The translations under genes and the position numbers were made by a program. A stretch of 64,000 nt of DNA from Variovorax paradoxus. Lineage in GTDB: Bacteria > Pseudomonadota > Gammaproteobacteria > Burkholderiales > Burkholderiaceae_C. Below the pieces are notes generated by a model. That model did no database searches, was not told the origin of the DNA, and saw nothing but the letters and a program-made list of their open reading frames with translations. Below are positions 1-64,000 of the stretch, piece after piece. Position 1 is the first letter of the stretch, and every line of letters starts with the position of its first letter. The stretch covers positions 3,870,501 to 3,934,500 of the forward strand of contig NZ_CP123990.1 of the NCBI RefSeq assembly GCF_029919115.1. The letters run 5' to 3'.

Positions 1-1
1 C

Positions 2-121
2 GATTTTGCCGAGGCCGATGCCTCGGCGCGCGCCTTCCTGCAAGACAGCTTCATCGGGCTTGTGCTCGGCTGGCAGCAGCAACAAGCCCCGCTGTCCAGG
101 GCAGTGGCCGATGCGCGCTGA
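2..121 (+). CDS. C-terminal end of an unidentified protein (5' cut by window edge)
   Basis: An open frame enters from the left edge and stops at TGA 119-121. Its last residues read DFAEADASARAFLQDSFIGL, then a Gln-rich stretch, ending SRAVADAR. The only strong start for the next gene (ATG 111) lies inside this frame, so the two overlap by 11 bases, as expected of translationally coupled operon genes. The 39 visible residues are too few to name a family. That the frame is real is inferred from the overlap and the codon pattern. Confidence 0.55.
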   Translation, partial: DFAEADASARAFLQDSFIGLVLGWQQQQAPLSRAVADAR

Positions 122-872
122 CGTGCCTTTGACGGCCACCGGCTTCGACTGCCTTGCGCCGCCGCAGCTGCGCGGCTGGCCCGCGTTGCAGGCCCGCCTG
201 GTGCACCACGTCAAGCGCGGCGCCTTGAGGCAGTTGCATGCAAGCCGCGACGGCGAAATCCTGCTGCTGCGCCTGTACCTGGTGGGCGAGGAATCTTCAG
301 AGCAGGCCCTGCAGCGCGAACTGCGCGCGAGCGCACCCGACTGGCTCACGCGGCAGCTCGACCAGCACCTGGCCGACGAGCAATTGCATGCGCGGCTTTT
401 TGCCGACGCCATCGCCGAGCGCGGCGGCCACGCGCAGGCCGCGGCGTCGCCTGAAGAAGCGCCGCGGCCCGACTGGCTGAGCCGGCGCAAGCTCGCGCGG
501 TGGCAGCGGCTCATCCGCCGCCATGCGCCGCACTTTTCGCACGGCGCCCTGGTGCCCGCCTACGCCATTGGCCTGGCCGCAGAACAGATGGCTTCGCGCA
601 TCCTGCAGCGCCATTGCGCGCTGATAGGCACCGGGCATGCACTGCACCCGCTGCTCACGCGCGTGCTGGCCGACGAGGACCGCCACATCCGCCTGTGCAG
701 CCATACGCTGCAGCGCTGCGTGGCACCGCACGAAGAGGCGCGGCTCGCGCTGCTATTGCGCGAGGTGCGCCATACCGAACGCGGCTTTGGCATTACCGGC
801 GCACTGGGCATGTACCTTGCCGGCCTGGCGCTGCGCCTTCGGCCCGGTGCCGCACGGCCAATGCACGCCTGA
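111..872 (+). CDS. Ferritin-like (di-iron four-helix) domain protein
   Basis: A 253-residue protein. A longer in-frame start exists upstream, but ATG 111 is preferred because it overlaps the end of the preceding gene, and the residues before it look like out-of-frame translation. It carries ferritin-like metal-binding pairs: E90-x2-H93 (DEQLH), E159 (AAEQM) and E189-x2-H192 (DEDRH), with a possible first ligand at E60/E61. That spacing over four helices fits a di-iron carboxylate fold. Members include rubrerythrin-like and oxidase-like enzymes; the substrate cannot be told. The glycosyltransferase gene starts 6 bases after its stop, so the two are probably co-transcribed and may act on the same cell-envelope or natural-product molecule (inference). 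Confidence 0.7.
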   Translation: MRADVPLTATGFDCLAPPQLRGWPALQARLVHHVKRGALRQLHASRDGEILLLRLYLVGEESSEQALQRELRASAPDWLTRQLDQHLADEQLHARLFADAIAERGGHAQAAASPEEAPRPDWLSRRKLARWQRLIRRHAPHFSHGALVPAYAIGLAAEQMASRILQRHCALIGTGHALHPLLTRVLADEDRHIRLCSHTLQRCVAPHEEARLALLLREVRHTERGFGITGALGMYLAGLALRLRPGAARPMHA

Positions 873-878
873 GCGCCG

Positions 879-2012
879 ATGCCGCCACGCATCGTCTATC
901 TTGCGACTGCGGACGCGCGCGGCCATCTGATGCGCTCGCAGCTGCTCGCGCATGCATTGCGCGATGCGGGCGCCAGCGTGCAGGTGCTCACCACGTCGGA
1001 TGAAGGCGCGCGCTTTCTTGCGGGCTTCGGCATTCATGCGCCGGTGCTCTCGCGCCACTATGCGGTGCAGTTCGACAGCCGGCAGAACATGCTGCGCCGC
1101 GAGACCGACCGCAACGTGGCCCACTACGTGTTCAGGCCCGGGCGCATGCTGCGCGACATCGTGCGGCTGAGCAGGTGTTTCCGCAATGCCGACCTGGTGG
1201 TGAACGATTCCTTCCACCCCGCGCTGCTCTTCATGGGCTGGATGCCGGGCTGGCGGCACAAGGTGGTGCACGTCTACGGCGACAGCCTTCGGCGTGCGCT
1301 CGAAACCAATTTCAGCGGACGCATGCCGGGGTGGACGGCCCGGCTGTTCGGCCGCATCGTCGCGTGGCAGATCGACCGCGCCCGTGCCCGCATCGCACAT
1401 GGCTTCGGCTACGGCGAGCCGGAGCACGACGGGCACGGCGGCCACCGGCTGGCCACTCCCGTGGCTGTGGCGCGCGCCGATGCCGAAGCGCATGCCGGGG
1501 CATATCCACACGTCGAGCCGCCAGCCGCGGTTTACCTGAATCCGCACTTCGAAGAAATCGCGCTGGCCGACGGCCTGGAACACGGGCTAACCGATACCGG
1601 CGTGCCCACGCATCTTGTCGGCGAGGGCTACGCGCACAGCAGGGGCTGGCATGCACAGGACGAGCACTGGATCGACACGGCCGCGCGCAGCGCCTTCATC
1701 GTCTCGGCGCCGGGCATGGCGGCGCTGTCTGTGGCGGCGGTGTACCGCAAGCCGATCCTGCTGGTGCTGACCGACCAGCCCGAGCAGGCGATCAATGCGG
1801 AACGCGCAGCTCAGTTGGGGCTGCAGCACCGCACCGTGGTGTGGCGCGGCAATGCGGAAGATTTTGCGCACGACGTGACCGCGGCTGCGAATGAGTTGCT
1901 CGCCATCGGCAAAAGCGCTGACGGCCACCATGCGATGGAGGGCCGCAAGTACGCGCTTGCCCGCCTGCAGCACTGGACCGCGCTGCTCCTGAGCCTGGCA
2001 GCGCATCGTTGA
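879..2012 (+). CDS. GT-B fold glycosyltransferase-like protein
   Basis: A 377-residue cytoplasmic protein. The N-terminal strand-loop-helix (IVYLATADARGHLMRSQLLA) resembles the acceptor-binding side of GT-B enzymes. The C-terminal part has an SAPGMAALSVAAVYRKPIL segment followed by TDQPEQAINAERA, which matches the donor-binding pattern 'HxG...E....G.P.l..P...EQ..NA' of MGT/MurG-type transferases, although the usual HGG is replaced by APG. It starts 6 bases after the ferritin-like gene. Sugar donor and acceptor are unknown. It could be a degenerate transferase or one with an unusual donor site. Confidence 0.65.
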   Translation: MPPRIVYLATADARGHLMRSQLLAHALRDAGASVQVLTTSDEGARFLAGFGIHAPVLSRHYAVQFDSRQNMLRRETDRNVAHYVFRPGRMLRDIVRLSRCFRNADLVVNDSFHPALLFMGWMPGWRHKVVHVYGDSLRRALETNFSGRMPGWTARLFGRIVAWQIDRARARIAHGFGYGEPEHDGHGGHRLATPVAVARADAEAHAGAYPHVEPPAAVYLNPHFEEIALADGLEHGLTDTGVPTHLVGEGYAHSRGWHAQDEHWIDTAARSAFIVSAPGMAALSVAAVYRKPILLVLTDQPEQAINAERAAQLGLQHRTVVWRGNAEDFAHDVTAAANELLAIGKSADGHHAMEGRKYALARLQHWTALLLSLAAHR

Positions 2013-2045
2013 GGGCGGCCAGCGCCGCACCTCGACTCGCGGCGA

Positions 2046-2582
2046 TCAGGGCGCGACGGGGTTGGCAGGCGTGCCGAGCTCGCCGGCCTGCGCCACCGCG
2101 GCCGGCCGGTAAGAAACGCGCGCGGCGGCAGCAGGCTGAAGCGGCACCGGCGCAAGCATGGGTTTTGTCACGCCATCCTTGGTAACGGTGACCGGCGCGG
2201 CGGATGCGACAGCCGCCGAGGTCACCGGTGCGGCCCCGCCGGCAGGCACGAACGCGGTTTTTGCCGCATTGGGGTCGTGCAGCACCACGCTCTTGCTGAC
2301 GCCCACGCCGGTGCCGACAGGCCCCACGCCAACACCCACACCCACGCCGGCAGAGCCGGCCACCACGCCCGAATTGTTGACGGCCACGCCTGCACCGAGC
2401 GGGCCCCAGCCGGTGTTGAGACCGACGGAGAAATTGCCATCCTTCGTGGCACCCAGGCCGAGCGAGAGCCCGGGCACCAGCGGAATACCGATGTGGTAGT
2501 GAGAACAGCCGCTCATCAAGACCAGCGACGCCGCCGCAGCAGCGGCGGCCCCTGCCCGAGCGATGCGCGGCCGGGCGTTCAC
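2046..2582 (-). CDS. Glycine-rich predicted lipoprotein
   Basis: A 178-residue protein starting at GTG 2582, which overlaps the htpG stop (GTGA), so it is probably translated by coupling from htpG mRNA. The N-terminus is basic then hydrophobic ([15 protein letters not shown]), a signal peptide with a lipobox-like LMSGC. The middle is a Gly/Val repeat ([17 protein letters not shown]), and the C-terminal third is rich in Ala, Pro and Val. I recognise no catalytic motif. It is probably an envelope lipoprotein of low complexity; its placement behind a chaperone gene may mean stress-linked expression (inference). A longer open frame covering this region and much of htpG is only a frame shadow. Confidence 0.65.
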
Positions 2583-4615
2583 ACCAGCAGCGCGTTCACG
2601 CGCCTCACGTAGGCCGCGGGATCGGCCGGCAGGCCGCCTTCGGCCAGCAGCGCCTGGTCGAAAAGAATGTTTGCCAGATCGTCGAAGTGCTCCGAGCCGT
2701 CGAGCTTCTTCACCAGCGCGTGCTCGGCGTTGACTTCGAGCACGGGCTTCAGGTCGGGTGCGGGCTGGCCGGCCTGCTTGAGCATGCGCGCAAGCTGCGT
2801 GCTCATGCCGCCGTCCTGCACCACCAGGCAGGCGGGCGAATCGACCAGGCGCGTGGTCACGCGCACATCGCCGGCCTTGTCCTTGAGTGCTTCCTTGAGC
2901 TTCTCGAGCAGCGGCTTGAACGATTCGGCGGCCTCTTCGGCGGCCTTCTTCTCGGCCTCGTCCTGCAGCTTGCCAAGATCGACCGCGCCCTTGGCCACGC
3001 TCTGCAGCGGGGTGCCGTCGAACTCGGTCAGGTAGTTGAGCGCCCACTCGTCCACGCGGTCGGTCATGAGCAGCACCTCGATGCCCTTCTTCTTGAAGAC
3101 CTCGAGCTGCGGGCTGTTCCTGGCGGCGGCGAGCGTGTCGGCCGTGATGTAGTAGATCGCGTCCTGCCCTTCCTTCATGCGCGCCTTGTAGTCGGCAAAG
3201 CTCACGCTCACGGTGTCGCTCGTGGTCGAGGCAAAGCGCAGCAGCTTGGCAATGCGGTCCCGGTTGCCGAAGTCTTCGCCCAGGCCTTCTTTCAGCACGG
3301 CGCCAAACTCGGCATAGAACTTGGCGTACTTGCCCGATTCGTCTGCCGCGGCAGCGGCGGTTTCGGCGGCCGTGGGCGCGTTCTTGTCGACCACGTCGGT
3401 TACCGCCTCGGTCGGCTCGGGTGCGGGCACCGATTCGCCGGAGCCCACGTCGATCTTGCCCTCGCCGCTTTCCGGCCCGGTCTTCTGCTTCTTGGCCAAG
3501 TCTTCGAGCATGCCCAGCACGCGCTTGGTGCTGCCCTCGCGAATGGCCTTCACGTCGCGGCTTTCCTGCAGCAGTTCGCGGCTCACGTTGAGCGGCAGGT
3601 CGGACGAGTCGATCACGCCCTTCACGAAGCGCAGGTAGCTCGGCAGCAGCGCCTCGGCGTCGTCCATGATGAAGACGCGCTTCACATACAGCTTGACGCC
3701 CGCGCTCTTGTCGCGGTTCCACAGGTCGAACGGCGCCTTGGAAGGGATGTAGAGCAGCTGCGTGTATTCGGTGCTGCCCTCCACGCGGTTGTGGCTCCAG
3801 GCGAGCGGCGCCTCGTAGTCGTGGCTGATGGTCTTGTAGAACTCTTCGTACTGGTCGGGCGTGATGTCCTTCTTGTTGCGGCTCCACAGGGCGTTGGCCT
3901 TGTTGACCGTTTCCCACTCGCCGGTCTTGACCATGTCGCCGGGCTGGTCGTTCTCGCCGTCTTTCCACTCCTCTTTTTCCATGAGGATGGGCAGCGAGAT
4001 GTGGTCGGAATACTTGCCGACGATCTGCTTGAGCTTCCAGGCGTTGAGATATTCGTCGGCGTCTTCGCGCAGGTGCAGCGTGATGCTGGTGCCGCGCTCG
4101 GCGCGCGTGATGTCCGCCACCTCGAAGTCGCCCGCGCCGCCGCTCACCCAGCGCACGCCCTGTTCGGGCGGCAGGCCGGCCCGGCGCGATTCGACCGTGA
4201 TCTTGTCGGCCACGATGAAGCCCGAGTAGAAGCCCACGCCAAACTGGCCGATGAGTTGCGCATCGGCCTTCTGGTCGCCGCTGAGCTTGCTCATGAAATC
4301 CTTGGTACCACTTTTTGCGATGGTGCCGAGGTTGTCGATGGCTTCCTGGCGCGACAGGCCGATGCCCTTGTCGGTGATGGTGATGGTGCGCGCGGCCTTG
4401 TCGAACGAAAGGCGCACGTCCAGGTTGGGCTGGTCTTCGTACAGCTCGGGGTGGTCGATGGCCTCGAAGCGCAGCTTGTCGCAGGCGTCCGATGCGTTCG
4501 AGATCAGCTCGCGCAGGAAGATTTCCTTGTTGGAGTACAGCGCATGCGTGACGAGATGCAGCAATTGCGCGACTTCAGCCTGGAACGGTAGTTTCGTATT
4601 GGAAGAATCAGCCAT
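2579..4615 (-). CDS. htpG: HtpG, Hsp90-family molecular chaperone
   Basis: A 678-residue cytoplasmic ATP-dependent chaperone. ATG 4615 ([20 protein letters not shown]) fits the usual HtpG N-terminus; the 32 codons upstream in frame do not. The GHKL ATPase motifs are present: [14 protein letters not shown] (about 36-48), DKGIGL (about 82-87) and [10 protein letters not shown] (about 124-133). The middle and C-terminal dimerisation domains follow. E. coli HtpG is 624 residues. The excess here is mainly a 50-residue Gly/Pro/Glu/Ala-rich insertion at about residues 377-428, between EDLAKKQ and the [10 protein letters not shown] helix. The glycine-rich lipoprotein gene overlaps its stop. Confidence 0.97.
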
Positions 4616-4709
4616 GGGAAAGAAGAAATATCGAAACCAAAAAATTCTAAGCCGGGTGCGTTGACCGCACGTCCGACTCGCCAACTCTGCGAGTTGGGGC
4701 TGGTGCCCC

Positions 4710-4747
4710 AAAAAACAATAGGCCGCATTTCCTGCAGCAATTGCGGC
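4710..4747 (-). terminator. Rho-independent terminator after the binding-protein gene
   Basis: Read on the minus strand, a hairpin with arms GCCGCA and TGCGGC (4747-4742 and 4727-4722) is followed after six bases by six T residues (4715-4710). It lies about 25 bases past the stop of the 4772-5812 gene and upstream of htpG, so it should separate the two transcripts. Confidence 0.6.
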
Positions 4748-4771
4748 GGCGCGGAGCCCCGGCCGGGCTTA

Positions 4772-5812
4772 CTACCGGGCCTGGGATTCCACTTCGCGGG
4801 TCCAGCGGTCGATCAGCCGCTTTCGCTCGGCGGCCTTGCCGTATTTCTCGAAGTCGTACTTGATGAGTTTCACGTCGTTCATCGACGGAATGCGAGCGTC
4901 GGGCTTGAAGGTCTTGTTGGCCGGTGACTGCAGGCTTCCGGCCTGCCCGCCGATCGCCTGGCCGGCCGGGCTCATGAGCCAGTCGTAATAGCGCTTTGCA
5001 TTCTCCTTGTTGCGCGCGCCCTTGACCAGCGCAATGCCGCCCACCTCGTAGCCCGTGCCTTCGCAGGGCGCGGCGGTCTTGACCGGAAATTTGTCGTACC
5101 GCCAGCGCTCGAACCCGAAGATGAAGCTCACGCCGATGGCCACCTCGCCCTTGGCCACGTTGGGCGCCTGCGCCTGGCCGCTGCGGGTGTAGCTGGTCAC
5201 GTTGCGGTGCAGCTTTTTCAGGTACTCGAAGGCCGCGTCCTCGCCCATCTGCTGCACCAGGCCGGCAATGATGGTGTAGGCCGTGCCGCTGGAGGCGGGG
5301 TGCGAAATTTCGATCTCGCCCCTGTACTCGGGCTTGATGAGGTCGGCCCAGCACTTGGGCTCGCCCAGCTTCTTTTTCTTGAGCAGGTCGGTGTTGAAGC
5401 CGAAGCCGATGGCGCTGGTGTAGAAGCCGCCCACCATGTTCTGCGACATCGCGTACTGGCGCACCGCCCAATCGTGCAGGTCGTTGATGTAGGCCGGGCG
5501 GTAGGGCTCCAGCAGGCCCTGCTCGGCTGCCTGCAAGAACGGATCGCCCGTGCCGCCCCACCAGATGTCGGTCTTGGGGTTGGCTGCCTCGGCGCGCAGC
5601 TGGGCGCCGATTTCGCCGGTGCCCTTGTGCGCCTGCTGCACCTTGATGCCTGTCTCCCGCGTGAAAGCGGCGGCGGCCGCTTCGCACCAGCTCGCGTCGG
5701 TGCTGCAGAGCGCGTTCACCGCGCCCTGCGCGGAGGCGCCTGCCGAGAACAAGGCCAGCACGCCCGCAACGGCGGCAGGGGCCGCGATGTTTCTGATGGC
5801 AAAGGGGCGCAT
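4772..5812 (-). CDS. ABC transporter periplasmic binding protein, iron(III)/phosphonate (AfuA/FbpA-like) class
   Basis: A 346-residue exported protein. ATG 5812 has GGAGA about 8 bases upstream. Residues 1-30 form a signal peptide ending ASAQGA. The mature part shows the class 1 'iron(III)-type' pattern: FTRETGIKVQQAHKGTGEI near the N-terminus, then TDIWWGGTGDPFLQAAEQGL and ISHPASSGTAYTIIAGLVQQ. Such proteins bind ferric ion, 2-aminoethylphosphonate, thiamine or organic anions; the ligand cannot be chosen here. No permease or ATPase gene is adjacent, so it is an orphan binding protein in this window. The LysR gene upstream on the same strand ends 65 bases before its start and may regulate it. 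Confidence 0.85.
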   Translation of the reverse strand: MRPFAIRNIAAPAAVAGVLALFSAGASAQGAVNALCSTDASWCEAAAAAFTRETGIKVQQAHKGTGEIGAQLRAEAANPKTDIWWGGTGDPFLQAAEQGLLEPYRPAYINDLHDWAVRQYAMSQNMVGGFYTSAIGFGFNTDLLKKKKLGEPKCWADLIKPEYRGEIEISHPASSGTAYTIIAGLVQQMGEDAAFEYLKKLHRNVTSYTRSGQAQAPNVAKGEVAIGVSFIFGFERWRYDKFPVKTAAPCEGTGYEVGGIALVKGARNKENAKRYYDWLMSPAGQAIGGQAGSLQSPANKTFKPDARIPSMNDVKLIKYDFEKYGKAAERKRLIDRWTREVESQAR

Positions 5813-5877
5813 GCGTTCTCCGGCAAGTAATTGGAATATGGGCAACGACAAGGCCGCAGGATAGCGGGCAAAGCCAC

Positions 5878-6795
5878 TCAGCGGGGTGCCAGCAGGGCCG
5901 GCAGATGCTCCGCAAGCCAGTCGATCACCACCCGCGTCTTGTACGGCAGATAGCGGCTGCTCGAACGGATGACGTTGAGCTCGAAGCCGAAAGGCCGCGG
6001 CTCCTCGAACACGCGCACCAGTGTTCCTGCCGCCAGCGCTTCGGCGGCGAGCCAGGCCGGCAGCCGCGCCAGTCCCATGCCGCCAATGGCGGCTTCGAGC
6101 AGCACCTCGGCACTGTCGCAGCGCAGCCGCGAAGGCAGGGTCACTTCGACGAGGCGGCCTTCGGCATCGTGAAAGCGCCACGGCGAGATCTGCCCGTCGC
6201 GGGCATAGAACACCGCCTCGTGCGACGACGAAGCACCGAGTTCGGCCACGTTCGCCGGGCGCCCGCGTGCGGCCAGGTACGCCGGCGCCGCGCACAGGGC
6301 CATCCACTGCACGCCGACCGGCCGTGCGACCAGGTCGGCGGTGTCGGGCAACTCGCCGCTGCGAATCGCGAGGTCGAGGCCCTCTTCGACCAAGTCGACG
6401 CGCCGGTCGTTGAATGAAAGCTCCAGCGAAAGCCCCGGGTGCCGGCGCGCGAGTGCGAGCAGCAGAGGCCCGACCTTCAGCCGCCCGAGCATCGCGGGCA
6501 TGCTGAGGCGCACCAGACCCGTTGCGGTGCTGCGCGCAGCTTCGGCCACGGCTTGCGCCTCGTCGAGCTCCGCCAGTGCGCGGCGGCAGCGTTCGTAATA
6601 GGCGTGGCCTTCTTCGGTGAGGCTCTGGCTGCGCGTGGTGCGCAGAAAAAGCCGCGTACCCAGCCGCGCCTCGAGCCGCGCGATGCTCTTGGCAACTGCC
6701 GACCGCGTGACATGCAGCCGCTGCGCCGCGAGCGCAAAGCTGCCCGCCTCTGCCGCGGCGACAAATTCTTCGATGCCTTGCAGACGTTGGCTCAT
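5878..6795 (-). CDS. LysR-family transcriptional regulator
   Basis: A 305-residue regulator. The winged helix-turn-helix is at residues 1-60 (FVAAAEAGSFALAAQRLHVT then SAVAKSIARLEARLG). The effector-binding domain follows from about residue 90. It is transcribed away from the MDR oxidoreductase gene at 6896, with 100 bases between the starts that contain a 16-bp inverted repeat. Regulation of that divergent gene is therefore the first hypothesis, as usual for LysR pairs. It also reads toward the binding-protein gene at 5812. The inducer is unknown. Confidence 0.93.
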   Translation of the reverse strand: MSQRLQGIEEFVAAAEAGSFALAAQRLHVTRSAVAKSIARLEARLGTRLFLRTTRSQSLTEEGHAYYERCRRALAELDEAQAVAEAARSTATGLVRLSMPAMLGRLKVGPLLLALARRHPGLSLELSFNDRRVDLVEEGLDLAIRSGELPDTADLVARPVGVQWMALCAAPAYLAARGRPANVAELGASSSHEAVFYARDGQISPWRFHDAEGRLVEVTLPSRLRCDSAEVLLEAAIGGMGLARLPAWLAAEALAAGTLVRVFEEPRPFGFELNVIRSSSRYLPYKTRVVIDWLAEHLPALLAPR

Positions 6796-6818
6796 TGGAG
6801 ATTTTTAGGCGCCATGAA

Positions 6819-6834
6819 GTGGAAAATTATCCAC
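6819..6834. promoter_or_regulatory. Inverted repeat in the LysR/MDR divergent promoter
   Basis: GTGGA-AAATTA-TCCAC is a perfect 5-bp inverted repeat with a 6-base AT-rich spacer, lying 24 bases upstream of the LysR start and 62 bases upstream of the MDR start. The symmetry and AT-rich centre match a LysR-type operator. No binding evidence is available. Confidence 0.45.
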
Positions 6835-6895
6835 CACTGGATAGATCAACTCACCAATAGCATGAACAGCTCTCTTGTTTACGTGGAGTTTTTTC

Positions 6896-7906
6896 ATGCA
6901 GGAACCTCAAGCGCTTCGCCGCTGGCAACTCTCTTCTTTTGGCACTGAGCACCTCGAACAGGTCGAGCAGCCGCTCCCCATGCCGGGTCCTGGCCAGATC
7001 CTCGTGCGGGTGGGCGCGGTGTCGCTCAACTACCGCGACCTGTTGATGGTTCGTGACGGCATGGGCATGAAGTTCGACATGCCTTTCACGCCCGGCTCCG
7101 ACATGGCCGGCACCGTGGTGGCCGCGGGCACCGATGTGCGACGGTTTGCCGTTGGCGACCACGTCGTCAACACCTTCTGGGGCGGATGGATCGACGGCCG
7201 GTGGCACGCCGATGCGGTGCTGGCCGGCGGGCCCGGACCGGGCATGCTGGCTTCGCACGTTCTCCTCGACGCCGCCTGGGCCGTGCCCGCGCCGGCCACG
7301 CTGGACTTCGCCGAAGCGAGCACGCTCCCCTGTGCCGGCCTCACCGCATGGTTCGCGCTGGCCGAGACAGGTGCGTTGCGCCCGGGGCAAACGGTACTGA
7401 TCCACGGCACAGGCGGCGTGGCGCTGTTCGGTTTGCAGATTGCGCGGCTGCATGGCGCGCGCACCATCGTGGTCTCGGGCAGCGAAGACAAGCGCGCACA
7501 GACGCTTGCACTCGGCGCCACCCACGTGCTGATGCGCGACAGCGACTGGCCCGCCGAAGTGCGCCGCCTCACCCAAGGCCGCGGTGCCGATCATGTGCTC
7601 GAACTCTCGAGCGGGCCGAACCTCGACCACTCGCTGCAGGCGGCTGCGCAAGGCGCGCGCGTGTCGATCATCGGCATGCTCGGCGGCGAAACGCTGAGCG
7701 CTTCGTTCTACGCCATGGTGCTCGGCCGCATCACGGTGCAGGGCATTGGCGTGGGCCATCGGCGTGCGCTCGAAGACCTGGTGCGTGCCGTCGATGTGAA
7801 CGCGCTCAAGCCCGTGATTGCCGCGCGCTACGACTTCGATGCAGTGCCGGATGCCCTCGGCCACCTGGCGCGCGGCGCCTTCGGAAAGATCGTTGTCACG
7901 CTCTGA
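6896..7906 (+). CDS. Zinc-independent MDR oxidoreductase (quinone reductase-like)
   Basis: A 336-residue medium-chain dehydrogenase/reductase. ATG 6896 has GTGGAG 8 bases upstream; the in-frame residues before it (MFTWSFF) are not conserved-looking. The GroES-like N-terminal half contains GQILVRVGAVSLNYRDLLMV and PFTPGSDMAGTVVAAGTDV. The Rossmann half contains VLIHGTGGVALFGLQIARLH. The structural-zinc cysteine cluster of true alcohol dehydrogenases is absent, which fits NAD(P)H:quinone oxidoreductase-type members. It is divergent from a LysR gene that probably controls it. The physiological substrate is unknown. Confidence 0.88.
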   Translation: MQEPQALRRWQLSSFGTEHLEQVEQPLPMPGPGQILVRVGAVSLNYRDLLMVRDGMGMKFDMPFTPGSDMAGTVVAAGTDVRRFAVGDHVVNTFWGGWIDGRWHADAVLAGGPGPGMLASHVLLDAAWAVPAPATLDFAEASTLPCAGLTAWFALAETGALRPGQTVLIHGTGGVALFGLQIARLHGARTIVVSGSEDKRAQTLALGATHVLMRDSDWPAEVRRLTQGRGADHVLELSSGPNLDHSLQAAAQGARVSIIGMLGGETLSASFYAMVLGRITVQGIGVGHRRALEDLVRAVDVNALKPVIAARYDFDAVPDALGHLARGAFGKIVVTL

Positions 7907-8080
7907 CGGGCTTCAATATTTCACGCGCATCGCGCCTGTGAGGAACGAAAGATCGCCGATTTGTGAACAGGTTCCGTTAGGCGCAAACAACCTGCTGCGC
8001 CCATGTGATTTCCATTCCTAGAATCCGGCCGCGTCTTGGCTGGGCCACGCACTTTTTTCTCAACTTCAGGATGGAACGAC

Positions 8081-8785
8081 ATGGAACATAGCACCTACAA
8101 AAAGTGGTCGGCCGAGTTCATAGGTACTTTTTGGCTCACGCTCGGCGGCTGCGGTAGCGCTGTTCTTGCTGCAGCCTTTCCGGGCCTTGGCATCGGCTTT
8201 CTGGGCGTCTCGCTGGCGTTCGGCCTCACGGTGGTGACCGGCGCCTATGCACTCGGCCCCATCTCGGGCGGCCACTTCAACCCCGCCGTCTCGATCGGCC
8301 TCGCGGCCGCGGGCCGCTTCAAGGCTTCGCAGCTCGCGGGCTACATCGTTGCGCAAGTGCTGGGCGCCATTGCGGCGGCCGGCGTGCTCTACCTGATTGC
8401 CACCGGCAAGCCCGGTGCCGACATCGGCGGCTTTGCGACCAATGGCTTCGGCGAGCACTCGCCCGGCAAGTACGGCATGACCGCCGCGCTGGTGTGCGAA
8501 GTGGTGCTGACCGCCGTGTTCCTGATCGTGATCCTCGGCTCCACCGCCAAGCGCGCAGCCGGCGGCTTTGCGGGCCTGGCCATCGGCCTGTGCCTCACGC
8601 TGATTCACCTGATCTCCATTCCGGTGACCAACACCTCGGTCAATCCGGCGCGCAGCACGGGCCCGGCGCTGTTCGGCCCGTCCTACGCGGTGTCGGAACT
8701 GTGGCTGTTCTGGCTCGCACCCATCGTGGGCGCGATCATCGGCGCGGTGATCTACCGCGCGCTCCTCGGCAACAACGACGACTGA
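8081..8785 (+). CDS. aqpZ: Aquaporin Z, water channel
   Basis: A 234-residue inner-membrane channel with six transmembrane helices and both half-helix signatures, GHFNPAVS (N-terminal half) and SVNPARS (C-terminal half). The selectivity-filter arginine follows the second NPA (NPAR), and the short loops point to a water-selective aquaporin rather than a glycerol facilitator. ATG 8081 is chosen over an in-frame ATG 15 codons upstream because the protein then begins [19 protein letters not shown], typical for AqpZ. The 174 bases upstream include a -10-like TAGAAT near 8020. It acts in rapid osmotic water movement. Confidence 0.96.
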
Positions 8786-8793
8786 GCCTCGAC

Positions 8794-9132
8794 TCAGCTG
8801 CCGCTGGCCGACTGCACCAGCGGCAACGAGGTCGACTGGCCGATCGATTCGGTCCCGCTCGCATGCGAGGCCGCGTAGGCGCCGGCCTCCACATCGGATA
8901 CCGAAATGGTCGAGTTCATGGCCGGTGCGCTGGTCGACTGGCCGATGGACTCGGTGCCGCTGGGCCGCGCGGCAGCCATCGCACCCGCCTGCACCTCGGG
9001 GTTTTCGGGCGAATTCATCTGCAACGGATGGTAGTCCGAGCCGTCGGTCGTCTCGGCTGACGCATGAACGGCACCCAGCGCCGCAAACGCGGCAAAGGAA
9101 CCAAGGGCAAGAAGCTTGAAGGAAGTGCGCAT
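8794..9132 (-). CDS. Small exported protein with a duplicated SGTESIGQST motif
   Basis: A 112-residue protein. ATG 9132 starts a clear signal peptide (MRTSFKLLALGSFAAFAALG) with cleavage likely after ASA near residue 26. The mature part of about 85 residues holds two copies of a unit: AGAMAAARPSGTESIGQSTS and AGAYAASHASGTESIGQSTS, each preceded by an acidic EV/DVE segment. It has no cysteine and no catalytic motif. The gene lies 112 bases downstream of the histidine kinase on the same strand, so it may be in that regulon. Function is unknown; small periplasmic Burkholderiales proteins of this size are often stress-induced (inference). Confidence 0.7.
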   Translation of the reverse strand: MRTSFKLLALGSFAAFAALGAVHASAETTDGSDYHPLQMNSPENPEVQAGAMAAARPSGTESIGQSTSAPAMNSTISVSDVEAGAYAASHASGTESIGQSTSLPLVQSASGS

Positions 9133-9244
9133 GGTGTGTGCTCCTGATGGCGTTGTCTCCGGCCACCCGCCAGCGCGCGAACTGCGCGTGGCAGGGCCTG
9201 AACGCACTCTAGGCAGCCGGACTGAGCTGGCCGTGAGCGGTGAA

Positions 9245-10642
9245 TTAGCCCTGGATGAGCGACTTTGGCGGCGGAAGATGAACCCGCGCCATCAGTCCTG
9301 AACCACCCCCTTCCGTTTCAGCGCGGTTGCACAGTTCGATGCGCAAGCCGTGCCGCTCGGCCGCCGTGCGCGCAATGGCCAGCCCGAGCCCGCTGCCGCC
9401 CGCCGGGGCGCCCGGCACGCGAAAGAAGCGGTCGAACACACGGCCGATCGACGGACCGGGAATGCCCGGCCCGTTGTCCAGCACATCGACCACCGCATGA
9501 TCATCGGCTTCGTGCAGCCGCACATCGACCACGCCGCCTTCGGGCGCATAACGCAGCGCGTTGTCGATCAGGTTGTCGAACACGCTGCGCAACTCGGCGG
9601 CCGGTGCGTGCACCACGGGCGCAACCGATCCTTCGAAGCCGATGTCCACACGCCGCGCGTCGGCCAACACCATCAGCTGGCTCACGCTTTCACGCAACAG
9701 GGCTTCGATGTCGACCGGCTCGCCCGGAACGGGGCGGCCCGGCGCGTCTTGCCGCGAGAGGCTCAGCAGCTGTTCGATCAGGTGCTGCGCGCGCGTGACG
9801 CCGGCTTCGAGCTGGTTGAAGCGCTCGGCCGCCTCCCCGTCGGGAACGTGCGCGCGCAAGTTCTCGATCTGCAGGCCGATGGCGGCCATGGGCGTGCGCA
9901 GCTCGTGGGCTGCGTCCTGCACGAAGCGGCGCTGCGTGGCAAAGGCATTGCGCACGCGCGAGAGCAGGTGATTGAAAGCCTGTACCAGCGGCGCGATCTC
10001 GTCCGGCACACGCGCCAGCGAAAGATCGGTGAGGCTGCGCTCGTCCTGCGAGGCCACGTCGCGCGCCACCGCCCGGAGCGACCGCGAGGCCGCCGACACA
10101 ATGAGCCACAGGATCAGCAAGGCCAGCGGCAGCAGCAGCGCGATGGGCAGGCCTTCGAGCAGCGCGCGGCGCAGCGCACGGCGCCGGCGGTAGTCCTCGT
10201 TCTGCAGCACCTGCACGCGCGGCTGGTCGGCGCGCGGTCCGGGGTCGGCGGTGAACACGCGCCAGCGCGAATGCGTGTGCGCGCCGGTGCTCGCATCGCT
10301 GAAGCCCGGTCGCGATTGCAGAGGCACCGCGGCCAGCGGCGGCCACGAACTCGCAAGCAGCGTGCGGCCGTCGGCACTCCATATCTGCACCACGAAGGCG
10401 CCGCGTGCCAACGCAGCTTCGCCGTCGAGCGGGCGCGGCGTGCGGGGCGGATCGGTGCCCGCATGGGAGTCGGCCACGAGCCGCATCTGCTCGTCGAGTG
10501 CGTTGTGCACCAGGTCGCCATACGCGACGAAGGTGAACCATGCCGTGAGCGCCGCAGCCGCCACGTGCAGCGTGATGAGCCAGAACAGCAGCTGCGAGCG
10601 CAGCGAGCGCGGACGCCACAAGCGGCCCGGCATTGCGCTCAT
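9245..10642 (-). CDS. Sensor histidine kinase (QseC/PmrB/TctE-like)
   Basis: A 465-residue inner-membrane kinase. ATG 10642 overlaps the response-regulator stop (ATGA); an in-frame start five codons upstream is less likely. Transmembrane helices lie at about 18-40 and 162-185, enclosing a periplasmic sensor of about 120 residues. A HAMP-like segment leads to the H-box QDAAHELRTPMAAI with phospho-acceptor H246. Near the C-terminus are the N-box (DNLIDNALRYAP), G1 (VLDNGPGIPG) and G2 (GGSGLGLAIA). It phosphorylates the adjacent OmpR-type regulator. The signal is unknown; the QseB/PmrA-type operator upstream suggests a cation, polyamine or tricarboxylate-like cue (inference). Confidence 0.93.
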   Translation of the reverse strand: MSAMPGRLWRPRSLRSQLLFWLITLHVAAAALTAWFTFVAYGDLVHNALDEQMRLVADSHAGTDPPRTPRPLDGEAALARGAFVVQIWSADGRTLLASSWPPLAAVPLQSRPGFSDASTGAHTHSRWRVFTADPGPRADQPRVQVLQNEDYRRRRALRRALLEGLPIALLLPLALLILWLIVSAASRSLRAVARDVASQDERSLTDLSLARVPDEIAPLVQAFNHLLSRVRNAFATQRRFVQDAAHELRTPMAAIGLQIENLRAHVPDGEAAERFNQLEAGVTRAQHLIEQLLSLSRQDAPGRPVPGEPVDIEALLRESVSQLMVLADARRVDIGFEGSVAPVVHAPAAELRSVFDNLIDNALRYAPEGGVVDVRLHEADDHAVVDVLDNGPGIPGPSIGRVFDRFFRVPGAPAGGSGLGLAIARTAAERHGLRIELCNRAETEGGGSGLMARVHLPPPKSLIQG

Positions 10643-11295
10643 GCGACGACGCGCCACCCCAGCCCGCGCACGTTGCGGATCGACTCCGCACCGAGCTTGC
10701 GGCGCATGCCGTGGATCAGCACGTCGATGGCGTTGCTGGTCACTTCTTCGCCCCAGCCGTAGATGCGGTTCTCGAGCTGCTCGCGCGAGAGGATGGCGCC
10801 GGGCCGCTCGAGCAATGCATGCAGCAGCGCAAATTCCCTGGCCGTCAACGCCTCGCGCTCGCCGTGGATCACCACCTCGCGCGTGGTCAGGTCCAGCTGC
10901 ATCGCATTGCCGCCGATCAGCGAATGCGCAGCGCCGTCGCGCCTTCGCACCACCGCCCGCATGCGCGCGAGCAGCTCGCGGAATTCGAAGGGCTTGCGCA
11001 GGTAGTCGTCCGCGCCAAGGTCGAGGCTGTGGATGCGGTCGTCCAGCCCGTCGCGCGCGGTGAGCACCAGCACCGGCGTGGCGTCGCCGCGTTCGCGTGC
11101 GCGCCGCAGCACCTCGGTGCCGTCCTGGCGGGGCAGGCCCAGGTCGAGCAGCACGCAGGTGTAGCCGCCGTCGCCGAGCGCGCTTTGCGCCAGTTCGCCG
11201 TCGCGCACCCAGTCGGCCGACCAGCCCGCGCCCTCGAGCGCCTGCTTCAGGCTGCGCCCGATCATCTCGTCGTCTTCCACCAGCAGTACACGCAT
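10639..11295 (-). CDS. OmpR-family response regulator (QseB/PmrA/TctD-like)
   Basis: A 218-residue regulator. The receiver domain (1-115) has the acidic pair ED at 7-8, phospho-acceptor D51 (VLLDLGLP), the conserved Thr (VLTARD) and Lys (RKPFEF). The C-terminal winged helix (about 125-216) includes LTAREFALLHALLERPGAIL and NAIDVLIHGMRRKLG. It is the first gene of a two-gene operon; its stop overlaps the kinase start. A CTTAGG-N5-CTTAGG direct repeat 84 bases upstream is the expected type of binding site for this subfamily, so autoregulation is likely. Confidence 0.94.
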   Translation of the reverse strand: MRVLLVEDDEMIGRSLKQALEGAGWSADWVRDGELAQSALGDGGYTCVLLDLGLPRQDGTEVLRRARERGDATPVLVLTARDGLDDRIHSLDLGADDYLRKPFEFRELLARMRAVVRRRDGAAHSLIGGNAMQLDLTTREVVIHGEREALTAREFALLHALLERPGAILSREQLENRIYGWGEEVTSNAIDVLIHGMRRKLGAESIRNVRGLGWRVVA

Positions 11296-11378
11296 CGCGT
11301 CGACTCCTTGGGCGGCAGTAGCACGCGATCGGGACGACCGGCAGTGCCCTGCGCCGTGGCGCAGCCTAGGGGCGGAGT

Positions 11379-11395
11379 CTTAGGCGAGGCTTAGG
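11379..11395. promoter_or_regulatory. PmrA/QseB-type direct-repeat operator
   Basis: CTTAGG-N5-CTTAGG (11379-11384 and 11390-11395), with 11-bp periodicity, closely resembles the CTTAAG-N5-CTTAAG half-site arrangement known for PmrA/QseB-type OmpR regulators. It lies 84 bases before the response-regulator start. I infer that it autoregulates the operon. Confidence 0.6.
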
Positions 11396-11423
11396 ACCTG
11401 TCAACGCCGCGCGGGTAAAAAGC

Positions 11424-12530
11424 TCACAGCACGCGGACGTCGTGCCGTTCGCCTTCCCCGTCTGCTGCAAACGCAAGCAGCCGCATGGCCTCTTCCTGCG
11501 CGCCGAGCCGGTCGGCCTTCGACCAGCGCGTGAAGGGCTCCAGCACCACCGTGGCGGTGTTCTTCGCACGCTCGATCTTCCAGGTGCCCGCGACGAATCC
11601 GTCGAGCAGCACCGTGCCGCGCACGATGCCATTCACGGTGAACACCCGGGCGCGGTGCTCGTCGCTCATCACGCGGCTGCGGTCGGCATGCGAGAGCAGC
11701 AGGTTGTCCCATTCGGCGACCAGGCGCGGCGGCGCAGGCGTGTCGGGTTCGGGCCGGGGCGCGCGGGGCAGGTCGAACAGCTCCTGGCCCTGTTCGCCGG
11801 TGAACACGCGCAGTTGCGGCCGCAGGCGCTCGGCCACGGCCTTCCAGCCCGTGAGGCCCGACCATGCACCCGCATCGGCGAGCGTGGCGGGGCCGAAGGC
11901 CGCCAGGTAGCGCAGCAGCAGGTCGTCCTGCGTGGCGGGCGCCACGTCGGCGGCGGATTCGCCGAGCCACTCTGCAATGGGTTGCAGCTGTGCGCTCTGG
12001 TGCGAGTTCCAGCTGCCCGCGGGTGGCAGGTGCACCAGCGGCACGCTGTTGCGGATGAGTGCTGCGAGCGAAGCGGGCTCGCGGTCTTTCCATTGCAGCG
12101 CCAGCGCCTGCCCGAGCTCGGCACTGGCAAGCGGGCCTTCGCGCAGCAACGCCAACCCGGCCTTCACCACGGCCGGGTGGTCGATGCCTTCGAGGGCCCG
12201 CGCGTGGCTGCTGCCCCGCAATCCGCGCTGATGCACTGGCTCGAGCGGCGGCCGCCAGGCCAGCGCGTCCGTTGCGGCCATCAGGTGCAAGGTCGCGCGC
12301 ATCGTCGACATGCGCACGATGCGCCGCTTCTTCAGCGCCTCGGTCAGCTGTTCGCGCCGAAAGCCTTCGAGGCGGCTCCACAAGCCGATGTAAGGCGGGT
12401 TGGGCGCCTGCGCCTGCAGGCCCGCCAGTCTTTCGATGGCCTGCGTGACGGTCGCCTTGCGCCGCTCCAGCAGCATCTGCCGCGCCAAGGTGGCCCGGTT
12501 CAATGCGCGCCGGCTCAAGACCGCGGCCAT
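11424..12530 (-). CDS. Winged-helix DNA-binding protein, AlkZ/YcaQ (HTH_42) family, putative DNA glycosylase
   Basis: A 368-residue protein. The N-terminus matches the HTH_42 superfamily: LARQMLLERR at 15-24, then RLAGLQAQAPNPPYIGLWSR, containing the Q39-x-Q41 motif. AlkZ-type glycosylases use QxQ and YcaQ/AlkX-type enzymes QxD, so this is closer to AlkZ. Later segments VAEWDNLLLSHADRSR and VNGIVRGTVLLDGFVAGTWK are typical of the family's C-terminal beta-barrel. Known members excise bulky alkylated bases or unhook interstrand crosslinks and often sit in antibiotic clusters; no such cluster is visible here. The pseudouridine synthase stops 10 bases upstream on the same strand, so they are probably co-transcribed. 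Confidence 0.82.
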   Translation of the reverse strand: MAAVLSRRALNRATLARQMLLERRKATVTQAIERLAGLQAQAPNPPYIGLWSRLEGFRREQLTEALKKRRIVRMSTMRATLHLMAATDALAWRPPLEPVHQRGLRGSSHARALEGIDHPAVVKAGLALLREGPLASAELGQALALQWKDREPASLAALIRNSVPLVHLPPAGSWNSHQSAQLQPIAEWLGESAADVAPATQDDLLLRYLAAFGPATLADAGAWSGLTGWKAVAERLRPQLRVFTGEQGQELFDLPRAPRPEPDTPAPPRLVAEWDNLLLSHADRSRVMSDEHRARVFTVNGIVRGTVLLDGFVAGTWKIERAKNTATVVLEPFTRWSKADRLGAQEEAMRLLAFAADGEGERHDVRVL

Positions 12531-12540
12531 CGGCGAAGGC

Positions 12541-13365
12541 TCAGAACTTCTCGTGCGGGCCGAGGTAGCGCCACTGCCCCACGGGCAGGTTGCCGAGCAT
12601 CACCTTGCCGATCCGCACGCGCTTCAGGCCCACCACCTTCAGGCCGACCAGCTCGCACATGCGGCGGATCTGGCGTTTCTTGCCCTCGGTGAGCACAAAG
12701 CGCAGTTGCTCGGGGTTCTGCCATTCGACGCGCGCCGGCTTGAGCGGCTGGCCGTCCAGGCTCAGGCCGTGGCGCAGCTTGGCGAGCATGGCGGGCGGAA
12801 AAACCGCCTGCACGTTGGTCGTGACGGGATCGTCGTCGTCCATGCGCACCAGCTGCCCGGTGGGCGCGGGCTGGCCCAGGCCGTGGTAGGCCACGCGCAC
12901 CAGGTATTCCTTCTCCATCACCGAGTCTTCGCCGATCAGCTGGCGCGCGACGCGCCCGTCCTGCGTCATGACCAGGAGGCCGATCGAATCGATGTCGAGC
13001 CGGCCGCACGGCGCAAGGCCGCGCAGCTGCTGCGGGCTGAAGAAGAAGCGCGCGTTGTCTTCGGCCCAGCGGTTCTGCGGCGTGAAGAGCGTCACCGCCG
13101 GCTCGTGGCCGTCCTCGGCCTGGCCGCTCACGTAGCCGATGGGCTTGTTGATCAGGATGGTGACCTGGTTCGCCTGCTGGCCCTTGGCGGCCTTGTCCAC
13201 CTCGATGCGGTCGGACGGCGTGACCTTCACGCCCATTTCGGCCGGCTTGCCGTTCACCTTCACCCAGCCGTTGGCGATCCACTCGTCGGCCTCGCGGCGC
13301 GAGCAGAGGCCCAGCTCGGCCATGCGTTTGTTGAGGCGTACAGGTGCGGCGGGAGCGTCAGTCAT
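12541..13365 (-). CDS. RsuA/RluB/RluF-family RNA pseudouridine synthase
   Basis: A 274-residue enzyme that isomerises uridine to pseudouridine in rRNA or tRNA. ATG 13365 ([18 protein letters not shown]) is preferred over ATG 13383. An S4 RNA-binding domain (about 9-60) has [20 protein letters not shown]. The catalytic domain has [17 protein letters not shown], where the Asp after GRL is the expected nucleophile, then KEYLVRV and [20 protein letters not shown]. The length and the C-terminal LPVGQWRYL fit RluF-like enzymes, but RluB/RluE cannot be excluded. It is divergent from the glycosyltransferase at 13433. Confidence 0.9.
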
Positions 13366-13432
13366 GCCCGCATTTTCGCCCATGGTCGGTGTCGGCGGGA
13401 TGTGTCGCATTGCATGGGGATAATGCGCGCCA

Positions 13433-14599
13433 ATGGCCAGCCGACGGCCCCGGACCCGAATGACAAAAATCCTGATCCTCAGTGTGAGCGCCGGCAACGG
13501 CCATGTGCGCGCAGCGCAAGCCCTCGAAGCCGCCATGCAATCGGCCCCGCCGCACACGGCGGTCCACATCGATGCCATGGCCCATGTGGCCGGCGGTTTT
13601 CGGAAGGTGTACACCGACTGGTACATCCAGCTCGTGAACCGCGCACCGGAGCTTTGGTCTTACCTGCACCAGCGCGCCGACGCCACGCCGCACCACGCGC
13701 CCTCGCAGCGGCTGCGCCGCGGCATCGAGCGGCTGAGCACCGGCGCCCTGGTGCGCGAGATACGCCGCGAGAAGCCCAATGCCGTGATCTGCACCCACTT
13801 TCTGCCGGCCGAGCTGCTGATGCGCGAGCGCAACCGCCGACGCATCGACTTTCCGGTGTGGCTGCAGATCACCGACTACGACCTGCACAACATGTGGCTG
13901 GTGCCGGGCATGGCGGGCTACCTGGCCGCGACGGAAGAAGTGGCCTTCAGGCTGCGGGCGCGCGGCATTCCGGCCGAACGCATCCATGTGACGGGCATTC
14001 CGGTGATGCCGGCTTTCTCCGAGCCCGATGCACCGGCCCTCGCGCGCGATGCCTGCGCCGCGGCGCTCGGCCTCGACCCCGCGCGGCCTGTGCTGCTGAT
14101 GGCCTCGGGCGGTGCGGGTGTCGGCGACCTGCCGAGCATGGTGGAACGCGTGCTTTCGCTGGGCGGGGACAGCGGCTTCCAGGTCATTGCCGTGGCGGGC
14201 CGCAACGCCGAGGCGTACACCAGGCTGCAGGCGGTGGCCGCGCGCCACCCCGGCCGCGTGGTGGCCATCGGCTTCACGAACGAAATGCACAAGCTCATGG
14301 CCGCAGCCGACCTGGTGGTGACCAAGCCCGGCGGACTCACGGTGTCGGAATGCCTCGCGCTCGGCAAGCCGATGCTGCTGATATCGCCGATTCCGGGGCA
14401 GGAAGAGCACAACGCCGGCTTTCTGATGGAAGAAGGCGCGGCCTGGCTCGCCTACGACGCGATCGGCCTCGACTACAAGGTGGCGCGCCTGATGGCCGAC
14501 CCCGCCAAGCTGGCCGACATGGCCCGCCGCAGCCGCGCGCTCGGCAAGCCGCGTGCGGCGGCCGCGGTGCTGCAGCGCGTATTGGGTGAAGCCGCATGA
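13433..14599 (+). CDS. MGDG-synthase-like (GT28-type) glycosyltransferase, putative diacylglycerol glycosyltransferase
   Basis: A 388-residue protein (379 if it starts at ATG 13460; neither start has a strong ribosome-binding site). The N-terminal acceptor domain opens with [20 protein letters not shown], the hallmark of MGDG synthases and UgtP-like processive diacylglycerol glucosyltransferases. The C-terminal donor domain has [20 protein letters not shown], then [17 protein letters not shown] and [13 protein letters not shown]. The predicted role is transfer of a sugar to a membrane lipid at the inner-membrane surface. The next two genes overlap by ATGA, giving a tightly coupled three-gene operon. 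The acceptor lipid is inferred from the family only. Confidence 0.85.
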
Positions 14600-15087
14600 C
14601 CGGCGCCACCGAAAAAACGGGCGTGTCCCGCACCATCGGCTACCTGGCCTGGGTGGTGGTGATGGCCTTCTTCTTTGCGAATGCCGAGATCCAGATCGAA
14701 GGCGGTGCGGGCTGGGCCACGTCGCTGCCCACCTGGCGCATCGAGAACAACATCTGGCTCGACATTTTCTGGGGCGGCCGCGCGATGACGGGCTATCACG
14801 CCTGGGTCTTCACCTTCATGGCGCTGGTGTTCTTTGCGCCCTTGGCCTTCAACGGCCGCTGGACGTGGCGCGACGTGGGCCTGGCCGTTGCGGGCTTGAT
14901 CGTCTTCTGGGTCTGCGAAGACTTCCTGTGGTTCATCATCAACCCGGCCTTCGGCTGGGCGCGCTTCAATCCGGTCGATGCGTTCTGGCACAAGCACTGG
15001 GTCTGGGGCGCGCCGGTCGACTACTGGGGCGGTCTGGCGGTGGCCTTGCTGATCCTGGTGACCCGGCACTGGCGGCGCGCGAAATGA
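14596..15087 (+). CDS. Integral membrane protein of unknown function
   Basis: A 163-residue protein whose ATG overlaps the upstream glycosyltransferase stop (ATGA). Four hydrophobic helices are apparent at about 12-29, 68-86, 93-114 and 138-158. It has many aromatic residues, such as WVCEDFLWFIINPAFGWARF and FWHKHWVWGAPVDYWGG, and conserved-looking charged residues (E107, D108) inside a helix. I recognise no family. Its place between a glycolipid-type glycosyltransferase and a phosphatase suggests a membrane lipid-handling partner (inference). Confidence 0.72.
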   Translation: MTGATEKTGVSRTIGYLAWVVVMAFFFANAEIQIEGGAGWATSLPTWRIENNIWLDIFWGGRAMTGYHAWVFTFMALVFFAPLAFNGRWTWRDVGLAVAGLIVFWVCEDFLWFIINPAFGWARFNPVDAFWHKHWVWGAPVDYWGGLAVALLILVTRHWRRAK

Positions 15088-15659
15088 GCATGAAGCGGGC
15101 AAAACGCAAAGACCGCGACGACGCCGCAGCGCACGCCGTGCCGCGCCCCGGGCACTGGGCCGATCCGCTCGACACGCTCCAGGTCGAAAACCTGCACCGC
15201 ATCACGCCCACGCTGTACCGCAGCGCGCAGCCGCGCATCGCCAATGTGGCGGCGCTGAAGGCCCTGGGCATTCGCACCATCGTGAGCCTGCGCTCGTTCA
15301 ACGACGACCGGAAGGTGTTCGCGGGCAGCGGCATCCGGCTGGTGCGCGTGCCGATCAACACCTGGTCCATCGACGACACCAAGGTGCTGCGCGCGCTGGT
15401 GGCCATACGAGAGGCCGAAAAGCAGGGCCCGGTGCTGATCCACTGCATGCACGGCGCAGACCGCACCGGCGTGGTGGCGGCGGTCTATCGCATGGCGGTG
15501 CAGGGCTGGGACAAGGAGAGCGCGCGCCTCGAGATGCTGCGCGGCGGCTACGGCTATCACACGCTGTGGCGCAACATTCCGCGCTACATCGACCGGCTCG
15601 ATCCGGAGAAGATGCGCCATGCGCTGGACCACGCGCCGCTGATTCCCGTGGTGTCCTGA
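15084..15659 (+). CDS. Cys-based (dual-specificity/PTP-like) phosphatase
   Basis: A 191-residue protein whose ATG overlaps the preceding stop (ATGA). The active-site loop HCMHGADRTG fits HCx5R with the general-acid region upstream (VPINTWSIDDTK). The N-terminal segment NLHRITPTLYRSAQPRIANV resembles DSP-type bacterial phosphatases that act on phosphoproteins or phospholipids such as phosphatidylglycerophosphate. A Lys/Arg-rich N-terminus (MSMKRAKRKDRDD) could aid membrane association. Third gene of the glycosyltransferase-membrane protein-phosphatase operon; a lipid phosphate substrate is plausible but unproven. Confidence 0.85.
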   Translation: MSMKRAKRKDRDDAAAHAVPRPGHWADPLDTLQVENLHRITPTLYRSAQPRIANVAALKALGIRTIVSLRSFNDDRKVFAGSGIRLVRVPINTWSIDDTKVLRALVAIREAEKQGPVLIHCMHGADRTGVVAAVYRMAVQGWDKESARLEMLRGGYGYHTLWRNIPRYIDRLDPEKMRHALDHAPLIPVVS

Positions 15660-15759
15660 AGGCGCCTGCAGACTTCGCGGGCCGCTCCTATACTGGCCGC
15701 CCCGTGGCCCTGGGGCCACCTTCGAACAGACCCTTCTCCAGGGTCGCAAGGGGCTCTTC

Positions 15760-16890
15760 ATGGCACTGCAACTGCGCTCTCTCATCCGCGCGAACGGCGA
15801 ACTCGAACTCTCGCTGCACGACGAACCGGTGCCCGAACCGCAGGCGCACGAAGTGGTGATCCGCGTCGAGGCGTCGCCCATGAACCCCTCGGACCTGGGC
15901 CTGCTGTTCGGCGCGGCCGACATGAGCACCGCCAAGGTCTCCGGCACGCCGGAGCGGCCCGTCGTGACGGCCACCGTGCCAGAGCGCGGCATGCCCATGA
16001 TGGCCGGGCGGCTGGACCAGTCGATGCCCGTAGGCAACGAAGGCGCCGGCGTGGTGGTGAAGGCCGGCTCGTCGGCCGCGGCGCAGGCGCTGCTCGGCAA
16101 GACGGTGGCCGCAATCGGCGGCGCCATGTATTCGCAGTACCGCGCCGTGGCGGCGGCCCAGTGCCTCGAACTGCCCGCGGGCACCGCGCCGGCCGAAGGC
16201 GCATCGTGCTTCGTGAACCCGCTCACGTCGCTCGGCATGGTCGAGACGATGCGCCGCGAAGGCCACAAGGCGCTGGTGCACACGGCCGCGGCTTCCAACC
16301 TGGGCCAGATGCTCAACAAGATCTGCCAGAAGGACGGCATCGACCTGGTCAACATCGTGCGCAAGCCCGAGCAGGAGGCGCTGCTGCGCAGCATCGGCGC
16401 GAAGTATGTGTGCAACGCGAGCTCGCCCAGCTTTCTTGAAGACCTGACGCAAGCCCTGGTCGAAACAGGCGCCACGCTCGCCTTCGACGCCACCGGCGGC
16501 GGCAAGCTCGCGGGGCAGATCCTCGGTTGCATGGAAGCGGCGCTGAACCGCACCGCGAAGGAATACAGCCGCTACGGCTCGACCACGCACAAGCAGGTCT
16601 ACATCTATGGCGGCCTCGACCGCTCGCCGACGGAGTTTGTGCGCAACTTCGGCATGGCGTGGGGCATGGGCGGGTGGCTGCTGTTTCCGTTCTTGCAGAA
16701 GCTGGGTGATGAAGGTGTGCAGCGTTTGAAGGCGCGGGTGGTTGCCGAATTGAAGACGACGTTTGCGAGCCGCTACACGCGCGAAGTCTCTTTGCTCGAG
16801 GCGCTGCAATTGGATGCCATCGGGGTGTATGGCAAGCAGGCGACGGGGGAGAAGTTCTTGTTGAATCCGAACAAGGGTGTGGTGGCCTGA
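15760..16890 (+). CDS. Zinc-binding-dehydrogenase-type MDR oxidoreductase
   Basis: A 376-residue medium-chain dehydrogenase/reductase. The N-terminal GroES-like domain contains HEVVIRVEASPMNPSDLGLL. A nonstandard insertion (about 50-88) precedes MPVGNEGAGVVVKAGSSAAA. The Rossmann domain has LVHTAAASNLGQMLNKICQK instead of a classical GxGxxG, and FDATGGGKLAGQIL follows. It lacks the cysteine zinc ligands of alcohol dehydrogenases, so an NAD(P)H:quinone or enoyl reductase role is likelier. Bases 15660-15759 upstream contain a -10-like TATACT at about 15690. The kdp operon converges on it, ending 11 bases downstream. Confidence 0.85.
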   Translation: MALQLRSLIRANGELELSLHDEPVPEPQAHEVVIRVEASPMNPSDLGLLFGAADMSTAKVSGTPERPVVTATVPERGMPMMAGRLDQSMPVGNEGAGVVVKAGSSAAAQALLGKTVAAIGGAMYSQYRAVAAAQCLELPAGTAPAEGASCFVNPLTSLGMVETMRREGHKALVHTAAASNLGQMLNKICQKDGIDLVNIVRKPEQEALLRSIGAKYVCNASSPSFLEDLTQALVETGATLAFDATGGGKLAGQILGCMEAALNRTAKEYSRYGSTTHKQVYIYGGLDRSPTEFVRNFGMAWGMGGWLLFPFLQKLGDEGVQRLKARVVAELKTTFASRYTREVSLLEALQLDAIGVYGKQATGEKFLLNPNKGVVA

Positions 16891-16901
16891 TCTCTTCTTG
16901 C

Positions 16902-17600
<699 letters not shown>

Positions 17601-19293
17601 GGCTTCAGAGTTGCGCTTCCGCCGATTCGGGCGGCTCGCGGCGCGGCAGGGTAACAGTGAATTCTGCACCGCCGCCCAGCGCATTGGCCGCCGTGATCTC
17701 ACCGCCGTGCGCGCTCACCACCGCGCGGCAGATCGCAAGGCCCAGCCCGACGCCGGGCGTGGCCGATTCGGCCTCGCCGCGCGTGAACTTGTCGAACAGC
17801 TTCTGCTCGCGGCCCAGCAGCGCGGCGGGCAGGCCGGGGCCGTGGTCGCGCACCGTGAGCACCAGCGTGCCGGGCTCGGCACGCGCGCCCACGACGATGG
17901 GCGGCGCGCCGTATTTGGTGGCGTTCTCCAGCAGGTTGACGAGCACGCGCTCGATCAGCACCGCATCGAATTCGACCAGCGGCAGGTCCGCAGCGAGCGC
18001 GGTCTGCACGACGGTGTCGCCCAGCGACGTGCGCGCCGCGCGGATCGAGGAGCCCACGACTTCCTCGACCGATTGCCAGTCGCGCCGCAGGTTCACCGCA
18101 CCGCCCGCAATGCCGCTTTCGAGCCGCGCCATGTCCAGCAGGTTGTTGACCAGCGCATGCAACTCGTGCGCCTGCGCGACGATGGCGCGCGCCGCGCTGC
18201 CGTGTTCTTCAGGCGGCAGCGTCTGCAGCGATTCGGCCAGCGCGATCAACGCGGTGAGCGGCGTGCGCACGTCGTGCGAGATCGCGCCGAGCAAGGCATT
18301 GCGCAAACGCTCCGACTCCATCTCGACCACGGCCTGCTGCGCCACCTCTACATAGTGCACGCGCTCCAGTGCAATCGCGATCTGCCGCGCCAGCGTGTCG
18401 AGCTGCTGCGCCTGCTCCGGAATGAGCAGCCAGCGCGGCTGCGCGGGCGACAGCGCCAGCACGCCGCGCACGCGCATCGGCGCCTGCAGCGGCACGTAGT
18501 GCCACGGCTGTGCCGCCAGCGTGGCGGTCGCAAGGCCTGCAGGCTGGCCGTGGCGAAAGGCCCAGTCGGCCACCTGCGCATCGAAGCCCCCGGGCGGCTC
18601 CTTCGGCAGCACAAGCTGGTCGGCCGAGTCCGTCACCAGCACCAGCGCATGGCCCCCGAAGTGGCCCTGCACGGCGGCGGCACCGAGCGTGACGACCTGC
18701 GTGCTCTCCAGCGCCGCAGAGAGTTCGCGCGTGAGCTCGAACAGCGAGCGCGCGCGCCGTTCGCGGCTGGTCGATATACCGGCCGCAAAGCGCAGGCCGG
18801 CCGTGAGCTGCCCCACCAGCAGGCCGACGCCCAGCATGATCGCGAAGGTCAGCACGTACTGCACGTCGCTCACCGCAAAAGAAAGCTGCGGCGGCACGAA
18901 GAAATAGTCGAAGGCCGCGACGTTGAGCAGCGCTGCCAGCGCCGAAGGCCCTCGCCCGAAGCGCATTGCGACGCCGACCACGCCCAGCAGGAACAGCATC
19001 ACGATGTTCGCGAGTTCGAGCACGCCGGCCAGCGGCGTGCAGGCCAGCGTGAGCGCCACGCTGGTGGCCGTGGCCCAGGCGTAACCGGGCCAGTGGATGG
19101 GCGCTTTTTCGTGATCTCCTTCGTCGGCACGCGGCGTGTTGAGCGGCGTGCGTGCGAGGCGGCGCGCGCTGTCGACGCGGCCGACCTCCAGGATGTCGAG
19201 AGCGGGTGCATGCTGCGCCAGTGCGCGCGGCAGCGGCACCGCCGCGGCGGGCCACCAGCGGCGCCATCCGCTCGCGGGCTCCGAGCGCCCCAT

Positions 19294-19427
19294 CACCAGC
19301 GTGGCGCAGTTCAGCCTGCGGGCCTGCTCGGAGAGTTGCTCGGCCACATCGGAGCCCGTGCACCAGCGTGGCGCAGTTCAGCCTGCGGGCCTGCTCGGAG
19401 AGTTGCTCGGCCACATCGGAGCCCGTG
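19294..19427. repeat. Exact 67-bp tandem duplication in kdpD (Usp-domain part)
   Basis: Bases 19294-19360 and 19361-19427 are identical over all 67 positions and directly adjacent, starting CACCAGCGTG and ending GAGCCCGTG. Flanking bases differ, so the unit is exactly 67 bp, which shifts the kdpD frame by one. Confidence 0.97.
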
Positions 19428-19944
19428 AGCACCGCGGTGGCCGCGCCCAGTTCCTCGGCGAGCTTGAGCACCGCAAGGATGCGGTCGCGCTCTTCGGCGG
19501 CCAGGCGCTGCAGCCGCGGCGTCTCGACATAGGCCGCATGCCAGCGCACGTTGAGCTGGCCCGCGAGCCGTGCCGCGGTGCGCACCGTCTGTGCCGCGCC
19601 TTCATGCGGACCGACGCACGCGAGGATCGCGCCCGAAGTGTTCCAGGCCTGCAGCGCGCCGCCATTTCCATCTTTTCCGTTGCGGCCGGCCGCGCCGGAC
19701 TGCTCGACCCGCCAGCCGCGCACATCGTCTTCCACGTGCTCCGCCGTGCGGCGCAGCGCAATCTCGCGCAGAGCGATCAGGTTGCCCTTGCGAAAGAAAT
19801 TCTGCGCGGCGCGCTCCGCTTGCTGCGGCAGGTACACCTTGCCGGCCGCGAGCCGCGCCGTGAGTTCGTCGGGCGTGACATCGACCAGCACCACCTCGTC
19901 CGCCTCGTCGAGCACGGTGTCGGGCACCGTCTCGTGCACGCGCA

Positions 19945-20078
19945 CACCGGTGATCGCGCCGACGGTGCCGTTGAGGCTCTCCAGGTGCTGCACGTTGAGC
20001 GCAGACCACACCACCGGTGATCGCGCCGACGGTGCCGTTGAGGCTCTCCAGGTGCTGCACGTTGAGCGCAGACCACAC
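19945..20078. repeat. Exact 67-bp tandem duplication in kdpD (N-terminal domain part)
   Basis: Bases 19945-20011 and 20012-20078 are identical over 67 positions, starting CACCGGTGAT and ending CAGACCACAC. It has the same unit length as the duplication at 19294 but an unrelated sequence. It shifts the frame by one just after the segment NVQHLESLNGTVGAITG. Confidence 0.97.
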
Positions 20079-20511
20079 CTCGATGCCCGCGGCCAGCAAC
20101 TCCTGCACGTCCTGCCAGCGCTTGGCGTGGCGCGATCCCGGCGCATTGGTGTGGGCCAGCTCGTCGACCAGCAGCACCGCCGGCTTGCGCGCGAGGGCCG
20201 CGTCCAGGTCGAACTCGGCCAGCGTGCGGCCGCGGTAGTCCAGTTCGCGCTGCGGCAGGGTGTCGAGCCCCGCGAGCAGCGCGGCGGTTTCGCTGCGGCC
20301 ATGCGTTTCGACCACGCCGATGAGCACGTCGCGCCCCGCGGTGCGCTCGCGTTGCGCGGCGCTGAGCATGGCCCAGGTCTTTCCCACGCCTGCGCTGGCG
20401 CCGAAATAGATGCGCAGCTTGCCCCGTTGCGCACGCGCCTCGTCGTTGCGCAGTTGCGCAAGCAGGGCGTCGGGGTCGGGGCGGGTGTCGAGCATGGAAG
20501 AGCAGCGCAGG

Positions 20512-21096
20512 TTAGCGCATTGGGCCGCGCCCATCGAGCGCAAGATTCAGCGCCAGTACGTTGACGCGTGCTTCGCCCAGAAAGCCCCAGAGCGGCGCCT
20601 GTGTGTTGCCGGCAATCAACGCGTTCACTTGTTCGACGGGCACGCCACGCACCCGCGCGACTCGTGCGGCCTGGTACTGCGCTGCGGCGGGGCTGATGTC
20701 CGGATCGAGCCCGCTGGCCGAGGCCGTGACCAGGTCGACCGGCACCGGTGCGGTGTTGCCCGGGTCCGCGGCGCGAAGCGCTTCGACACGGGCCTTGACC
20801 GCATCGGCCAGCGCCGGATTGAGCGGGCCCAGGTTCGAGCCGCCCGAAGCGCTCGCGTTGTAGGGCTGCGGCGCCGTGGCCGAGGGCCGGCCCCAGAAAT
20901 GCTTCGGGTCGCTGAAGTTCTGGCCGATGAGGCTGGAGCCCACGGTGGTTCCGCCCTGCACGACCAGGCTGCCGGCCGCCTGCGACGGAAAAACTGCCTT
21001 GGCGGCCCCCGTGACGGCCATCGGATAGATCAGGCCGGTGAGCACGCCCAGCAGTGCGAAGAGCACGAGCGCGGGGCGAAAGATGTTGTTGTTCAT
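20512..21096 (-). CDS. kdpC: KdpC, potassium-transporting ATPase subunit C
   Basis: A 194-residue inner-membrane subunit with one N-terminal transmembrane helix ([20 protein letters not shown]) and a periplasmic domain containing the family segments [20 protein letters not shown] and [26 protein letters not shown]-like ribosome-binding sequence (GAGGAG) lies 8 bases before ATG 21096. KdpC stabilises KdpFABC and supports catalytic turnover. It lies between kdpB (13 bases upstream) and kdpD (16 bases downstream). Confidence 0.97.
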
Positions 21097-21109
21097 GGTG
21101 AAGAACTCC

Positions 21110-23209
<2,100 letters not shown>

Positions 23210-23221
23210 GGTGCGCGCCCC

Positions 23222-24952
23222 TTACTTCCAGAGCACCAGGTGTTCGACAACGGGCCCGAGAGCCAATGCCGGCACATAGTTGAGCAGGCCGACCAGCAGC
23301 ACGGTGCCGATCAGCAGCGAGACGAACAGCGGCCCGTGCGTGGGCAGCGTGCCGCCGGTGACCGGCAGGCGCTTCTTCGCGGCCAGCGAGCCGGCAATGG
23401 CCAGCACCGGAACGATCATCGCGAAGCGGCCCAGCCACATGGCCAGCCCGAGCAGGCCGTTGTAGAACGGCGTGTTGGCAGAAAGGCCCGCGAAGGCGCT
23501 GCCGTTGTTGTTGGCGGCCGAACTCAGCGCGTACAGAATTTCAGAGAAGCCATGCGCACCCGGGTTGGCAATGCCGGCCTTGCCGGCGCCCGCGATCACC
23601 GCCACCGCGGTGCCGGCCAGCACCACGATGGGCGTGACCAGAATGGCGATGGAGATCAGCTTCATCTCGCGCACCTCGATCTTCTTGCCGAGGTACTCCG
23701 GCGTGCGGCCGATCATCAGGCCCGCAATGAACACCGCGAGCATCGCGAAGATCAGCATGCCGTACAGGCCGCTGCCGACGCCGCCGAACACCACCTCGCC
23801 CAGTTGCATGAGCACCAGCGGCACCATGCCGCCGAGCGGCGTGAACGAGTCGTGCATGGCATTGACCGCGCCGCAAGATGCCGCAGTGGTCACGGCCGCG
23901 AAGAGCGCCGATGCGTCGATGCCGAAGCGCACCTCCTTGCCTTCCATGTTGCCGCCGCTTTGCAGCGCGCTCGCCGCCTGGTCGACCCCCAGCGAGGCGA
24001 GCAGCGGATTGCCGGCATGCTCGGCGGGAATGATGGCCACCACGGCAATGACGAACATCACCGTCATTGCCGCAAGCACGGCCCACCCTTGCCGCATGTC
24101 GCCGGCCACGCGGCCGAATGCGAAGCACAGCGCCGCCGGAATCAAAAAGATCGCGATCATCTGCAGCAGGTTGCTGAAGGCGGTCGGGTTCTCATAGGGG
24201 TGCGCCGAGTTGGCGTTGAAGAAGCCGCCGCCGTTGGTGCCGATCATCTTGATGGCCTCCTGCGACGCGACAGGGCCCATGGCGAGCGTCTGTGTTTGCG
24301 TTCCTGCAACCGCCTCGACCGTTTGCACGGTCTTGTAAGCGTCGAAGTTCTGGATCACGCCCTGCCCGGCGAAGGCCACCGCCAGCACGAACGACAGCGG
24401 CACCAGCAGCCACAAGGTGATGCGCGTGACGTCGACCCAGAAGTTGCCGACCAGGCCGCGGCTCTTGCCATCGCCCCGGCGCGCGAAGCCGCGCACCAGC
24501 GCAAAGGCCACCGCAATGCCCGTGGCGGCCGAGAAGAAATTCTGCACCGTGAGCCCGAGCATCTGCGTGAGATAGCTCATCGTCGATTCACCGCCGTAGC
24601 CCTGCCAGTTGGTGTTGGAGACGAAGCTCACCGCGGTGTTGAAGGCCGAGTCGGGCGATACGGCGCCCATGCCGGCCGGGTTGAGCGGCAGCCAGCCCTG
24701 CAGGCGCTGCAGCGCGTACAGAAAGATCGCGCCAACGGCATTGAAGGCCAGCAGCGCGAATGCATATCGCAGCCAGTGCATCGATTGCTCGGGCTTTGTG
24801 CCCGCGAGCTTGTAGAGCGGCGCCTCGATGCGCTGCATCCAGCGCGGCACGCGTCCGTCGCACAGCGCGGCAAGAAACTTGCCGACCGGCCATGCCAGCA
24901 GCACAAGCGCCGCGAGAAAGAAGGCCAGCAAAGTCCAGGCGGAGGCGGTCAT
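23222..24952 (-). CDS. kdpA: KdpA, potassium-binding channel-like subunit
   Basis: A 576-residue polytopic protein of the SKT (superfamily of K+ transporters) type with about ten helices. Selectivity-filter-like segments recur: [51 protein letters not shown] and [21 protein letters not shown] lies just upstream of ATG 24952, within the end of kdpF. The protein binds and conducts K+ at the periplasmic face and passes it toward KdpB. Confidence 0.98.
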
Positions 24953-24953
24953 T

Positions 24954-25052
24954 TCAGAACTCCTCCGCGCAGATCAGCGCGAACACCAGGTACGCGAAGA
25001 GGACGACGGCAATCAACGCGCCGAAGCCGTAGAGCGCTTCGAGGCTGATCAT
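24954..25052 (-). CDS. kdpF: KdpF, small membrane subunit
   Basis: A 32-residue single-helix protein reading [20 protein letters not shown] then [12 protein letters not shown]. Its stop is one base upstream of the kdpA ATG and its own ATG overlaps the stop of the upstream 46-codon gene (ATGA). Size, hydrophobicity and position directly before kdpA are diagnostic for KdpF, which stabilises the KdpABC complex. Confidence 0.92.
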
Positions 25053-25189
25053 GGCCGCTCTCCTTCGCCCGTGTTCAGCTCATTCGGCGCACTGGTTGCG
25101 CCCGGCCCTTCGAGCCGGTTCAGCCCGAAGGCCATGGCCGCCAGCGCGGCCCACAGCGCCAGCAAGGCGCCCATCCAGACGAAATCCAT
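25049..25189 (-). CDS. Small predicted membrane protein at the head of the kdp operon
   Basis: A 46-residue reading frame from ATG 25189, with AGGAG 8-9 bases upstream (CAGGAGCAATGAATG), to a TGA that overlaps the kdpF ATG. The protein starts MDFVWMGALLALWAALAAMA, one hydrophobic helix, followed by a polar tail (FGLNRLEGPG, ending GEGERP). A good ribosome-binding site, ATGA coupling to kdpF and membrane character support a real gene. No function is known to me; it may be a regulatory or assembly microprotein of the Kdp ATPase. Confidence 0.7.
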   Translation of the reverse strand: MDFVWMGALLALWAALAAMAFGLNRLEGPGATSAPNELNTGEGERP

Positions 25190-25234
25190 TCATTGCTCCT
25201 GCAGCGAAACCAAGGCATCGAGTCTCGGCAGGCA

Positions 25235-25299
25235 CCCGTAAAAACGGGGAACAGAGTCGGCGGAGCCGCATAAAGAAACCGTAAAGACGTCCCGTCTTT
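25235..25299. promoter_or_regulatory. kdp promoter region with candidate KdpE site and hairpins
   Basis: Between the kdp operon (25189) and the divergent regulator (25366) are two inverted repeats, CCCGT-AAAA-ACGGG (25235-25248) and AAAGACG-TCC-CGTCTTT (25283-25299). On the minus strand the sequence TTTACGGTTTCTTTATG (25285-25269) resembles the T-rich paired half-sites bound by KdpE in E. coli. The assignment is tentative. Confidence 0.4.
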
Positions 25300-25365
25300 C
25301 GCAAGGCCCTCGACAGCGGATGCACAGTCATTCAATAATCAAAGCCAGACCTGTGAAATAAAAGG

Positions 25366-26034
25366 ATGACCACCCGCCCCCTCGACCTGAAGCCCGCCTG
25401 GACGCCGCACCAGCCGGCGGACCGCATCCTGTCCACGCTCAAGACCCGCGGCGCGCTCGGCATTCCCGACATTGCCAAGGTGCTCGACGTGACGGTGGAA
25501 GCGGTGCGCCAGCAGATGGTCAAGCTGCAGTCCGATGGGCTGGTCGACGCCGAGAGCCGGCCGGCGGGCCGCGGCAGGCCGACGCAGATATGGCGGCTGA
25601 CCGGCGCCGGGCACGCACGCTTTCCCGATACGCATGCCGAGATGACGGTGCAGATGATCAGCGCCGTGATCACCGTGTTCGGCGAGAAGGGCATGGACCA
25701 GCTCATCGGCGCGCGCGAGGAAGCCATGCGCGCCAACTACCGCGAGGCGATGCTGGGCGCGCGCAGCCTGAAGACGAAGCTCGAACGGCTCGCCGAGATC
25801 CGCAGCCGCGAAGGCTACATGGCCGAGTTCCGGCCCGAGGGCGAGGGCTTTCTGTTCATAGAAAACCATTGCCCCATCTGCACCGCGGCGCGGGCCTGCA
25901 CGGGCTTTTGCCGCAGCGAACTGCAGCTCTTCGAAGAAGTGCTGGGAACCGACGCAAGCGTGAGCCGCGTCGAGCATGTGCTTGCGGGCGCGCGGCGCTG
26001 CGCCTACCAGGTGAGCCCCAGAAACGCGCCTTGA
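25366..26034 (+). CDS. SufR-like helix-turn-helix regulator with a C-terminal cysteine cluster
   Basis: A 222-residue regulator. A winged helix at about 17-82 ([20 protein letters not shown] then [16 protein letters not shown]) is followed by a dimerisation helix region and a cysteine-rich end: C169, C172, C178 and C182 ([15 protein letters not shown]) and C212 (RRCAYQV). This layout matches SufR-type regulators that bind a [4Fe-4S] cluster. sodB starts 38 bases downstream on the same strand, so Fe-S or redox-dependent control of superoxide dismutase is the natural hypothesis. It is divergent from the kdp operon. Confidence 0.85.
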
Positions 26035-26072
26035 TTCAGACTGTTTTCAAAACCCGAAAGGAAAGACCCACC

Positions 26073-26654
26073 ATGGAACACACCCTCCCGCCCCTGCCCT
26101 ACGCCCTCGACGCGCTGGCACCCGAGTACTCGAAGGAAACCCTCGAGTACCACTACGGCAAGCACCACAACGCCTACGTGGTGAACCTGAACAACCTGCA
26201 AAAGGGCACCGAGTTCGAATCGATGACGCTCGAGGAGATCGTCAAGAAGGCCAGCGGCGGCATCTACAACAACGCCGCGCAAATCTGGAACCACACCTTC
26301 TTCTGGAACTGCATGAAGCCCCAGGGCGGGGGCACCCCTACCGGCGCGCTGGCCAAGGCCATCGATGCCAAGTGGGGCAGCTACGACGCGTTCAAGGAAG
26401 CCTTCGTGAAGTCGGCCGTGGGCAACTTCGGCTCGGGCTGGACGTGGCTGGTGAAGAAGGCCGACGGTTCGGTGGATATCGTGAACATGGGCGCCGCAGG
26501 CACGCCGCTGACCACCGGCGACACCCCGGTGCTGACGGTGGACGTGTGGGAACACGCCTATTACATCGACTACCGCAACCTGCGCCCGAAGTTCGTCGAG
26601 ACCTTCCTGGCCAAGCTGGTCAACTGGGACTTCGCGGCCAAGAACTTCGGCTGA
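26073..26654 (+). CDS. sodB: Iron superoxide dismutase
   Basis: A 193-residue cytoplasmic enzyme that converts superoxide to oxygen and hydrogen peroxide. Metal ligands in the usual places: H27 ([11 protein letters not shown]), H74 (NHTFFWNCM), and D157 and H161 ([11 protein letters not shown]). Residues typical of the iron type include [11 protein letters not shown] and the Gln in NAAQIW. GAAAGGAAAG lies upstream of ATG 26073. It follows the SufR-like gene and is likely co-transcribed with it. Confidence 0.97.
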
Positions 26655-26684
26655 CGCCAGCCGAGGCTCCCGCCGGCGGCATCC

Positions 26685-27062
26685 TCACTCGTTGACCAGG
26701 TTGAGGATGTTGCCGTCCGGGTCCTTGAACCAGGCGACCTTCATCTTGTCCATGACGTGGATGTCGCCCGCGAGCGTCGTGTTCGGCATGTCGTAGTGCT
26801 CGAAGCGCACGCCCTTGGCCTTGAGCGCCGCCACCAGCCCTTCGATGTCGCCGCCGACCGCCCAGGTCACGGCCGTGGCCTGGTTGGTGCCGGCGAACGA
26901 AGAGCAGTAGACATTGATACGGGTGTTACCGCTGCGATAGGCAATCATGTCCTCGCAATCCGTGTCGGCCGGCGCCAGGCCGAGCGTGTCTTCGTAGAAG
27001 CGGCGGGCCACGGCAAGGTCTTTCACCGCGAGGTTGGCCACCGCATTGATGTTTCCGAGCAT
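26685..27062 (-). CDS. VOC-family (glyoxalase/bleomycin-resistance fold) protein
   Basis: A 125-residue protein with the N-terminal beta-alpha-beta-beta-beta unit NLAVKDLAVARRFYEDTLGL and a C-terminal unit ending VAWFKDPDGNILNLVNE, the usual VOC pattern with a Glu near the end as possible metal ligand. Only one VOC module is present, so it should dimerise. The substrate cannot be assigned. It converges on sodB and is divergent from the Bug gene at 27271. Confidence 0.87.
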   Translation of the reverse strand: MLGNINAVANLAVKDLAVARRFYEDTLGLAPADTDCEDMIAYRSGNTRINVYCSSFAGTNQATAVTWAVGGDIEGLVAALKAKGVRFEHYDMPNTTLAGDIHVMDKMKVAWFKDPDGNILNLVNE

Positions 27063-27181
27063 GGCTGTCTCCTGTGTGGATGGGCACCCATCTTCTGCCC
27101 CGCAGCGGCCATGTCAAGCCGCCGCTACCCGATACGGGACCCATCTCGAACGAAGAAAACCGCACGGCGGGGCTTCCGGCA

Positions 27182-27202
27182 CACTGCACCCTTGGTGCAG
27201 TG
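27182..27202. promoter_or_regulatory. Perfect inverted repeat upstream of the Bug gene
   Basis: CACTGCACC-CTT-GGTGCAGTG has 9-bp perfect arms in the 208-base gap between two divergent genes (27062 and 27271). It has no T-tract, so an operator is likelier than a terminator. Confidence 0.4.
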
Positions 27203-27270
27203 CCCGGCGAGGCCTGAAAATCTGACTCCGATCCGCACCCGATTCGCCCCCCCGATACAGAGACAAACCC

Positions 27271-28266
27271 ATGATCCGCAAACTCACCCGCCCGCTGGCT
27301 CTTGCGCTGGCCCTTCCCCTGGCCGCCGTTTCGCTCACGTTCGCCGCCCCTGCCGCGCAGGCCCAGGCCTATCCCGCCAAGCCCATTCGCATGATCGTGC
27401 CCTTCCCGCCCGGCGGCGGCACCGACATCCTGGCGCGCCTGGTGGCCCAGAAGCTCACCGAAACCAACCACTGGACCGTGGTGCCCGACAACCGCGGCGG
27501 TGCCGGCGGCACCATCGGCATTGCCGAGGCTGCGCGCGCCGCGCCCGGCGGCTACGACATCGTCATGGGCCAGAAGGACAACATGGTCGTTGCGCCCTGG
27601 CTCTACAAGAACCTGAGCTACAACCCGGTGAAAGACCTCACCGCCGTGGCCCACGTGGCCTATACGCCGGTGGTGATCGTCACGCAGGCCAACTCCAAAT
27701 TCAAGACGCTCAACGACGTGGTCACCGCCGCGCGCGCTGCGCCAGACACCGTCACCTACGGCTCGCCCGGCAACGGCACCACCATTCACCTGGCCGGCGA
27801 AATCTTCAATGGCGCCGCCCAGATCAAGATGCGCCACGTGCCCTACAAGGGCTCCAACGCGGCCATGATGGACGTGCTGGCGGGCAACGTCGACCTGATG
27901 GTGTCGTCGGTGCCTTCGGCGCTGGCTCAGATCAAGGCGGGCAAGCTGCGCCCGCTGGCCGTGACTTCGGCCAAGCGCAGCACCTCGCTGCCCGACACGC
28001 CCACCGTGGCCGAGCTCGGCTACAAGGGCTTCGACGTGTCCACCTGGTACGGCCTCTTCGTGCCGGCCAAGACGCCGAAGGACGTGATCGCCACGCTGAA
28101 CACGGAAGTGAACAAGCTGCTGGCCACGCCTGAAATGAAGGCCGCCATCATTGCCCAGGGCGCAGAGCCGCAGAGCATGACGCCTGAACAATTCGAGACA
28201 TTGCTGAAGACCGACTACGACAAGTGGAAGGGCATCGTGCAAGCCTCCGGCGCGACTATCGAATAA
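27271..28266 (+). CDS. Bug-family (TctC-type) periplasmic solute-binding protein
   Basis: A 331-residue exported protein. The signal peptide ends AAPAAQAQA near residue 31. The mature start YPAKPIRMIVPFPPGGGTDI is the Bug/TctC signature, and later segments NRGGAGGTIGIAEAARAAPG and HVPYKGSNAAMMDVLAGNVD confirm it. Bug proteins bind carboxylates or aromatic acids and are greatly expanded in Burkholderiales, usually without an adjacent TctA/TctB permease, as here. The ligand is unknown. Confidence 0.93.
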   Translation: MIRKLTRPLALALALPLAAVSLTFAAPAAQAQAYPAKPIRMIVPFPPGGGTDILARLVAQKLTETNHWTVVPDNRGGAGGTIGIAEAARAAPGGYDIVMGQKDNMVVAPWLYKNLSYNPVKDLTAVAHVAYTPVVIVTQANSKFKTLNDVVTAARAAPDTVTYGSPGNGTTIHLAGEIFNGAAQIKMRHVPYKGSNAAMMDVLAGNVDLMVSSVPSALAQIKAGKLRPLAVTSAKRSTSLPDTPTVAELGYKGFDVSTWYGLFVPAKTPKDVIATLNTEVNKLLATPEMKAAIIAQGAEPQSMTPEQFETLLKTDYDKWKGIVQASGATIE

Positions 28267-28327
28267 GCGCGGGGCATCGCAGAATGTTGTCTCCACAACA
28301 GGCCGCATCGACGGCACGGAGACAGCA

Positions 28328-29380
28328 ATGGCACAGCGCAAGAAACCGAAGACCGCCCTTCTGCTGAACACAACCGCGCTGGCGGCAGTTGCGGTTGCCC
28401 TGTTGCAGGGCTGCGCGCAAATGCGAACGCAGCAGCCACAACAGCTGGTTCCGTCGGAGGCCAGCGTTGCTTCGCATGTCGCAGCCGCCACGCGCGCCGC
28501 CGGCTCCGACCTGAAGCCTCTGCTGACCCTTTGCAAGCCGGCTCCGGCCACCCGCCCGGCGCAAGCCGAGCTGGACAAGGGCCTGGCCGCATTCATCGCC
28601 AAGCCTGCGCCGCCGCCGGGCCAAGCCTTCGACAATCTTTATTTCGTGGGCGCCGACTGGGTCAGCGCCTGGGCCATCAAGACCTCGGACGGCATCATCC
28701 TCATCGATGCGCTCAACACCCAGGCCGAGGCCGCAGCGCTCATCGAGGGCGGCATGCGCAAGCTCGGCCTCGACCCGGCGCAGATCAAATACGTGATCGT
28801 CACCCACGGCCACGGCGACCACTACGGCGGCGCGCCCTACCTTGCCGAGAAGTACCGCGCACGCGTGGTGATGAGCGAGGCCGACTGGACCATGACCGAA
28901 ACGCGCCTCGAGTTCGCAACGCCGATCTGGGGCGCACCGCCCAAGCGCGGCCCTGGCGACATTTCGGCGAAAGACGGCGATCGCGTCACGCTGGGCGACA
29001 CCAGCGTGACGCTGTACCTGACGCCCGGCCACACGATGGGCACGATCTCTCCGGTGTTCGACGTCACTTCAAACGGCCAGAAGCACCGCGCCATGCTGTG
29101 GGGCGGCACGGGCTTCAACTTCGGCAAGGACGTGCCTCGGCTCGACAGCTACATCGGCGCCACGCAGCGCATGGGCGCCATCGTGCAGAGCCAGCGCATC
29201 GACGTGCTGCTGTCGAACCACTCGAACATCGACGAGTCGCAGGCCAAGCTCGCCGCCCTGCGGCAGCAGCCCGCTCCGGCGGCAAACCCCTTCGTGCTCG
29301 GCACGCCCACGGTCGAGCGGGCGCTGGCGGTGATGGGCGGATGCGCGCAGGCGCAGCGCGACAGGTTCCTGATGCAGTGA
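28328..29380 (+). CDS. Subclass B3-like metallo-beta-lactamase-fold lipoprotein
   Basis: A 350-residue exported protein. GGAG precedes ATG 28328. The N-terminus is basic then hydrophobic and ends ALLQGC, a probable lipobox with C29. The zinc motif THGHGDH (H160, H162, D164, H165) fits the HxHxDH type, with later ligands in TPGHTMG and SNHSN. This set of ligands fits subclass B3 enzymes, but a proven beta-lactamase activity cannot be inferred; other MBL-fold hydrolases share the ligands. It starts 61 bases after a Bug binding protein, so it may hydrolyse the imported compound instead (inference). Confidence 0.82.
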   Translation: MAQRKKPKTALLLNTTALAAVAVALLQGCAQMRTQQPQQLVPSEASVASHVAAATRAAGSDLKPLLTLCKPAPATRPAQAELDKGLAAFIAKPAPPPGQAFDNLYFVGADWVSAWAIKTSDGIILIDALNTQAEAAALIEGGMRKLGLDPAQIKYVIVTHGHGDHYGGAPYLAEKYRARVVMSEADWTMTETRLEFATPIWGAPPKRGPGDISAKDGDRVTLGDTSVTLYLTPGHTMGTISPVFDVTSNGQKHRAMLWGGTGFNFGKDVPRLDSYIGATQRMGAIVQSQRIDVLLSNHSNIDESQAKLAALRQQPAPAANPFVLGTPTVERALAVMGGCAQAQRDRFLMQ

Positions 29381-29389
29381 TGTTGCCTT

Positions 29390-29505
29390 GCTCCTTCCCC
29401 CTCTGGGGGAAGGCTGGGATGGGGGCGGCTCCCGCATTGGAAGCTGCGCGGCAATGAAAGCCGTCGTGCCCCCACCCCTGCCCTCCCCCGAAAGGGGAGG
29501 GAGAA
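29390..29505. repeat. REP-like double-hairpin element, copy 1
   Basis: About 116 bp made of a left hairpin (CTTCCCCCTCTGGGGGAAGG, then CTGGGATGGGGGC) and a right hairpin (GCCCCCACCCC, then CTCCCCCGAAAGGGGAG) around a 50-bp variable core. The two halves are also inverted relative to each other. A second copy lies at 34721-34839. It sits 9 bases after the metallo-hydrolase stop and may stabilise or terminate that mRNA. Confidence 0.8.
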
Positions 29506-29514
29506 AAGACTGGG

Positions 29515-29772
29515 TCAGTCGGGCGTGAATTTCTTGTTGAAGATGTCCACGTCCGATGCCAGCTCGAACGTTGCCACCTGCCCCATCTTTCCGTCACTCA
29601 GGCGGCAGGCGGAGAACAGGCTGTAGCGGCCCTTGAAATAGAACTCGTCCATCACGATCAGCGCGTACGGGTACGGCACGAAGACCTGGTGCTCGAAGAC
29701 GATGCGGTGCACGTTCCTCGGCGAAGGAAAGAGCTTGTAGTCGTGGGTGTCGATCGACTTTGCGGTGGCCAT
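29515..29772 (-). CDS. Small conserved-looking hypothetical protein
   Basis: An 85-residue protein starting MATAKSIDTHDYKLFPSPRN and ending FELASDVDIFNKKFTPD. It is rich in aromatic residues (YPYALIVMDEFYFKGRYSLF), has no signal peptide or transmembrane helix and no motif I recognise. The start is 29 bases after the SDR gene stop on the same strand, so it is probably the last gene of the Crp-hypothetical-SDR operon. Confidence 0.65.
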   Translation of the reverse strand: MATAKSIDTHDYKLFPSPRNVHRIVFEHQVFVPYPYALIVMDEFYFKGRYSLFSACRLSDGKMGQVATFELASDVDIFNKKFTPD

Positions 29773-29801
29773 GTTCGTTCCCGGTTCTCAGTGCCCGGCG
29801 T

Positions 29802-30566
29802 TCAGGCCGGGTCGCGCACGTCGGCCACGGGGTTGCTGCCGAAATCGGCGCGCGCCAGGTACTTGAGCACCTTGGCCGCCGCGGTCTCGGGGCTGTCGAG
29901 CATGCCTTCGTTCTTCAGCTTTTCGAAGCGTCCGCGGTCCGGAAACTTCTCGGCCGATGCGCCGCGCAATTGCACCTGCATGTCGGTGTCGATCACGCCC
30001 GGCGCCAGCGACACGATGCGCGCGCCGTTCGGCGAATGAGCCTCTTCGAGCGCCACGGCGCGCGAGTAGTGGTCCATACCCGCCTTGGCGGCGCAGTAAG
30101 GCGCCTGGCTGCCCATGGCATTGCGGCCCAGGCCCGACGAAATGTTCAGCACCTTGCGTGCGCCGCGCCATTCGCGGGTGGCGCCCAGGAAGGCGGCGGT
30201 CAGCAGCATCGGCGCTTCGAGGCCGATGCGCAGGGCCTGCGCCAGTTCGGCCGGCACCGCGCTCGCGAGCGGCGCCGGGTTGCCGACCGTGCCCGCATTG
30301 TTGATCAGGGTCACACCGTCGAAGCGCTGGCCGTCGAGTGTCTTGAGCCAGGCGGAGAGGCGCGCCGCTGCGGCAACGGCGTCGGACAGGTCTTGCTCCC
30401 ACTGGATGAGTTCGGCACCGGCCTTGGCGGCCAGCTCGGCCAGCTGCGGGTCTTGCCGGCGCGAGATGCCGAGCACCATGTGGCCCGCCTGCAGCAGCTG
30501 TGCGGCCATGGCACGGCCCAGGCCGCGCGACGCGCCGGTGATCAGGGTGAGTTGGGAGGTGGTCAT
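29802..30566 (-). CDS. Short-chain dehydrogenase/reductase
   Basis: A 254-residue cytosolic NAD(P)-dependent oxidoreductase. ATG 30566 (MTTSQLTLITGASRGLGRAM) gives the Rossmann TGASRGLG directly. NNAG (LINNAGTVG) and the catalytic Ser/Tyr/Lys are present: NISSGLG and YCAAKAG. The Arg after TGAS suggests a preference for NADPH, and its length resembles sepiapterin-reductase/YueD-like members. The substrate is unknown. It lies downstream of the small coiled-coil protein gene on the same strand. Confidence 0.92.
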   Translation of the reverse strand: MTTSQLTLITGASRGLGRAMAAQLLQAGHMVLGISRRQDPQLAELAAKAGAELIQWEQDLSDAVAAAARLSAWLKTLDGQRFDGVTLINNAGTVGNPAPLASAVPAELAQALRIGLEAPMLLTAAFLGATREWRGARKVLNISSGLGRNAMGSQAPYCAAKAGMDHYSRAVALEEAHSPNGARIVSLAPGVIDTDMQVQLRGASAEKFPDRGRFEKLKNEGMLDSPETAAAKVLKYLARADFGSNPVADVRDPA

Positions 30567-30628
30567 CAAAAGAACTTTCTTGAACGAAGGCGGAAGGTTA
30601 AGCGGTATGCAAGCAATGCCCCGGCGGC

Positions 30629-31099
30629 TCAGCCGGTGCGGAACTGCTTGCGCAGAAAGTTGCGGTGCCGCGCGATGTGCTGCAGCTGTGCCGGTGCGAT
30701 GGTGCCGCCAAGATCGACCTCGTCCGCGCCGTTGAGCACCGCATTGGCATGCGTCATGGCGCGCGCCACCACTTCTTCCTCGTTCACGCCGAGTTGCGCT
30801 GCAAGGTCGAGTGCCACGCGCCGCATGGCGCGCTGCGAGAGCATCCACATGGCGCCGAAGCGGTCCCATGCAAGAGCGGCCTCGTCGGCCTTCTCTCGTT
30901 CGGCAAGAATTTCTGCCAGCGGCTTGGCGAGCACCGCATCGAGCGCATCGAGCTTCTCGGTGAGTGCCTCGTTGCGCGCCATGGCTTCTTCGAGCGTGGG
31001 GCCGCTCTCGCCGGTGTCTGGTTTCCGAGTGTCGGGCGGCGGAACAAGGGCCGCTTGGGCATTGGCGGAAACGATCTGGAGCTGGTCTTCGAGGGTCAT
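30629..31099 (-). CDS. Hypothetical coiled-coil-rich protein coupled to a Crp/Fnr regulator
   Basis: A 156-residue protein whose ATG 31099 overlaps the stop of the Crp-type gene (ATGA). It is Ala/Glu/Leu-rich with heptad-like stretches (MARNEALTEKLDALDAVLAK and AEILAEREKADEAALAWDRF), a helix-turn-helix-like RRVALDLAAQLGVNEEEVVA, and no signal peptide. I recognise no family. Translational coupling suggests that it works with the regulator. Confidence 0.68.
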   Translation of the reverse strand: MTLEDQLQIVSANAQAALVPPPDTRKPDTGESGPTLEEAMARNEALTEKLDALDAVLAKPLAEILAEREKADEAALAWDRFGAMWMLSQRAMRRVALDLAAQLGVNEEEVVARAMTHANAVLNGADEVDLGGTIAPAQLQHIARHRNFLRKQFRTG

Positions 31100-31866
31100 G
31101 AGGTTTCGGTTTCCGGTGAGGTGTTCTTCTTGTTCGATATTGCGGTGGCTCGCAGGCCAGTCAGGTCGAGCACGCGCAGCCCACCGTACTCCACCCGGAT
31201 CAACCCCTGCGCCGAAAGGCCGTTGAGCGCCTCGTTCACGCGTTGGCGCGAAAGGCCGACCAGGTAGGCGAGCTCTTGCTGCGTGATGCGCAGCACTTCG
31301 CCCACGCCCGGGTACAGCACCGGGTTGAACAGCGACACCAGGTTGCGCGCCACGCGCGCGTCGGGATTGTTGAGGCGGTCGATCTCCAGCGCCGCAATGA
31401 ACTGGCCGAGCCGCTCGTTGAGCTGGTTCATCACAAAGCGGTTGAAGCCGATGGAGTGGTCCAGCAGCCAGTGAAAGCTGTCGATCGGCAGGCCCGCCAC
31501 CACGCTGCGCCGCAGCGCCTGTATGTTGTAGCGGTAGGGCTCGCGCTTCATGACCGTGCCTTCGCCGAACCAGCCGCCCGGCGGTATGCCGGCATAGGTG
31601 ACGGAGCCACCGTCGGCGTTGTCGTTGCTCATCTTGAGCAGGCCCTCGACCACGCCGAACCAGTAGGTGGGTGAGCGGCCGACGCGGCAGACCAGGTCGC
31701 CGACCTCGGCCTCTCCCACCACCAGCGCGGCTTCGGCGCGGCGGCGCTCGGCGGGCGTGAGCGCGGGCAGCCACGGAATGCCGTCGAGCTCTGCCGCATT
31801 GGGAGAACGCGCGCGGTCCTTGATCGAAGCGCCGTGCAGGCTGTGGTTTGAACTGCCGTGAAGCAT
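31096..31866 (-). CDS. Crp/Fnr-family transcriptional regulator
   Basis: A 256-residue regulator. The N-terminal cyclic-nucleotide-binding-like beta-barrel is at about 35-150 (YWFGVVEGLLKMS, then GIPPGGWFGEGTVMKREPYR). A long dimer helix follows, and the C-terminal winged helix contains RITQQELAYLVGLSRQRVNE. The cysteine set of FNR is absent, so oxygen sensing through Fe-S is unlikely. It is divergent from the AMP-ligase/LIV cluster, with a perfect 18-bp palindrome between. It is the best candidate to control that cluster. Confidence 0.92.
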   Translation of the reverse strand: MLHGSSNHSLHGASIKDRARSPNAAELDGIPWLPALTPAERRRAEAALVVGEAEVGDLVCRVGRSPTYWFGVVEGLLKMSNDNADGGSVTYAGIPPGGWFGEGTVMKREPYRYNIQALRRSVVAGLPIDSFHWLLDHSIGFNRFVMNQLNERLGQFIAALEIDRLNNPDARVARNLVSLFNPVLYPGVGEVLRITQQELAYLVGLSRQRVNEALNGLSAQGLIRVEYGGLRVLDLTGLRATAISNKKNTSPETETS

Positions 31867-31897
31867 CGGGAAACTCCGGGGAGTAGTGTCCCTAGGA

Positions 31898-31915
31898 TTG
31901 TCGTTGGAACGACAA
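31898..31915. promoter_or_regulatory. Palindromic operator between the Crp-type gene and the ligase/LIV operon
   Basis: TTGTCGTT-GG-AACGACAA is an 18-bp palindrome with perfect 8-base arms. It lies 32 bases before the regulator start and 36 bases before the ligase start. The size and TTG...CAA ends match Crp/Fnr-type sites, so binding by the adjacent regulator is likely. Confidence 0.6.
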
Positions 31916-31950
31916 CCCAGCGTCAAAGTGAGGCCTACGATCCGCCCACT

Positions 31951-33906
31951 GTGCAAACCACCGACCCCACCTTTCCCCGCCTGCTGCTCGCCCACGCCCA
32001 GGCCCAGCCCGATGCGCCCGCCGTTCGCGAGAAGGACCTGGGCATCTGGCAGACCTGGAGCTGGAGCGCCGTGGCCCAGGAGGTGCGCGAGATGGCCTGC
32101 GGCCTCGCGAGCCTCGGCTTCAAGCCCTTCGACAACCTGTCCATCGTCGGCGCCAACCGCCCGCACCTGTACATGGCGGTGCTTGCGGCTCAGAGCCTGC
32201 GCGGGGTGCCGGTGCCGCTCTACCAGGACGCGGTGGCCAGCGAGATGGTCTTCATGCTGCAGGACGCGGCCATCGACTTCGTGATCGTCGAAGACCAGGA
32301 GCAGGTCGACAAGCTGCTCGAATGCCGCGAGCTGCAGAAGGACGAGCAGCACGGCATCCGCCACATCATCTACGACGACCCCAAGGGCCTGCGCCACTAC
32401 GACCAGCCCGGGCTCATGAGCTACGACCAGCTGCGCGAACTGGGCCGCACCTTCGACGCAGCGAACCCCGGCTACTACGACCGTGCGGTGGCCAGCGGCG
32501 AGGCAAGCGATGTCGGCGTGATTCTCTACACCTCGGGCACCACGGGCCGGCCCAAGGGCGTGTGCCAGACGCATGCGAGCTTCATTGCGGCGGGCCGCGG
32601 CGGCGTGGAAACCGACAAGCTCGGCCCCGGCGACAACATCATGAGCTACCTGCCGATGGCGTGGGTGGGTGACCACCTGTTCTCGGTGGCGCAGTGGCTG
32701 GTGGGCGGCTTCACGCTCAACTGCCCCGAGTCGAGCGAGACGGTGATGAACGACATGCGCGAGATCGGGCCGAGCTATTACTTCGGCCCGCCGCGCACCT
32801 TCGAAGGCCTGCTCACGGCCGTGTCGATCCGCATGGAAGACGCGGCGGCGCCCAAGCGCTGGCTGTATGCAAAGTTCATGGCGCTGGCGCAGCGCGTGGG
32901 GGCGGACATTCTCAACGGCGCCCACGTTGGCACGGGCGACCGGCTGATGTACGGCCTGGGCAACCTGCTGGTGTACGGCCCGCTGCGCAATGTGCTGGGC
33001 ATGAGCCGCATTCGCGTGGCGTACACCGCCGGCGCGGCCATCGGGCCCGACCTGTTCCGCTTCTACCGCTCCATTGGCGTCAACCTGAAGCAGTTCTATG
33101 GCCAGACCGAAACCTGCGCCTACGTGTGCCTGCAGCAGGACGGCAAGGTCAAGCTGCAGACGGTGGGCACCGCCGCACCGGGCATCGAACTCAAGATTGC
33201 CGACGACGGCGAGGTGCTGGTGCGCGGCGTGTCGGTGCTGAAGGAATACTACAAGCGCCCCGACGCCACTGCCGAAGTGCTCGATGCGAACGGCTACTTC
33301 CACACCGGTGACGCCGGCGTGCTCGACAGCGAAGGCCACCTGCGCATCATCGACCGTGCGAAGGACGTGGGCCGACTCGTGAGCGGTGCGATCTTTGCGC
33401 CCAACTACATCGAGAACAAGCTCAAGTTCTTTCCGCAGATCAAGGAAGCCGTGTGCTTCGGCAACGGACGCAATGAGGTCTGCGCGGCCATCAACATCGA
33501 CTTCGAGGCCGTGGGCAACTGGGCCGAGCGGCGCGGGCTGGCCTACGGCGGCTATGTCGACCTGGCCGGCAAGCCCGAGGTGCTGACGCTGGTGGGCGAA
33601 TGCATCGCGAAGGTGAATGCCGACCTTGCGAGCGAAGCCGGCATGGGCGAGACGCAGATCGCGCGCTTCCTGGTGCTGCACAAGGAGCTCGACCCCGACG
33701 ACGACGAACTCACCCGCACGCGCAAGGTGCGCCGCGGCTTCATCGCCGAGAAATACGCGGTGCTTGTCGATGCGCTCTACGGCCGCAAGACCGAGCAGTT
33801 CATCGAGACCCAGGTCAAGTTCGAGGACGGACGCACCGGCGTCGTCAGCGCCACGCTGAAGATCGTCGAGGCCAAGACCTTCCCCATCGTGAAGGCGGCG
33901 GCATGA
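31951..33906 (+). CDS. AMP-dependent synthetase/ligase, long-chain acyl-CoA-ligase type
   Basis: A 651-residue enzyme if it starts at GTG 31951 (VQTTDPTFPRLLLAHAQAQ); the frame is open further upstream, but that part covers the operator region and is unlikely to be coding. Motifs: adenylate P-loop YTSGTTGRPKG, gate motif GQTETCAY, and YFHTGDAG with RIIDRAKD near the C-terminus. It activates a carboxylic acid to its CoA thioester through an acyl-adenylate. livG overlaps its stop (ATGA), so the acid is probably the substrate imported by the adjacent ABC transporter. Chain length or aromatic nature cannot be told. Confidence 0.9.
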   Translation: MQTTDPTFPRLLLAHAQAQPDAPAVREKDLGIWQTWSWSAVAQEVREMACGLASLGFKPFDNLSIVGANRPHLYMAVLAAQSLRGVPVPLYQDAVASEMVFMLQDAAIDFVIVEDQEQVDKLLECRELQKDEQHGIRHIIYDDPKGLRHYDQPGLMSYDQLRELGRTFDAANPGYYDRAVASGEASDVGVILYTSGTTGRPKGVCQTHASFIAAGRGGVETDKLGPGDNIMSYLPMAWVGDHLFSVAQWLVGGFTLNCPESSETVMNDMREIGPSYYFGPPRTFEGLLTAVSIRMEDAAAPKRWLYAKFMALAQRVGADILNGAHVGTGDRLMYGLGNLLVYGPLRNVLGMSRIRVAYTAGAAIGPDLFRFYRSIGVNLKQFYGQTETCAYVCLQQDGKVKLQTVGTAAPGIELKIADDGEVLVRGVSVLKEYYKRPDATAEVLDANGYFHTGDAGVLDSEGHLRIIDRAKDVGRLVSGAIFAPNYIENKLKFFPQIKEAVCFGNGRNEVCAAINIDFEAVGNWAERRGLAYGGYVDLAGKPEVLTLVGECIAKVNADLASEAGMGETQIARFLVLHKELDPDDDELTRTRKVRRGFIAEKYAVLVDALYGRKTEQFIETQVKFEDGRTGVVSATLKIVEAKTFPIVKAAA

Positions 33907-34691
33907 GCAGCAGCAGAAAAATCGGCGACGTCATTCTGGACGTGCAGAACATCTCGCTGAGCTTCGGCGGCGTGAAGGCGCTCACCGACATCAGCTTCAA
34001 CGTGCGCGAGCATGAGGTGCGGGCCATCATCGGCCCCAACGGCGCGGGCAAGAGCTCGATGCTGAACTGCATCAACGGCGTGTACTGGCCGCAGCAGGGC
34101 TCCATCACCTTCCGCGGCCAGACCTTCAAGCACATGAACTCGCGCCAGGTGGCCGAGATGGGCGTGGCGCGCACCTTCCAGAACCTTGCGCTCTTCAAGG
34201 GCATGAGCGTGCTCGACAACATCATGACGGGCCGCAACCTCAAGATGAAGAGCGGCCTGTTCGCGCAGGCGCTGCGCTGGGGCCCGGCCGAGCGCGAGGA
34301 GCTGAAGCACCGCGAGTTCGTCGAGCACATCATCGACTTTCTCGAGATTCAGGCGCACCGCAAGACGCCGGTGGGCCGCCTGCCCTACGGCCTGCAAAAG
34401 CGCGTCGACCTGGGCCGCGCGCTTGCCATGGAGCCGCAGGTGCTGCTGCTCGACGAACCCATGGCGGGCATGAACGTGGAAGAGAAGCAGGACATGAGCC
34501 GCTTCATCCTCGACGTGAACGACGAGTTCGGTGCAACCATCGTTCTCATCGAACACGACATGGGCGTGGTGATGGACATCTCCGACCGCGTGGTGGTGCT
34601 CGACTACGGCAAGAAGATCGGCGACGGCACGCCCCATGAGGTGCGCAACAACGAAGACGTGATCCGGGCTTACCTGGGTGTGGAGCACTGA
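33903..34691 (+). CDS. livG: LivG-type ABC transporter ATP-binding protein
   Basis: A 262-residue ATPase. The ATG overlaps the ligase stop. Walker A is GPNGAGKSS, the signature is the degenerate LPYGLQKRVDLGRALA (in place of LSxGxQ), and Walker B is VLLLDEPMAGM, followed by IEHDMGVVMDI with the switch His. Its length and the inserted helical segment after FQNLALF fit LivG-type branched-chain amino acid or amide/aromatic-acid uptake systems. It pairs with LivF at 38336. A REP-like repeat separates it from the permease gene. Confidence 0.93.
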   Translation: MSSSRKIGDVILDVQNISLSFGGVKALTDISFNVREHEVRAIIGPNGAGKSSMLNCINGVYWPQQGSITFRGQTFKHMNSRQVAEMGVARTFQNLALFKGMSVLDNIMTGRNLKMKSGLFAQALRWGPAEREELKHREFVEHIIDFLEIQAHRKTPVGRLPYGLQKRVDLGRALAMEPQVLLLDEPMAGMNVEEKQDMSRFILDVNDEFGATIVLIEHDMGVVMDISDRVVVLDYGKKIGDGTPHEVRNNEDVIRAYLGVEH

Positions 34692-34720
34692 CGCCATGCC
34701 ACACCTGACGCCGATGCATT

Positions 34721-34839
34721 GCTCCTTTCCCCTCCGGGGGAAGGCTGGGATGGGGGCACGACAGCCCTCGCTACACGGCCGCGCTTCATCGAGCGCCGCC
34801 TGCCCCCACCCCAACCCTCCCCCGGAAGGGGAGGGAGAA
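34721..34839. repeat. REP-like double-hairpin element, copy 2
   Basis: This is the same architecture as 29390-29505: CTTTCCCCTCCGGGGGAAGG and CTGGGATGGGGGC on the left, GCCCCCACCCC and CTCCCCCGGAAGGGGAG on the right, with a different core. It lies in the 168-base gap between livG and livH, 20 bases before livH. Confidence 0.82.
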
Positions 34840-34859
34840 GAACAAGAGAGACATTGACC

Positions 34860-35789
34860 ATGGGCTTTTTCCTCGAAACCCTTTTCGGCGGCCTGATGGT
34901 CGGCATGCTCTATTCGCTGATCGCCATCGGCTTTGTGCTGATCTACAAGGCCTCGGGCGTGTTCAACTTTGCGCAGGGTGCAATGGTGCTGTTCGCGGCG
35001 CTGGCCATGGCGCGCTTTGCCGAATGGTTTCCGCTGTGGTTCGGCTTCGAAAGCCAGATCCTCGCGAACATCCTGGCTTTTGTGGCGGCCATGGGCGTGA
35101 TGGTGATCGTGGCCTGGCTCATCGAACGGCTCGCGCTCAGCAAGCTGGTGAACCAGGAAGGCATCACGCTCCTGATGGCCACGCTCGGCATCGCCTACTT
35201 TCTCGATGGCGTGGGCCAGACGATCTTCGGCAACGACATCTACAAGATCGACGTGGGCATGCCCAAGGAACCGCTGATGATGCTGCAGGGCACCTTCCAG
35301 GGCGGGCTGCTGCTGAGCCAGGAAGACCTGGTTGCCGCGCTCGTGGCGGCAGGCCTTGTGGTGGTGCTGGCCATCTTCTTCCAGAAGACCGCCACGGGCC
35401 GTGCGCTGCGTGCGGTGGCCGACGACCATCAGGCCGCGCAGTCCATCGGCATTCCGCTCAAGCGCATCTGGGTGATCGTGTGGTCGGTGGCCGGCTTCTC
35501 GGCGCTGGTGGCCGGGATCATCTGGGGTTCGAAGCTGGGCGTGCAGTTCTCGCTGTCGCTGGTGGCGCTGAAGGCGCTGCCGGTGGTGATCTTGGGCGGC
35601 CTCACCTCGATTCCGGGCGCCATCATTGGCGGCCTGCTGATCGGCGTGGGCGAGAAGCTTTCTGAAATTTATCTCGGCCCCATGCTCGGTGGCGGCATCG
35701 AGATCTGGTTTGCCTACGTTCTTGCCCTGGTGTTCTTGCTGGTTCGCCCGCAAGGCCTGTTCGGCGAGAAGATCATCGATCGGGTTTGA
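34860..35789 (+). CDS. livH: LivH-type ABC transporter permease
   Basis: A 309-residue inner-membrane permease with eight or so helices. Start MGFFLETLFGGLMVGMLYSL and the segment YKASGVFNFAQGAMVLFAAL are characteristic of LivH. Near the C-terminus, LKALPVVILGGLTSIPGAII is the EAA-like contact with the ATPases. ATG 34860 has only a weak ribosome-binding sequence (GAGAGAC). It forms the transmembrane pore with LivM, whose start follows after one base (TGAgATG). Confidence 0.94.
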   Translation: MGFFLETLFGGLMVGMLYSLIAIGFVLIYKASGVFNFAQGAMVLFAALAMARFAEWFPLWFGFESQILANILAFVAAMGVMVIVAWLIERLALSKLVNQEGITLLMATLGIAYFLDGVGQTIFGNDIYKIDVGMPKEPLMMLQGTFQGGLLLSQEDLVAALVAAGLVVVLAIFFQKTATGRALRAVADDHQAAQSIGIPLKRIWVIVWSVAGFSALVAGIIWGSKLGVQFSLSLVALKALPVVILGGLTSIPGAIIGGLLIGVGEKLSEIYLGPMLGGGIEIWFAYVLALVFLLVRPQGLFGEKIIDRV

Positions 35790-35790
35790 G

Positions 35791-36855
35791 ATGTTCTATA
35801 GAGAAAACGGCCAGTTCAAGTCGAGCTACAGGGCCGACCAGCAGATCTTTCCGATCGCGCAGGACCGCATTGCCATCCTGGTGCTGCTGCTCGTGGCTTT
35901 CATCGTGGTGCCGCTGGGCGTGTCCGACTACTGGATGCGCGCCATCCTCACGCCCTTCCTGATTCTTTCGCTCGCCGCGCTGGGCCTCAACATCCTGGTC
36001 GGCTACTGCGGGCAGATCTCGCTGGGCACCGGTGCGTTCATGGCGGTGGGCGCGTATGCGGCCTACAACTTCCAGGTGCGCATCGACGGCATGCCGCTGA
36101 TTGCATCGCTGCTGCTCGGCGGCCTCTGCGCCACGTTCATCGGCGTGCTGTTCGGTATTCCGAGCCTGCGCATCAAGGGGCTGTACCTCGCGGTGGCCAC
36201 GCTCGCGGCGCAGTTCTTTACCGACTGGGCGTTTCTTCGCATCCAGTGGTTCACCAACAACTCGTCGTCGGGTTCGGTGAGCGTGGCGGGGCTCAACGTG
36301 TTCGGTGTGCCGATCGAATCGCCGGTGCAGAAGTACCTGTTCTGCCTCGTCTTCGTGGTGGTGTTCGCGCTGCTCGCCAAGAACCTGGTGCGCAGCGCCA
36401 TCGGCCGCGAGTGGATGGCCATGCGCGACATGGACGTTGCCGCCGCGGTGATTGGCATTCGCCCGGTGTACGCCAAGCTCACGGCCTTTGCAGTGAGCAG
36501 CTTCATCGTCGGCGTGGCCGGCGCGCTGTGGGGCTTCATTCACCTGGGTGCGTGGGAGCCGGCGGCGTTCAGCATCGACCGCTCTTTCCAGCTGCTGTTC
36601 ATGGTGATCATCGGCGGGCTCGGCTCGATCATGGGCAGCTTCTTCGGCGCCGCCTTCATCGTGCTGCTGCCGCTCTTTCTGAACCAGCTGCCGGGGTGGC
36701 TGGGCTTTTCGATCTCGACCGCGCTGGCCTCGCACCTGGAGACCATGATCTTCGGCGCGCTGATCGTGTTCTTCCTGATCGTGGAGCCGCACGGCCTTGC
36801 AAGGCTGTGGTCCACGGGCAAGGAGAAATTGCGGCTCTGGCCGTTCCCCCACTGA
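35791..36855 (+). CDS. livM: LivM-type ABC transporter permease
   Basis: A 354-residue inner-membrane permease. About 25 polar residues (MFYRENGQFKSSYRADQQIF) precede the first helix. The core has LVGYCGQISLGTGAFMAVGA, which is the LivM signature, and a C-terminal GGLGSIMGSFFGAAF loop. It is coupled to livH by a TGAgATG junction and is followed by the binding-protein gene after 56 bases. Confidence 0.94.
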   Translation: MFYRENGQFKSSYRADQQIFPIAQDRIAILVLLLVAFIVVPLGVSDYWMRAILTPFLILSLAALGLNILVGYCGQISLGTGAFMAVGAYAAYNFQVRIDGMPLIASLLLGGLCATFIGVLFGIPSLRIKGLYLAVATLAAQFFTDWAFLRIQWFTNNSSSGSVSVAGLNVFGVPIESPVQKYLFCLVFVVVFALLAKNLVRSAIGREWMAMRDMDVAAAVIGIRPVYAKLTAFAVSSFIVGVAGALWGFIHLGAWEPAAFSIDRSFQLLFMVIIGGLGSIMGSFFGAAFIVLLPLFLNQLPGWLGFSISTALASHLETMIFGALIVFFLIVEPHGLARLWSTGKEKLRLWPFPH

Positions 36856-36911
36856 CTTTTTTGATTCGTTCGTAGAAACCGGCACAGAGGTGCCCACATA
36901 AGGAGACAGGC

Positions 36912-38243
36912 ATGAAACTGAAATCGCTCGCTCTGACCGCCGCCCTGGTGGCCGGCACCGTCGGCACCCTGCTCGCGCCATCGCTCGCGCAAGCCCAGGC
37001 CAAGGAACAGTTCTTCCCGCTGCTGGTGTACCGCACAGGGCCTTACGCGCCCAACGGCACGCCATGGGCCAACGGCAAGCAGGACTACATCAAGTACGTC
37101 AACGCCACCGGCGGCATCAACGGCGTGAAGATCACGTACGAAGAATGCGAAACGGGCTACGCGACCGACAAGGGCGTGGAGTGCTACGAGCGCCTGAAGG
37201 GCCGCCCCGGCGTGACGCTGTTCGACCCGCAGGCCACCGGCATCACCTTTGCGCTGACCGACAAGGTGCCCACCGACAAGATCCCGCTCATCACGCTGGG
37301 CTACGGCCTCTCGGCCTCGCAGGACGGCAGCGTGTTCAAGTGGAACTTCCCGCTGATGGGCAGCTACTGGACGGCGGCCGACATCCTGGTGCAGCACATC
37401 GGCAAGAAGGAAGGCGGCATGGACAAGCTCAAGGGCAAGAAGATCGCCCTTGTCTATCACGACTCGCCTTTCGGCAAGGAGCCGATTCCGCTGCTGCAGG
37501 AGCGTGCCAAGCAGAACGGCTTCGAGCTGTCGCTCATTCCGGTCACCGCGCCCGGCGTCGAGCAGAAGTCCGCCTGGCTGCAGGTGCGCCAGTCGCGGCC
37601 CGACTACGTGATGCTGTGGGGCTGGGGCGTGATGAACTCCACCGCGCTGAAGGAAGCGGTGGCCACGGGCTACCCGCGCGAGAAGATGTATGGCGTGTGG
37701 TGGGCCGGCGCCGAGCCCGACGTGAAGGACGTGGGCGCCAATGCCAAGGGCTACAACGCGCTGGCGCTCAACACCTCGGGCACCGAGCCGAAGGTGATCC
37801 AGGAAATCCTCAAGCAGGTGCACGACAAGGGCCAAGGCACGGGGCCGAAGGAAGAAGTGGGCTCGGTGCTCTACACGCGCGGCGTGATCATCCAGATGCT
37901 CGGCGTCGAAGCGGTGAAGCGCGCGCAGGAGCGCTTCGGCAAGGGCAAGGTCATGACCGGCGAGCAAGTGCGCTGGGGCATGGAAAACCTGGCGCTCGAC
38001 CAGAAGAAGCTCGACTCGCTGGGCTTCTCCGGTGTGCTGCGTCCGGTGAGCACATCGTGCCAGGACCACATGGGCTCGACCTGGGCGCGCGTGCACACCT
38101 GGGACGGCGCCAAGTGGGGCGGCATGTCCGACTGGTACCAGGCCGACGAGCAGATCATCAAGCCGATGGTGAAGGTTGCGGCCGAGAAGTACGCAGGCGA
38201 GAAGAAGCTCACGCGCCGCGACGCAGCGGACTGCAGCATGTGA
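36912..38243 (+). CDS. LIV-type ABC transporter periplasmic substrate-binding protein
   Basis: A 443-residue exported protein with AAGGAG 9 bases before ATG 36912. The signal peptide ends SLAQAQA near residue 27. Mature segments FFPLLVYRTGPYAPNGTPWA and YVNATGGINGVKITYEECET fit type I periplasmic-binding folds of the LivK/amide-binding class. It is larger than LivK (about 370 residues) and has an enlarged C-terminal lobe, common in Burkholderiales systems near CoA ligases. The ligand is probably an organic acid rather than Leu/Ile/Val (inference from the flanking ligases). Confidence 0.92.
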   Translation: MKLKSLALTAALVAGTVGTLLAPSLAQAQAKEQFFPLLVYRTGPYAPNGTPWANGKQDYIKYVNATGGINGVKITYEECETGYATDKGVECYERLKGRPGVTLFDPQATGITFALTDKVPTDKIPLITLGYGLSASQDGSVFKWNFPLMGSYWTAADILVQHIGKKEGGMDKLKGKKIALVYHDSPFGKEPIPLLQERAKQNGFELSLIPVTAPGVEQKSAWLQVRQSRPDYVMLWGWGVMNSTALKEAVATGYPREKMYGVWWAGAEPDVKDVGANAKGYNALALNTSGTEPKVIQEILKQVHDKGQGTGPKEEVGSVLYTRGVIIQMLGVEAVKRAQERFGKGKVMTGEQVRWGMENLALDQKKLDSLGFSGVLRPVSTSCQDHMGSTWARVHTWDGAKWGGMSDWYQADEQIIKPMVKVAAEKYAGEKKLTRRDAADCSM

Positions 38244-38259
38244 CGGCTTGACCCACCGT

Positions 38260-38321
38260 GGCGGCTCGCAAGAGCCGCCATTCGAAAGAACAGCTGCCTG
38301 TTGTCGTTGTTCTTTCGAATG
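38260..38321 (+). promoter_or_regulatory. Tandem intercistronic hairpins between the binding-protein gene and livF
   Basis: Hairpin 1 is GGCGGCTC-GCAA-GAGCCGCC (38260-38279), 8 bp closed by a GNRA-type loop. Hairpin 2 has arms ATTCGAAAGAACA and TGTTCTTTCGAAT (38280-38292 and 38308-38320). They touch each other, begin 16 bases past a stop codon and end 15 bases before livF. There is no T-tract, so mRNA protection or partial attenuation is likelier than full termination. Confidence 0.7.
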
Positions 38322-38335
38322 CTTCGGACCACACC

Positions 38336-39148
38336 ATGAGCGAATCCAAAATCCTTCTCGATGTCAACGGCATCGAGGTCATCTACAACCACGTGATCCT
38401 GGTGCTGAAGGGCGTGTCGCTCACGGTGCCCGAGGGCGGCATCGTGGCGCTGCTGGGCGGCAACGGCGCGGGCAAGACAACCACGCTGCGCGCCGTGAGC
38501 AACCTGCTCGCGGGCGAACGCGGTGCGGTGACCAAGGGCACCATCGAGTTGCGCGGCGAGCGCATCGAGGCGCTTTCGCCCTCCGAGCTGGTGAAGCGCG
38601 GGCTGATCCAGGTGATGGAAGGCCGCCACTGCTTCGCGCACCTGACGATCGAAGAAAACCTGATGACCGGCGCCTACACGCGCACCGACGGCAAGGCCGC
38701 GGTGCAGCAGACGCTGGAGAAGGTGTATGCATACTTTCCGCGCCTGAAGACGCGGCGCACATCGCAGGCGGCCTACACGTCGGGCGGCGAGCAGCAGATG
38801 TGCGCCATTGGCCGCGCGCTGATGGCCAACCCGACGATGGTGCTGCTCGACGAGCCCTCGATGGGGCTGGCGCCGCAAATCGTGGAGGAGGTGTTCGAGA
38901 TCGTGAAAGACCTGAACACCAAGGAGCGCGTGACCTTTCTTCTGGCCGAGCAGAACACCAACATGGCGCTGCGCTACGCGGACTACGGCTACATCCTGGA
39001 GAACGGCCGCATCGTGATGGACGGCGAGGCCAGGAGCCTGCGCGAGAACGAGGACGTGAAGGAGTTCTACCTTGGCGTCGGCGGTGCGGACCGAAAGAGT
39101 TTTCGCGACGTGAAGAGCTACAAGCGGCGCAAGAGGTGGCTGGCGTGA
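38336..39148 (+). CDS. livF: LivF-type ABC transporter ATP-binding protein
   Basis: A 270-residue ATPase. Walker A GGNGAGKTT, signature TSGGEQQMCAIGRAL, and Walker B MVLLDEPSMGLAP are present. LivF proteins are usually about 235 residues; this one has a basic C-terminal tail (DRKSFRDVKSYKRRKRWLA). The start has a weak ribosome-binding site directly behind two hairpins, which may lower its expression relative to the binding protein. A MITE-like element starts 18 bases after the stop. Confidence 0.93.
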   Translation: MSESKILLDVNGIEVIYNHVILVLKGVSLTVPEGGIVALLGGNGAGKTTTLRAVSNLLAGERGAVTKGTIELRGERIEALSPSELVKRGLIQVMEGRHCFAHLTIEENLMTGAYTRTDGKAAVQQTLEKVYAYFPRLKTRRTSQAAYTSGGEQQMCAIGRALMANPTMVLLDEPSMGLAPQIVEEVFEIVKDLNTKERVTFLLAEQNTNMALRYADYGYILENGRIVMDGEARSLRENEDVKEFYLGVGGADRKSFRDVKSYKRRKRWLA

Positions 39149-39165
39149 AACACCCGTGCGCTGCT

Positions 39166-39479
39166 GTTCAGGGCGCGATCCCGCCGACGGGGTACCTTGC
39201 TCCGCGAATGTCCCCCGCCTTCGGCTCCTCATTTATTTCGCTGCGCAAGGCACCCCATCGGCGTGCTCGTCATGCGCAATGGTCGTTGATCGCCGGTACA
39301 CCAGCAGCGTGTACCAGCGCACAGGGCATCGGGTGCTCCCCGCAGCGAAATAAAGGAGGAGGCCGCAGGCCGGGGGACATTCGCGGGGGTGCCTTGCGCA
39401 GCGAAATAAAGGAGGAGGCCGCAGGCCGGGGGACATTCGCGGAGGGGAGTACCCGGTGGCCTGTGCACACGCCCCGAAC
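39166..39479 (+). mobile_element. MITE-like composite repeat element, copy 1 (with an extra internal unit)
   Basis: This 314-bp non-coding element begins GTTCAGGGCG and ends CGCCCCGAAC, an imperfect terminal inverted repeat. Inside are an inverted pair of modules, each running from GCGAATGTCC to TTTATTTCGCTGCG, around a spacer containing CAGGGCATCGGGT. The right module is present twice in tandem (about 39345-39400 and 39400-39460). A second copy in opposite orientation is at 58887-59146. It fills most of the 383-base gap between livF and the PaaK-like gene; I see no gene in it. Confidence 0.8.
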
Positions 39480-39531
39480 GCGTCCGCATTGGACTTCCAC
39501 GCGTTGCAAATCAAGACATGAAGGTACGGAC

Positions 39532-40779
39532 ATGACCGACCACTACGACAAGCTAGAAATCCGTGACCCCGCCGAACGAGAGCGCGACCTCCTGGCCGCG
39601 CTGCCGAAGCAGATTGCGCAGGCCCAGACCGCAGCGCCCGCTTTCGCAAAAATTCTCGACGGCGTAAAGCCCGCCGACATCACCACACGCGAAGCGCTCG
39701 CCAGGCTGCCCGTCACGCGCAAGACGGAACTGCTCGAACTGCAGAAGCAGCGCCGTGCCGACGACCCTTTTGGTGGGTTTTCTGCCATCGGCCGCGGCAC
39801 CCGCATGCCGCGCGTGTTCGCAAGCCCCGGCACCATCTATGAGCCCGAAGGCGAAGCGCGCGACTACTGGCGTACCGCGCGCGCACTGCATGCAGCCGGC
39901 TTTCGCAGCGGCGAGCTTATTCACAACAGCTTCAGCTACCACATGACACCGGCCGGCTCCATCATGGAGAGCGGCGCGCGTGCCATGGGTTGCACCGTGT
40001 TTGCGGGCGGCACCGGCCAGACCGAGCAGCAGCTCGAAGCCATGGTCGACCTGAAGCCCGAAGGCTACGCGGGCACGCCGAGCTTCCTGAAGATCTTGCT
40101 GGAGAAGGCCGAAGAGAAAGGCCTGAAGTTGCCCTCGCTCACCAAGGCCCTTGTTTCCGGCGAAGCTTTTCCGCCCAGCCTGCATGACTGGATTGCAGCG
40201 CACGGCGTGAAGGGCACCCAGTGCTACGCCACCGCCGACCTGGGCCTCATCGCCTACGAAACCAGCGCGCGCGAAGGCCTGGTGATCGACGAAGGCGTGC
40301 TGGTCGAGATCGTGCGCCCCGGCACCGGAGACCCCGTGCCCGATGGCGAGGTGGGCGAAATTGTGGTGACCACCTTCAACCCCGACTACCCGTTGGTGCG
40401 CTTCGGCACCGGAGACCTCTCCGCTGTGCTTGCGGGCACCTGCCCCACGGGCCGCACCAACAAGCGCATCAAGGGCTGGCTCGGCCGCGCCGACCAGACC
40501 ACCAAGGTCCGCGGCATGTTCGTGCATCCTTCGCAGGTCGCTGAAATCGTTCGGCGCTTTCCGGAGATCGTGCGTGCGCGCCTCGTGGTGTCAGGCGAAA
40601 TGGGCGACGACCAGATGACCCTCAGGCTCGAGTGCGCCGGCGCGCCGGCCGGGCTCGATGCGCGCATTGCCGATGCGGTGCGCGAAGTGACCAAGCTGCG
40701 CGGCACCATCGAGCTGGTGGCGCCGGGCACGCTGCCGAACGACGGCAAGGTGATCGAGGACGCGCGCAGCTACAAGTAA
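39532..40779 (+). CDS. PaaK-like AMP-binding protein with a degenerate phosphate loop
   Basis: A 415-residue protein with the phenylacetate-CoA-ligase-like layout: N-terminal TTREALARLPVTRKTELLEL, central YHMTPAGSIMESGARAMGCT and FAGGTGQTEQQLEAM, then YAGTPSFLKILLEKAEEKGL, CYATADLGLIAYE and GDLSAVLAG, and the C-terminal KGWLGRADQTTKVRGMFVHP. The usual SSGTTG phosphate loop is replaced by VFASPGTIYEPEG. Last gene of the LIV cluster; it is the second ligase-like gene there. It may act on a different acid or be a non-adenylating relative. It is preceded by a MITE-like element. Confidence 0.85.
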   Translation: MTDHYDKLEIRDPAERERDLLAALPKQIAQAQTAAPAFAKILDGVKPADITTREALARLPVTRKTELLELQKQRRADDPFGGFSAIGRGTRMPRVFASPGTIYEPEGEARDYWRTARALHAAGFRSGELIHNSFSYHMTPAGSIMESGARAMGCTVFAGGTGQTEQQLEAMVDLKPEGYAGTPSFLKILLEKAEEKGLKLPSLTKALVSGEAFPPSLHDWIAAHGVKGTQCYATADLGLIAYETSAREGLVIDEGVLVEIVRPGTGDPVPDGEVGEIVVTTFNPDYPLVRFGTGDLSAVLAGTCPTGRTNKRIKGWLGRADQTTKVRGMFVHPSQVAEIVRRFPEIVRARLVVSGEMGDDQMTLRLECAGAPAGLDARIADAVREVTKLRGTIELVAPGTLPNDGKVIEDARSYK

Positions 40780-41789
40780 CGGCGGTAGAAACGGCGCGTG
40801 ACTGCACGCACCACAAACACCAGCAGCACAAGGTAGACCACCGCCATTGCAACCGCGAGCATCACGAGGCTGCCGCTGCTGCTTTGGCCCGAAAAGCTCA
40901 CGCTCGCAATCCACAACAGGCCGCCGACCGCGAGTGCAATGCACACCGCCTGCAACAGGGCAAAGGCCGAGACCGCCGCCGCCACGGCCCGGAAGGGACG
41001 CGTCTGCGCAGGCGCAGGTTCGGCGCCAAGCCACCCGGCCCAGAACGCCAGCCCATAGACCAGCAGCGGCAGCGCAAACCAGGCCAGAAGAAGCGGCAGC
41101 ACTTCGGTGTCCCTCGACATATCGACCCAGCCGCTCGCGGCGTTGCCGATCCACATCTGCAGCGAGACGAATATTGCGGCAATCACCAGCGCCACCGCGC
41201 CGCGCTTCGAAGCGGCACCGCCAGGCTCCGCGCCGTAGCGTTCATCCTCGACTGCGATCCCGCGCTCGCGCAATGCAAAACGTGCGGCAAGCCACACGCT
41301 CGCGATGACGACGAGCACCTGGAGAACCGACTGGAGCAGCATCGACATGGCCATGATCGAGCGCAAGCCGTACGCGTCGACCGCCTCGTGCATCGGCCCG
41401 CCCGGCATGAAGAGCACCTGTGCCTGGTAGAACAGCGGCGTCAATGCAAGGGCGTTGACCACCATCGCCGGCAGGAACACGGCGGCAAAGCGACTTCCCG
41501 GGCTGCGAAGCTGCGCAACGCGGGCGGCACCGCGCTCGTCGAGCGCCTTGCGCGCATGGCACCACGCCAGCGTGGCGGCCAGCAGCCAGGCCGTTGCAAC
41601 ACGCGACAGCAGCGGAACCCACACGCCGGGCTGCGCGTACACGCTGCGCATCTGCTCGCTGTGCGGCGACGAAGGCAGCAGCTGCACTGTCATGCTCACG
41701 ATGAACAGGGCCGCATCGATGGCCACGACAGTCCATGCAAAGTCTCTGGGCAGGCGCTGTGCGCGCTCGAAAGATGGAGATGCCGCCAT
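40770..41789 (-). CDS. Polytopic membrane protein of unknown function
   Basis: A 339-residue protein from ATG 41789 (MAASPSFERAQRLPRDFAWT); a GTG 11 codons upstream is an alternative. About seven hydrophobic helices are visible, including FAWTVVAIDAALFIVSMTVQ, VATAWLLAATLAWCH, LLAWFALPLLVYGLAFWAGW and LVMLAVAMAVVYLVLLVFVV. It ends in a basic tail (RAVTRRFYRRYL). No family signature is recognised. Its 3' end overlaps the PaaK-like gene by 10 bases tail to tail. Confidence 0.7.
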   Translation of the reverse strand: MAASPSFERAQRLPRDFAWTVVAIDAALFIVSMTVQLLPSSPHSEQMRSVYAQPGVWVPLLSRVATAWLLAATLAWCHARKALDERGAARVAQLRSPGSRFAAVFLPAMVVNALALTPLFYQAQVLFMPGGPMHEAVDAYGLRSIMAMSMLLQSVLQVLVVIASVWLAARFALRERGIAVEDERYGAEPGGAASKRGAVALVIAAIFVSLQMWIGNAASGWVDMSRDTEVLPLLLAWFALPLLVYGLAFWAGWLGAEPAPAQTRPFRAVAAAVSAFALLQAVCIALAVGGLLWIASVSFSGQSSSGSLVMLAVAMAVVYLVLLVFVVRAVTRRFYRRYL

Positions 41790-41918
41790 ACGATAGGAAT
41801 ACTTTCGCCTTGATGAGCCCACCGCCGGCGCGCAGAGGGCCAGGCGAGGTGAAAGCGGCGAGCGTACCGGATCGCGATGGCAGCACTCCCAAGCCCGTGC
41901 AAAGCAGCACAGGCGTGC

Positions 41919-43037
41919 TCAGTGCGCGAGTGCGGCCTCGGCGTCTTCGGGCGTGGGGCCCACGTACACCGATTGCGGCCGTATCAGCCGCCCCTTCTTC
42001 ACCTGCTCGCGCGCATGCGCGATCCATCCACTCACGCGCCCGGCTGCGAACACGCAAGTGAAGCTCTCGCGGCCAAAACCCAGGGCTTCGAGCAGCAGCG
42101 CGGTATAGAACTCCACATTGGTTTCCAGTGCGCGATCGGGTTTCTTCTCGCGCAGGATGGCCAGCGCGGCTTTCTCGGCGGCCTCTGCCAGTTCGAAGCG
42201 CGCGGCATTGACGCTGCCCTCGGCGCCCAGCCGGCGCAGCGCCCCCTTGAGCGCATCGGCGCGCGGATCGCGCACGCGGTAGATGCGGTGGCCAAAGCCC
42301 ATCAACCGCTGGCCACCCGCCACAGCCTCTTCGAGCCATGCGCGCGCGTTGGCCGCGGTTCCGATGGCATCGAGCGCATCGAGCACCGGCCCGGGCGCAC
42401 CGCCATGCAACGGACCCTTGAGCGCGCTGATCCCGGCGAGCACCGCCGACGCAAGCCCTGCACCGGTCGAGGCCACCACGCGTGCGGCAAAGGTCGACGC
42501 ATTCAAGCCGTGGTCGCAAACGGTGACCAGGTAGGTGTCGAGGGCGGCAACCTGCGCCGCGGTGGGTGCGCGGCCGTGCAGCATGCGAAGCATGTCGCCA
42601 GCCTGCGGCAGTGTTTCGTCGGGCGCGAGCGCCTGCACGCCCAGCCGCCAGCGCATCACCGCTGCGGTGTAGACCGCAGGTGCCGCCACCAGCCGAAGCG
42701 CGGTGTCCAGGTCGTCGCCGTCGGGCAGTCGCGCCATCAGCGCCCGAACCGCTTCGATGGGCGGCAGCTTGCGCAGCATGGCGTCGTCGTTGGCTTGCAG
42801 CCGCTCGAAGGCTTCGCGCCGCGCACGGCCCAGGCCGCTGCGCAAAGCGGCCGCGTCGGGGAGCTTGTCGAAGAAGCCCTCGAACAGCAGCGCGACGGCG
42901 TCTTCATAGCGCCAGTGCTGCGCAATCTCGCCGAGCTCATGGCCGCGGATCACCAGCCGGCCGGCGGCGCCATCCACTTCGGACAACACGGTGCGCGCGG
43001 CCACCACGCCTTCGAGGCCGCCATCTTCGTCGTTCAT
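41919..43037 (-). CDS. Citrate-synthase-family protein
   Basis: A 372-residue protein with AAGGAG 8 bases before ATG 43037. Catalytic histidines are in place: H211 (GPLHGGAPG) and H250 (GFGHRIYRV). The third catalytic position, normally Asp in NVDFY, is Glu309 here (NVEFYTA). RPQSVYVGP near the C-terminus supplies the CoA/citrate arginine region. It could be a citrate or 2-methylcitrate synthase or a relative with another acyl-CoA or keto acid. The divergent neighbour is an HTH-fused relative of the same fold, 74 bases away. Confidence 0.85.
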   Translation of the reverse strand: MNDEDGGLEGVVAARTVLSEVDGAAGRLVIRGHELGEIAQHWRYEDAVALLFEGFFDKLPDAAALRSGLGRARREAFERLQANDDAMLRKLPPIEAVRALMARLPDGDDLDTALRLVAAPAVYTAAVMRWRLGVQALAPDETLPQAGDMLRMLHGRAPTAAQVAALDTYLVTVCDHGLNASTFAARVVASTGAGLASAVLAGISALKGPLHGGAPGPVLDALDAIGTAANARAWLEEAVAGGQRLMGFGHRIYRVRDPRADALKGALRRLGAEGSVNAARFELAEAAEKAALAILREKKPDRALETNVEFYTALLLEALGFGRESFTCVFAAGRVSGWIAHAREQVKKGRLIRPQSVYVGPTPEDAEAALAH

Positions 43038-43080
43038 TTCATGCTCCTTGATGAGATGGCTTCATTCTGTCGGCGCTAAT

Positions 43081-43110
43081 ATTGACGTCAATCTTGATTT
43101 ATTCCGTCAA
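43081..43110. promoter_or_regulatory. Operator-like repeats between the two citrate-synthase-family genes
   Basis: ATTGACGTCAAT (43081-43092) is a perfect 12-bp palindrome, and a further half-site CGTCAA lies at 43105-43110. Together they give three TTGACG/CGTCAA half-sites in the 74-base divergent gap. The HTH-fused protein encoded right beside them is the obvious candidate ligand. Confidence 0.6.
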
Positions 43111-43111
43111 C

Positions 43112-44278
43112 ATGACCAAGCCTCCGCTCTGGCTTTCCGCCGCACAGGCGCTCGAACTGATGCAGGTGCGGCCGCAAACGCTCTACGCCAGCGTGAGCCG
43201 CGGCCGCATTCGCGCCAAGCCCGACGCGGCAGACCCGCGCCGCAGCCTTTACCACCGCGACGACGTGCAGCGCACCGCGGCTCGCACGCGCGGGCGGCGC
43301 AGTAGCGAGGCGGTGGCGAGCGAAGCCATTCAATGGGGCGAACCGGTGTTGACCTCCGCCGTGTCCACGGTGGCTGACGGGCGGCTCTGGTATCGCGGGC
43401 AGGACGCCTGCCTGCTGGCGGAACACGCAACGCTCGAAGAGGTGGCGGGGCTCCTGTGGGAGAGCGCACCGCCGCGCTTTGCGTGCACAGCTTCGACCCG
43501 AGTGCACAGCACAAAGCAGGCAACCCCCCTGCAGGCCGGCTTGCTCGCACTCGCAGGACGCGCCGCAATCGATCCGCCCTCGCGAGGCCGTTCGCGCGCA
43601 GTGCTGCAGGCCGAAGCGGCAGAGGTGATCGGCACGCTTGCCGATGCATTGCTCGGCCCGTCTCCTTCCGCCGTCCTGCCCTTGCATGCACGCCTCGCCG
43701 CAGCATGGCGCCGTCCGAAGGCGGCCGATGCATTGCGCCGGGCACTGGTGCTCATGGCCGACCACGAGCTCAATGCATCGACCTTCGCCGCGCGGGTGAC
43801 GGCGTCGACCGGCGCTTCGATGGCCGCGTGCCTGCTTTCAGGGCTGTCGACGCTGACAGGCCCTTTGCATGGCGGTGCCGCGGCGGCGGTTCAAGCGCTC
43901 GTGCGCAGCGCCGCCGCATCGGGCGGCGATGCCGCGGTGCGCGAATGGCTTGCGCACGATCGCGCGCTGGCGGCTTTCGGCCATCCGCTGTATCCGCAAG
44001 GCGATGCACGCTCCGCGGCGCTGCTCGCAGGCATCGAACTACCGCCCGTGTTCGCGGATTTACGAGCCACGGGCGAAAGACTGCTGGGCGAAGCAGTGAA
44101 CATCGACTTCGCACTGGCCGCGCTGGCCGCCGTGCACAAGCTGCCGCCCGACGCACCATTGACGCTCTTCGCGCTCGCGCGCGCGGTCGGCTGGACGGCC
44201 CACGTGCTCGAGCAGCAGGCCACGGGGCAACTGATACGGCCGCGTGCGCGCTACACGGGGCCTGCGCTCACGCGGTGA
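43112..44278 (+). CDS. Helix-turn-helix/citrate synthase fusion, putative metabolite-sensing regulator
   Basis: A 388-residue protein from ATG 43112; a TTG start 10 codons upstream would run through the operator. Residues 7-56 (WLSAAQALELMQVRPQTLYA to the YHRDDV segment) form an excisionase/MerR-like DNA-binding domain. A linker (ARTRGRRSS) leads to a citrate-synthase fold with all three catalytic positions kept: H253 (GPLHGGA), H291 (AFGHPLY) and D332 (NIDF). It may be an enzyme that binds DNA or a regulator that senses acyl-CoA or oxaloacetate-like ligands. It has no visible Shine-Dalgarno sequence. It is divergent from a citrate-synthase-family gene. Confidence 0.85.
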   Translation: MTKPPLWLSAAQALELMQVRPQTLYASVSRGRIRAKPDAADPRRSLYHRDDVQRTAARTRGRRSSEAVASEAIQWGEPVLTSAVSTVADGRLWYRGQDACLLAEHATLEEVAGLLWESAPPRFACTASTRVHSTKQATPLQAGLLALAGRAAIDPPSRGRSRAVLQAEAAEVIGTLADALLGPSPSAVLPLHARLAAAWRRPKAADALRRALVLMADHELNASTFAARVTASTGASMAACLLSGLSTLTGPLHGGAAAAVQALVRSAAASGGDAAVREWLAHDRALAAFGHPLYPQGDARSAALLAGIELPPVFADLRATGERLLGEAVNIDFALAALAAVHKLPPDAPLTLFALARAVGWTAHVLEQQATGQLIRPRARYTGPALTR

Positions 44279-44299
44279 AGGGCACCGTTGCTGCTCGCG

Positions 44300-44869
44300 T
44301 CAATGAATGGCGTCTTCATGCGCGAGTTCGAACAGCGTCGTCATCTCCCGGTTGAATGCCGGCAGGTCGTCGGGCTTGCGGCTCGTGACCAGGTTCTGGT
44401 CGACCACCACTTCCTGGTCGATCCACTTTGCGCCGGCGTTCTGCAGGTCGGCGCGCAGCGAAGGCCATGACGTCATCTTGCGGCCCTCGACGCCGCCTGC
44501 GTCGATGAGCGTCCAGGGGCCGTGGCAGATCGCGGCAATGGGTTTGCCTGCTTCGACGAAGGCGCGCACGAAGGCCACGGCCTTCTGGTTGATGCGCAGC
44601 GTATCGGGGTTGACGACGCCGCCAGGCAAGAGCAGCGCATCGAAGTCATCCGCGTTGGCGTTCTTCAGCGGCACGTCGACTTCGAAGGTGTCGGCCGGGT
44701 CGAGGTGCTTCCAGCCGCGCACGCTGCCGTCGAGCGGCGAAACGATTTGCGTCTGCGCGCCGGCGGCGTCGAGCGCCTTGCGCGGCTCGGTCATCTCGGC
44801 CTGCTCGAAGCCGTCCGACACGAGAATGGCAACCTTCATTCCGTCGAGTGAAGATGAAATAACGGGCAT
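44300..44869 (-). CDS. DJ-1/PfpI-family protein (type 1 glutamine amidotransferase-like)
   Basis: A 189-residue cytoplasmic protein. ATG 44869 is chosen because AAGGAGA lies 8 bases upstream; an in-frame TTG further upstream covers that site. The nucleophile elbow AICHGPW contains the reactive Cys, and an acidic residue in VSDGFEQAEMTEP supplies the partner Glu. Known relatives (PfpI, YhbO, YajL) have protein/glyoxal deglycase, chaperone or protease activity under stress. It converges on the HTH-citrate synthase gene. Confidence 0.92.
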   Translation of the reverse strand: MPVISSSLDGMKVAILVSDGFEQAEMTEPRKALDAAGAQTQIVSPLDGSVRGWKHLDPADTFEVDVPLKNANADDFDALLLPGGVVNPDTLRINQKAVAFVRAFVEAGKPIAAICHGPWTLIDAGGVEGRKMTSWPSLRADLQNAGAKWIDQEVVVDQNLVTSRKPDDLPAFNREMTTLFELAHEDAIH

Positions 44870-44940
44870 GGGTGAAGTCTCCTTAGACAAGAGTTCACCC
44901 TAAAGCCCACCCTCGCGGCGTGCATCGGCACCGGTCGGGT

Positions 44941-44967
44941 CCGCCTGTCGGACAGTTCGACAGGCGG
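44941..44967 (-). repeat. Perfect hairpin in the gap after the M48-pilin gene
   Basis: CCGCCTGTC and GACAGGCGG (44941-44949, 44959-44967) form a 9-bp perfect stem with a 9-base loop, 32 bases past the stop of the minus-strand M48-pilin gene. It has no T-tract in that direction, so it may be a weak or Rho-assisted terminator or an mRNA 3'-protecting stem. Confidence 0.5.
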
Positions 44968-44998
44968 AAAACTTCTCTTACGCTTTGATCGCGTTGAC

Positions 44999-46189
44999 TT
45001 ATTTGCGGCAAGAAACCGGCAAGGCCTTTTGCGAGAGGTCGTCACCGGCCACGCAGTTCCAGGCAATGCCGTCTTCGGTAGCCGAAGGCTCCATGCGCAG
45101 CGTGCCCTTTGCCTTGGGGAGCTCCACGTCGACCACCATGGTGTCGGTGTCGAGCGTGAGGGCCGAACCATTGGGCAAGGCCGCTGGCGCGCCGGCGGCT
45201 TCAAGGGATTCGGGAATCTCCTGCTTCTCCTTGTAGTAGTTGCCCAGTGCTTCGCGCACCGGTGCCGCCTCGGACCAGGCCTGCGAGACGGCCGCGCGCG
45301 ACTCGTACTCCTTGTAGGCCGGCAGTGCCACCGCGGCCAGCACGCCAATGATGGCCACCACCACCAGCAAGCCCAGCGCGCCGCCGCCGGCGCGGCCGGT
45401 GTAGGGCACGAAGATCGCGAGCACATAGGCCAGCGGATTGCGGCTCGGCAGCTTGGCGGCCGGATCGATGGTGCGCGCCACCCGTTTGGTGAGCCACGGA
45501 TAACCGGCGATCAGTTCATGGAACGAAGCCCAGAAGCCGCTGTTGCCAGCCGATTGGTTGGCATAGCGCTGCAGGTCGACATTGCGCCATTGCTGCGCGC
45601 CGGCAGCCAGGGCCACGAGCGCCCGAGGCGCGGAGTCGGCCTGCTCGCAGCAGGCGGCGCCGTGCAGGTCGCAGGTGTATTCCTGTGCCCGTGAATAGGC
45701 TGCGCCGAGCAGCGGAATCCAGAGCACCGGCGCGCGCCAGATGTGGCCCGTGAGGTGGCCGCGCCGGATGTGGCCGAGCTCGTGGCCGATGTAGAAGTTG
45801 ATGCCGTCGGGCTGGGCTTCCATGGCGTCGACCACGTCGGACAGCAGCACGACGAAGTTGCGGCCGAAGAAGCGCGTGGCAAAGGCATTGAAGATGCCGT
45901 CGCCGTGCAGCAGGTAGGCCTCGGGCGGCTCTTCGATGCCGAGGTAGCCGCAGCAGGCCTGGAAGCGTGCATGCAGTTCTGGCAGCTGGGTGGGCGAAAG
46001 CTTGACGGCGGTGCCCTTGATCCAGGCAATGACGGCCGACTGTGCGAACACATAGCCGATGAAACCGAGCAGCACGTAGATGAGCGCAATGCCGAAGGTG
46101 CCGAGCACCAGTGCCGCCCAGACGAGCAGGCCCAGGCCGAGCGTGATGTTGCCGAGCCAGCGCTCGCGCGGATAAACCCATGGATCCAT
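44999..46189 (-). CDS. M48-family metallopeptidase fused to a type IV pilin-like domain
   Basis: A 396-residue protein with GAGGAGG 9 bases before ATG 46189. Two N-terminal helices (about 12-55) precede an M48 catalytic domain with HELGH (136-140) and the third ligand region RAQEYTCD (E170). From residue 267 the sequence switches to a pilin helix (ALGLLVVVAIIGVLAAVALP, then AYKEYESRA), followed by a globular part with pilin-like WNC and LPVSCRK cysteines (C379, C394). The prepilin cleavage site and Glu5 of true pilins are absent, so the helix is probably a permanent membrane anchor. Both halves are in one frame with no sign of a frameshift. Confidence 0.88.
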   Translation of the reverse strand: MDPWVYPRERWLGNITLGLGLLVWAALVLGTFGIALIYVLLGFIGYVFAQSAVIAWIKGTAVKLSPTQLPELHARFQACCGYLGIEEPPEAYLLHGDGIFNAFATRFFGRNFVVLLSDVVDAMEAQPDGINFYIGHELGHIRRGHLTGHIWRAPVLWIPLLGAAYSRAQEYTCDLHGAACCEQADSAPRALVALAAGAQQWRNVDLQRYANQSAGNSGFWASFHELIAGYPWLTKRVARTIDPAAKLPSRNPLAYVLAIFVPYTGRAGGGALGLLVVVAIIGVLAAVALPAYKEYESRAAVSQAWSEAAPVREALGNYYKEKQEIPESLEAAGAPAALPNGSALTLDTDTMVVDVELPKAKGTLRMEPSATEDGIAWNCVAGDDLSQKALPVSCRK

Positions 46190-46315
46190 TGGAATTTCCT
46201 CCTCGATGCGGCCTCCGGAGGCCGCCGGTGTTGTGGTTTGTTTTTTCGCGCCCCCTCAGGCGCGATATGCGAGGCCGAATCATGCCCCAGGAAACCATTT
46301 ATTTCGGGCCCGCCC

Positions 46316-46359
46316 TAAGGGCTATTCGCTAGTCGTCAGGTCGCGGTCAGCCCTTATGA
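46316..46359 (+). promoter_or_regulatory. Candidate promoter and inverted repeat upstream of the second Bug gene
   Basis: TAAGGGCT (46316-46323) and AGCCCTTA (46349-46356) form an 8-bp inverted repeat 25 bases apart. The right arm merges with a -10-like TATGAT (46354-46359), about 40 bases before the Bug start. Confidence 0.35.
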
Positions 46360-46397
46360 TCGCGGCCATTTTCAATTTCACCGTCTCGGGAGACACC

Positions 46398-47375
46398 ATG
46401 AAGAAACTGCTTGCACTCACGGCGCTTGCCGCTGCCGCCCTCGGCGTCCATGCCCAGGATTTCCCCGCAGGCAAGACCGTCACCATCGTGGTGCCGTTCA
46501 CGGCCGGCGGCCCCACCGACCGGGTGGCCCGCGACCTGGCCGAATCCCTGCAGAAGACCCTTGGCGCGACCATCGTGGTCGACAACACCGCCGGCGCCGG
46601 CAGCTCCATCGGCACCGCCAAGGTGGCCCGCGCCGCACCGGACGGCTACACGCTGCTGCTGAACCACATCGCCATGTCGACGATGCCGGCGCTGTACCGC
46701 AAGCTGCCGTTCAATGTCGAAAACGACTTCGAATACCTCGGCATGGTCAATGAAGTGCCGATGACGCTCATCGGCAAGCCGGGCCTGCCGGCCAACAACT
46801 ACAAGGAACTGACGGGCTGGATCGCGGCCAACAAGGGCAAGATCAACCTCGGCAATGCCGGCCTGGGCGCAGCCTCGCACCTGTGCGGCCTGCTGTTCCA
46901 GAGCGCCCTCAAGACCGAGATGACGCCGGTTCCCTACAAGGGCACCGCACCGGCCATTGCCGACCTGCTGGGTGGCCAGATCGACCTCTTGTGCGACCAG
47001 ACCACCAACACCACGTCGCAGATCGAAGCCAAGAAGGTCAAGGCCTACGCCGTGACCACGTCCAAGCGCCTGACCACGCCGGCGGCCCTGAAAGACCTGC
47101 CCACGCTCGCCGAATCGGGCCTGAAGGACTTCGAAGTGACCATCTGGCACGGCGTGTACGCGCCCAAGGGCACGCCTGCGCCGGTGCTGAAGAAGCTCAA
47201 CGAAGCCATCAAGGCCGCCATGAAGGACCCGGGCTTCATCAAGCGCCAGGAAGGCCTTGGCGCGGTGATCACCACCGACAAGCGCGTGGAGCCGGCCGAG
47301 CACAAGAAGTTCGTATCGGCTGAAATCGCCAAGTGGGGCCCGATCATCAAGGCCGCCGGCGTGTACGCCGACTGA
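46398..47375 (+). CDS. Bug-family (TctC-type) periplasmic solute-binding protein
   Basis: A 325-residue exported protein with GGGAG 8 bases before ATG 46398. The signal peptide MKKLLALTALAAAALGVHAQ is followed by the Bug signature TVTIVVPFTAGGPTDRVARD. Later segments include NTAGAGSSIGTAKVARAAPD, VPYKGTAPAIADLLGGQIDL and CDQTTNTTSQI. The ligand is unknown, and no TctA/TctB permease is near. It ends in a strong terminator, so it appears to be a single-gene unit. Confidence 0.94.
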   Translation: MKKLLALTALAAAALGVHAQDFPAGKTVTIVVPFTAGGPTDRVARDLAESLQKTLGATIVVDNTAGAGSSIGTAKVARAAPDGYTLLLNHIAMSTMPALYRKLPFNVENDFEYLGMVNEVPMTLIGKPGLPANNYKELTGWIAANKGKINLGNAGLGAASHLCGLLFQSALKTEMTPVPYKGTAPAIADLLGGQIDLLCDQTTNTTSQIEAKKVKAYAVTTSKRLTTPAALKDLPTLAESGLKDFEVTIWHGVYAPKGTPAPVLKKLNEAIKAAMKDPGFIKRQEGLGAVITTDKRVEPAEHKKFVSAEIAKWGPIIKAAGVYAD

Positions 47376-47403
47376 TCCGTATCCGCAACAAAGCAGCCGA
47401 AAG

Positions 47404-47438
47404 GCCGCCTGAGCCCGCAAGGGCCAGGCGGCTTTTTT
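47404..47438 (+). terminator. Rho-independent terminator after the second Bug gene
   Basis: A nested stem GCCGCCTG/CAGGCGGC with an inner GCCC-GCAA-GGGC is followed by six T residues (47433-47438). It lies 28 bases past the stop. One bulged A is the only imperfection. Confidence 0.92.
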
Positions 47439-47482
47439 CGTTATGCTCGCCGGACTTTCTTCCGCCTCGCGCGACCTCTTTC

Positions 47483-48259
47483 ATGCGTTTTCACGGCACG
47501 CTGCCGGTGCTGGCTTTTCTTGCCCTCCTGACGCATGGCGGCGCTGCGCTTTCGCAGGCGCCGCAAGAGCCCGAGACGCTGCTCTGGATGTGGGACCGGC
47601 CGCAGCGCTTCGATTCGCTGCCCGAAGGCTTCGGCGTGGCCTACCTGCACGCCACCGTGCAGCTGAGCGGCGAGCACAGCCGCACCACTTGGCGCCAATG
47701 GCCGCTGCGCCTTGCACCGGGCGTCACTGCGGTTCCGGTGGTGCACGTCGCGTTCGACAACCTCGCGCCCTCACCGGTCAACGAGGCGCAGCAGGGCGCG
47801 ATTGCCGCCGCCGTTGAACATGCCGCCAGGCACAACCGCTCAGGGTGGGTTCAGCTCGACTTCGAGGCCCGCCGCAGCCAGCGCGGCGCCTACGTTGCAC
47901 TGCTGCGGCGCTTGCAACCGCTGCGCGGCAGCGTGCGGCTCTCGGCCACGGCGCTTGCCTCGTGGTGCATGGGCGATCCGTGGCTGCCGGCCGAACTTCT
48001 CGACGAAGTGGTGCCGATGTACTTTCGCATGGGCGCGGAATCCGCGCGAATCAACCAGCGGCTTGCTGCAAGCGGCTCGGCCGCAGTGCCGGCTTGCAGG
48101 GGCGCGGCGGGCCTGCTGCTTGGCGAAAGCTGGCCCACGCTGAATGGCCTGCGCCGGCGCTACGTGTTTCATGCCGGCACGTGGAAGCGCGAAGACTTCG
48201 AACGGATCAGCGACACCTCCACAAGACCAATCAAGGCAATGAGGAACACGCCAGGATGA
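47483..48259 (+). CDS. DUF3142-like exported protein
   Basis: A 258-residue protein from ATG 47483, with a signal peptide (MRFHGTLPVLAFLALLTHGG) cleaved near ALSQA. The mature part begins ETLLWMWDRPQRFDSLPEGF, and contains GWVQLDFEARRSQRGAYVAL and VVPMYFRMG, patterns of the DUF3142 family, which looks like a TIM-barrel glycoside-hydrolase relative. An Asp/Glu pair (LDFEA) could be catalytic. Its stop overlaps the start of the 807-residue gene (ATGA). Confidence 0.78.
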   Translation: MRFHGTLPVLAFLALLTHGGAALSQAPQEPETLLWMWDRPQRFDSLPEGFGVAYLHATVQLSGEHSRTTWRQWPLRLAPGVTAVPVVHVAFDNLAPSPVNEAQQGAIAAAVEHAARHNRSGWVQLDFEARRSQRGAYVALLRRLQPLRGSVRLSATALASWCMGDPWLPAELLDEVVPMYFRMGAESARINQRLAASGSAAVPACRGAAGLLLGESWPTLNGLRRRYVFHAGTWKREDFERISDTSTRPIKAMRNTPG

Positions 48260-50679
48260 CTTTCTCCATAAACACGATGCGCATCGGCGTGGGGCTGCTC
48301 GCCTTGGCGGGCCTGCTCAGCGGCGTTGCGGCGCACGCCAGCGGCGGCTACGAACCCGAAGACCTGTTCTTCGCGACGAACCGGCCCGATCAACCGGTGC
48401 GCGAATTCGTCGAGCGTCCCGCGGGCTACTACACCAGCTACCTCATGCCCTACCAGGTGCTCTGGTATTGGCGCCTGCACGGCCAGGCCTTTTCACCCGA
48501 GGCGGTGCGCGTTTTTTCGGAGCTGCTCGAAAAGCTGCCGCGCGAAGACGGCGGCATGGACGAGACCGACAAGGGCTGGGCCGAATGGCAGAAGGCACGC
48601 ACCAATGCCTACGCCAGGCTGGGGCATCCGCTCCCGGCCTCCGATGCAGCGACCGCGCCATCGCAGCAGCAGCCGCAATGGAACGCCGAAAGCCTGCAGG
48701 CCAGCCCCAACTGCTTCTACGGCGATGCCTTCCGCAATGCCGCCAGGACGCTGGCCCAGCGCATGGAACGCGCGGCCGCCGACAAGAGCGCGGTGCCCCA
48801 CGTGCTGCATTGGCTGCAAACGCAAGATGCGGTGTTCGGCACTTGCGACGAGAAGGCCGCCACCGCGCCCGCGCTGCCCCCCAGCGCACCCGCGTGGCTC
48901 AAGGCCGACAACGCCTACCAGATGGCCGCGCAGCGCTTCTATGCGGGCGACCTCGACGGCGCCGACGCGGCATTCGCGGACATTGCGGCCGACAAGACCA
49001 GCGTGTGGCGCGACCTCTCGGCCTACATGCGGCTGCGCGTTCTGGCGCGAAGGCACCCTGGCGGTGAGCCCCCTGCATCGGAGCGCGACGCCGCGGGAGC
49101 GGAGAGCCACGAAGCCTTGAAGCAGCAGGCCGAGCTCACGCGTGAAGTCGATGCCATTGCGCAGCCGCTGCTGAAGAACCCGCGGCTGCAGGCGCTGCAT
49201 CCGTCGGTGCACCGGCTTGCCGAAGCGCTTCGCATTCGCTATCTCACGCCCGGCACGCGCGTGCAGCGCCTGGCAGATGGACTTGCAGCCATGGGCCCGC
49301 CCGACGTGGCAGCCGCAAGGCTGCTGTTGCTGAACCACGAGTTCCGCAACTGCGCGTTCATGGGCTGCTCATACATCGGACCGGCGCACCGCTCCGATCT
49401 TGTGCAGTGGCTCAGCGCGGTGCGCAATTTCGAAAGCCACGGCGACGGCAGCGCGCCGTCGGGCAAATGGCGCGAAACCGTGAGCTGGGACAAGTACCGG
49501 CGCACCCGCGACATGGCCTGGCTGATGGCCGCGGCAAGCCTGGTGCCTTCTTCGCCTGCGGCCACGCCGGGCGACGCGCGGGAAATAGAACTGCAAGCCG
49601 CGCTGGCCGCCGTGCCCGAGAACCATCCCGCGCGCTTCGCGGCCACACAGCTGCGCGCGCAGCGCCTGTTCGCGCAGGGCCGCTACCCGGAGGCCCGCTC
49701 CGTCATCGCCGGTGCGGCCGATTCACCGCTCATCGCGCACAGCCTCTCGGGGCAGAACCTCGTGAAGGCGCTGCTGCTGCCCACGGCCGCTTCGGAAGAA
49801 GAGTGGCGCCGCCTGGCCATCCGCCCTGTGGTCGCACGCCGCGACCCCGAAGCCATGGAGGCGCGGGCGGCGGCGCCGGACACAGGCCGCCCGCCGCTGG
49901 CCACTGCGTTCGACGACGACGTGATCCGCTTTCTCAACCTGCGCGCACCGTTGCCGATGTGGCTTCGCCTGGCCTCCGACGCGGGCCTTTCGCCAGCGCT
50001 TCGAGACACGCTGCTGGAAACCGCGTGGACGCGCGCAGTGCTGGCCGAAGACTACGCACTGGCGCGCAGCGCGGCTGGCCTGCGCGTTGCATCGGCGCCG
50101 CGGCCGCCTGCCAAGGGCGCCGACCCGATTGCCGGGCTGCGCCGCTCGGCCGCGCTGCCGGACACCGACGCTGCCGCATGGAAAAGACTGCTGCTCGAAC
50201 GCATGGCCAGCACCACCGAAGTGCTCGCCTCTCCGCACTGGCCCGGCGCCGGCTGGAGCGTGCGGCCCGCACCGCTGTTGCCCGGGCGCGAGGCGGGCGA
50301 CGACTTGAGCCCCGCCATCAACAGCTACGGCAAATGGTGCCGCCCGCTCGGCGCCGAGGCCGCCAATGCCGCGGATCTGGAGCCGCCCGCGTTCTTGCCG
50401 GAGGACGAGCGCGAGCAGCAGGCCAGGCTGGTGAAAAAGCTGCGCACCATGCCGGCCGATTCGGTCTACTTCACACAGGAAAGCCTCGCGCTCATGCAGC
50501 GCAACCGGAGCGATCCGCTGGTGCCGCAGGCGCTCTCGGTTTCGGTGAAGATGGCGCGCTATACCTGCCAGGACAAGACAGTTGGCGACTGGTCGCGCAA
50601 AGGACTGAAGGCCTTGCACGCCAACTATCCAAGAACCAGTTGGGCGGCCGGCACCCTCTATTGGTACGGCGGCCGCTGA
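48256..50679 (+). CDS. Large exported protein of unknown function, partner of the DUF3142-like gene
   Basis: An 807-residue protein whose ATG overlaps the DUF3142-like stop (ATGA). The N-terminus MTFSINTMRIGVGLLALAGL with cleavage near AAHA marks export. The body is Ala/Arg-rich and helical with repeat-like units such as AYQMAAQRFYAGDLDGADAA and RFAATQLRAQRLFAQGRYPE, suggesting TPR or Sel1-type solenoids. Isolated cysteines (NCFYGD, NCAFMGCSY, KWCRP, YTCQD) may form disulfides in the periplasm. No catalytic motif is visible. Probable periplasmic scaffold or binding protein (inference). Confidence 0.7.
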   Translation: MTFSINTMRIGVGLLALAGLLSGVAAHASGGYEPEDLFFATNRPDQPVREFVERPAGYYTSYLMPYQVLWYWRLHGQAFSPEAVRVFSELLEKLPREDGGMDETDKGWAEWQKARTNAYARLGHPLPASDAATAPSQQQPQWNAESLQASPNCFYGDAFRNAARTLAQRMERAAADKSAVPHVLHWLQTQDAVFGTCDEKAATAPALPPSAPAWLKADNAYQMAAQRFYAGDLDGADAAFADIAADKTSVWRDLSAYMRLRVLARRHPGGEPPASERDAAGAESHEALKQQAELTREVDAIAQPLLKNPRLQALHPSVHRLAEALRIRYLTPGTRVQRLADGLAAMGPPDVAAARLLLLNHEFRNCAFMGCSYIGPAHRSDLVQWLSAVRNFESHGDGSAPSGKWRETVSWDKYRRTRDMAWLMAAASLVPSSPAATPGDAREIELQAALAAVPENHPARFAATQLRAQRLFAQGRYPEARSVIAGAADSPLIAHSLSGQNLVKALLLPTAASEEEWRRLAIRPVVARRDPEAMEARAAAPDTGRPPLATAFDDDVIRFLNLRAPLPMWLRLASDAGLSPALRDTLLETAWTRAVLAEDYALARSAAGLRVASAPRPPAKGADPIAGLRRSAALPDTDAAAWKRLLLERMASTTEVLASPHWPGAGWSVRPAPLLPGREAGDDLSPAINSYGKWCRPLGAEAANAADLEPPAFLPEDEREQQARLVKKLRTMPADSVYFTQESLALMQRNRSDPLVPQALSVSVKMARYTCQDKTVGDWSRKGLKALHANYPRTSWAAGTLYWYGGR

Positions 50680-50700
50680 GGCAGTGCTGCTGCTGTTGCG

Positions 50701-52821
50701 CTACTTGGGCCGGATTGCGTCGGCCGTGCCCTGGATGAACGCCTTGATGCTCTCGATGTCGTCGCCCGACAGCTTGCCCGTGAAGTCGGGCATGCCGCGC
50801 GCCATGGCCGGGCCCTTGAGGATGAACTTGTCGAGGTTCTCGATGTACGCCGCGTCCATGTAGCCCAGGTTCGGAATGTTGCCGCCGCGGTCCACACCCG
50901 GCACGCCGTGGCAGAACACGCAGTTGCTCACGTAGAGCATGGTGCCGGCCTGCACCTTGGCGGGGTCGTACTTCACGCCTTCGACCAGCTTGCTCATGCG
51001 GTACTGCACGAAGTCGGGCATCTTGGCGGTGCCGCCCACCGCAAAGGTGTACACCGTGCCCGGGCCCTGCTTTTCGGTGGCGCGCTGCGCAAGCCCGTAC
51101 ACGCCGCCCCAGCCCACCGCAACCGACACGTACTGCTTGCCGTCGACCATGTACGTCGACGGCGCAGCGACCACGCCGGTGCCAGTGGGCGTTTCCCAGA
51201 GCTTCTCGCCGGTCCTGGCGTTGTAGGCCAACAGGCGCCCGTCCGCCGTGCCCTGGAACACCAGGTTGCCCGCGGTGGTGAGCGTGCCGCCGTTCCAGGG
51301 CGAGGCGTAGTCGACGCCCCAGGCTTCCTTCTGCGCCACCGGGTCCCACGCCACCAAGCGGCCGAAGGGCTTGCTCTTGGGCGGCTCGGCATTGGCGAAC
51401 ATGGCGGTGTTCCAGCCCAGCGCCGCGTGCGGGCGGCCGGGGGCGTTCTGGTCGAACTTCCAGTCCTTGTCGTCCATCAGGTTGAGCGGCACGTGCTGCG
51501 CGGGCACGTAGGCAAGGCCGGTCTGCGGGTTGAACGACATCGGGTGCCAGTTGTGCGCGCCGAACGGCCCTGGAATGCTGTCGCCGGGCTTCTCGTTCTG
51601 GCGCGCGGCGGCAATCTCGATCGGGCGGCCGTTGGTGTCGTAGCCCGTGGCCCAGTTCACCTCGACAAAATTCCTGGCCGAAATGAACTTGCCGTTGGTG
51701 CGGTCGATGACAAAGAAGAAGCCGTTCTTCGGTGCATGCAGGATCACCTTGCGCGGCTTGCCGCCGATCTGGATGTTGGCCAGGATCATCGGCTGGGTCG
51801 AGGTGTAGTCCCAGTTGTCGCCGGGCGTCTCCTGGTAGTGCCACACGTACTTGCCGGTGTCGGGGTTGAGGGCCACCACCGAGCTGAGGTACAGGTTGTC
51901 TCCGCCCTTGGGGCTGCGCTTGCTGTGCGCCCAGGGCGAGCCGTTGCCGGTGCCCACATACATCAGGTTGAGCTCGGGATCGAACGCGAAGGTGTCCCAC
52001 GCGGTGCCGCCGCCGCCGGCCTCCCAGTATTTGCCGCTGGGATCCCAGGTCTTGGCCGCGCGCGCCATCGACTCGTCCTCGAAGGGCTTGGACGGATCGC
52101 CCGGCACGGTGAACCAGCGCCACTTCTGCTCGCCCGTTGCCGCATCGTAGGCCGTGACATAGCCGCGCACGCCGTACTCGGCGCCCCCGTTGCCGATGAT
52201 GACCTTGCCCTTGAAGACGCGCGGCGCACCGGTGATGGTGTAGGAGCCCTTCTGCCCTTCGATGGTGTTCTTTTCCCAGACCTTCTGGCCCGTGGCCGCA
52301 TCGAGCGCGATGAGCCGTCCGTCGTAGGCGGCCACGTAGACCTTGCCCTCGTACAGCGCAACGCCGCGGTTCACCACGTCGCAGCAGCCCCTGAAGCCTT
52401 TCGACTTGTCGACCTGCGGATCGAAGGTCCAGAGCTTCTGGCCGGTGCGCGTATCGATGGCGTGCACCACGCTCCACGAAGCCGTGACGTACATGACGCC
52501 GTCCACCACCAGCGGCGTGGCTTCCACGCCGCGCGTGGACTCCAGGTTGTACGACCACACCAGGCCGAGCTGCTTCACGTTGCCGGCGTTCACCTGGTCG
52601 AGCTTGCTGAAGCGCGACTCGGCGTAGTCGAGGCCGTAGCTGGGCCAGTCGGGCGTTTTCCTTTGCGCCGCGTTGGCACGGATGAAATCGCCGTTCACCC
52701 GCTTGATGGCGGCGCCCGCGCGGTCCTGCGGGGCTGCGGAACCCTGCGCGAGGGCCGTCGGCGCGCCCATGCCCAGCAATGCACCGGCAAGCAGAAGCCA
52801 GCCGGAGTGGATCTTTTTCAT
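50701..52821 (-). CDS. PQQ-dependent quinohaemoprotein alcohol dehydrogenase
   Basis: A 706-residue periplasmic enzyme with AAGGAG before ATG 52821 and a signal peptide ending ALAQG. An eight-bladed propeller domain has repeated W-docking motifs (AATGQKVWEKN, AATGEQKWRW, NARTGEKLWET). The adjacent cysteines C146-C147 (FRGCCDVV) form the disulfide over PQQ. The C-terminal cytochrome c domain has CVFCHG and the distal Met region. It is a type II enzyme that oxidises alcohols and passes electrons through its own haem. It is divergent from the AcoR-like regulator. No PQQ synthesis genes are in the window. Confidence 0.94.
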   Translation of the reverse strand: MKKIHSGWLLLAGALLGMGAPTALAQGSAAPQDRAGAAIKRVNGDFIRANAAQRKTPDWPSYGLDYAESRFSKLDQVNAGNVKQLGLVWSYNLESTRGVEATPLVVDGVMYVTASWSVVHAIDTRTGQKLWTFDPQVDKSKGFRGCCDVVNRGVALYEGKVYVAAYDGRLIALDAATGQKVWEKNTIEGQKGSYTITGAPRVFKGKVIIGNGGAEYGVRGYVTAYDAATGEQKWRWFTVPGDPSKPFEDESMARAAKTWDPSGKYWEAGGGGTAWDTFAFDPELNLMYVGTGNGSPWAHSKRSPKGGDNLYLSSVVALNPDTGKYVWHYQETPGDNWDYTSTQPMILANIQIGGKPRKVILHAPKNGFFFVIDRTNGKFISARNFVEVNWATGYDTNGRPIEIAAARQNEKPGDSIPGPFGAHNWHPMSFNPQTGLAYVPAQHVPLNLMDDKDWKFDQNAPGRPHAALGWNTAMFANAEPPKSKPFGRLVAWDPVAQKEAWGVDYASPWNGGTLTTAGNLVFQGTADGRLLAYNARTGEKLWETPTGTGVVAAPSTYMVDGKQYVSVAVGWGGVYGLAQRATEKQGPGTVYTFAVGGTAKMPDFVQYRMSKLVEGVKYDPAKVQAGTMLYVSNCVFCHGVPGVDRGGNIPNLGYMDAAYIENLDKFILKGPAMARGMPDFTGKLSGDDIESIKAFIQGTADAIRPK

Positions 52822-52897
52822 CGTGAGTCTCCTTTGTGCCGCAAGGATCGTTGGCACGGCGCTCGCGTTCACCCTCGGGATTTCCCCAGTCCGGCGC

Positions 52898-52914
52898 TGT
52901 TCCATTGCGGAACA
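52898..52914. promoter_or_regulatory. Inverted repeat between the PQQ dehydrogenase and the AcoR-like regulator
   Basis: TGTTCC-ATTGC-GGAACA is a perfect inverted repeat (6-base arms, 5-base spacer), 77 bases upstream of the dehydrogenase start and 69 bases upstream of the regulator start. It is the best operator candidate for that regulator. Confidence 0.5.
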
Positions 52915-52982
52915 CATTCGCAGGGGTCAGCAATTCCCCTTCGTCCCCCCCGATTTCCCGACTTCGAGGAGCAGCGAGCAGC

Positions 52983-54269
52983 ATGGCTTTCGAAAGGCTG
53001 GGCAAGGCCAATGCGCCGCGCCAACTCTTTTCAACCACGCCGGCGCAGCGCGTGGCGCTTGCGCGGCAGCAGTTCTTCGAGGAAGGCGTGCGCCCCTCGG
53101 GGCTGGTGGGCGAAGCGGTGATCCAGTCGTGGCTGCGCTGCACCCGCACGCACAGCGACAGGCAGCGCATCGTGCCCTTCGATGCGGTCACGCCCAGCCG
53201 GCTGCACGCCACTCTGGCGCGCAACCGCGAACTGCTCGAAGTGGCGCGGCAAGAACTCGCGAGCATGGAAAGCGCCCTTGCGGGCACCGATTGCCGCGTG
53301 ATCCTGACCGACGGCGAAGGCGTGGTGGTGCATGTCACGCAGCAGCCCGCCGCCGCGCACCAGCCGGTGCTGCGCAAGACGGCGCGCGTGGGCGTGAACA
53401 TTTCGGAGCGCATCGTCGGCACCACGGCGCCGGGCATCGTGGCGACCACCGGGCAGGCCTGCACCGTCGATGGCGCGGAGCACTACTTCGATGTGCTGTC
53501 GCAGATGCAATGCGCCGCGGCGCCGATCCGCGACGTGACGGGCCGGCTGGCCGGTGTGCTCGACATCACGATGGAAGCGCGGCGCTTCGGCTTCGACGCC
53601 GCATCGATGGTCGGGCTGTACGCGACCATCATCGAGAACCGGCTGCTGCAGGCGCAATCGCGCGACCACCTGATCTTGCGCTTCCAGGCCAGCCTCACGC
53701 TGCTGGGCACGCCAATGGAAGCGCTGGCCGGCGTGGCGCCGGACGGCACCATTGCCTGGCTCAACGGGGCCGGCGCGCGGCTGATCGGCCGCCTGCCCGA
53801 AGATGCCGGTGAACGCGATGTCGAGTCGATGCTGGGCCACGACCTGGCAAGCCTGCTGCGGCTGGGGCGGCGCGAAGCGGCCCAGCCAATCCGCCTGGCG
53901 AGCGGCCTGGGCGTGTGGGTGCAGGCGCGGCTGAAGGCAGCGGACGGCGCGGACTTCAGGCATGCAGTGGCAATGCCCGGCGAAACCCTGCAGGTGCTGC
54001 CCATCGAGCCAGCCACGGCCATGAAGGCGGCTGCAGCAGAAGGCGTCTCTGAACCCGTCGCGTCCAATCTCATGCAGGCTGAAGCGCCGCATGGTGAAAC
54101 GCTGCGCGAGTACAGCCGCAAGCTGATCGAAGAGGCGCTTGTGGCACAGGGCGGCAATGTGTCGCAGGCAGCCCGCCAGCTTGGCGTGTCGCGCGGCACG
54201 CTGTACCGGCGGCTGCGCGGCTGGCGCGAGGAAGACGGCAAAGGCGCGCCGCTCCCGGCAGCGGGCTGA
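52983..54269 (+). CDS. AcoR-like GAF/Fis-HTH regulator lacking an AAA+ domain
   Basis: A 428-residue regulator with GAGGAG 11 bases before ATG 52983. The N-terminal part (IQSWLRCTRTHS, then NRELLEVARQELASMESALA) and the GAF segment (GVNISERIVGTTAPGIVATT) are typical of AcoR-type activators. A PAS-like segment follows (APDGTIAWLNGAGARLIG). The C-terminal Fis-type helix-turn-helix is at about 375-420 (VSQAARQLGVSRGTLYRRLR). The AAA+ sigma-54 activation domain, with its GAFTGA and Walker motifs, is absent. It lies between two PQQ dehydrogenase genes and probably controls one or both. Confidence 0.87.
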   Translation: MAFERLGKANAPRQLFSTTPAQRVALARQQFFEEGVRPSGLVGEAVIQSWLRCTRTHSDRQRIVPFDAVTPSRLHATLARNRELLEVARQELASMESALAGTDCRVILTDGEGVVVHVTQQPAAAHQPVLRKTARVGVNISERIVGTTAPGIVATTGQACTVDGAEHYFDVLSQMQCAAAPIRDVTGRLAGVLDITMEARRFGFDAASMVGLYATIIENRLLQAQSRDHLILRFQASLTLLGTPMEALAGVAPDGTIAWLNGAGARLIGRLPEDAGERDVESMLGHDLASLLRLGRREAAQPIRLASGLGVWVQARLKAADGADFRHAVAMPGETLQVLPIEPATAMKAAAAEGVSEPVASNLMQAEAPHGETLREYSRKLIEEALVAQGGNVSQAARQLGVSRGTLYRRLRGWREEDGKGAPLPAAG

Positions 54270-54282
54270 GGCAGTTCGTCAG

Positions 54283-56745
54283 TCAGCGCTTGGGCAATGC
54301 GTAGGCGATCACATGGTCGCCCGTGCGCGTGCCGAGTGAGCCGTGGCCGCCGGCAACCACCACCACGTACTGGCGCCCATCGCTGCCGGTGTACGTCATG
54401 GGTGTGGCCTGCCCGCCGGCAGGCAGGCGGCTGCGCCAGAGTTCCTTGCCGTTCGCAACGTCGTAGCCGCGCACGTAGTAGTCGAGCGTGCCCGACAGGA
54501 AGGCTACGCCACCGGCCGTCATGACCGGCCCGCCGAGGCTGGGCACGCCCATCGCAAAGGGCAGCGGCAACGGCGAACTGTCGCGCACGGTGCCGTTCTT
54601 GTGCTTCCACACCACCCTGCCGGTGCGAAGGTCGGCTCCCGCCACATGGCCCCAGGGCGGCGCCTGGCACGGCAGGCCCAGCACCGAGGTAAAGGCGCTG
54701 AGCTGAACCGCAAACGGCGCACCGAAGTTCTCGTTGAGCGCGGGCAGGCTGTCGTTGGGCCGGTCCTTGCCCTGCACATAGAGCGAGGTGTCGTCCTTGC
54801 GCGGAATGAGCTTGGACACGAAGGCCAGAGAGGCCGGCGTGGTGAAAGCCATTTGCCGCTGCGGATCGACCGCGACGCTGCCCCAGTTGAACACGCCGAA
54901 ATTGCCCGGGTAGATGAGCGAGCCCTCGGTCGATGGCGGCGTGTAGCGGCCCTCGTAGCGCAGCCGGTGGAACGCGATGCGGCACGCGAGCTGGTCGAAC
55001 ACGGTGCCGCCCCACATGTCGGCCGGCGTGAGCGCGGGCGGATCGAACGACAGGTCCGACACCGGCTGCGTGAGCGAGGTGTGATCGCCTTCGGCCGCGC
55101 CCTGCGGTGCGGGCCGCTCATGCACGTTCACCACCGGCTTGCCGTCGCGCCGGTCGAGCACGAACAGCTCGCCCTGCTTGGTGGGCTGCACCAGCGCGGG
55201 CACCGTCTCGTTGCCCACACGCAAGTCGATGAGGCTGGGCTGCGATGGAACGTCGTAGTCCCACAGGTCGTGGTGCACGGTCTGGAAGCTCCAGCGCACG
55301 CGGCCGCTGGCAAGGTCGAGCGCCACCACGGAAGACGAGTAGCGCTCGGCGCCTTCGGTGCGCTTGCCGCCCCACTGGTCGGGCGGCTGGTTGCCGATGG
55401 GCACGTAGACCATGCCCAGCGCCTCGTCGACGCTGGAGATCGACCAGCTGTTCGGCGAGTTTGCGGTGTACGTGCGGTCGGCCGCAATGGGCGCGGTGTC
55501 GTCGGGGTTGCCCGAATCCCAGTTCCACACCAGCGCGCCGGTGTCGATGTCGAAGGCGCGGATCACGCCCGAGGTTTCCTTGGTCGAGACGTTGTCCAGC
55601 ACGGTGCCGCCGACGATGATGAGCGAGCGCGTCACGACCACCGGAGAGGTGGAGTAGTAGGAGCCGGGCTTCACGTTGGGCATGTTCTTCCAGAGATCGA
55701 TCTGCCCGGTGCCCCCGCCGAAGCGCATGCACGGCTTGCCGCTTTCGGGGTTGAGCGCGAGGATGCGGCCGTCCGCAGTGGGCATGAAGAGCTTGGCGTC
55801 GCAATCGCCACCGGTGGGTGCGGGTGCGGGTGCGGGCGCAGCGGGCGCCGGGGTGGCGGTGGAAGCAGCCGCGGGCCGCACCGCACTGCCCGGGTCATAC
55901 GAAAGGCCGCGGCAGGTCAGGTGCTGCAATGCGAGTGGGCGGCGAATCTCCGGCGTGTAGCGCCACAGCTGTTCGCCGGTGGTCGCGTTCAGCGCCACCA
56001 CCGATTGGTGAGGCGTGCAAAGAAAAAGCCGCTCGCCGATCTTCAACGGCGTGACCTCGAAGGTCGTCTCCTCGGGATCGCCGCTCTGGCCGCGCACGTC
56101 GCCGGTGCGAAAGTGCCAAGCCTCCTGAAGCTGGCCGACATTGGCCGGGGTGATCTGGTCGAGTGCCGAATAGCGCTGACCCATGCCGTTGCCGCCGTAG
56201 GCAGTCCAGTCTTGCTTGGGCGGCGGCGGGCTGGCGGGCGTGGCGGCGGCGGCCACAGGTGCCGTGGGTGCGGGCATGGTGCCTTCCACACGCGTCGGGT
56301 CGCGGGTCCACGAGACCACCGCGGCCAACAGGAAGGCCACCAGCACCACCCCCAGGAAACCGCGCGCGGGTGCCACGCCGGCGGCATTGCGGCGCACGAG
56401 CGCGCGCGCCACCCATGGCGTGAGCAGGAACACGCCGATCACGAAGAACACATCGCCGCGCGCCGCCAGCGGCCACCAGTCGAAGCCCACCTCCCACAAG
56501 GCCCAAGCCAACGTGAAAGCCACCACAAGCGCATAGACCCACAGCCCCGCCCCGCCGCCGCGAGTCATCAGCACCGCGGCAACGATGAGTCCGAGTCCCG
56601 CGGCCACGTAGTACCACGAGCCTCCGAGCATGACGAGCCATGCGCCCGCCGCACCCAACGCCAGGCCCGCAAGGCCGATGACGATGGCGGTAACGGTCAG
56701 CAGCGCGGAAGAAGGCGCGCGTAGGCGCGCGGCGGCGTCAGGCAT
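54283..56745 (-). CDS. Membrane-bound PQQ-dependent dehydrogenase (glucose/quinate/shikimate family)
   Basis: An 820-residue inner-membrane enzyme with AAGGAG before ATG 56745. Five N-terminal helices (about 12-150) match Gcd-type enzymes. The periplasmic propeller starts near TPASPPPPKQDWTAYGGNGM and has PQQ-family segments such as GGTVLDNVSTKETSGVIRAF and PIGNQPPDQWGGKRTE. It oxidises sugars or quinate/shikimate and passes electrons to ubiquinone. E. coli Gcd is 796 residues. The family cannot be narrowed to one substrate. It converges on the AcoR-like gene, 13 bases apart. Confidence 0.93.
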   Translation of the reverse strand: MPDAAARLRAPSSALLTVTAIVIGLAGLALGAAGAWLVMLGGSWYYVAAGLGLIVAAVLMTRGGGAGLWVYALVVAFTLAWALWEVGFDWWPLAARGDVFFVIGVFLLTPWVARALVRRNAAGVAPARGFLGVVLVAFLLAAVVSWTRDPTRVEGTMPAPTAPVAAAATPASPPPPKQDWTAYGGNGMGQRYSALDQITPANVGQLQEAWHFRTGDVRGQSGDPEETTFEVTPLKIGERLFLCTPHQSVVALNATTGEQLWRYTPEIRRPLALQHLTCRGLSYDPGSAVRPAAASTATPAPAAPAPAPAPTGGDCDAKLFMPTADGRILALNPESGKPCMRFGGGTGQIDLWKNMPNVKPGSYYSTSPVVVTRSLIIVGGTVLDNVSTKETSGVIRAFDIDTGALVWNWDSGNPDDTAPIAADRTYTANSPNSWSISSVDEALGMVYVPIGNQPPDQWGGKRTEGAERYSSSVVALDLASGRVRWSFQTVHHDLWDYDVPSQPSLIDLRVGNETVPALVQPTKQGELFVLDRRDGKPVVNVHERPAPQGAAEGDHTSLTQPVSDLSFDPPALTPADMWGGTVFDQLACRIAFHRLRYEGRYTPPSTEGSLIYPGNFGVFNWGSVAVDPQRQMAFTTPASLAFVSKLIPRKDDTSLYVQGKDRPNDSLPALNENFGAPFAVQLSAFTSVLGLPCQAPPWGHVAGADLRTGRVVWKHKNGTVRDSSPLPLPFAMGVPSLGGPVMTAGGVAFLSGTLDYYVRGYDVANGKELWRSRLPAGGQATPMTYTGSDGRQYVVVVAGGHGSLGTRTGDHVIAYALPKR

Positions 56746-56885
56746 GGCACGAAGCTCCTTGTTGTTCCCCGGTTCCTGGAGACTGCGAAGCTCAGAACCT
56801 AGGCCAAGGCCGCGGCGGCGTGCGTAGGCGGTTTGCGCATGTGGCCGTGCAATGCCGGGGGCATTGCCGCTTTGAAGAGAGTCTT

Positions 56886-58046
56886 TTAGTTCGAAGGTAC
56901 TCGGTCTTCGCGTGCGGCGCGGGCTCGGCGCGTGCGCGCATCGGGCTGCAGCGGCCTCAGGTATTCATGCAGCGCCAGCGCCGCAGCCCCCACGGCGGCC
57001 GCAAGCTCGCCGTAGCGCGCCAGGCGCAGGTCGGGCGCGGGCATGCCGGCCGCATCGGCCTGGCGCTTGACCACCTCGAAGGCCGCCTGCAGCAGGCCGG
57101 GATGGTTGGTGCACGACTTGCCGCCGAGCACGATGGCGCGCGGATCGAAAGTCACCCACAGGTTCTGCAGCAGCACGCCCAGGAAAGCGGCCGCATGCGC
57201 CATGCCGGGCCCCTCGCGCTCCAGCGCATGCGAGCCGAAGAAGGCCTCGGCACAGCCCCTTCTGCCGCACGAGCACAGCGGCCCGTCGATCTGCAATATG
57301 GTGTGGCCGATCTCGCCGGCCATGCCTTGCGCGCCGGTAAACAGGCGGTCGTTCAGCACCACGCCGGCGCCCACGCCCACGTCGCAGCTGACGAAGATCA
57401 GCGGGTCTCCGCCTTCGCTGCCGAAGAATTCATACTCGCCGAGCGCGCCCGCATCGGCATCGTTCTGCAGCTGCACGGTCACGCCTGGCAGGCCCGCGGC
57501 GGCAAAGGCTTTTTCGAGCGCGGGCAGCAGGCTCACATTGCGCCAGCCGAGGTTGGGCGCGAAGCGGACCACGCCGGTGCAATCGTCCACCGCGCCCGGC
57601 ACGCCGACACCAATGCTCGACAGGCGCAGCCCCAGGCCCTTCAGTTGCGCATGCGCCGCCGCGGCCATGCGCGCGACCTGCGCGCACACGCCCGCGGGCG
57701 TACCGTCGGCCAGCGCTTGCGTGTCGGCATGCAGCACCTCGCCCTGCAGCGAGACGCAGACGAGGCGCACCGTTTCGACGGCAATCTCCACGCCCATCAA
57801 TGCGCGCACGCCGACGTTGATCTGCAGCGGCGTGGAGGGCCGCCCCAAGCCGTCGGCAACGGTGGCACCCGCTTCGCTGAGCCAGCCCTCGTCGAGCAGC
57901 TCGCGCACGAGCAGGCTCACGGTCGATTTGGTAAGTCCGCTTTCCGCCGCCAGCCGCGCCCGCGACAGGCCGGGCCGCGCGCGCAGCAGGCGCAGCAGTG
58001 CGCTGCGGTTCATTCGCTTGAGCAGTTGCTGGTCGCCGATGGTCAT
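56886..58046 (-). CDS. ROK-family transcriptional regulator, probable xylose repressor
   Basis: A 386-residue regulator with GGAGG before ATG 58046. The N-terminal winged helix (NRSALLRLLRARPGLSRARL, then ESGLTKSTVSLLVRELL) is followed by a sugar-kinase-like ROK domain with the zinc motif CSCGRRGCAEAF and the catalytic-type Asp in QLQNDADAGALGEYEF. It is the last gene after the xylose-type ABC genes on the same strand. A xylO-like inverted repeat precedes the first gene of that set, so it is probably a XylR-type repressor. Confidence 0.9.
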   Translation of the reverse strand: MTIGDQQLLKRMNRSALLRLLRARPGLSRARLAAESGLTKSTVSLLVRELLDEGWLSEAGATVADGLGRPSTPLQINVGVRALMGVEIAVETVRLVCVSLQGEVLHADTQALADGTPAGVCAQVARMAAAAHAQLKGLGLRLSSIGVGVPGAVDDCTGVVRFAPNLGWRNVSLLPALEKAFAAAGLPGVTVQLQNDADAGALGEYEFFGSEGGDPLIFVSCDVGVGAGVVLNDRLFTGAQGMAGEIGHTILQIDGPLCSCGRRGCAEAFFGSHALEREGPGMAHAAAFLGVLLQNLWVTFDPRAIVLGGKSCTNHPGLLQAAFEVVKRQADAAGMPAPDLRLARYGELAAAVGAAALALHEYLRPLQPDARTRRARAAREDRVPSN

Positions 58047-58080
58047 GAACCAGCCTCCGGCGCAAGAACCGACACCGCGC

Positions 58081-58857
58081 TCACCTGTGCGCCTGCTCTT
58101 TTCCTTCGGGGCGCTTGCCGGCGATGATCATGCCGAGCACTTCGTCTTCGGTAACGTCGGCGGTGCGGTAGGTGCCCACGAGCTTGCCGTTCTTCATGAC
58201 GGCGACGCGGTCGCTGAGCGAGAACACATCGGGCATGTCGTGGGTGATCAGGAAAATGCCGACGCCGTCGGCCTTGAGCTGCTTCACGAGCCCGCCGACC
58301 ATGGCGGTTTCTTCAGGGCCGAGGGCAGCACAGGGTTCGTCCATGATGAGAATGCGTGCGTTGAAGTACAGCGCACGCGAAATCGCCACCACCTGCCGCT
58401 GTCCACCGGAGAGGCGCCGCACCGGAATGCGGATGTTGGTGAAGTTCTTGTTCAGGCGCTGGAACACCTTGCGCGCCTGCACTTCCATGAAATGATCGTC
58501 GAGCGTGTTCCAGCGCGTCATCTTCTCCCGGCCGAGAAAGAGGTTGGACACGGAGTCGAGGTTGTCGGCCAGCGCCAGCGTCTGGTAGATGGTTTCGATG
58601 CCCAGCGCCTGCGCCTCGGCGGGAGTGCGGATGTGGACCTTCTCGCCCGCGATCAGCGTGTCGCCCGAATCGATGGGGTAGGCGCCCGCGAGCATCTTCA
58701 TGAGCGTGGACTTGCCTGCGCCGTTGTGGCCCAGCACTGCGACGACTTCACCGGGGTGGAGGTTGATGCTCACACCGTCCACGGCTTTTACGCCGCCGAA
58801 GGCTTTGCGGATTTCGCGCAGTTCGACCAAAGGTTTTGCGGTGTCTGGCGTGGTCAT
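58081..58857 (-). CDS. Sugar ABC transporter ATP-binding protein with a single ATPase domain (FrcA/XylG-like)
   Basis: A 258-residue protein. Walker [10 protein letters not shown], signature [16 protein letters not shown] and Walker [14 protein letters not shown] are all present once. XylG and RbsA of enterobacteria carry two ATPase halves (about 500 residues), so this is the FrcA-type single-domain form, which must dimerise. It follows the permease gene after 314 bases that hold a MITE-like element, and is followed by the ROK gene after 34 bases. Confidence 0.92.
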
Positions 58858-58886
58858 CTGGCTTCCGTTGCTGTGGGCACGTTGTT

Positions 58887-59146
58887 GTTCAGGGCGTGTG
58901 CAAAGGCCACCGGGTACTCCCCTCCGCGAATGTCCCCCGGGCTTCGCCCTCCTCCTTTATTTCGCTGCGGGGAGTACCCGATGCCCTGTGCACTGGGGCA
59001 CGCTCGTGGTGCACCGCTGATCAACCGCCGCTCTGCCCAACGCACCCGCTGGCGGGGTGCCTTGCGCAGCGAAATAAAGGGGGAGGCCGCAGGCCGGAGG
59101 ACATTCGCGGAGAAAGGTACCCCGTCGGCGGGTGCGCGCCCCGAAC
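58887..59146 (-). mobile_element. MITE-like composite repeat element, copy 2
   Basis: 260 bp with the same ends (GTTCAGGGCG and CGCCCCGAAC) and internal modules as 39166-39479 but in opposite orientation and without the extra tandem unit. Its two modules are bounded by GGGTACTCCCC/GGGGAGTACCC-type inverted repeats. It occupies the gap between the permease and ATPase genes. I see no gene in the 314-base gap. Confidence 0.8.
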
Positions 59147-59171
59147 CAGACCGTGAACAACGCGCGTTCAT

Positions 59172-60362
59172 CTAGTTCTCCCCGAACTTGCGCCGATACA
59201 GCACGTCGAACACAACAGCCACGATCAGCACTTGCCCGATGATCACCATGCGCTTGCCGATGGGCACGTCGAGCAGCAGCATGCCGCTGTCGAGCGACTG
59301 CATGATGAGTGCGCCCAGCACCGAGCCGAAGATGGAGCCGGTGCCGCCCGCGAGTGCGGTGCCGCCGATGACGGCCGCCGCGATCACGTACAGCTCCATG
59401 CCGGTGCCCAGCGAGTTGGTGCCGGCATTGAGGCGTGCAATCGACACGATGGCCGCCACCGTGACCAGCACCGCAAGCAACGCGAACAGCATCAGCGTGA
59501 CCCGCTTTACCGGAATGCCCACCAGCGCCGCCGCGTCGGGGTTGCCGCCCATCGCGAAAACGTAGCGGCCGAAACGCGTGCGGTGAACGATGAACGAGAG
59601 CACGATGGCCACCACGGCCCAGATCAGCACCGGGATCGGCAGGCCCTGCGGTGCGTCCTTCGAGGCGATTTGATAGTTGTTCATGACCGCCGCGAAGACG
59701 AACACCACGGCTGCGGGCACTGCCGTCAGCAGCACCTCCATCCACAGCGGCTCGTTGGGCATTTCATGATGGGCGCGGGCGCGGCGCTTCTGCAGCATGC
59801 GGCCGAACAGCACCAGTGCCACGAAGGCCGCAATGGCCCAGGTGGCCGTGGTGCCGATGCCGCCGTCGTAACCGCCGCCGAGCCGCTGGAAGAACTCGTC
59901 GTTCACCGGCTGTGTCTTGCCGTCGGCCACCAGGAAGGCCGCGCCGCGAAACGACATCAGGCCGCCCAGCGTGACCACGAACGAGGGTACGCCCAGCATG
60001 GCCGTGAGCCAGCCCTGGTAGATGGACACCAGCAGCGCCACCGCAAGCCCCGCGAGGCAGGCCGTGGGCCAAGACCAGCCGGACGTGTATTGCAGGTAGG
60101 CGATCAGCACGCCGACGAAGCCCATGACCGAACCCACCGAGAGGTCGATGTGGCGCGCGACGATGACCAGCACCATCACCGTCGACACGATGCCCACCAC
60201 CGCCGTCTGCTGCGCCACGTTGTAGAGGTTCTCGGGCGAAAGAAACACGCCGCCGGACATCACGTTGAAGACCACGCCCATCGCGATCAGCAGCACGCTC
60301 ATCAACAGCAGCCGCAGGTCGACGCCGGTGCGCCGCCACCAGCCTGGTGTTTGGTTGCTCAT
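59172..60362 (-). CDS. xylH: Xylose-type sugar ABC transporter permease
   Basis: A 396-residue inner-membrane protein with 10 or more helices. Segments VLVIVARHIDLSVGSVMGFV, GVPSFVVTLGGLMSFRGAAF and IAAAVIGGTALAGGTGSIFG are standard for the RbsC/XylH family. Length matches XylH (393 in E. coli) better than RbsC (321). It lies between the XylF-like gene (125 bases upstream) and the ATPase. The gene symbol rests on the neighbouring XylF-like protein. Confidence 0.9.
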   Translation of the reverse strand: MSNQTPGWWRRTGVDLRLLLMSVLLIAMGVVFNVMSGGVFLSPENLYNVAQQTAVVGIVSTVMVLVIVARHIDLSVGSVMGFVGVLIAYLQYTSGWSWPTACLAGLAVALLVSIYQGWLTAMLGVPSFVVTLGGLMSFRGAAFLVADGKTQPVNDEFFQRLGGGYDGGIGTTATWAIAAFVALVLFGRMLQKRRARAHHEMPNEPLWMEVLLTAVPAAVVFVFAAVMNNYQIASKDAPQGLPIPVLIWAVVAIVLSFIVHRTRFGRYVFAMGGNPDAAALVGIPVKRVTLMLFALLAVLVTVAAIVSIARLNAGTNSLGTGMELYVIAAAVIGGTALAGGTGSIFGSVLGALIMQSLDSGMLLLDVPIGKRMVIIGQVLIVAVVFDVLYRRKFGEN

Positions 60363-60402
60363 TTTTTTTGCCCTCTCGAAGGTACGGATGCGCGCCAGCT
60401 CT

Positions 60403-60427
60403 CCGGCCGGGCCCGCGGGCCGGCCGG
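60403..60427 (-). repeat. GC-rich hairpin between xylF and xylH
   Basis: Eight-base arms CCGGCCGG at both ends (60403-60410, 60420-60427) enclose a further GCCC/GGG pair. It lies 61 bases past the xylF stop on the minus strand. No T-tract follows, so it probably protects the xylF mRNA end and reduces downstream expression, as is common after binding-protein genes. Confidence 0.5.
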
Positions 60428-60487
60428 CGCAGTGCGGCGCGGATCAATTGCGAGCGGTTGTGCTCGCTGCCGTTGCTGTTGTCGTTG

Positions 60488-61510
60488 CTACTTGCAGGCC
60501 GCGGGCGCGCTGGCCGCCGGAACGCCCTTGCAGAGCTCGTCCTTCTTGATCCAGCCCGCCTTCACGACCACGTCGAGGTTGTCGCGCGTGACCGGCACCG
60601 GCGTGAGCAGGCGCGACGACAGCGAGATCTTCTTCGGCCCGGAATTCCATGGCGCGGCCTTTTCGACCGGCTTGCCTTGCGACAGTGCAATGGCGGCGCT
60701 GGCAGCCTCGCGCCCAAGCTCGCGCGAGTCCTTGAAGATGGTGGCGGTTTGAGTGCCCAGCGCAATGCGGTTGAGCGCCGCAAAGTCGGCGTCCTGGCCC
60801 GACACCGGAATGCCGCGCAGGCCCTTGGCCGTGAGCGCGGCCACCGCGCCGCCGGCCGTGCCGTCGTTGGCCGCCACCACCGCATCGACCTTGTTGCCGT
60901 TCTTGGTGAGGATCTGCTCCATGTTCTTTTGCGCGACCTCGGGCTTCCAGCCTTCGGTGTATTCGTCGCCCACGATCTTGATGTCGCCCTTCTTCACGGC
61001 GGCGTCCAGCACCTCCTGCTGGCCCGCGCGCAGGAAGTCGGCGTTCGGGTCGCTCGGAGAGCCCTTGATGATCACGTAGTTGCCCTTGGGCTTGACCTTG
61101 AACACCTCGCGCGCCTCCATGCGGCCCACTTCGACGTTGTCGAAGGTGATGTAGAAGACGCCGGGTGCTTCGATCAACCGGTCGTAGGCCACCACGGGCA
61201 CCTTCTGGCGCGTGGCCTTGGTAATGGCGGGAAGGATCGCGTCCTTGTCCATTGCAAGCACGATGAGCGCCTTGGCGCCCTTGGACATCAGCCCCTCGAT
61301 GTCGCCCAGCTGCTTTTCAGGCGAACCACCTGCATCGGCGCTGATGTACTTGGCGCCGAGCTTCTCGAGCTGGGCCTTGATGGCGGCCTCGTCCGTCTTC
61401 CAGCGCTCTTCCTGGAAGTTGGACCAGCTCACGCCGACCACGGTCTGGGCCAGTGCGCTCACTGCGGTGAGGCCGAAGGCCATGGCGGCCAGGGTGTGCT
61501 TGAGTTGCAT
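60488..61510 (-). CDS. xylF: D-xylose-type ABC transporter substrate-binding protein
   Basis: A 340-residue exported protein with AGGAG about 9 bases before ATG 61510 and a signal peptide ending SALAQ. The mature N-terminus [20 protein letters not shown] is nearly the XylF signature (GxSxxxxxxERWxxD). Further XylF-like segments are [40 protein letters not shown] and [20 protein letters not shown]. It binds a pentose, most likely D-xylose, in the periplasm. First gene of the operon xylF-xylH-ATPase-ROK. Confidence 0.94.
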
Positions 61511-61558
61511 CGATGTCTCTCCTGTGGTGGTGCCCGGCGAAAACGCCGTGTAAGAAAT

Positions 61559-61585
61559 TAGTTAGTTTGAAGGGCGAACTAACTA
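61559..61585. promoter_or_regulatory. xylO-like operator upstream of xylF
   Basis: TAGTTAGTT (61559-61567) and AACTAACTA (61577-61585) form a perfect 9-bp inverted repeat with a 9-base spacer (TGAAGGGCG). It strongly recalls the Bacillus xylO half-sites TTAGTTTGTT/AACAAACTAA bound by the ROK repressor XylR. It lies 49 bases upstream of the xylF start. Confidence 0.72.
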
Positions 61586-61760
61586 TCCCATTGGTGTTAG
61601 GCCAAGGTCATCCGGGAATTCCCGATGAGCCTGGTTTCAAAGTGCAAGGCACTGGACAGCTGCAAAGCATTGAAGAAATCGATGCTCAGCAACGAGATAT
61701 ATCGTTTTCGGTTATGAGGCTTGCTGCTTAAAGTTTGCTCACCATCAACTTTCAGCCGCG

Positions 61761-62201
61761 ATGTCCGTCATGAATGCTCCTCACGAAAGAATTCCTTTTC
61801 ACCTGGCTTTTCCGGTGCGCGACATTGCCGAAGCGCGCGCGTTCTATGGCGACCTGCTCGGATGCCCCGAAGGCCGCAGTGCGGCCGAATGGGTCGACTT
61901 CGACTTCTACGGCCACCAGATCGTGGCGCACCTGGCACCCGACGAATGCGGCCACAAGGCCAGCAGCGCGGTAGACGGGCACGACGTGCCGGTGCGCCAT
62001 TTCGGCGCGATTCTTCCAATGGCCAAGTGGCAGGCGATGGCCGACAAGCTGGCCGCGCGGCAAACGAAATTCGTGATCGAGCCCTACATCCGCTTCAAGG
62101 GCGAGCCGGGCGAACAGGCGACGATGTTCTTTCTCGACCCCTCGGGCAACGCCATCGAGATGAAGTCGTTCGCGAATCTGGATTCGCTGTTCGCCGTGTG
62201 A
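61761..62201 (+). CDS. VOC-family (glyoxalase fold) protein
   Basis: A 146-residue protein. The first VOC unit is [20 protein letters not shown], with H14 as a likely metal ligand, and the second ends [15 protein letters not shown] with a terminal Glu ligand. It resembles DUF-type dioxygenase-like members with a substrate-lid segment ([13 protein letters not shown]). The substrate is unknown. It starts 251 bases from xylF in the opposite direction and is followed after 13 bases by a binding-protein gene. Confidence 0.86.
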
Positions 62202-62214
62202 GAAGGAAGCGCCC

Positions 62215-63126
62215 GTGACAACCCCTTTGCTCATCGCGAGCGCCGTTGCTGCGGCTCTCCTGCTTTCGGCCGCGAACGCTTCAGCGCAAACCGACACCTT
62301 GAAGAAGATCAAGGAATCCGGCGCCATCACCATGGGCGTGCGGGACGCTTCAGGCGCCATGTCCTTCACGCTCGGTCCGGGCAGCTACACGGGCTTTCAT
62401 GTCGAAGTCTGCGAGCGTGTCGTCGCCGACATCCGCAAGGCGCTGCAGCTCGAGAAGATCGGCGTGAAGTACCAGCTGGTCACGCCGCAGAACCGCATTG
62501 CCCTGGTGCAGAACGGAACGGTCGACATCGAGTGCGGCACCACCACCAACAACACGGCGCGGCAGAAAGACGTGGCGTTTGCGCCCACGCTCTACGTCGA
62601 AGGGGTTCGCATAGCGGTCAAGGCAAGCTCGGGCATTGCTTCTGCGGCCCAGTTGACCGGCAAGGCCGTGGCCGCGACAACGGGCACCACGTCTGTGCAA
62701 ATCCTGCGGAAGCTCAAGCGCGAGGGTGCGGGCGAGATTGCGGAGGTGCTGGCCAAGGACAACAGCGAGGGCTTCCTGCTGCTCGAATCGGGCCGCGTGG
62801 AGGGCTTTGCGGCCGATGGCCAGATTCTTGCCACGCTCATTTCCAAGAGCAGGGAGCCGGCGCAGTACAAGCTGCTCGACCAGGTGCTCAGCGTGGAGCC
62901 GATTGCAATCATGCTTCCGAAGGGCGATGCGGCATTCAAGAAGCTCGTCGACCAGAGCGTGACGTCGCTCGCCAGGAGCGGAGAGGCGGCGCGCATCTAC
63001 GACAAGTGGTTTGTGCAGCCTATTCCGCCCCACAACTCGAAGGTTGGCCTGCCGGCGAGCGCATTGACCAAGGCCGCCTGGGCGAACCCGACCGACAAGC
63101 CGATGGAAGAGTACGAGGCGCGGTGA
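62215..63126 (+). CDS. GltI-like amino-acid ABC transporter binding protein
   Basis: A 303-residue exported protein starting at GTG 62215, with GAAGGAAG 10 bases upstream, and a signal peptide ending ANASAQ. Segments DTLKKIKESGAITMGVRDAS, QLVTPQNRIALVQNGTVDIE and CGTTTNNTARQKDVAFAPTL are typical of glutamate/aspartate-binding GltI proteins. No permease or ATPase gene lies in the window, so transport genes are elsewhere or the protein is an orphan. It is 13 bases from the VOC gene. Confidence 0.92.
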   Translation: MTTPLLIASAVAAALLLSAANASAQTDTLKKIKESGAITMGVRDASGAMSFTLGPGSYTGFHVEVCERVVADIRKALQLEKIGVKYQLVTPQNRIALVQNGTVDIECGTTTNNTARQKDVAFAPTLYVEGVRIAVKASSGIASAAQLTGKAVAATTGTTSVQILRKLKREGAGEIAEVLAKDNSEGFLLLESGRVEGFAADGQILATLISKSREPAQYKLLDQVLSVEPIAIMLPKGDAAFKKLVDQSVTSLARSGEAARIYDKWFVQPIPPHNSKVGLPASALTKAAWANPTDKPMEEYEAR

Positions 63127-63194
63127 CGGGTCCGATGCATGGCTCCGAGCGATGAGTCGTTGAACCGGGCATCGATTCTTGAGATGCTCGGGCC

Positions 63195-64000
63195 ATGATC
63201 AACGAGCTCAGAACCTTCATTGCCGTGTGCCGGCACGGCACGTTTGCCGCCGCGGGCGAGCGCATCGGCCTGACGCAATCGGCCGTCAGCAGCCAGATCA
63301 AGCGGCTCGAAGAGGCGCTGGGCTTCGAGCTCTTCGACCGGACCGGCCGGTCGGCCACGTTGAATGCAGCGGGCGAGACGACGCTGGGACGCGCGGAAGA
63401 AATCTGCGCGCTCTATGCAAAGCTCGGCGAGCTGCCAGAGGACGCCGCCCACGGCGGGCTGCTGCGGATCGGCGCCATTGCCTCGACGCAGTCGACGCTG
63501 CTGGCGCGTGCGCTTGCCAGCCTGCGCAGCGAGCTTCCGCAACTTCGCGTGCATGTGTCGCCCGGCGTGTCGATGCGGCTGATGGACGACCTGGACGCCG
63601 GTGTCATCGACGCGGCGGTGATCATCAGGCCGCCCTTCGGCATTCTTCCGGACCTGACGTGGCAATCGCTGGTGCATGAGCCGTACGTGCTCATTGCACC
63701 CAAGAAAATGCCGGGCAAAGACTGGCGCACCCTCATCCAGGAGCAACCGTTCCTGCGCTACGACCGCGCTTCGTTCGGCGGACGCATGGTGGAACGGTTC
63801 CTGCGCCGCGAAGGCATCGTCGTCAGCGATTCCATCGAGCTCGACGAAATACCCGGGCTCATCCACATGACATCCAAGGGGCTGGGCGTTGCCCTGGTGC
63901 CGTTGGTCGAGGCGCACCTTCCGCTGCCTGCGAGCGTTCGCGTGCTCTCGCTCGGAGAGCTCACGTTCTACAGGGAGGTGGGCCTTCTCCAACGAAAGCC
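63195..64000 (+). CDS. LysR-family transcriptional regulator (3' end cut by window)
   Basis: At least 268 residues, open to the window end. ATG 63195 starts MINELRTFIAVCRHGTFAAA, and the winged helix continues GERIGLTQSAVSSQIKRLEE. The effector domain begins near GGLLRIGAIASTQSTLLARA and reaches the second lobe (SKGLGVALVPLVEAHLPLPA). It lies 68 bases after the GltI-like gene on the same strand. Its target cannot be decided because its downstream neighbour is outside the window. Confidence 0.92.
   Translation, partial: MINELRTFIAVCRHGTFAAAGERIGLTQSAVSSQIKRLEEALGFELFDRTGRSATLNAAGETTLGRAEEICALYAKLGELPEDAAHGGLLRIGAIASTQSTLLARALASLRSELPQLRVHVSPGVSMRLMDDLDAGVIDAAVIIRPPFGILPDLTWQSLVHEPYVLIAPKKMPGKDWRTLIQEQPFLRYDRASFGGRMVERFLRREGIVVSDSIELDEIPGLIHMTSKGLGVALVPLVEAHLPLPASVRVLSLGELTFYREVGLLQRK

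Follow-up and report, generated by a model that had tools for sequence, protein, structure and literature searches.

What does a pilin-like domain do at the end of a protease? The question is raised by a gene of Variovorax paradoxus lying in a window of 64,000 nucleotides, the whole stretch of DNA that was analyzed. A first-pass annotation, made from the letters alone, had described an M48 metallopeptidase fused in frame to a type IV pilin-like domain that lacks the prepilin cleavage site and Glu5 and should therefore stay anchored, and had proposed that the protein could dock on pilus or secretion machinery or recognize pilins as substrates.

The fusion gene and its parts

The gene and its parts are located as follows:

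44999..46189, minus strand: whole gene, 396 aa plus stop, ATG start, single frame
46037..46150, minus strand: N-terminal membrane segment, residues 14-51, one or two helices by family-mean insertion score
45440..46012, minus strand: M48 catalytic domain, residues 60-250, presumed cytosolic
45770..45784, minus strand: HELGH zinc motif, residues 136-140
45668..45682, minus strand: ExxxD motif, residues 170-174, with the third zinc ligand by homology
45380..45397, minus strand: glycine hinge GRAGGG, residues 265-270, replacing the prepilin cleavage motif
45002..45385, minus strand: pilin-like module, residues 269-396
45008..45055, minus strand: C-terminal Cys pair, residues 379 and 394, putative disulfide by analogy with pilins

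A ribosome site of the GAGGAGG type lies directly upstream of the ATG. In Pfam the protein matched Peptidase_M48 with 63.9 bits (cut-off 20.3) and Pilin with 30.3 bits, both above their cut-offs, and no further domain at E <= 1. Elsewhere in the host genome, a single contig of 5.81 Mb, M48 was found at eight places (ten matches, two being the fusion gene) and the Pilin family at one. A chance or frame artefact was ruled out by the conservation of HExxH, the Cys pair and further residues across aligned homologs. The divergent neighbours at 41919-43037 (minus) and 43082-44278 (plus) are presumably both citrate synthase relatives, judged by eye; the latter has an additional N-terminal part.

The protease domain

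A protein search returned 2130 proteins with E <= 0.001 among 7997 scored, and the best 120 of the 2130 were analyzed. All 120 carry HExxH (119 HELGH, 1 HEIGH), and residues R250, P262, G265, A286, P290, R312, C379, P391 and C394 are identical in every one of these aligned proteins. We added 108 proteins from 110 fetched loci chosen by the HExxH motif (L126 and L128 contained no frame), giving a combined set of 228 rows, 207 of them distinct. In the alignment of the distinct homologs E170 and D174 are each conserved in 205/207. Judged by the Pfam cut-off, HExxH and the downstream ExxxD, the fusion protein is an M48 peptidase with predicted activity.

Among 40 aligned homologs C173, C180 and C181 are invariant and C79 and C80 are present in at least 90%. 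These cysteines lie in the presumed cytosolic domain, where a redox or metal role is possible.

A pilin-like module without a processing motif

The predicted pilin fold starts at residue 269 and comprises a helix at 271-307, a second helix at 309-322 and four strands. Directly before the pilin helix lies a conserved GRxGGG hinge, in which G265 is found in 120/120, R266 in 113/120, G268 in 104/120 and G269 in 107/120 of the best 120 of 2130 homologs. The places of Phe1 and Glu5 correspond to residues 269 and 273, both of which are glycine here. Glycine occupies these places in 163/207 and 164/207 distinct homologs, respectively, and in the alignment of all 207 not a single protein has Phe at the first or Glu at the fifth place. 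No Glu occurs anywhere within residues 271-276 among the aligned homologs, no FTLIE-like motif was found beyond residue 240 in the 228 rows, and N_methyl had no match in the fusion protein at E <= 1 (Pfam). The class III signal by which a type IV pilin is recognized, including Phe1 and Glu5, is absent. Since the prepilin site and Glu5 are missing the module should remain anchored, and without cleavage motif, free N-terminus and Glu5 it would not be an ordinary filament subunit.

The C-terminal cysteines are retained, C379 and C394 each in 204/207 distinct homologs, accompanied by R312 in 191/207; as in pilins, they probably form a disulfide. Rows lacking two Cys near the C-terminus are L004, L096 and L127, the last two being short. 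L004 (genome G004) is a 97% identical copy with an in-frame stop within the pilin module, directly after the helix, so that the head would be lost; it is either a variant or a decayed gene. Five Comamonas copies (L054, L071, L072, L073 and L083) carry a glycine-rich insert directly behind the helix proline and retain the Cys pair.

The first-pass annotation was thus right about the architecture: both Pfam domains and 120/120 aligned homologs confirm the fusion in one frame, the protease motifs are complete, the C-terminus has a predicted pilin fold, and the loss of Phe1 and Glu5, from which an anchored module was deduced, extends to all distinct homologs.

Membrane segments and topology

At the N-terminus the family-mean insertion score is -2.5 for residues 26-44, -1.6 for 14-32 and 1.8 for 33-51; the latter two values leave one or two helices, and the structure model shows a single helix at 9-60. 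A second membrane segment is located at 271-289 with a family-mean score of -2.3, and the other windows listed score above +8. The orientation of membrane segments follows the positive-inside rule. Since the stretches 52-66 and 229-268 carry a net positive charge, the rule would place the protease on the cytosolic side and the pilin head, Cys pair included, in the periplasm.

Conservation of the helix and hosts without detectable pilins

Identity was compared over 3913 pairs from 111 rows at comparable catalytic identity (the 113 rows used include duplicates, 97 being distinct). Identity is 0.627 for residues 282-299 versus 0.610 in the catalytic region, followed by the N-terminal membrane segment with 0.591, residues 271-281 with 0.396 and the head with 0.344. 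By this measure the distal helix 282-299 is constrained, though no more than the N-terminal membrane segment. As the latter is nearly as conserved, conservation alone does not amount to pilin contact.

In the Komagataeibacter family the fusion is carried by K. nataicola (G359) and a second genome, G503. We found no N_methyl protein in either of them and no prepilin peptidase above the cut-off (best E 0.04); PilB gave weak partial matches only (best E 4.7e-12). Among 113 rows these two copies have the most divergent helices (0.208 and 0.237), with unremarkable identity in the catalytic region (0.603 and 0.612). Measured in standard deviations of the row means, their pilin part falls about 4 below what its protease would suggest; the row means are not independent of each other. 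The third lowest pilin-part residual belongs to L069, a MAG frame of 491 aa, followed by two Desulfoluna copies. In helix divergence, too, the Desulfoluna copies rank next (0.297 and 0.362). Pilins are present in their hosts, and one of the copies has a helix end, AVAIPQFSSYQVK, that by eye looks like the host pilin AVAIPNFRTYQLK. With two lineages, the case from helix divergence is suggestive only. Decay of the helix in hosts without detectable pilins, seen in one lineage with two genomes, fits a link to pilins in the same suggestive sense. The whole module and its Cys pair are retained in these hosts, so that the module either functions independently of pilins or is being lost.

Distribution and gene neighbourhood

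With a threshold of E <= 1e-60 we found the fusion in 22/299 genomes of the host family, in 5/369 genomes of the host class (own genome included; one match stops at position 315) and in 2/200 genomes of the Komagataeibacter family. A single-protein query gave a whole-length match in 4/41 close relatives, again including the own genome. A contig scan confirmed 500 relatives, 80 of which were kept. Among these 80, carriers include Variovorax, Comamonas, Diaphorobacter, Duganella, Colwellia, Thiospirillum, Desulfoluna and Komagataeibacter nataicola, the closest named record being Variovorax sp. DXTD-1 (L023) with 97% identity. The occurrence of the fusion extends well beyond Burkholderiales, which the first-pass annotation did not foresee. 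The patchy spread suggests loss and transfer. No plasmid match to the fusion was found at E 1e-40 among 72,556 records.

Two records deserve separate mention. In G161, a genome of the host family, the gene is in two pieces (C1 244461-245141 and 254623-255138) about 9.5 kb apart, and the split near residue 172 suggests a large insertion. L101, a fusion 49% identical to ours, lies on a contig that is filed as a Klebsiella pneumoniae MAG and is probably misbinned.

Gene neighbourhoods were compared at 80 named loci, 62 of them outside Variovorax, by clustering neighbour families with blastp. ORFs overlapping the fusion gene aside, no neighbour family recurs in more than 10/62 non-Variovorax loci. 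One mixed cluster spans 53 loci and consists mostly of antisense ORFs that overlap the fusion gene (89/105). Gene order is common to the Variovorax loci, in part to L044 and L039, and also among five Comamonas loci. Membership in a pilus operon was rejected, as no pilus gene neighbourhood was seen at the 80 named loci. A prepilin peptidase was detected in 28/30 carriers and PilB/GspE-like matches in 29/30; since nearly all members of the host family have such genes (prepilin peptidase in 97/100 genomes), co-occurrence is uninformative and was dropped as evidence. Presence in only 22/299 family genomes argues that the fusion is no core part of the pilus.

The same module on other proteins

The first-pass annotation did not foresee that the same module ends other domain types. 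Using the pilin part of a GYF_2-RDD-pilin protein as query we obtained 30 proteins of 253-394 aa: GYF_2 + RDD + Pilin in 23/30, RDD + Pilin and Pilin alone in 2/30 each, and TM2, DUF2628 + Pilin and zinc ribbon + RDD + Pilin in 1/30 each. One genome of the same genus also has a DUF2628-Pilin protein, in which a zinc ribbon scored below its cut-off. Among 32 proteins of this kind examined the helix pattern was matched in 28 and the Cys pair in most, and FTLIE is absent from every displayed helix. Individual examples of GYF_2-RDD, RDD, TM2 and DUF2628 proteins that end in a similar pilin module without FTLIE are L009, L014 and P0123-P0152.

A tree of 66 modules unites 37 of the 40 M48-linked ones in one group (100/99), apart from 11 canonical pilins, which are few and were chosen by an FTLIE-type motif. 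The remaining three, L084, L090 and L101, place among modules of other fusions. Judged by the starred branches of this tree, a single origin of the M48 label is possible. Recent capture of the host's own pilA is not favoured, since 37/40 M48-linked modules group together.

These proteins might represent a class of "inverted modular pilins", in which an M48 protease, GYF_2-RDD, RDD, TM2, DUF2628 or zinc ribbon-RDD part is followed by an unprocessable C-terminal pilin module. The module would read the pilin pool or dock on type IV pilus or secretion platforms, coupling a cytosolic enzyme to the state of pilins across the inner membrane. We regard this generalization as possible, if doubtful.

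A proposed mechanism and its alternatives

The reading we put first, tentatively and with somewhat less than even confidence, is a membrane M48 protease steered by a pilin-recognizing module. The protein would be an inner-membrane gluzincin with its catalytic domain facing the cytosol, followed by a further membrane helix and a periplasmic pilin-like domain. The pilin-like helix would pack against pilins resident in the membrane, or against the platform of the pilus or of type II secretion, and thereby bring the protease to them; the protease would then cleave pilins that are misplaced or in excess, or regulators close by. The reading draws on the fold from residue 269, the lack of Phe1 and Glu5, the conserved helix 282-299, helix decay in hosts without detectable pilins, the likeness of the Desulfoluna helix, and a charge and hydropathy in keeping with the topology. 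Against it we count the lack of a pilus gene neighbourhood, the module and Cys pair retained in hosts without detectable pilins, and the low residual of L069. The earlier proposal of docking on pili or recognizing pilins is possible, with indirect support from helix conservation and from helix decay in two hosts without detectable pilins. A dedicated pilus part is opposed by the lack of any operon link seen and by the sparse distribution.

The periplasmic pilin-like domain could instead sense another signal (envelope stress, redox state or a ligand) and switch the cytosolic protease on a regulator, as in a BlaR1-like receptor protease. We consider this rather unlikely.

That the module is a borrowed pilin end without a specific partner, serving merely to hold an HtpX-like housekeeping protease in the membrane, seems to us decidedly unlikely. 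Other membrane-bound relatives of the protease exist, as does a close unfused sister family: a 263-aa protein has 769 relatives, and the 120 of them listed have lengths of 249-313 aa and the M48 domain only. Members occur in Burkholderia, Paraburkholderia, Trinickia and others, which indicates that the module is dispensable for this protease type. The in-frame stop of L004 inside the module and the several unrelated domain types ending in the same module also favour a simple anchor. However, an N-terminal membrane segment is already present, the head retains the pilin fold and the Cys pair (204/207 distinct homologs), and the conservation of residues 282-299 matches that of the catalytic region.

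That the M48 domain cuts its own glycine hinge, freeing a pilin-like product to cap or initiate a filament, is very improbable: the hinge is conserved, occupies the position of the prepilin peptidase cut immediately ahead of pilin residue 1, and presumably faces the cytosol, and an autocleavage loop is reported for BlaR1 in the accessible part of its description (PMC9834060), but Glu5 is absent, the module is retained in hosts without detectable pilins, and some protease-free modules (P0122, P0149 and P0152) also have glycines before the helix, so that the hinge is not protease-specific.

If the module does recognize pilins, a cytosolic protease, and other domains in the sister architectures, would be coupled to the state of the pilin pool. 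Direct genetic tests of pilin quality control and of pilus feedback would then become feasible in a harmless soil bacterium.

Comparison with known systems

Proteins of this kind already have database names, one example being "Zn-dependent protease with chaperone function/Tfp pilus assembly protein PilE". A search of titles and abstract starts, with most subscription journals outside its coverage, found the fusion described nowhere, and our literature search found no paper on the function of the GYF_2-RDD-, RDD-, TM2- and DUF2628-pilin proteins, which share a similar C-terminal module without FTLIE but have no protease.

With HtpX and other M48 membrane proteases the fusion protein shares the M48 domain with HExxH and ExxxD and the N-terminal membrane segment. 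HtpX models match it weakly: the best, with 27.3 bits, lies far below its NCBIfam equivalog cut-off of 341, and no HtpX cut-off is approached. The fusion protein also adds a second membrane helix and the pilin-like domain. Type IVa pilins (PilA/PilE) resemble the module in fold, helix sequence and C-terminal Cys pair, whereas the module ends an enzyme and has no class III signal motif, Phe1 or Glu5. The processing motif is absent in 207/207 distinct relatives, yet part of the pilin helix is strongly conserved.

Modular pilins (S. sanguinis PilB and others) likewise join a pilin module to a functional domain. According to the accessible part of the survey describing them, the pilin module with its N-terminal IPR012902 motif comes first and the extra domain is displayed outside the filament (PMC8179133). 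The fusion protein has the opposite order and has lost the motif. As the survey, in that part, proceeded by the N-terminal motif (PMC8179133), the reversed order would fall outside it.

The closest layout appears to be that of BlaR1/MecR1. In the accessible part of its description BlaR1 is a gluzincin with HExxH and ExxxD, a cytosol-facing active site and an outside C-terminal domain (PMC9834060). The order of cytosolic gluzincin, membrane part and outside C-terminal domain would be the same in the fusion protein, given its predicted topology. The C-terminal domain is a beta-lactam sensor there and a pilin fold here, and no M56 match was found in the fusion protein at E <= 1 (Pfam), so the resemblance is one of layout and not of family membership.
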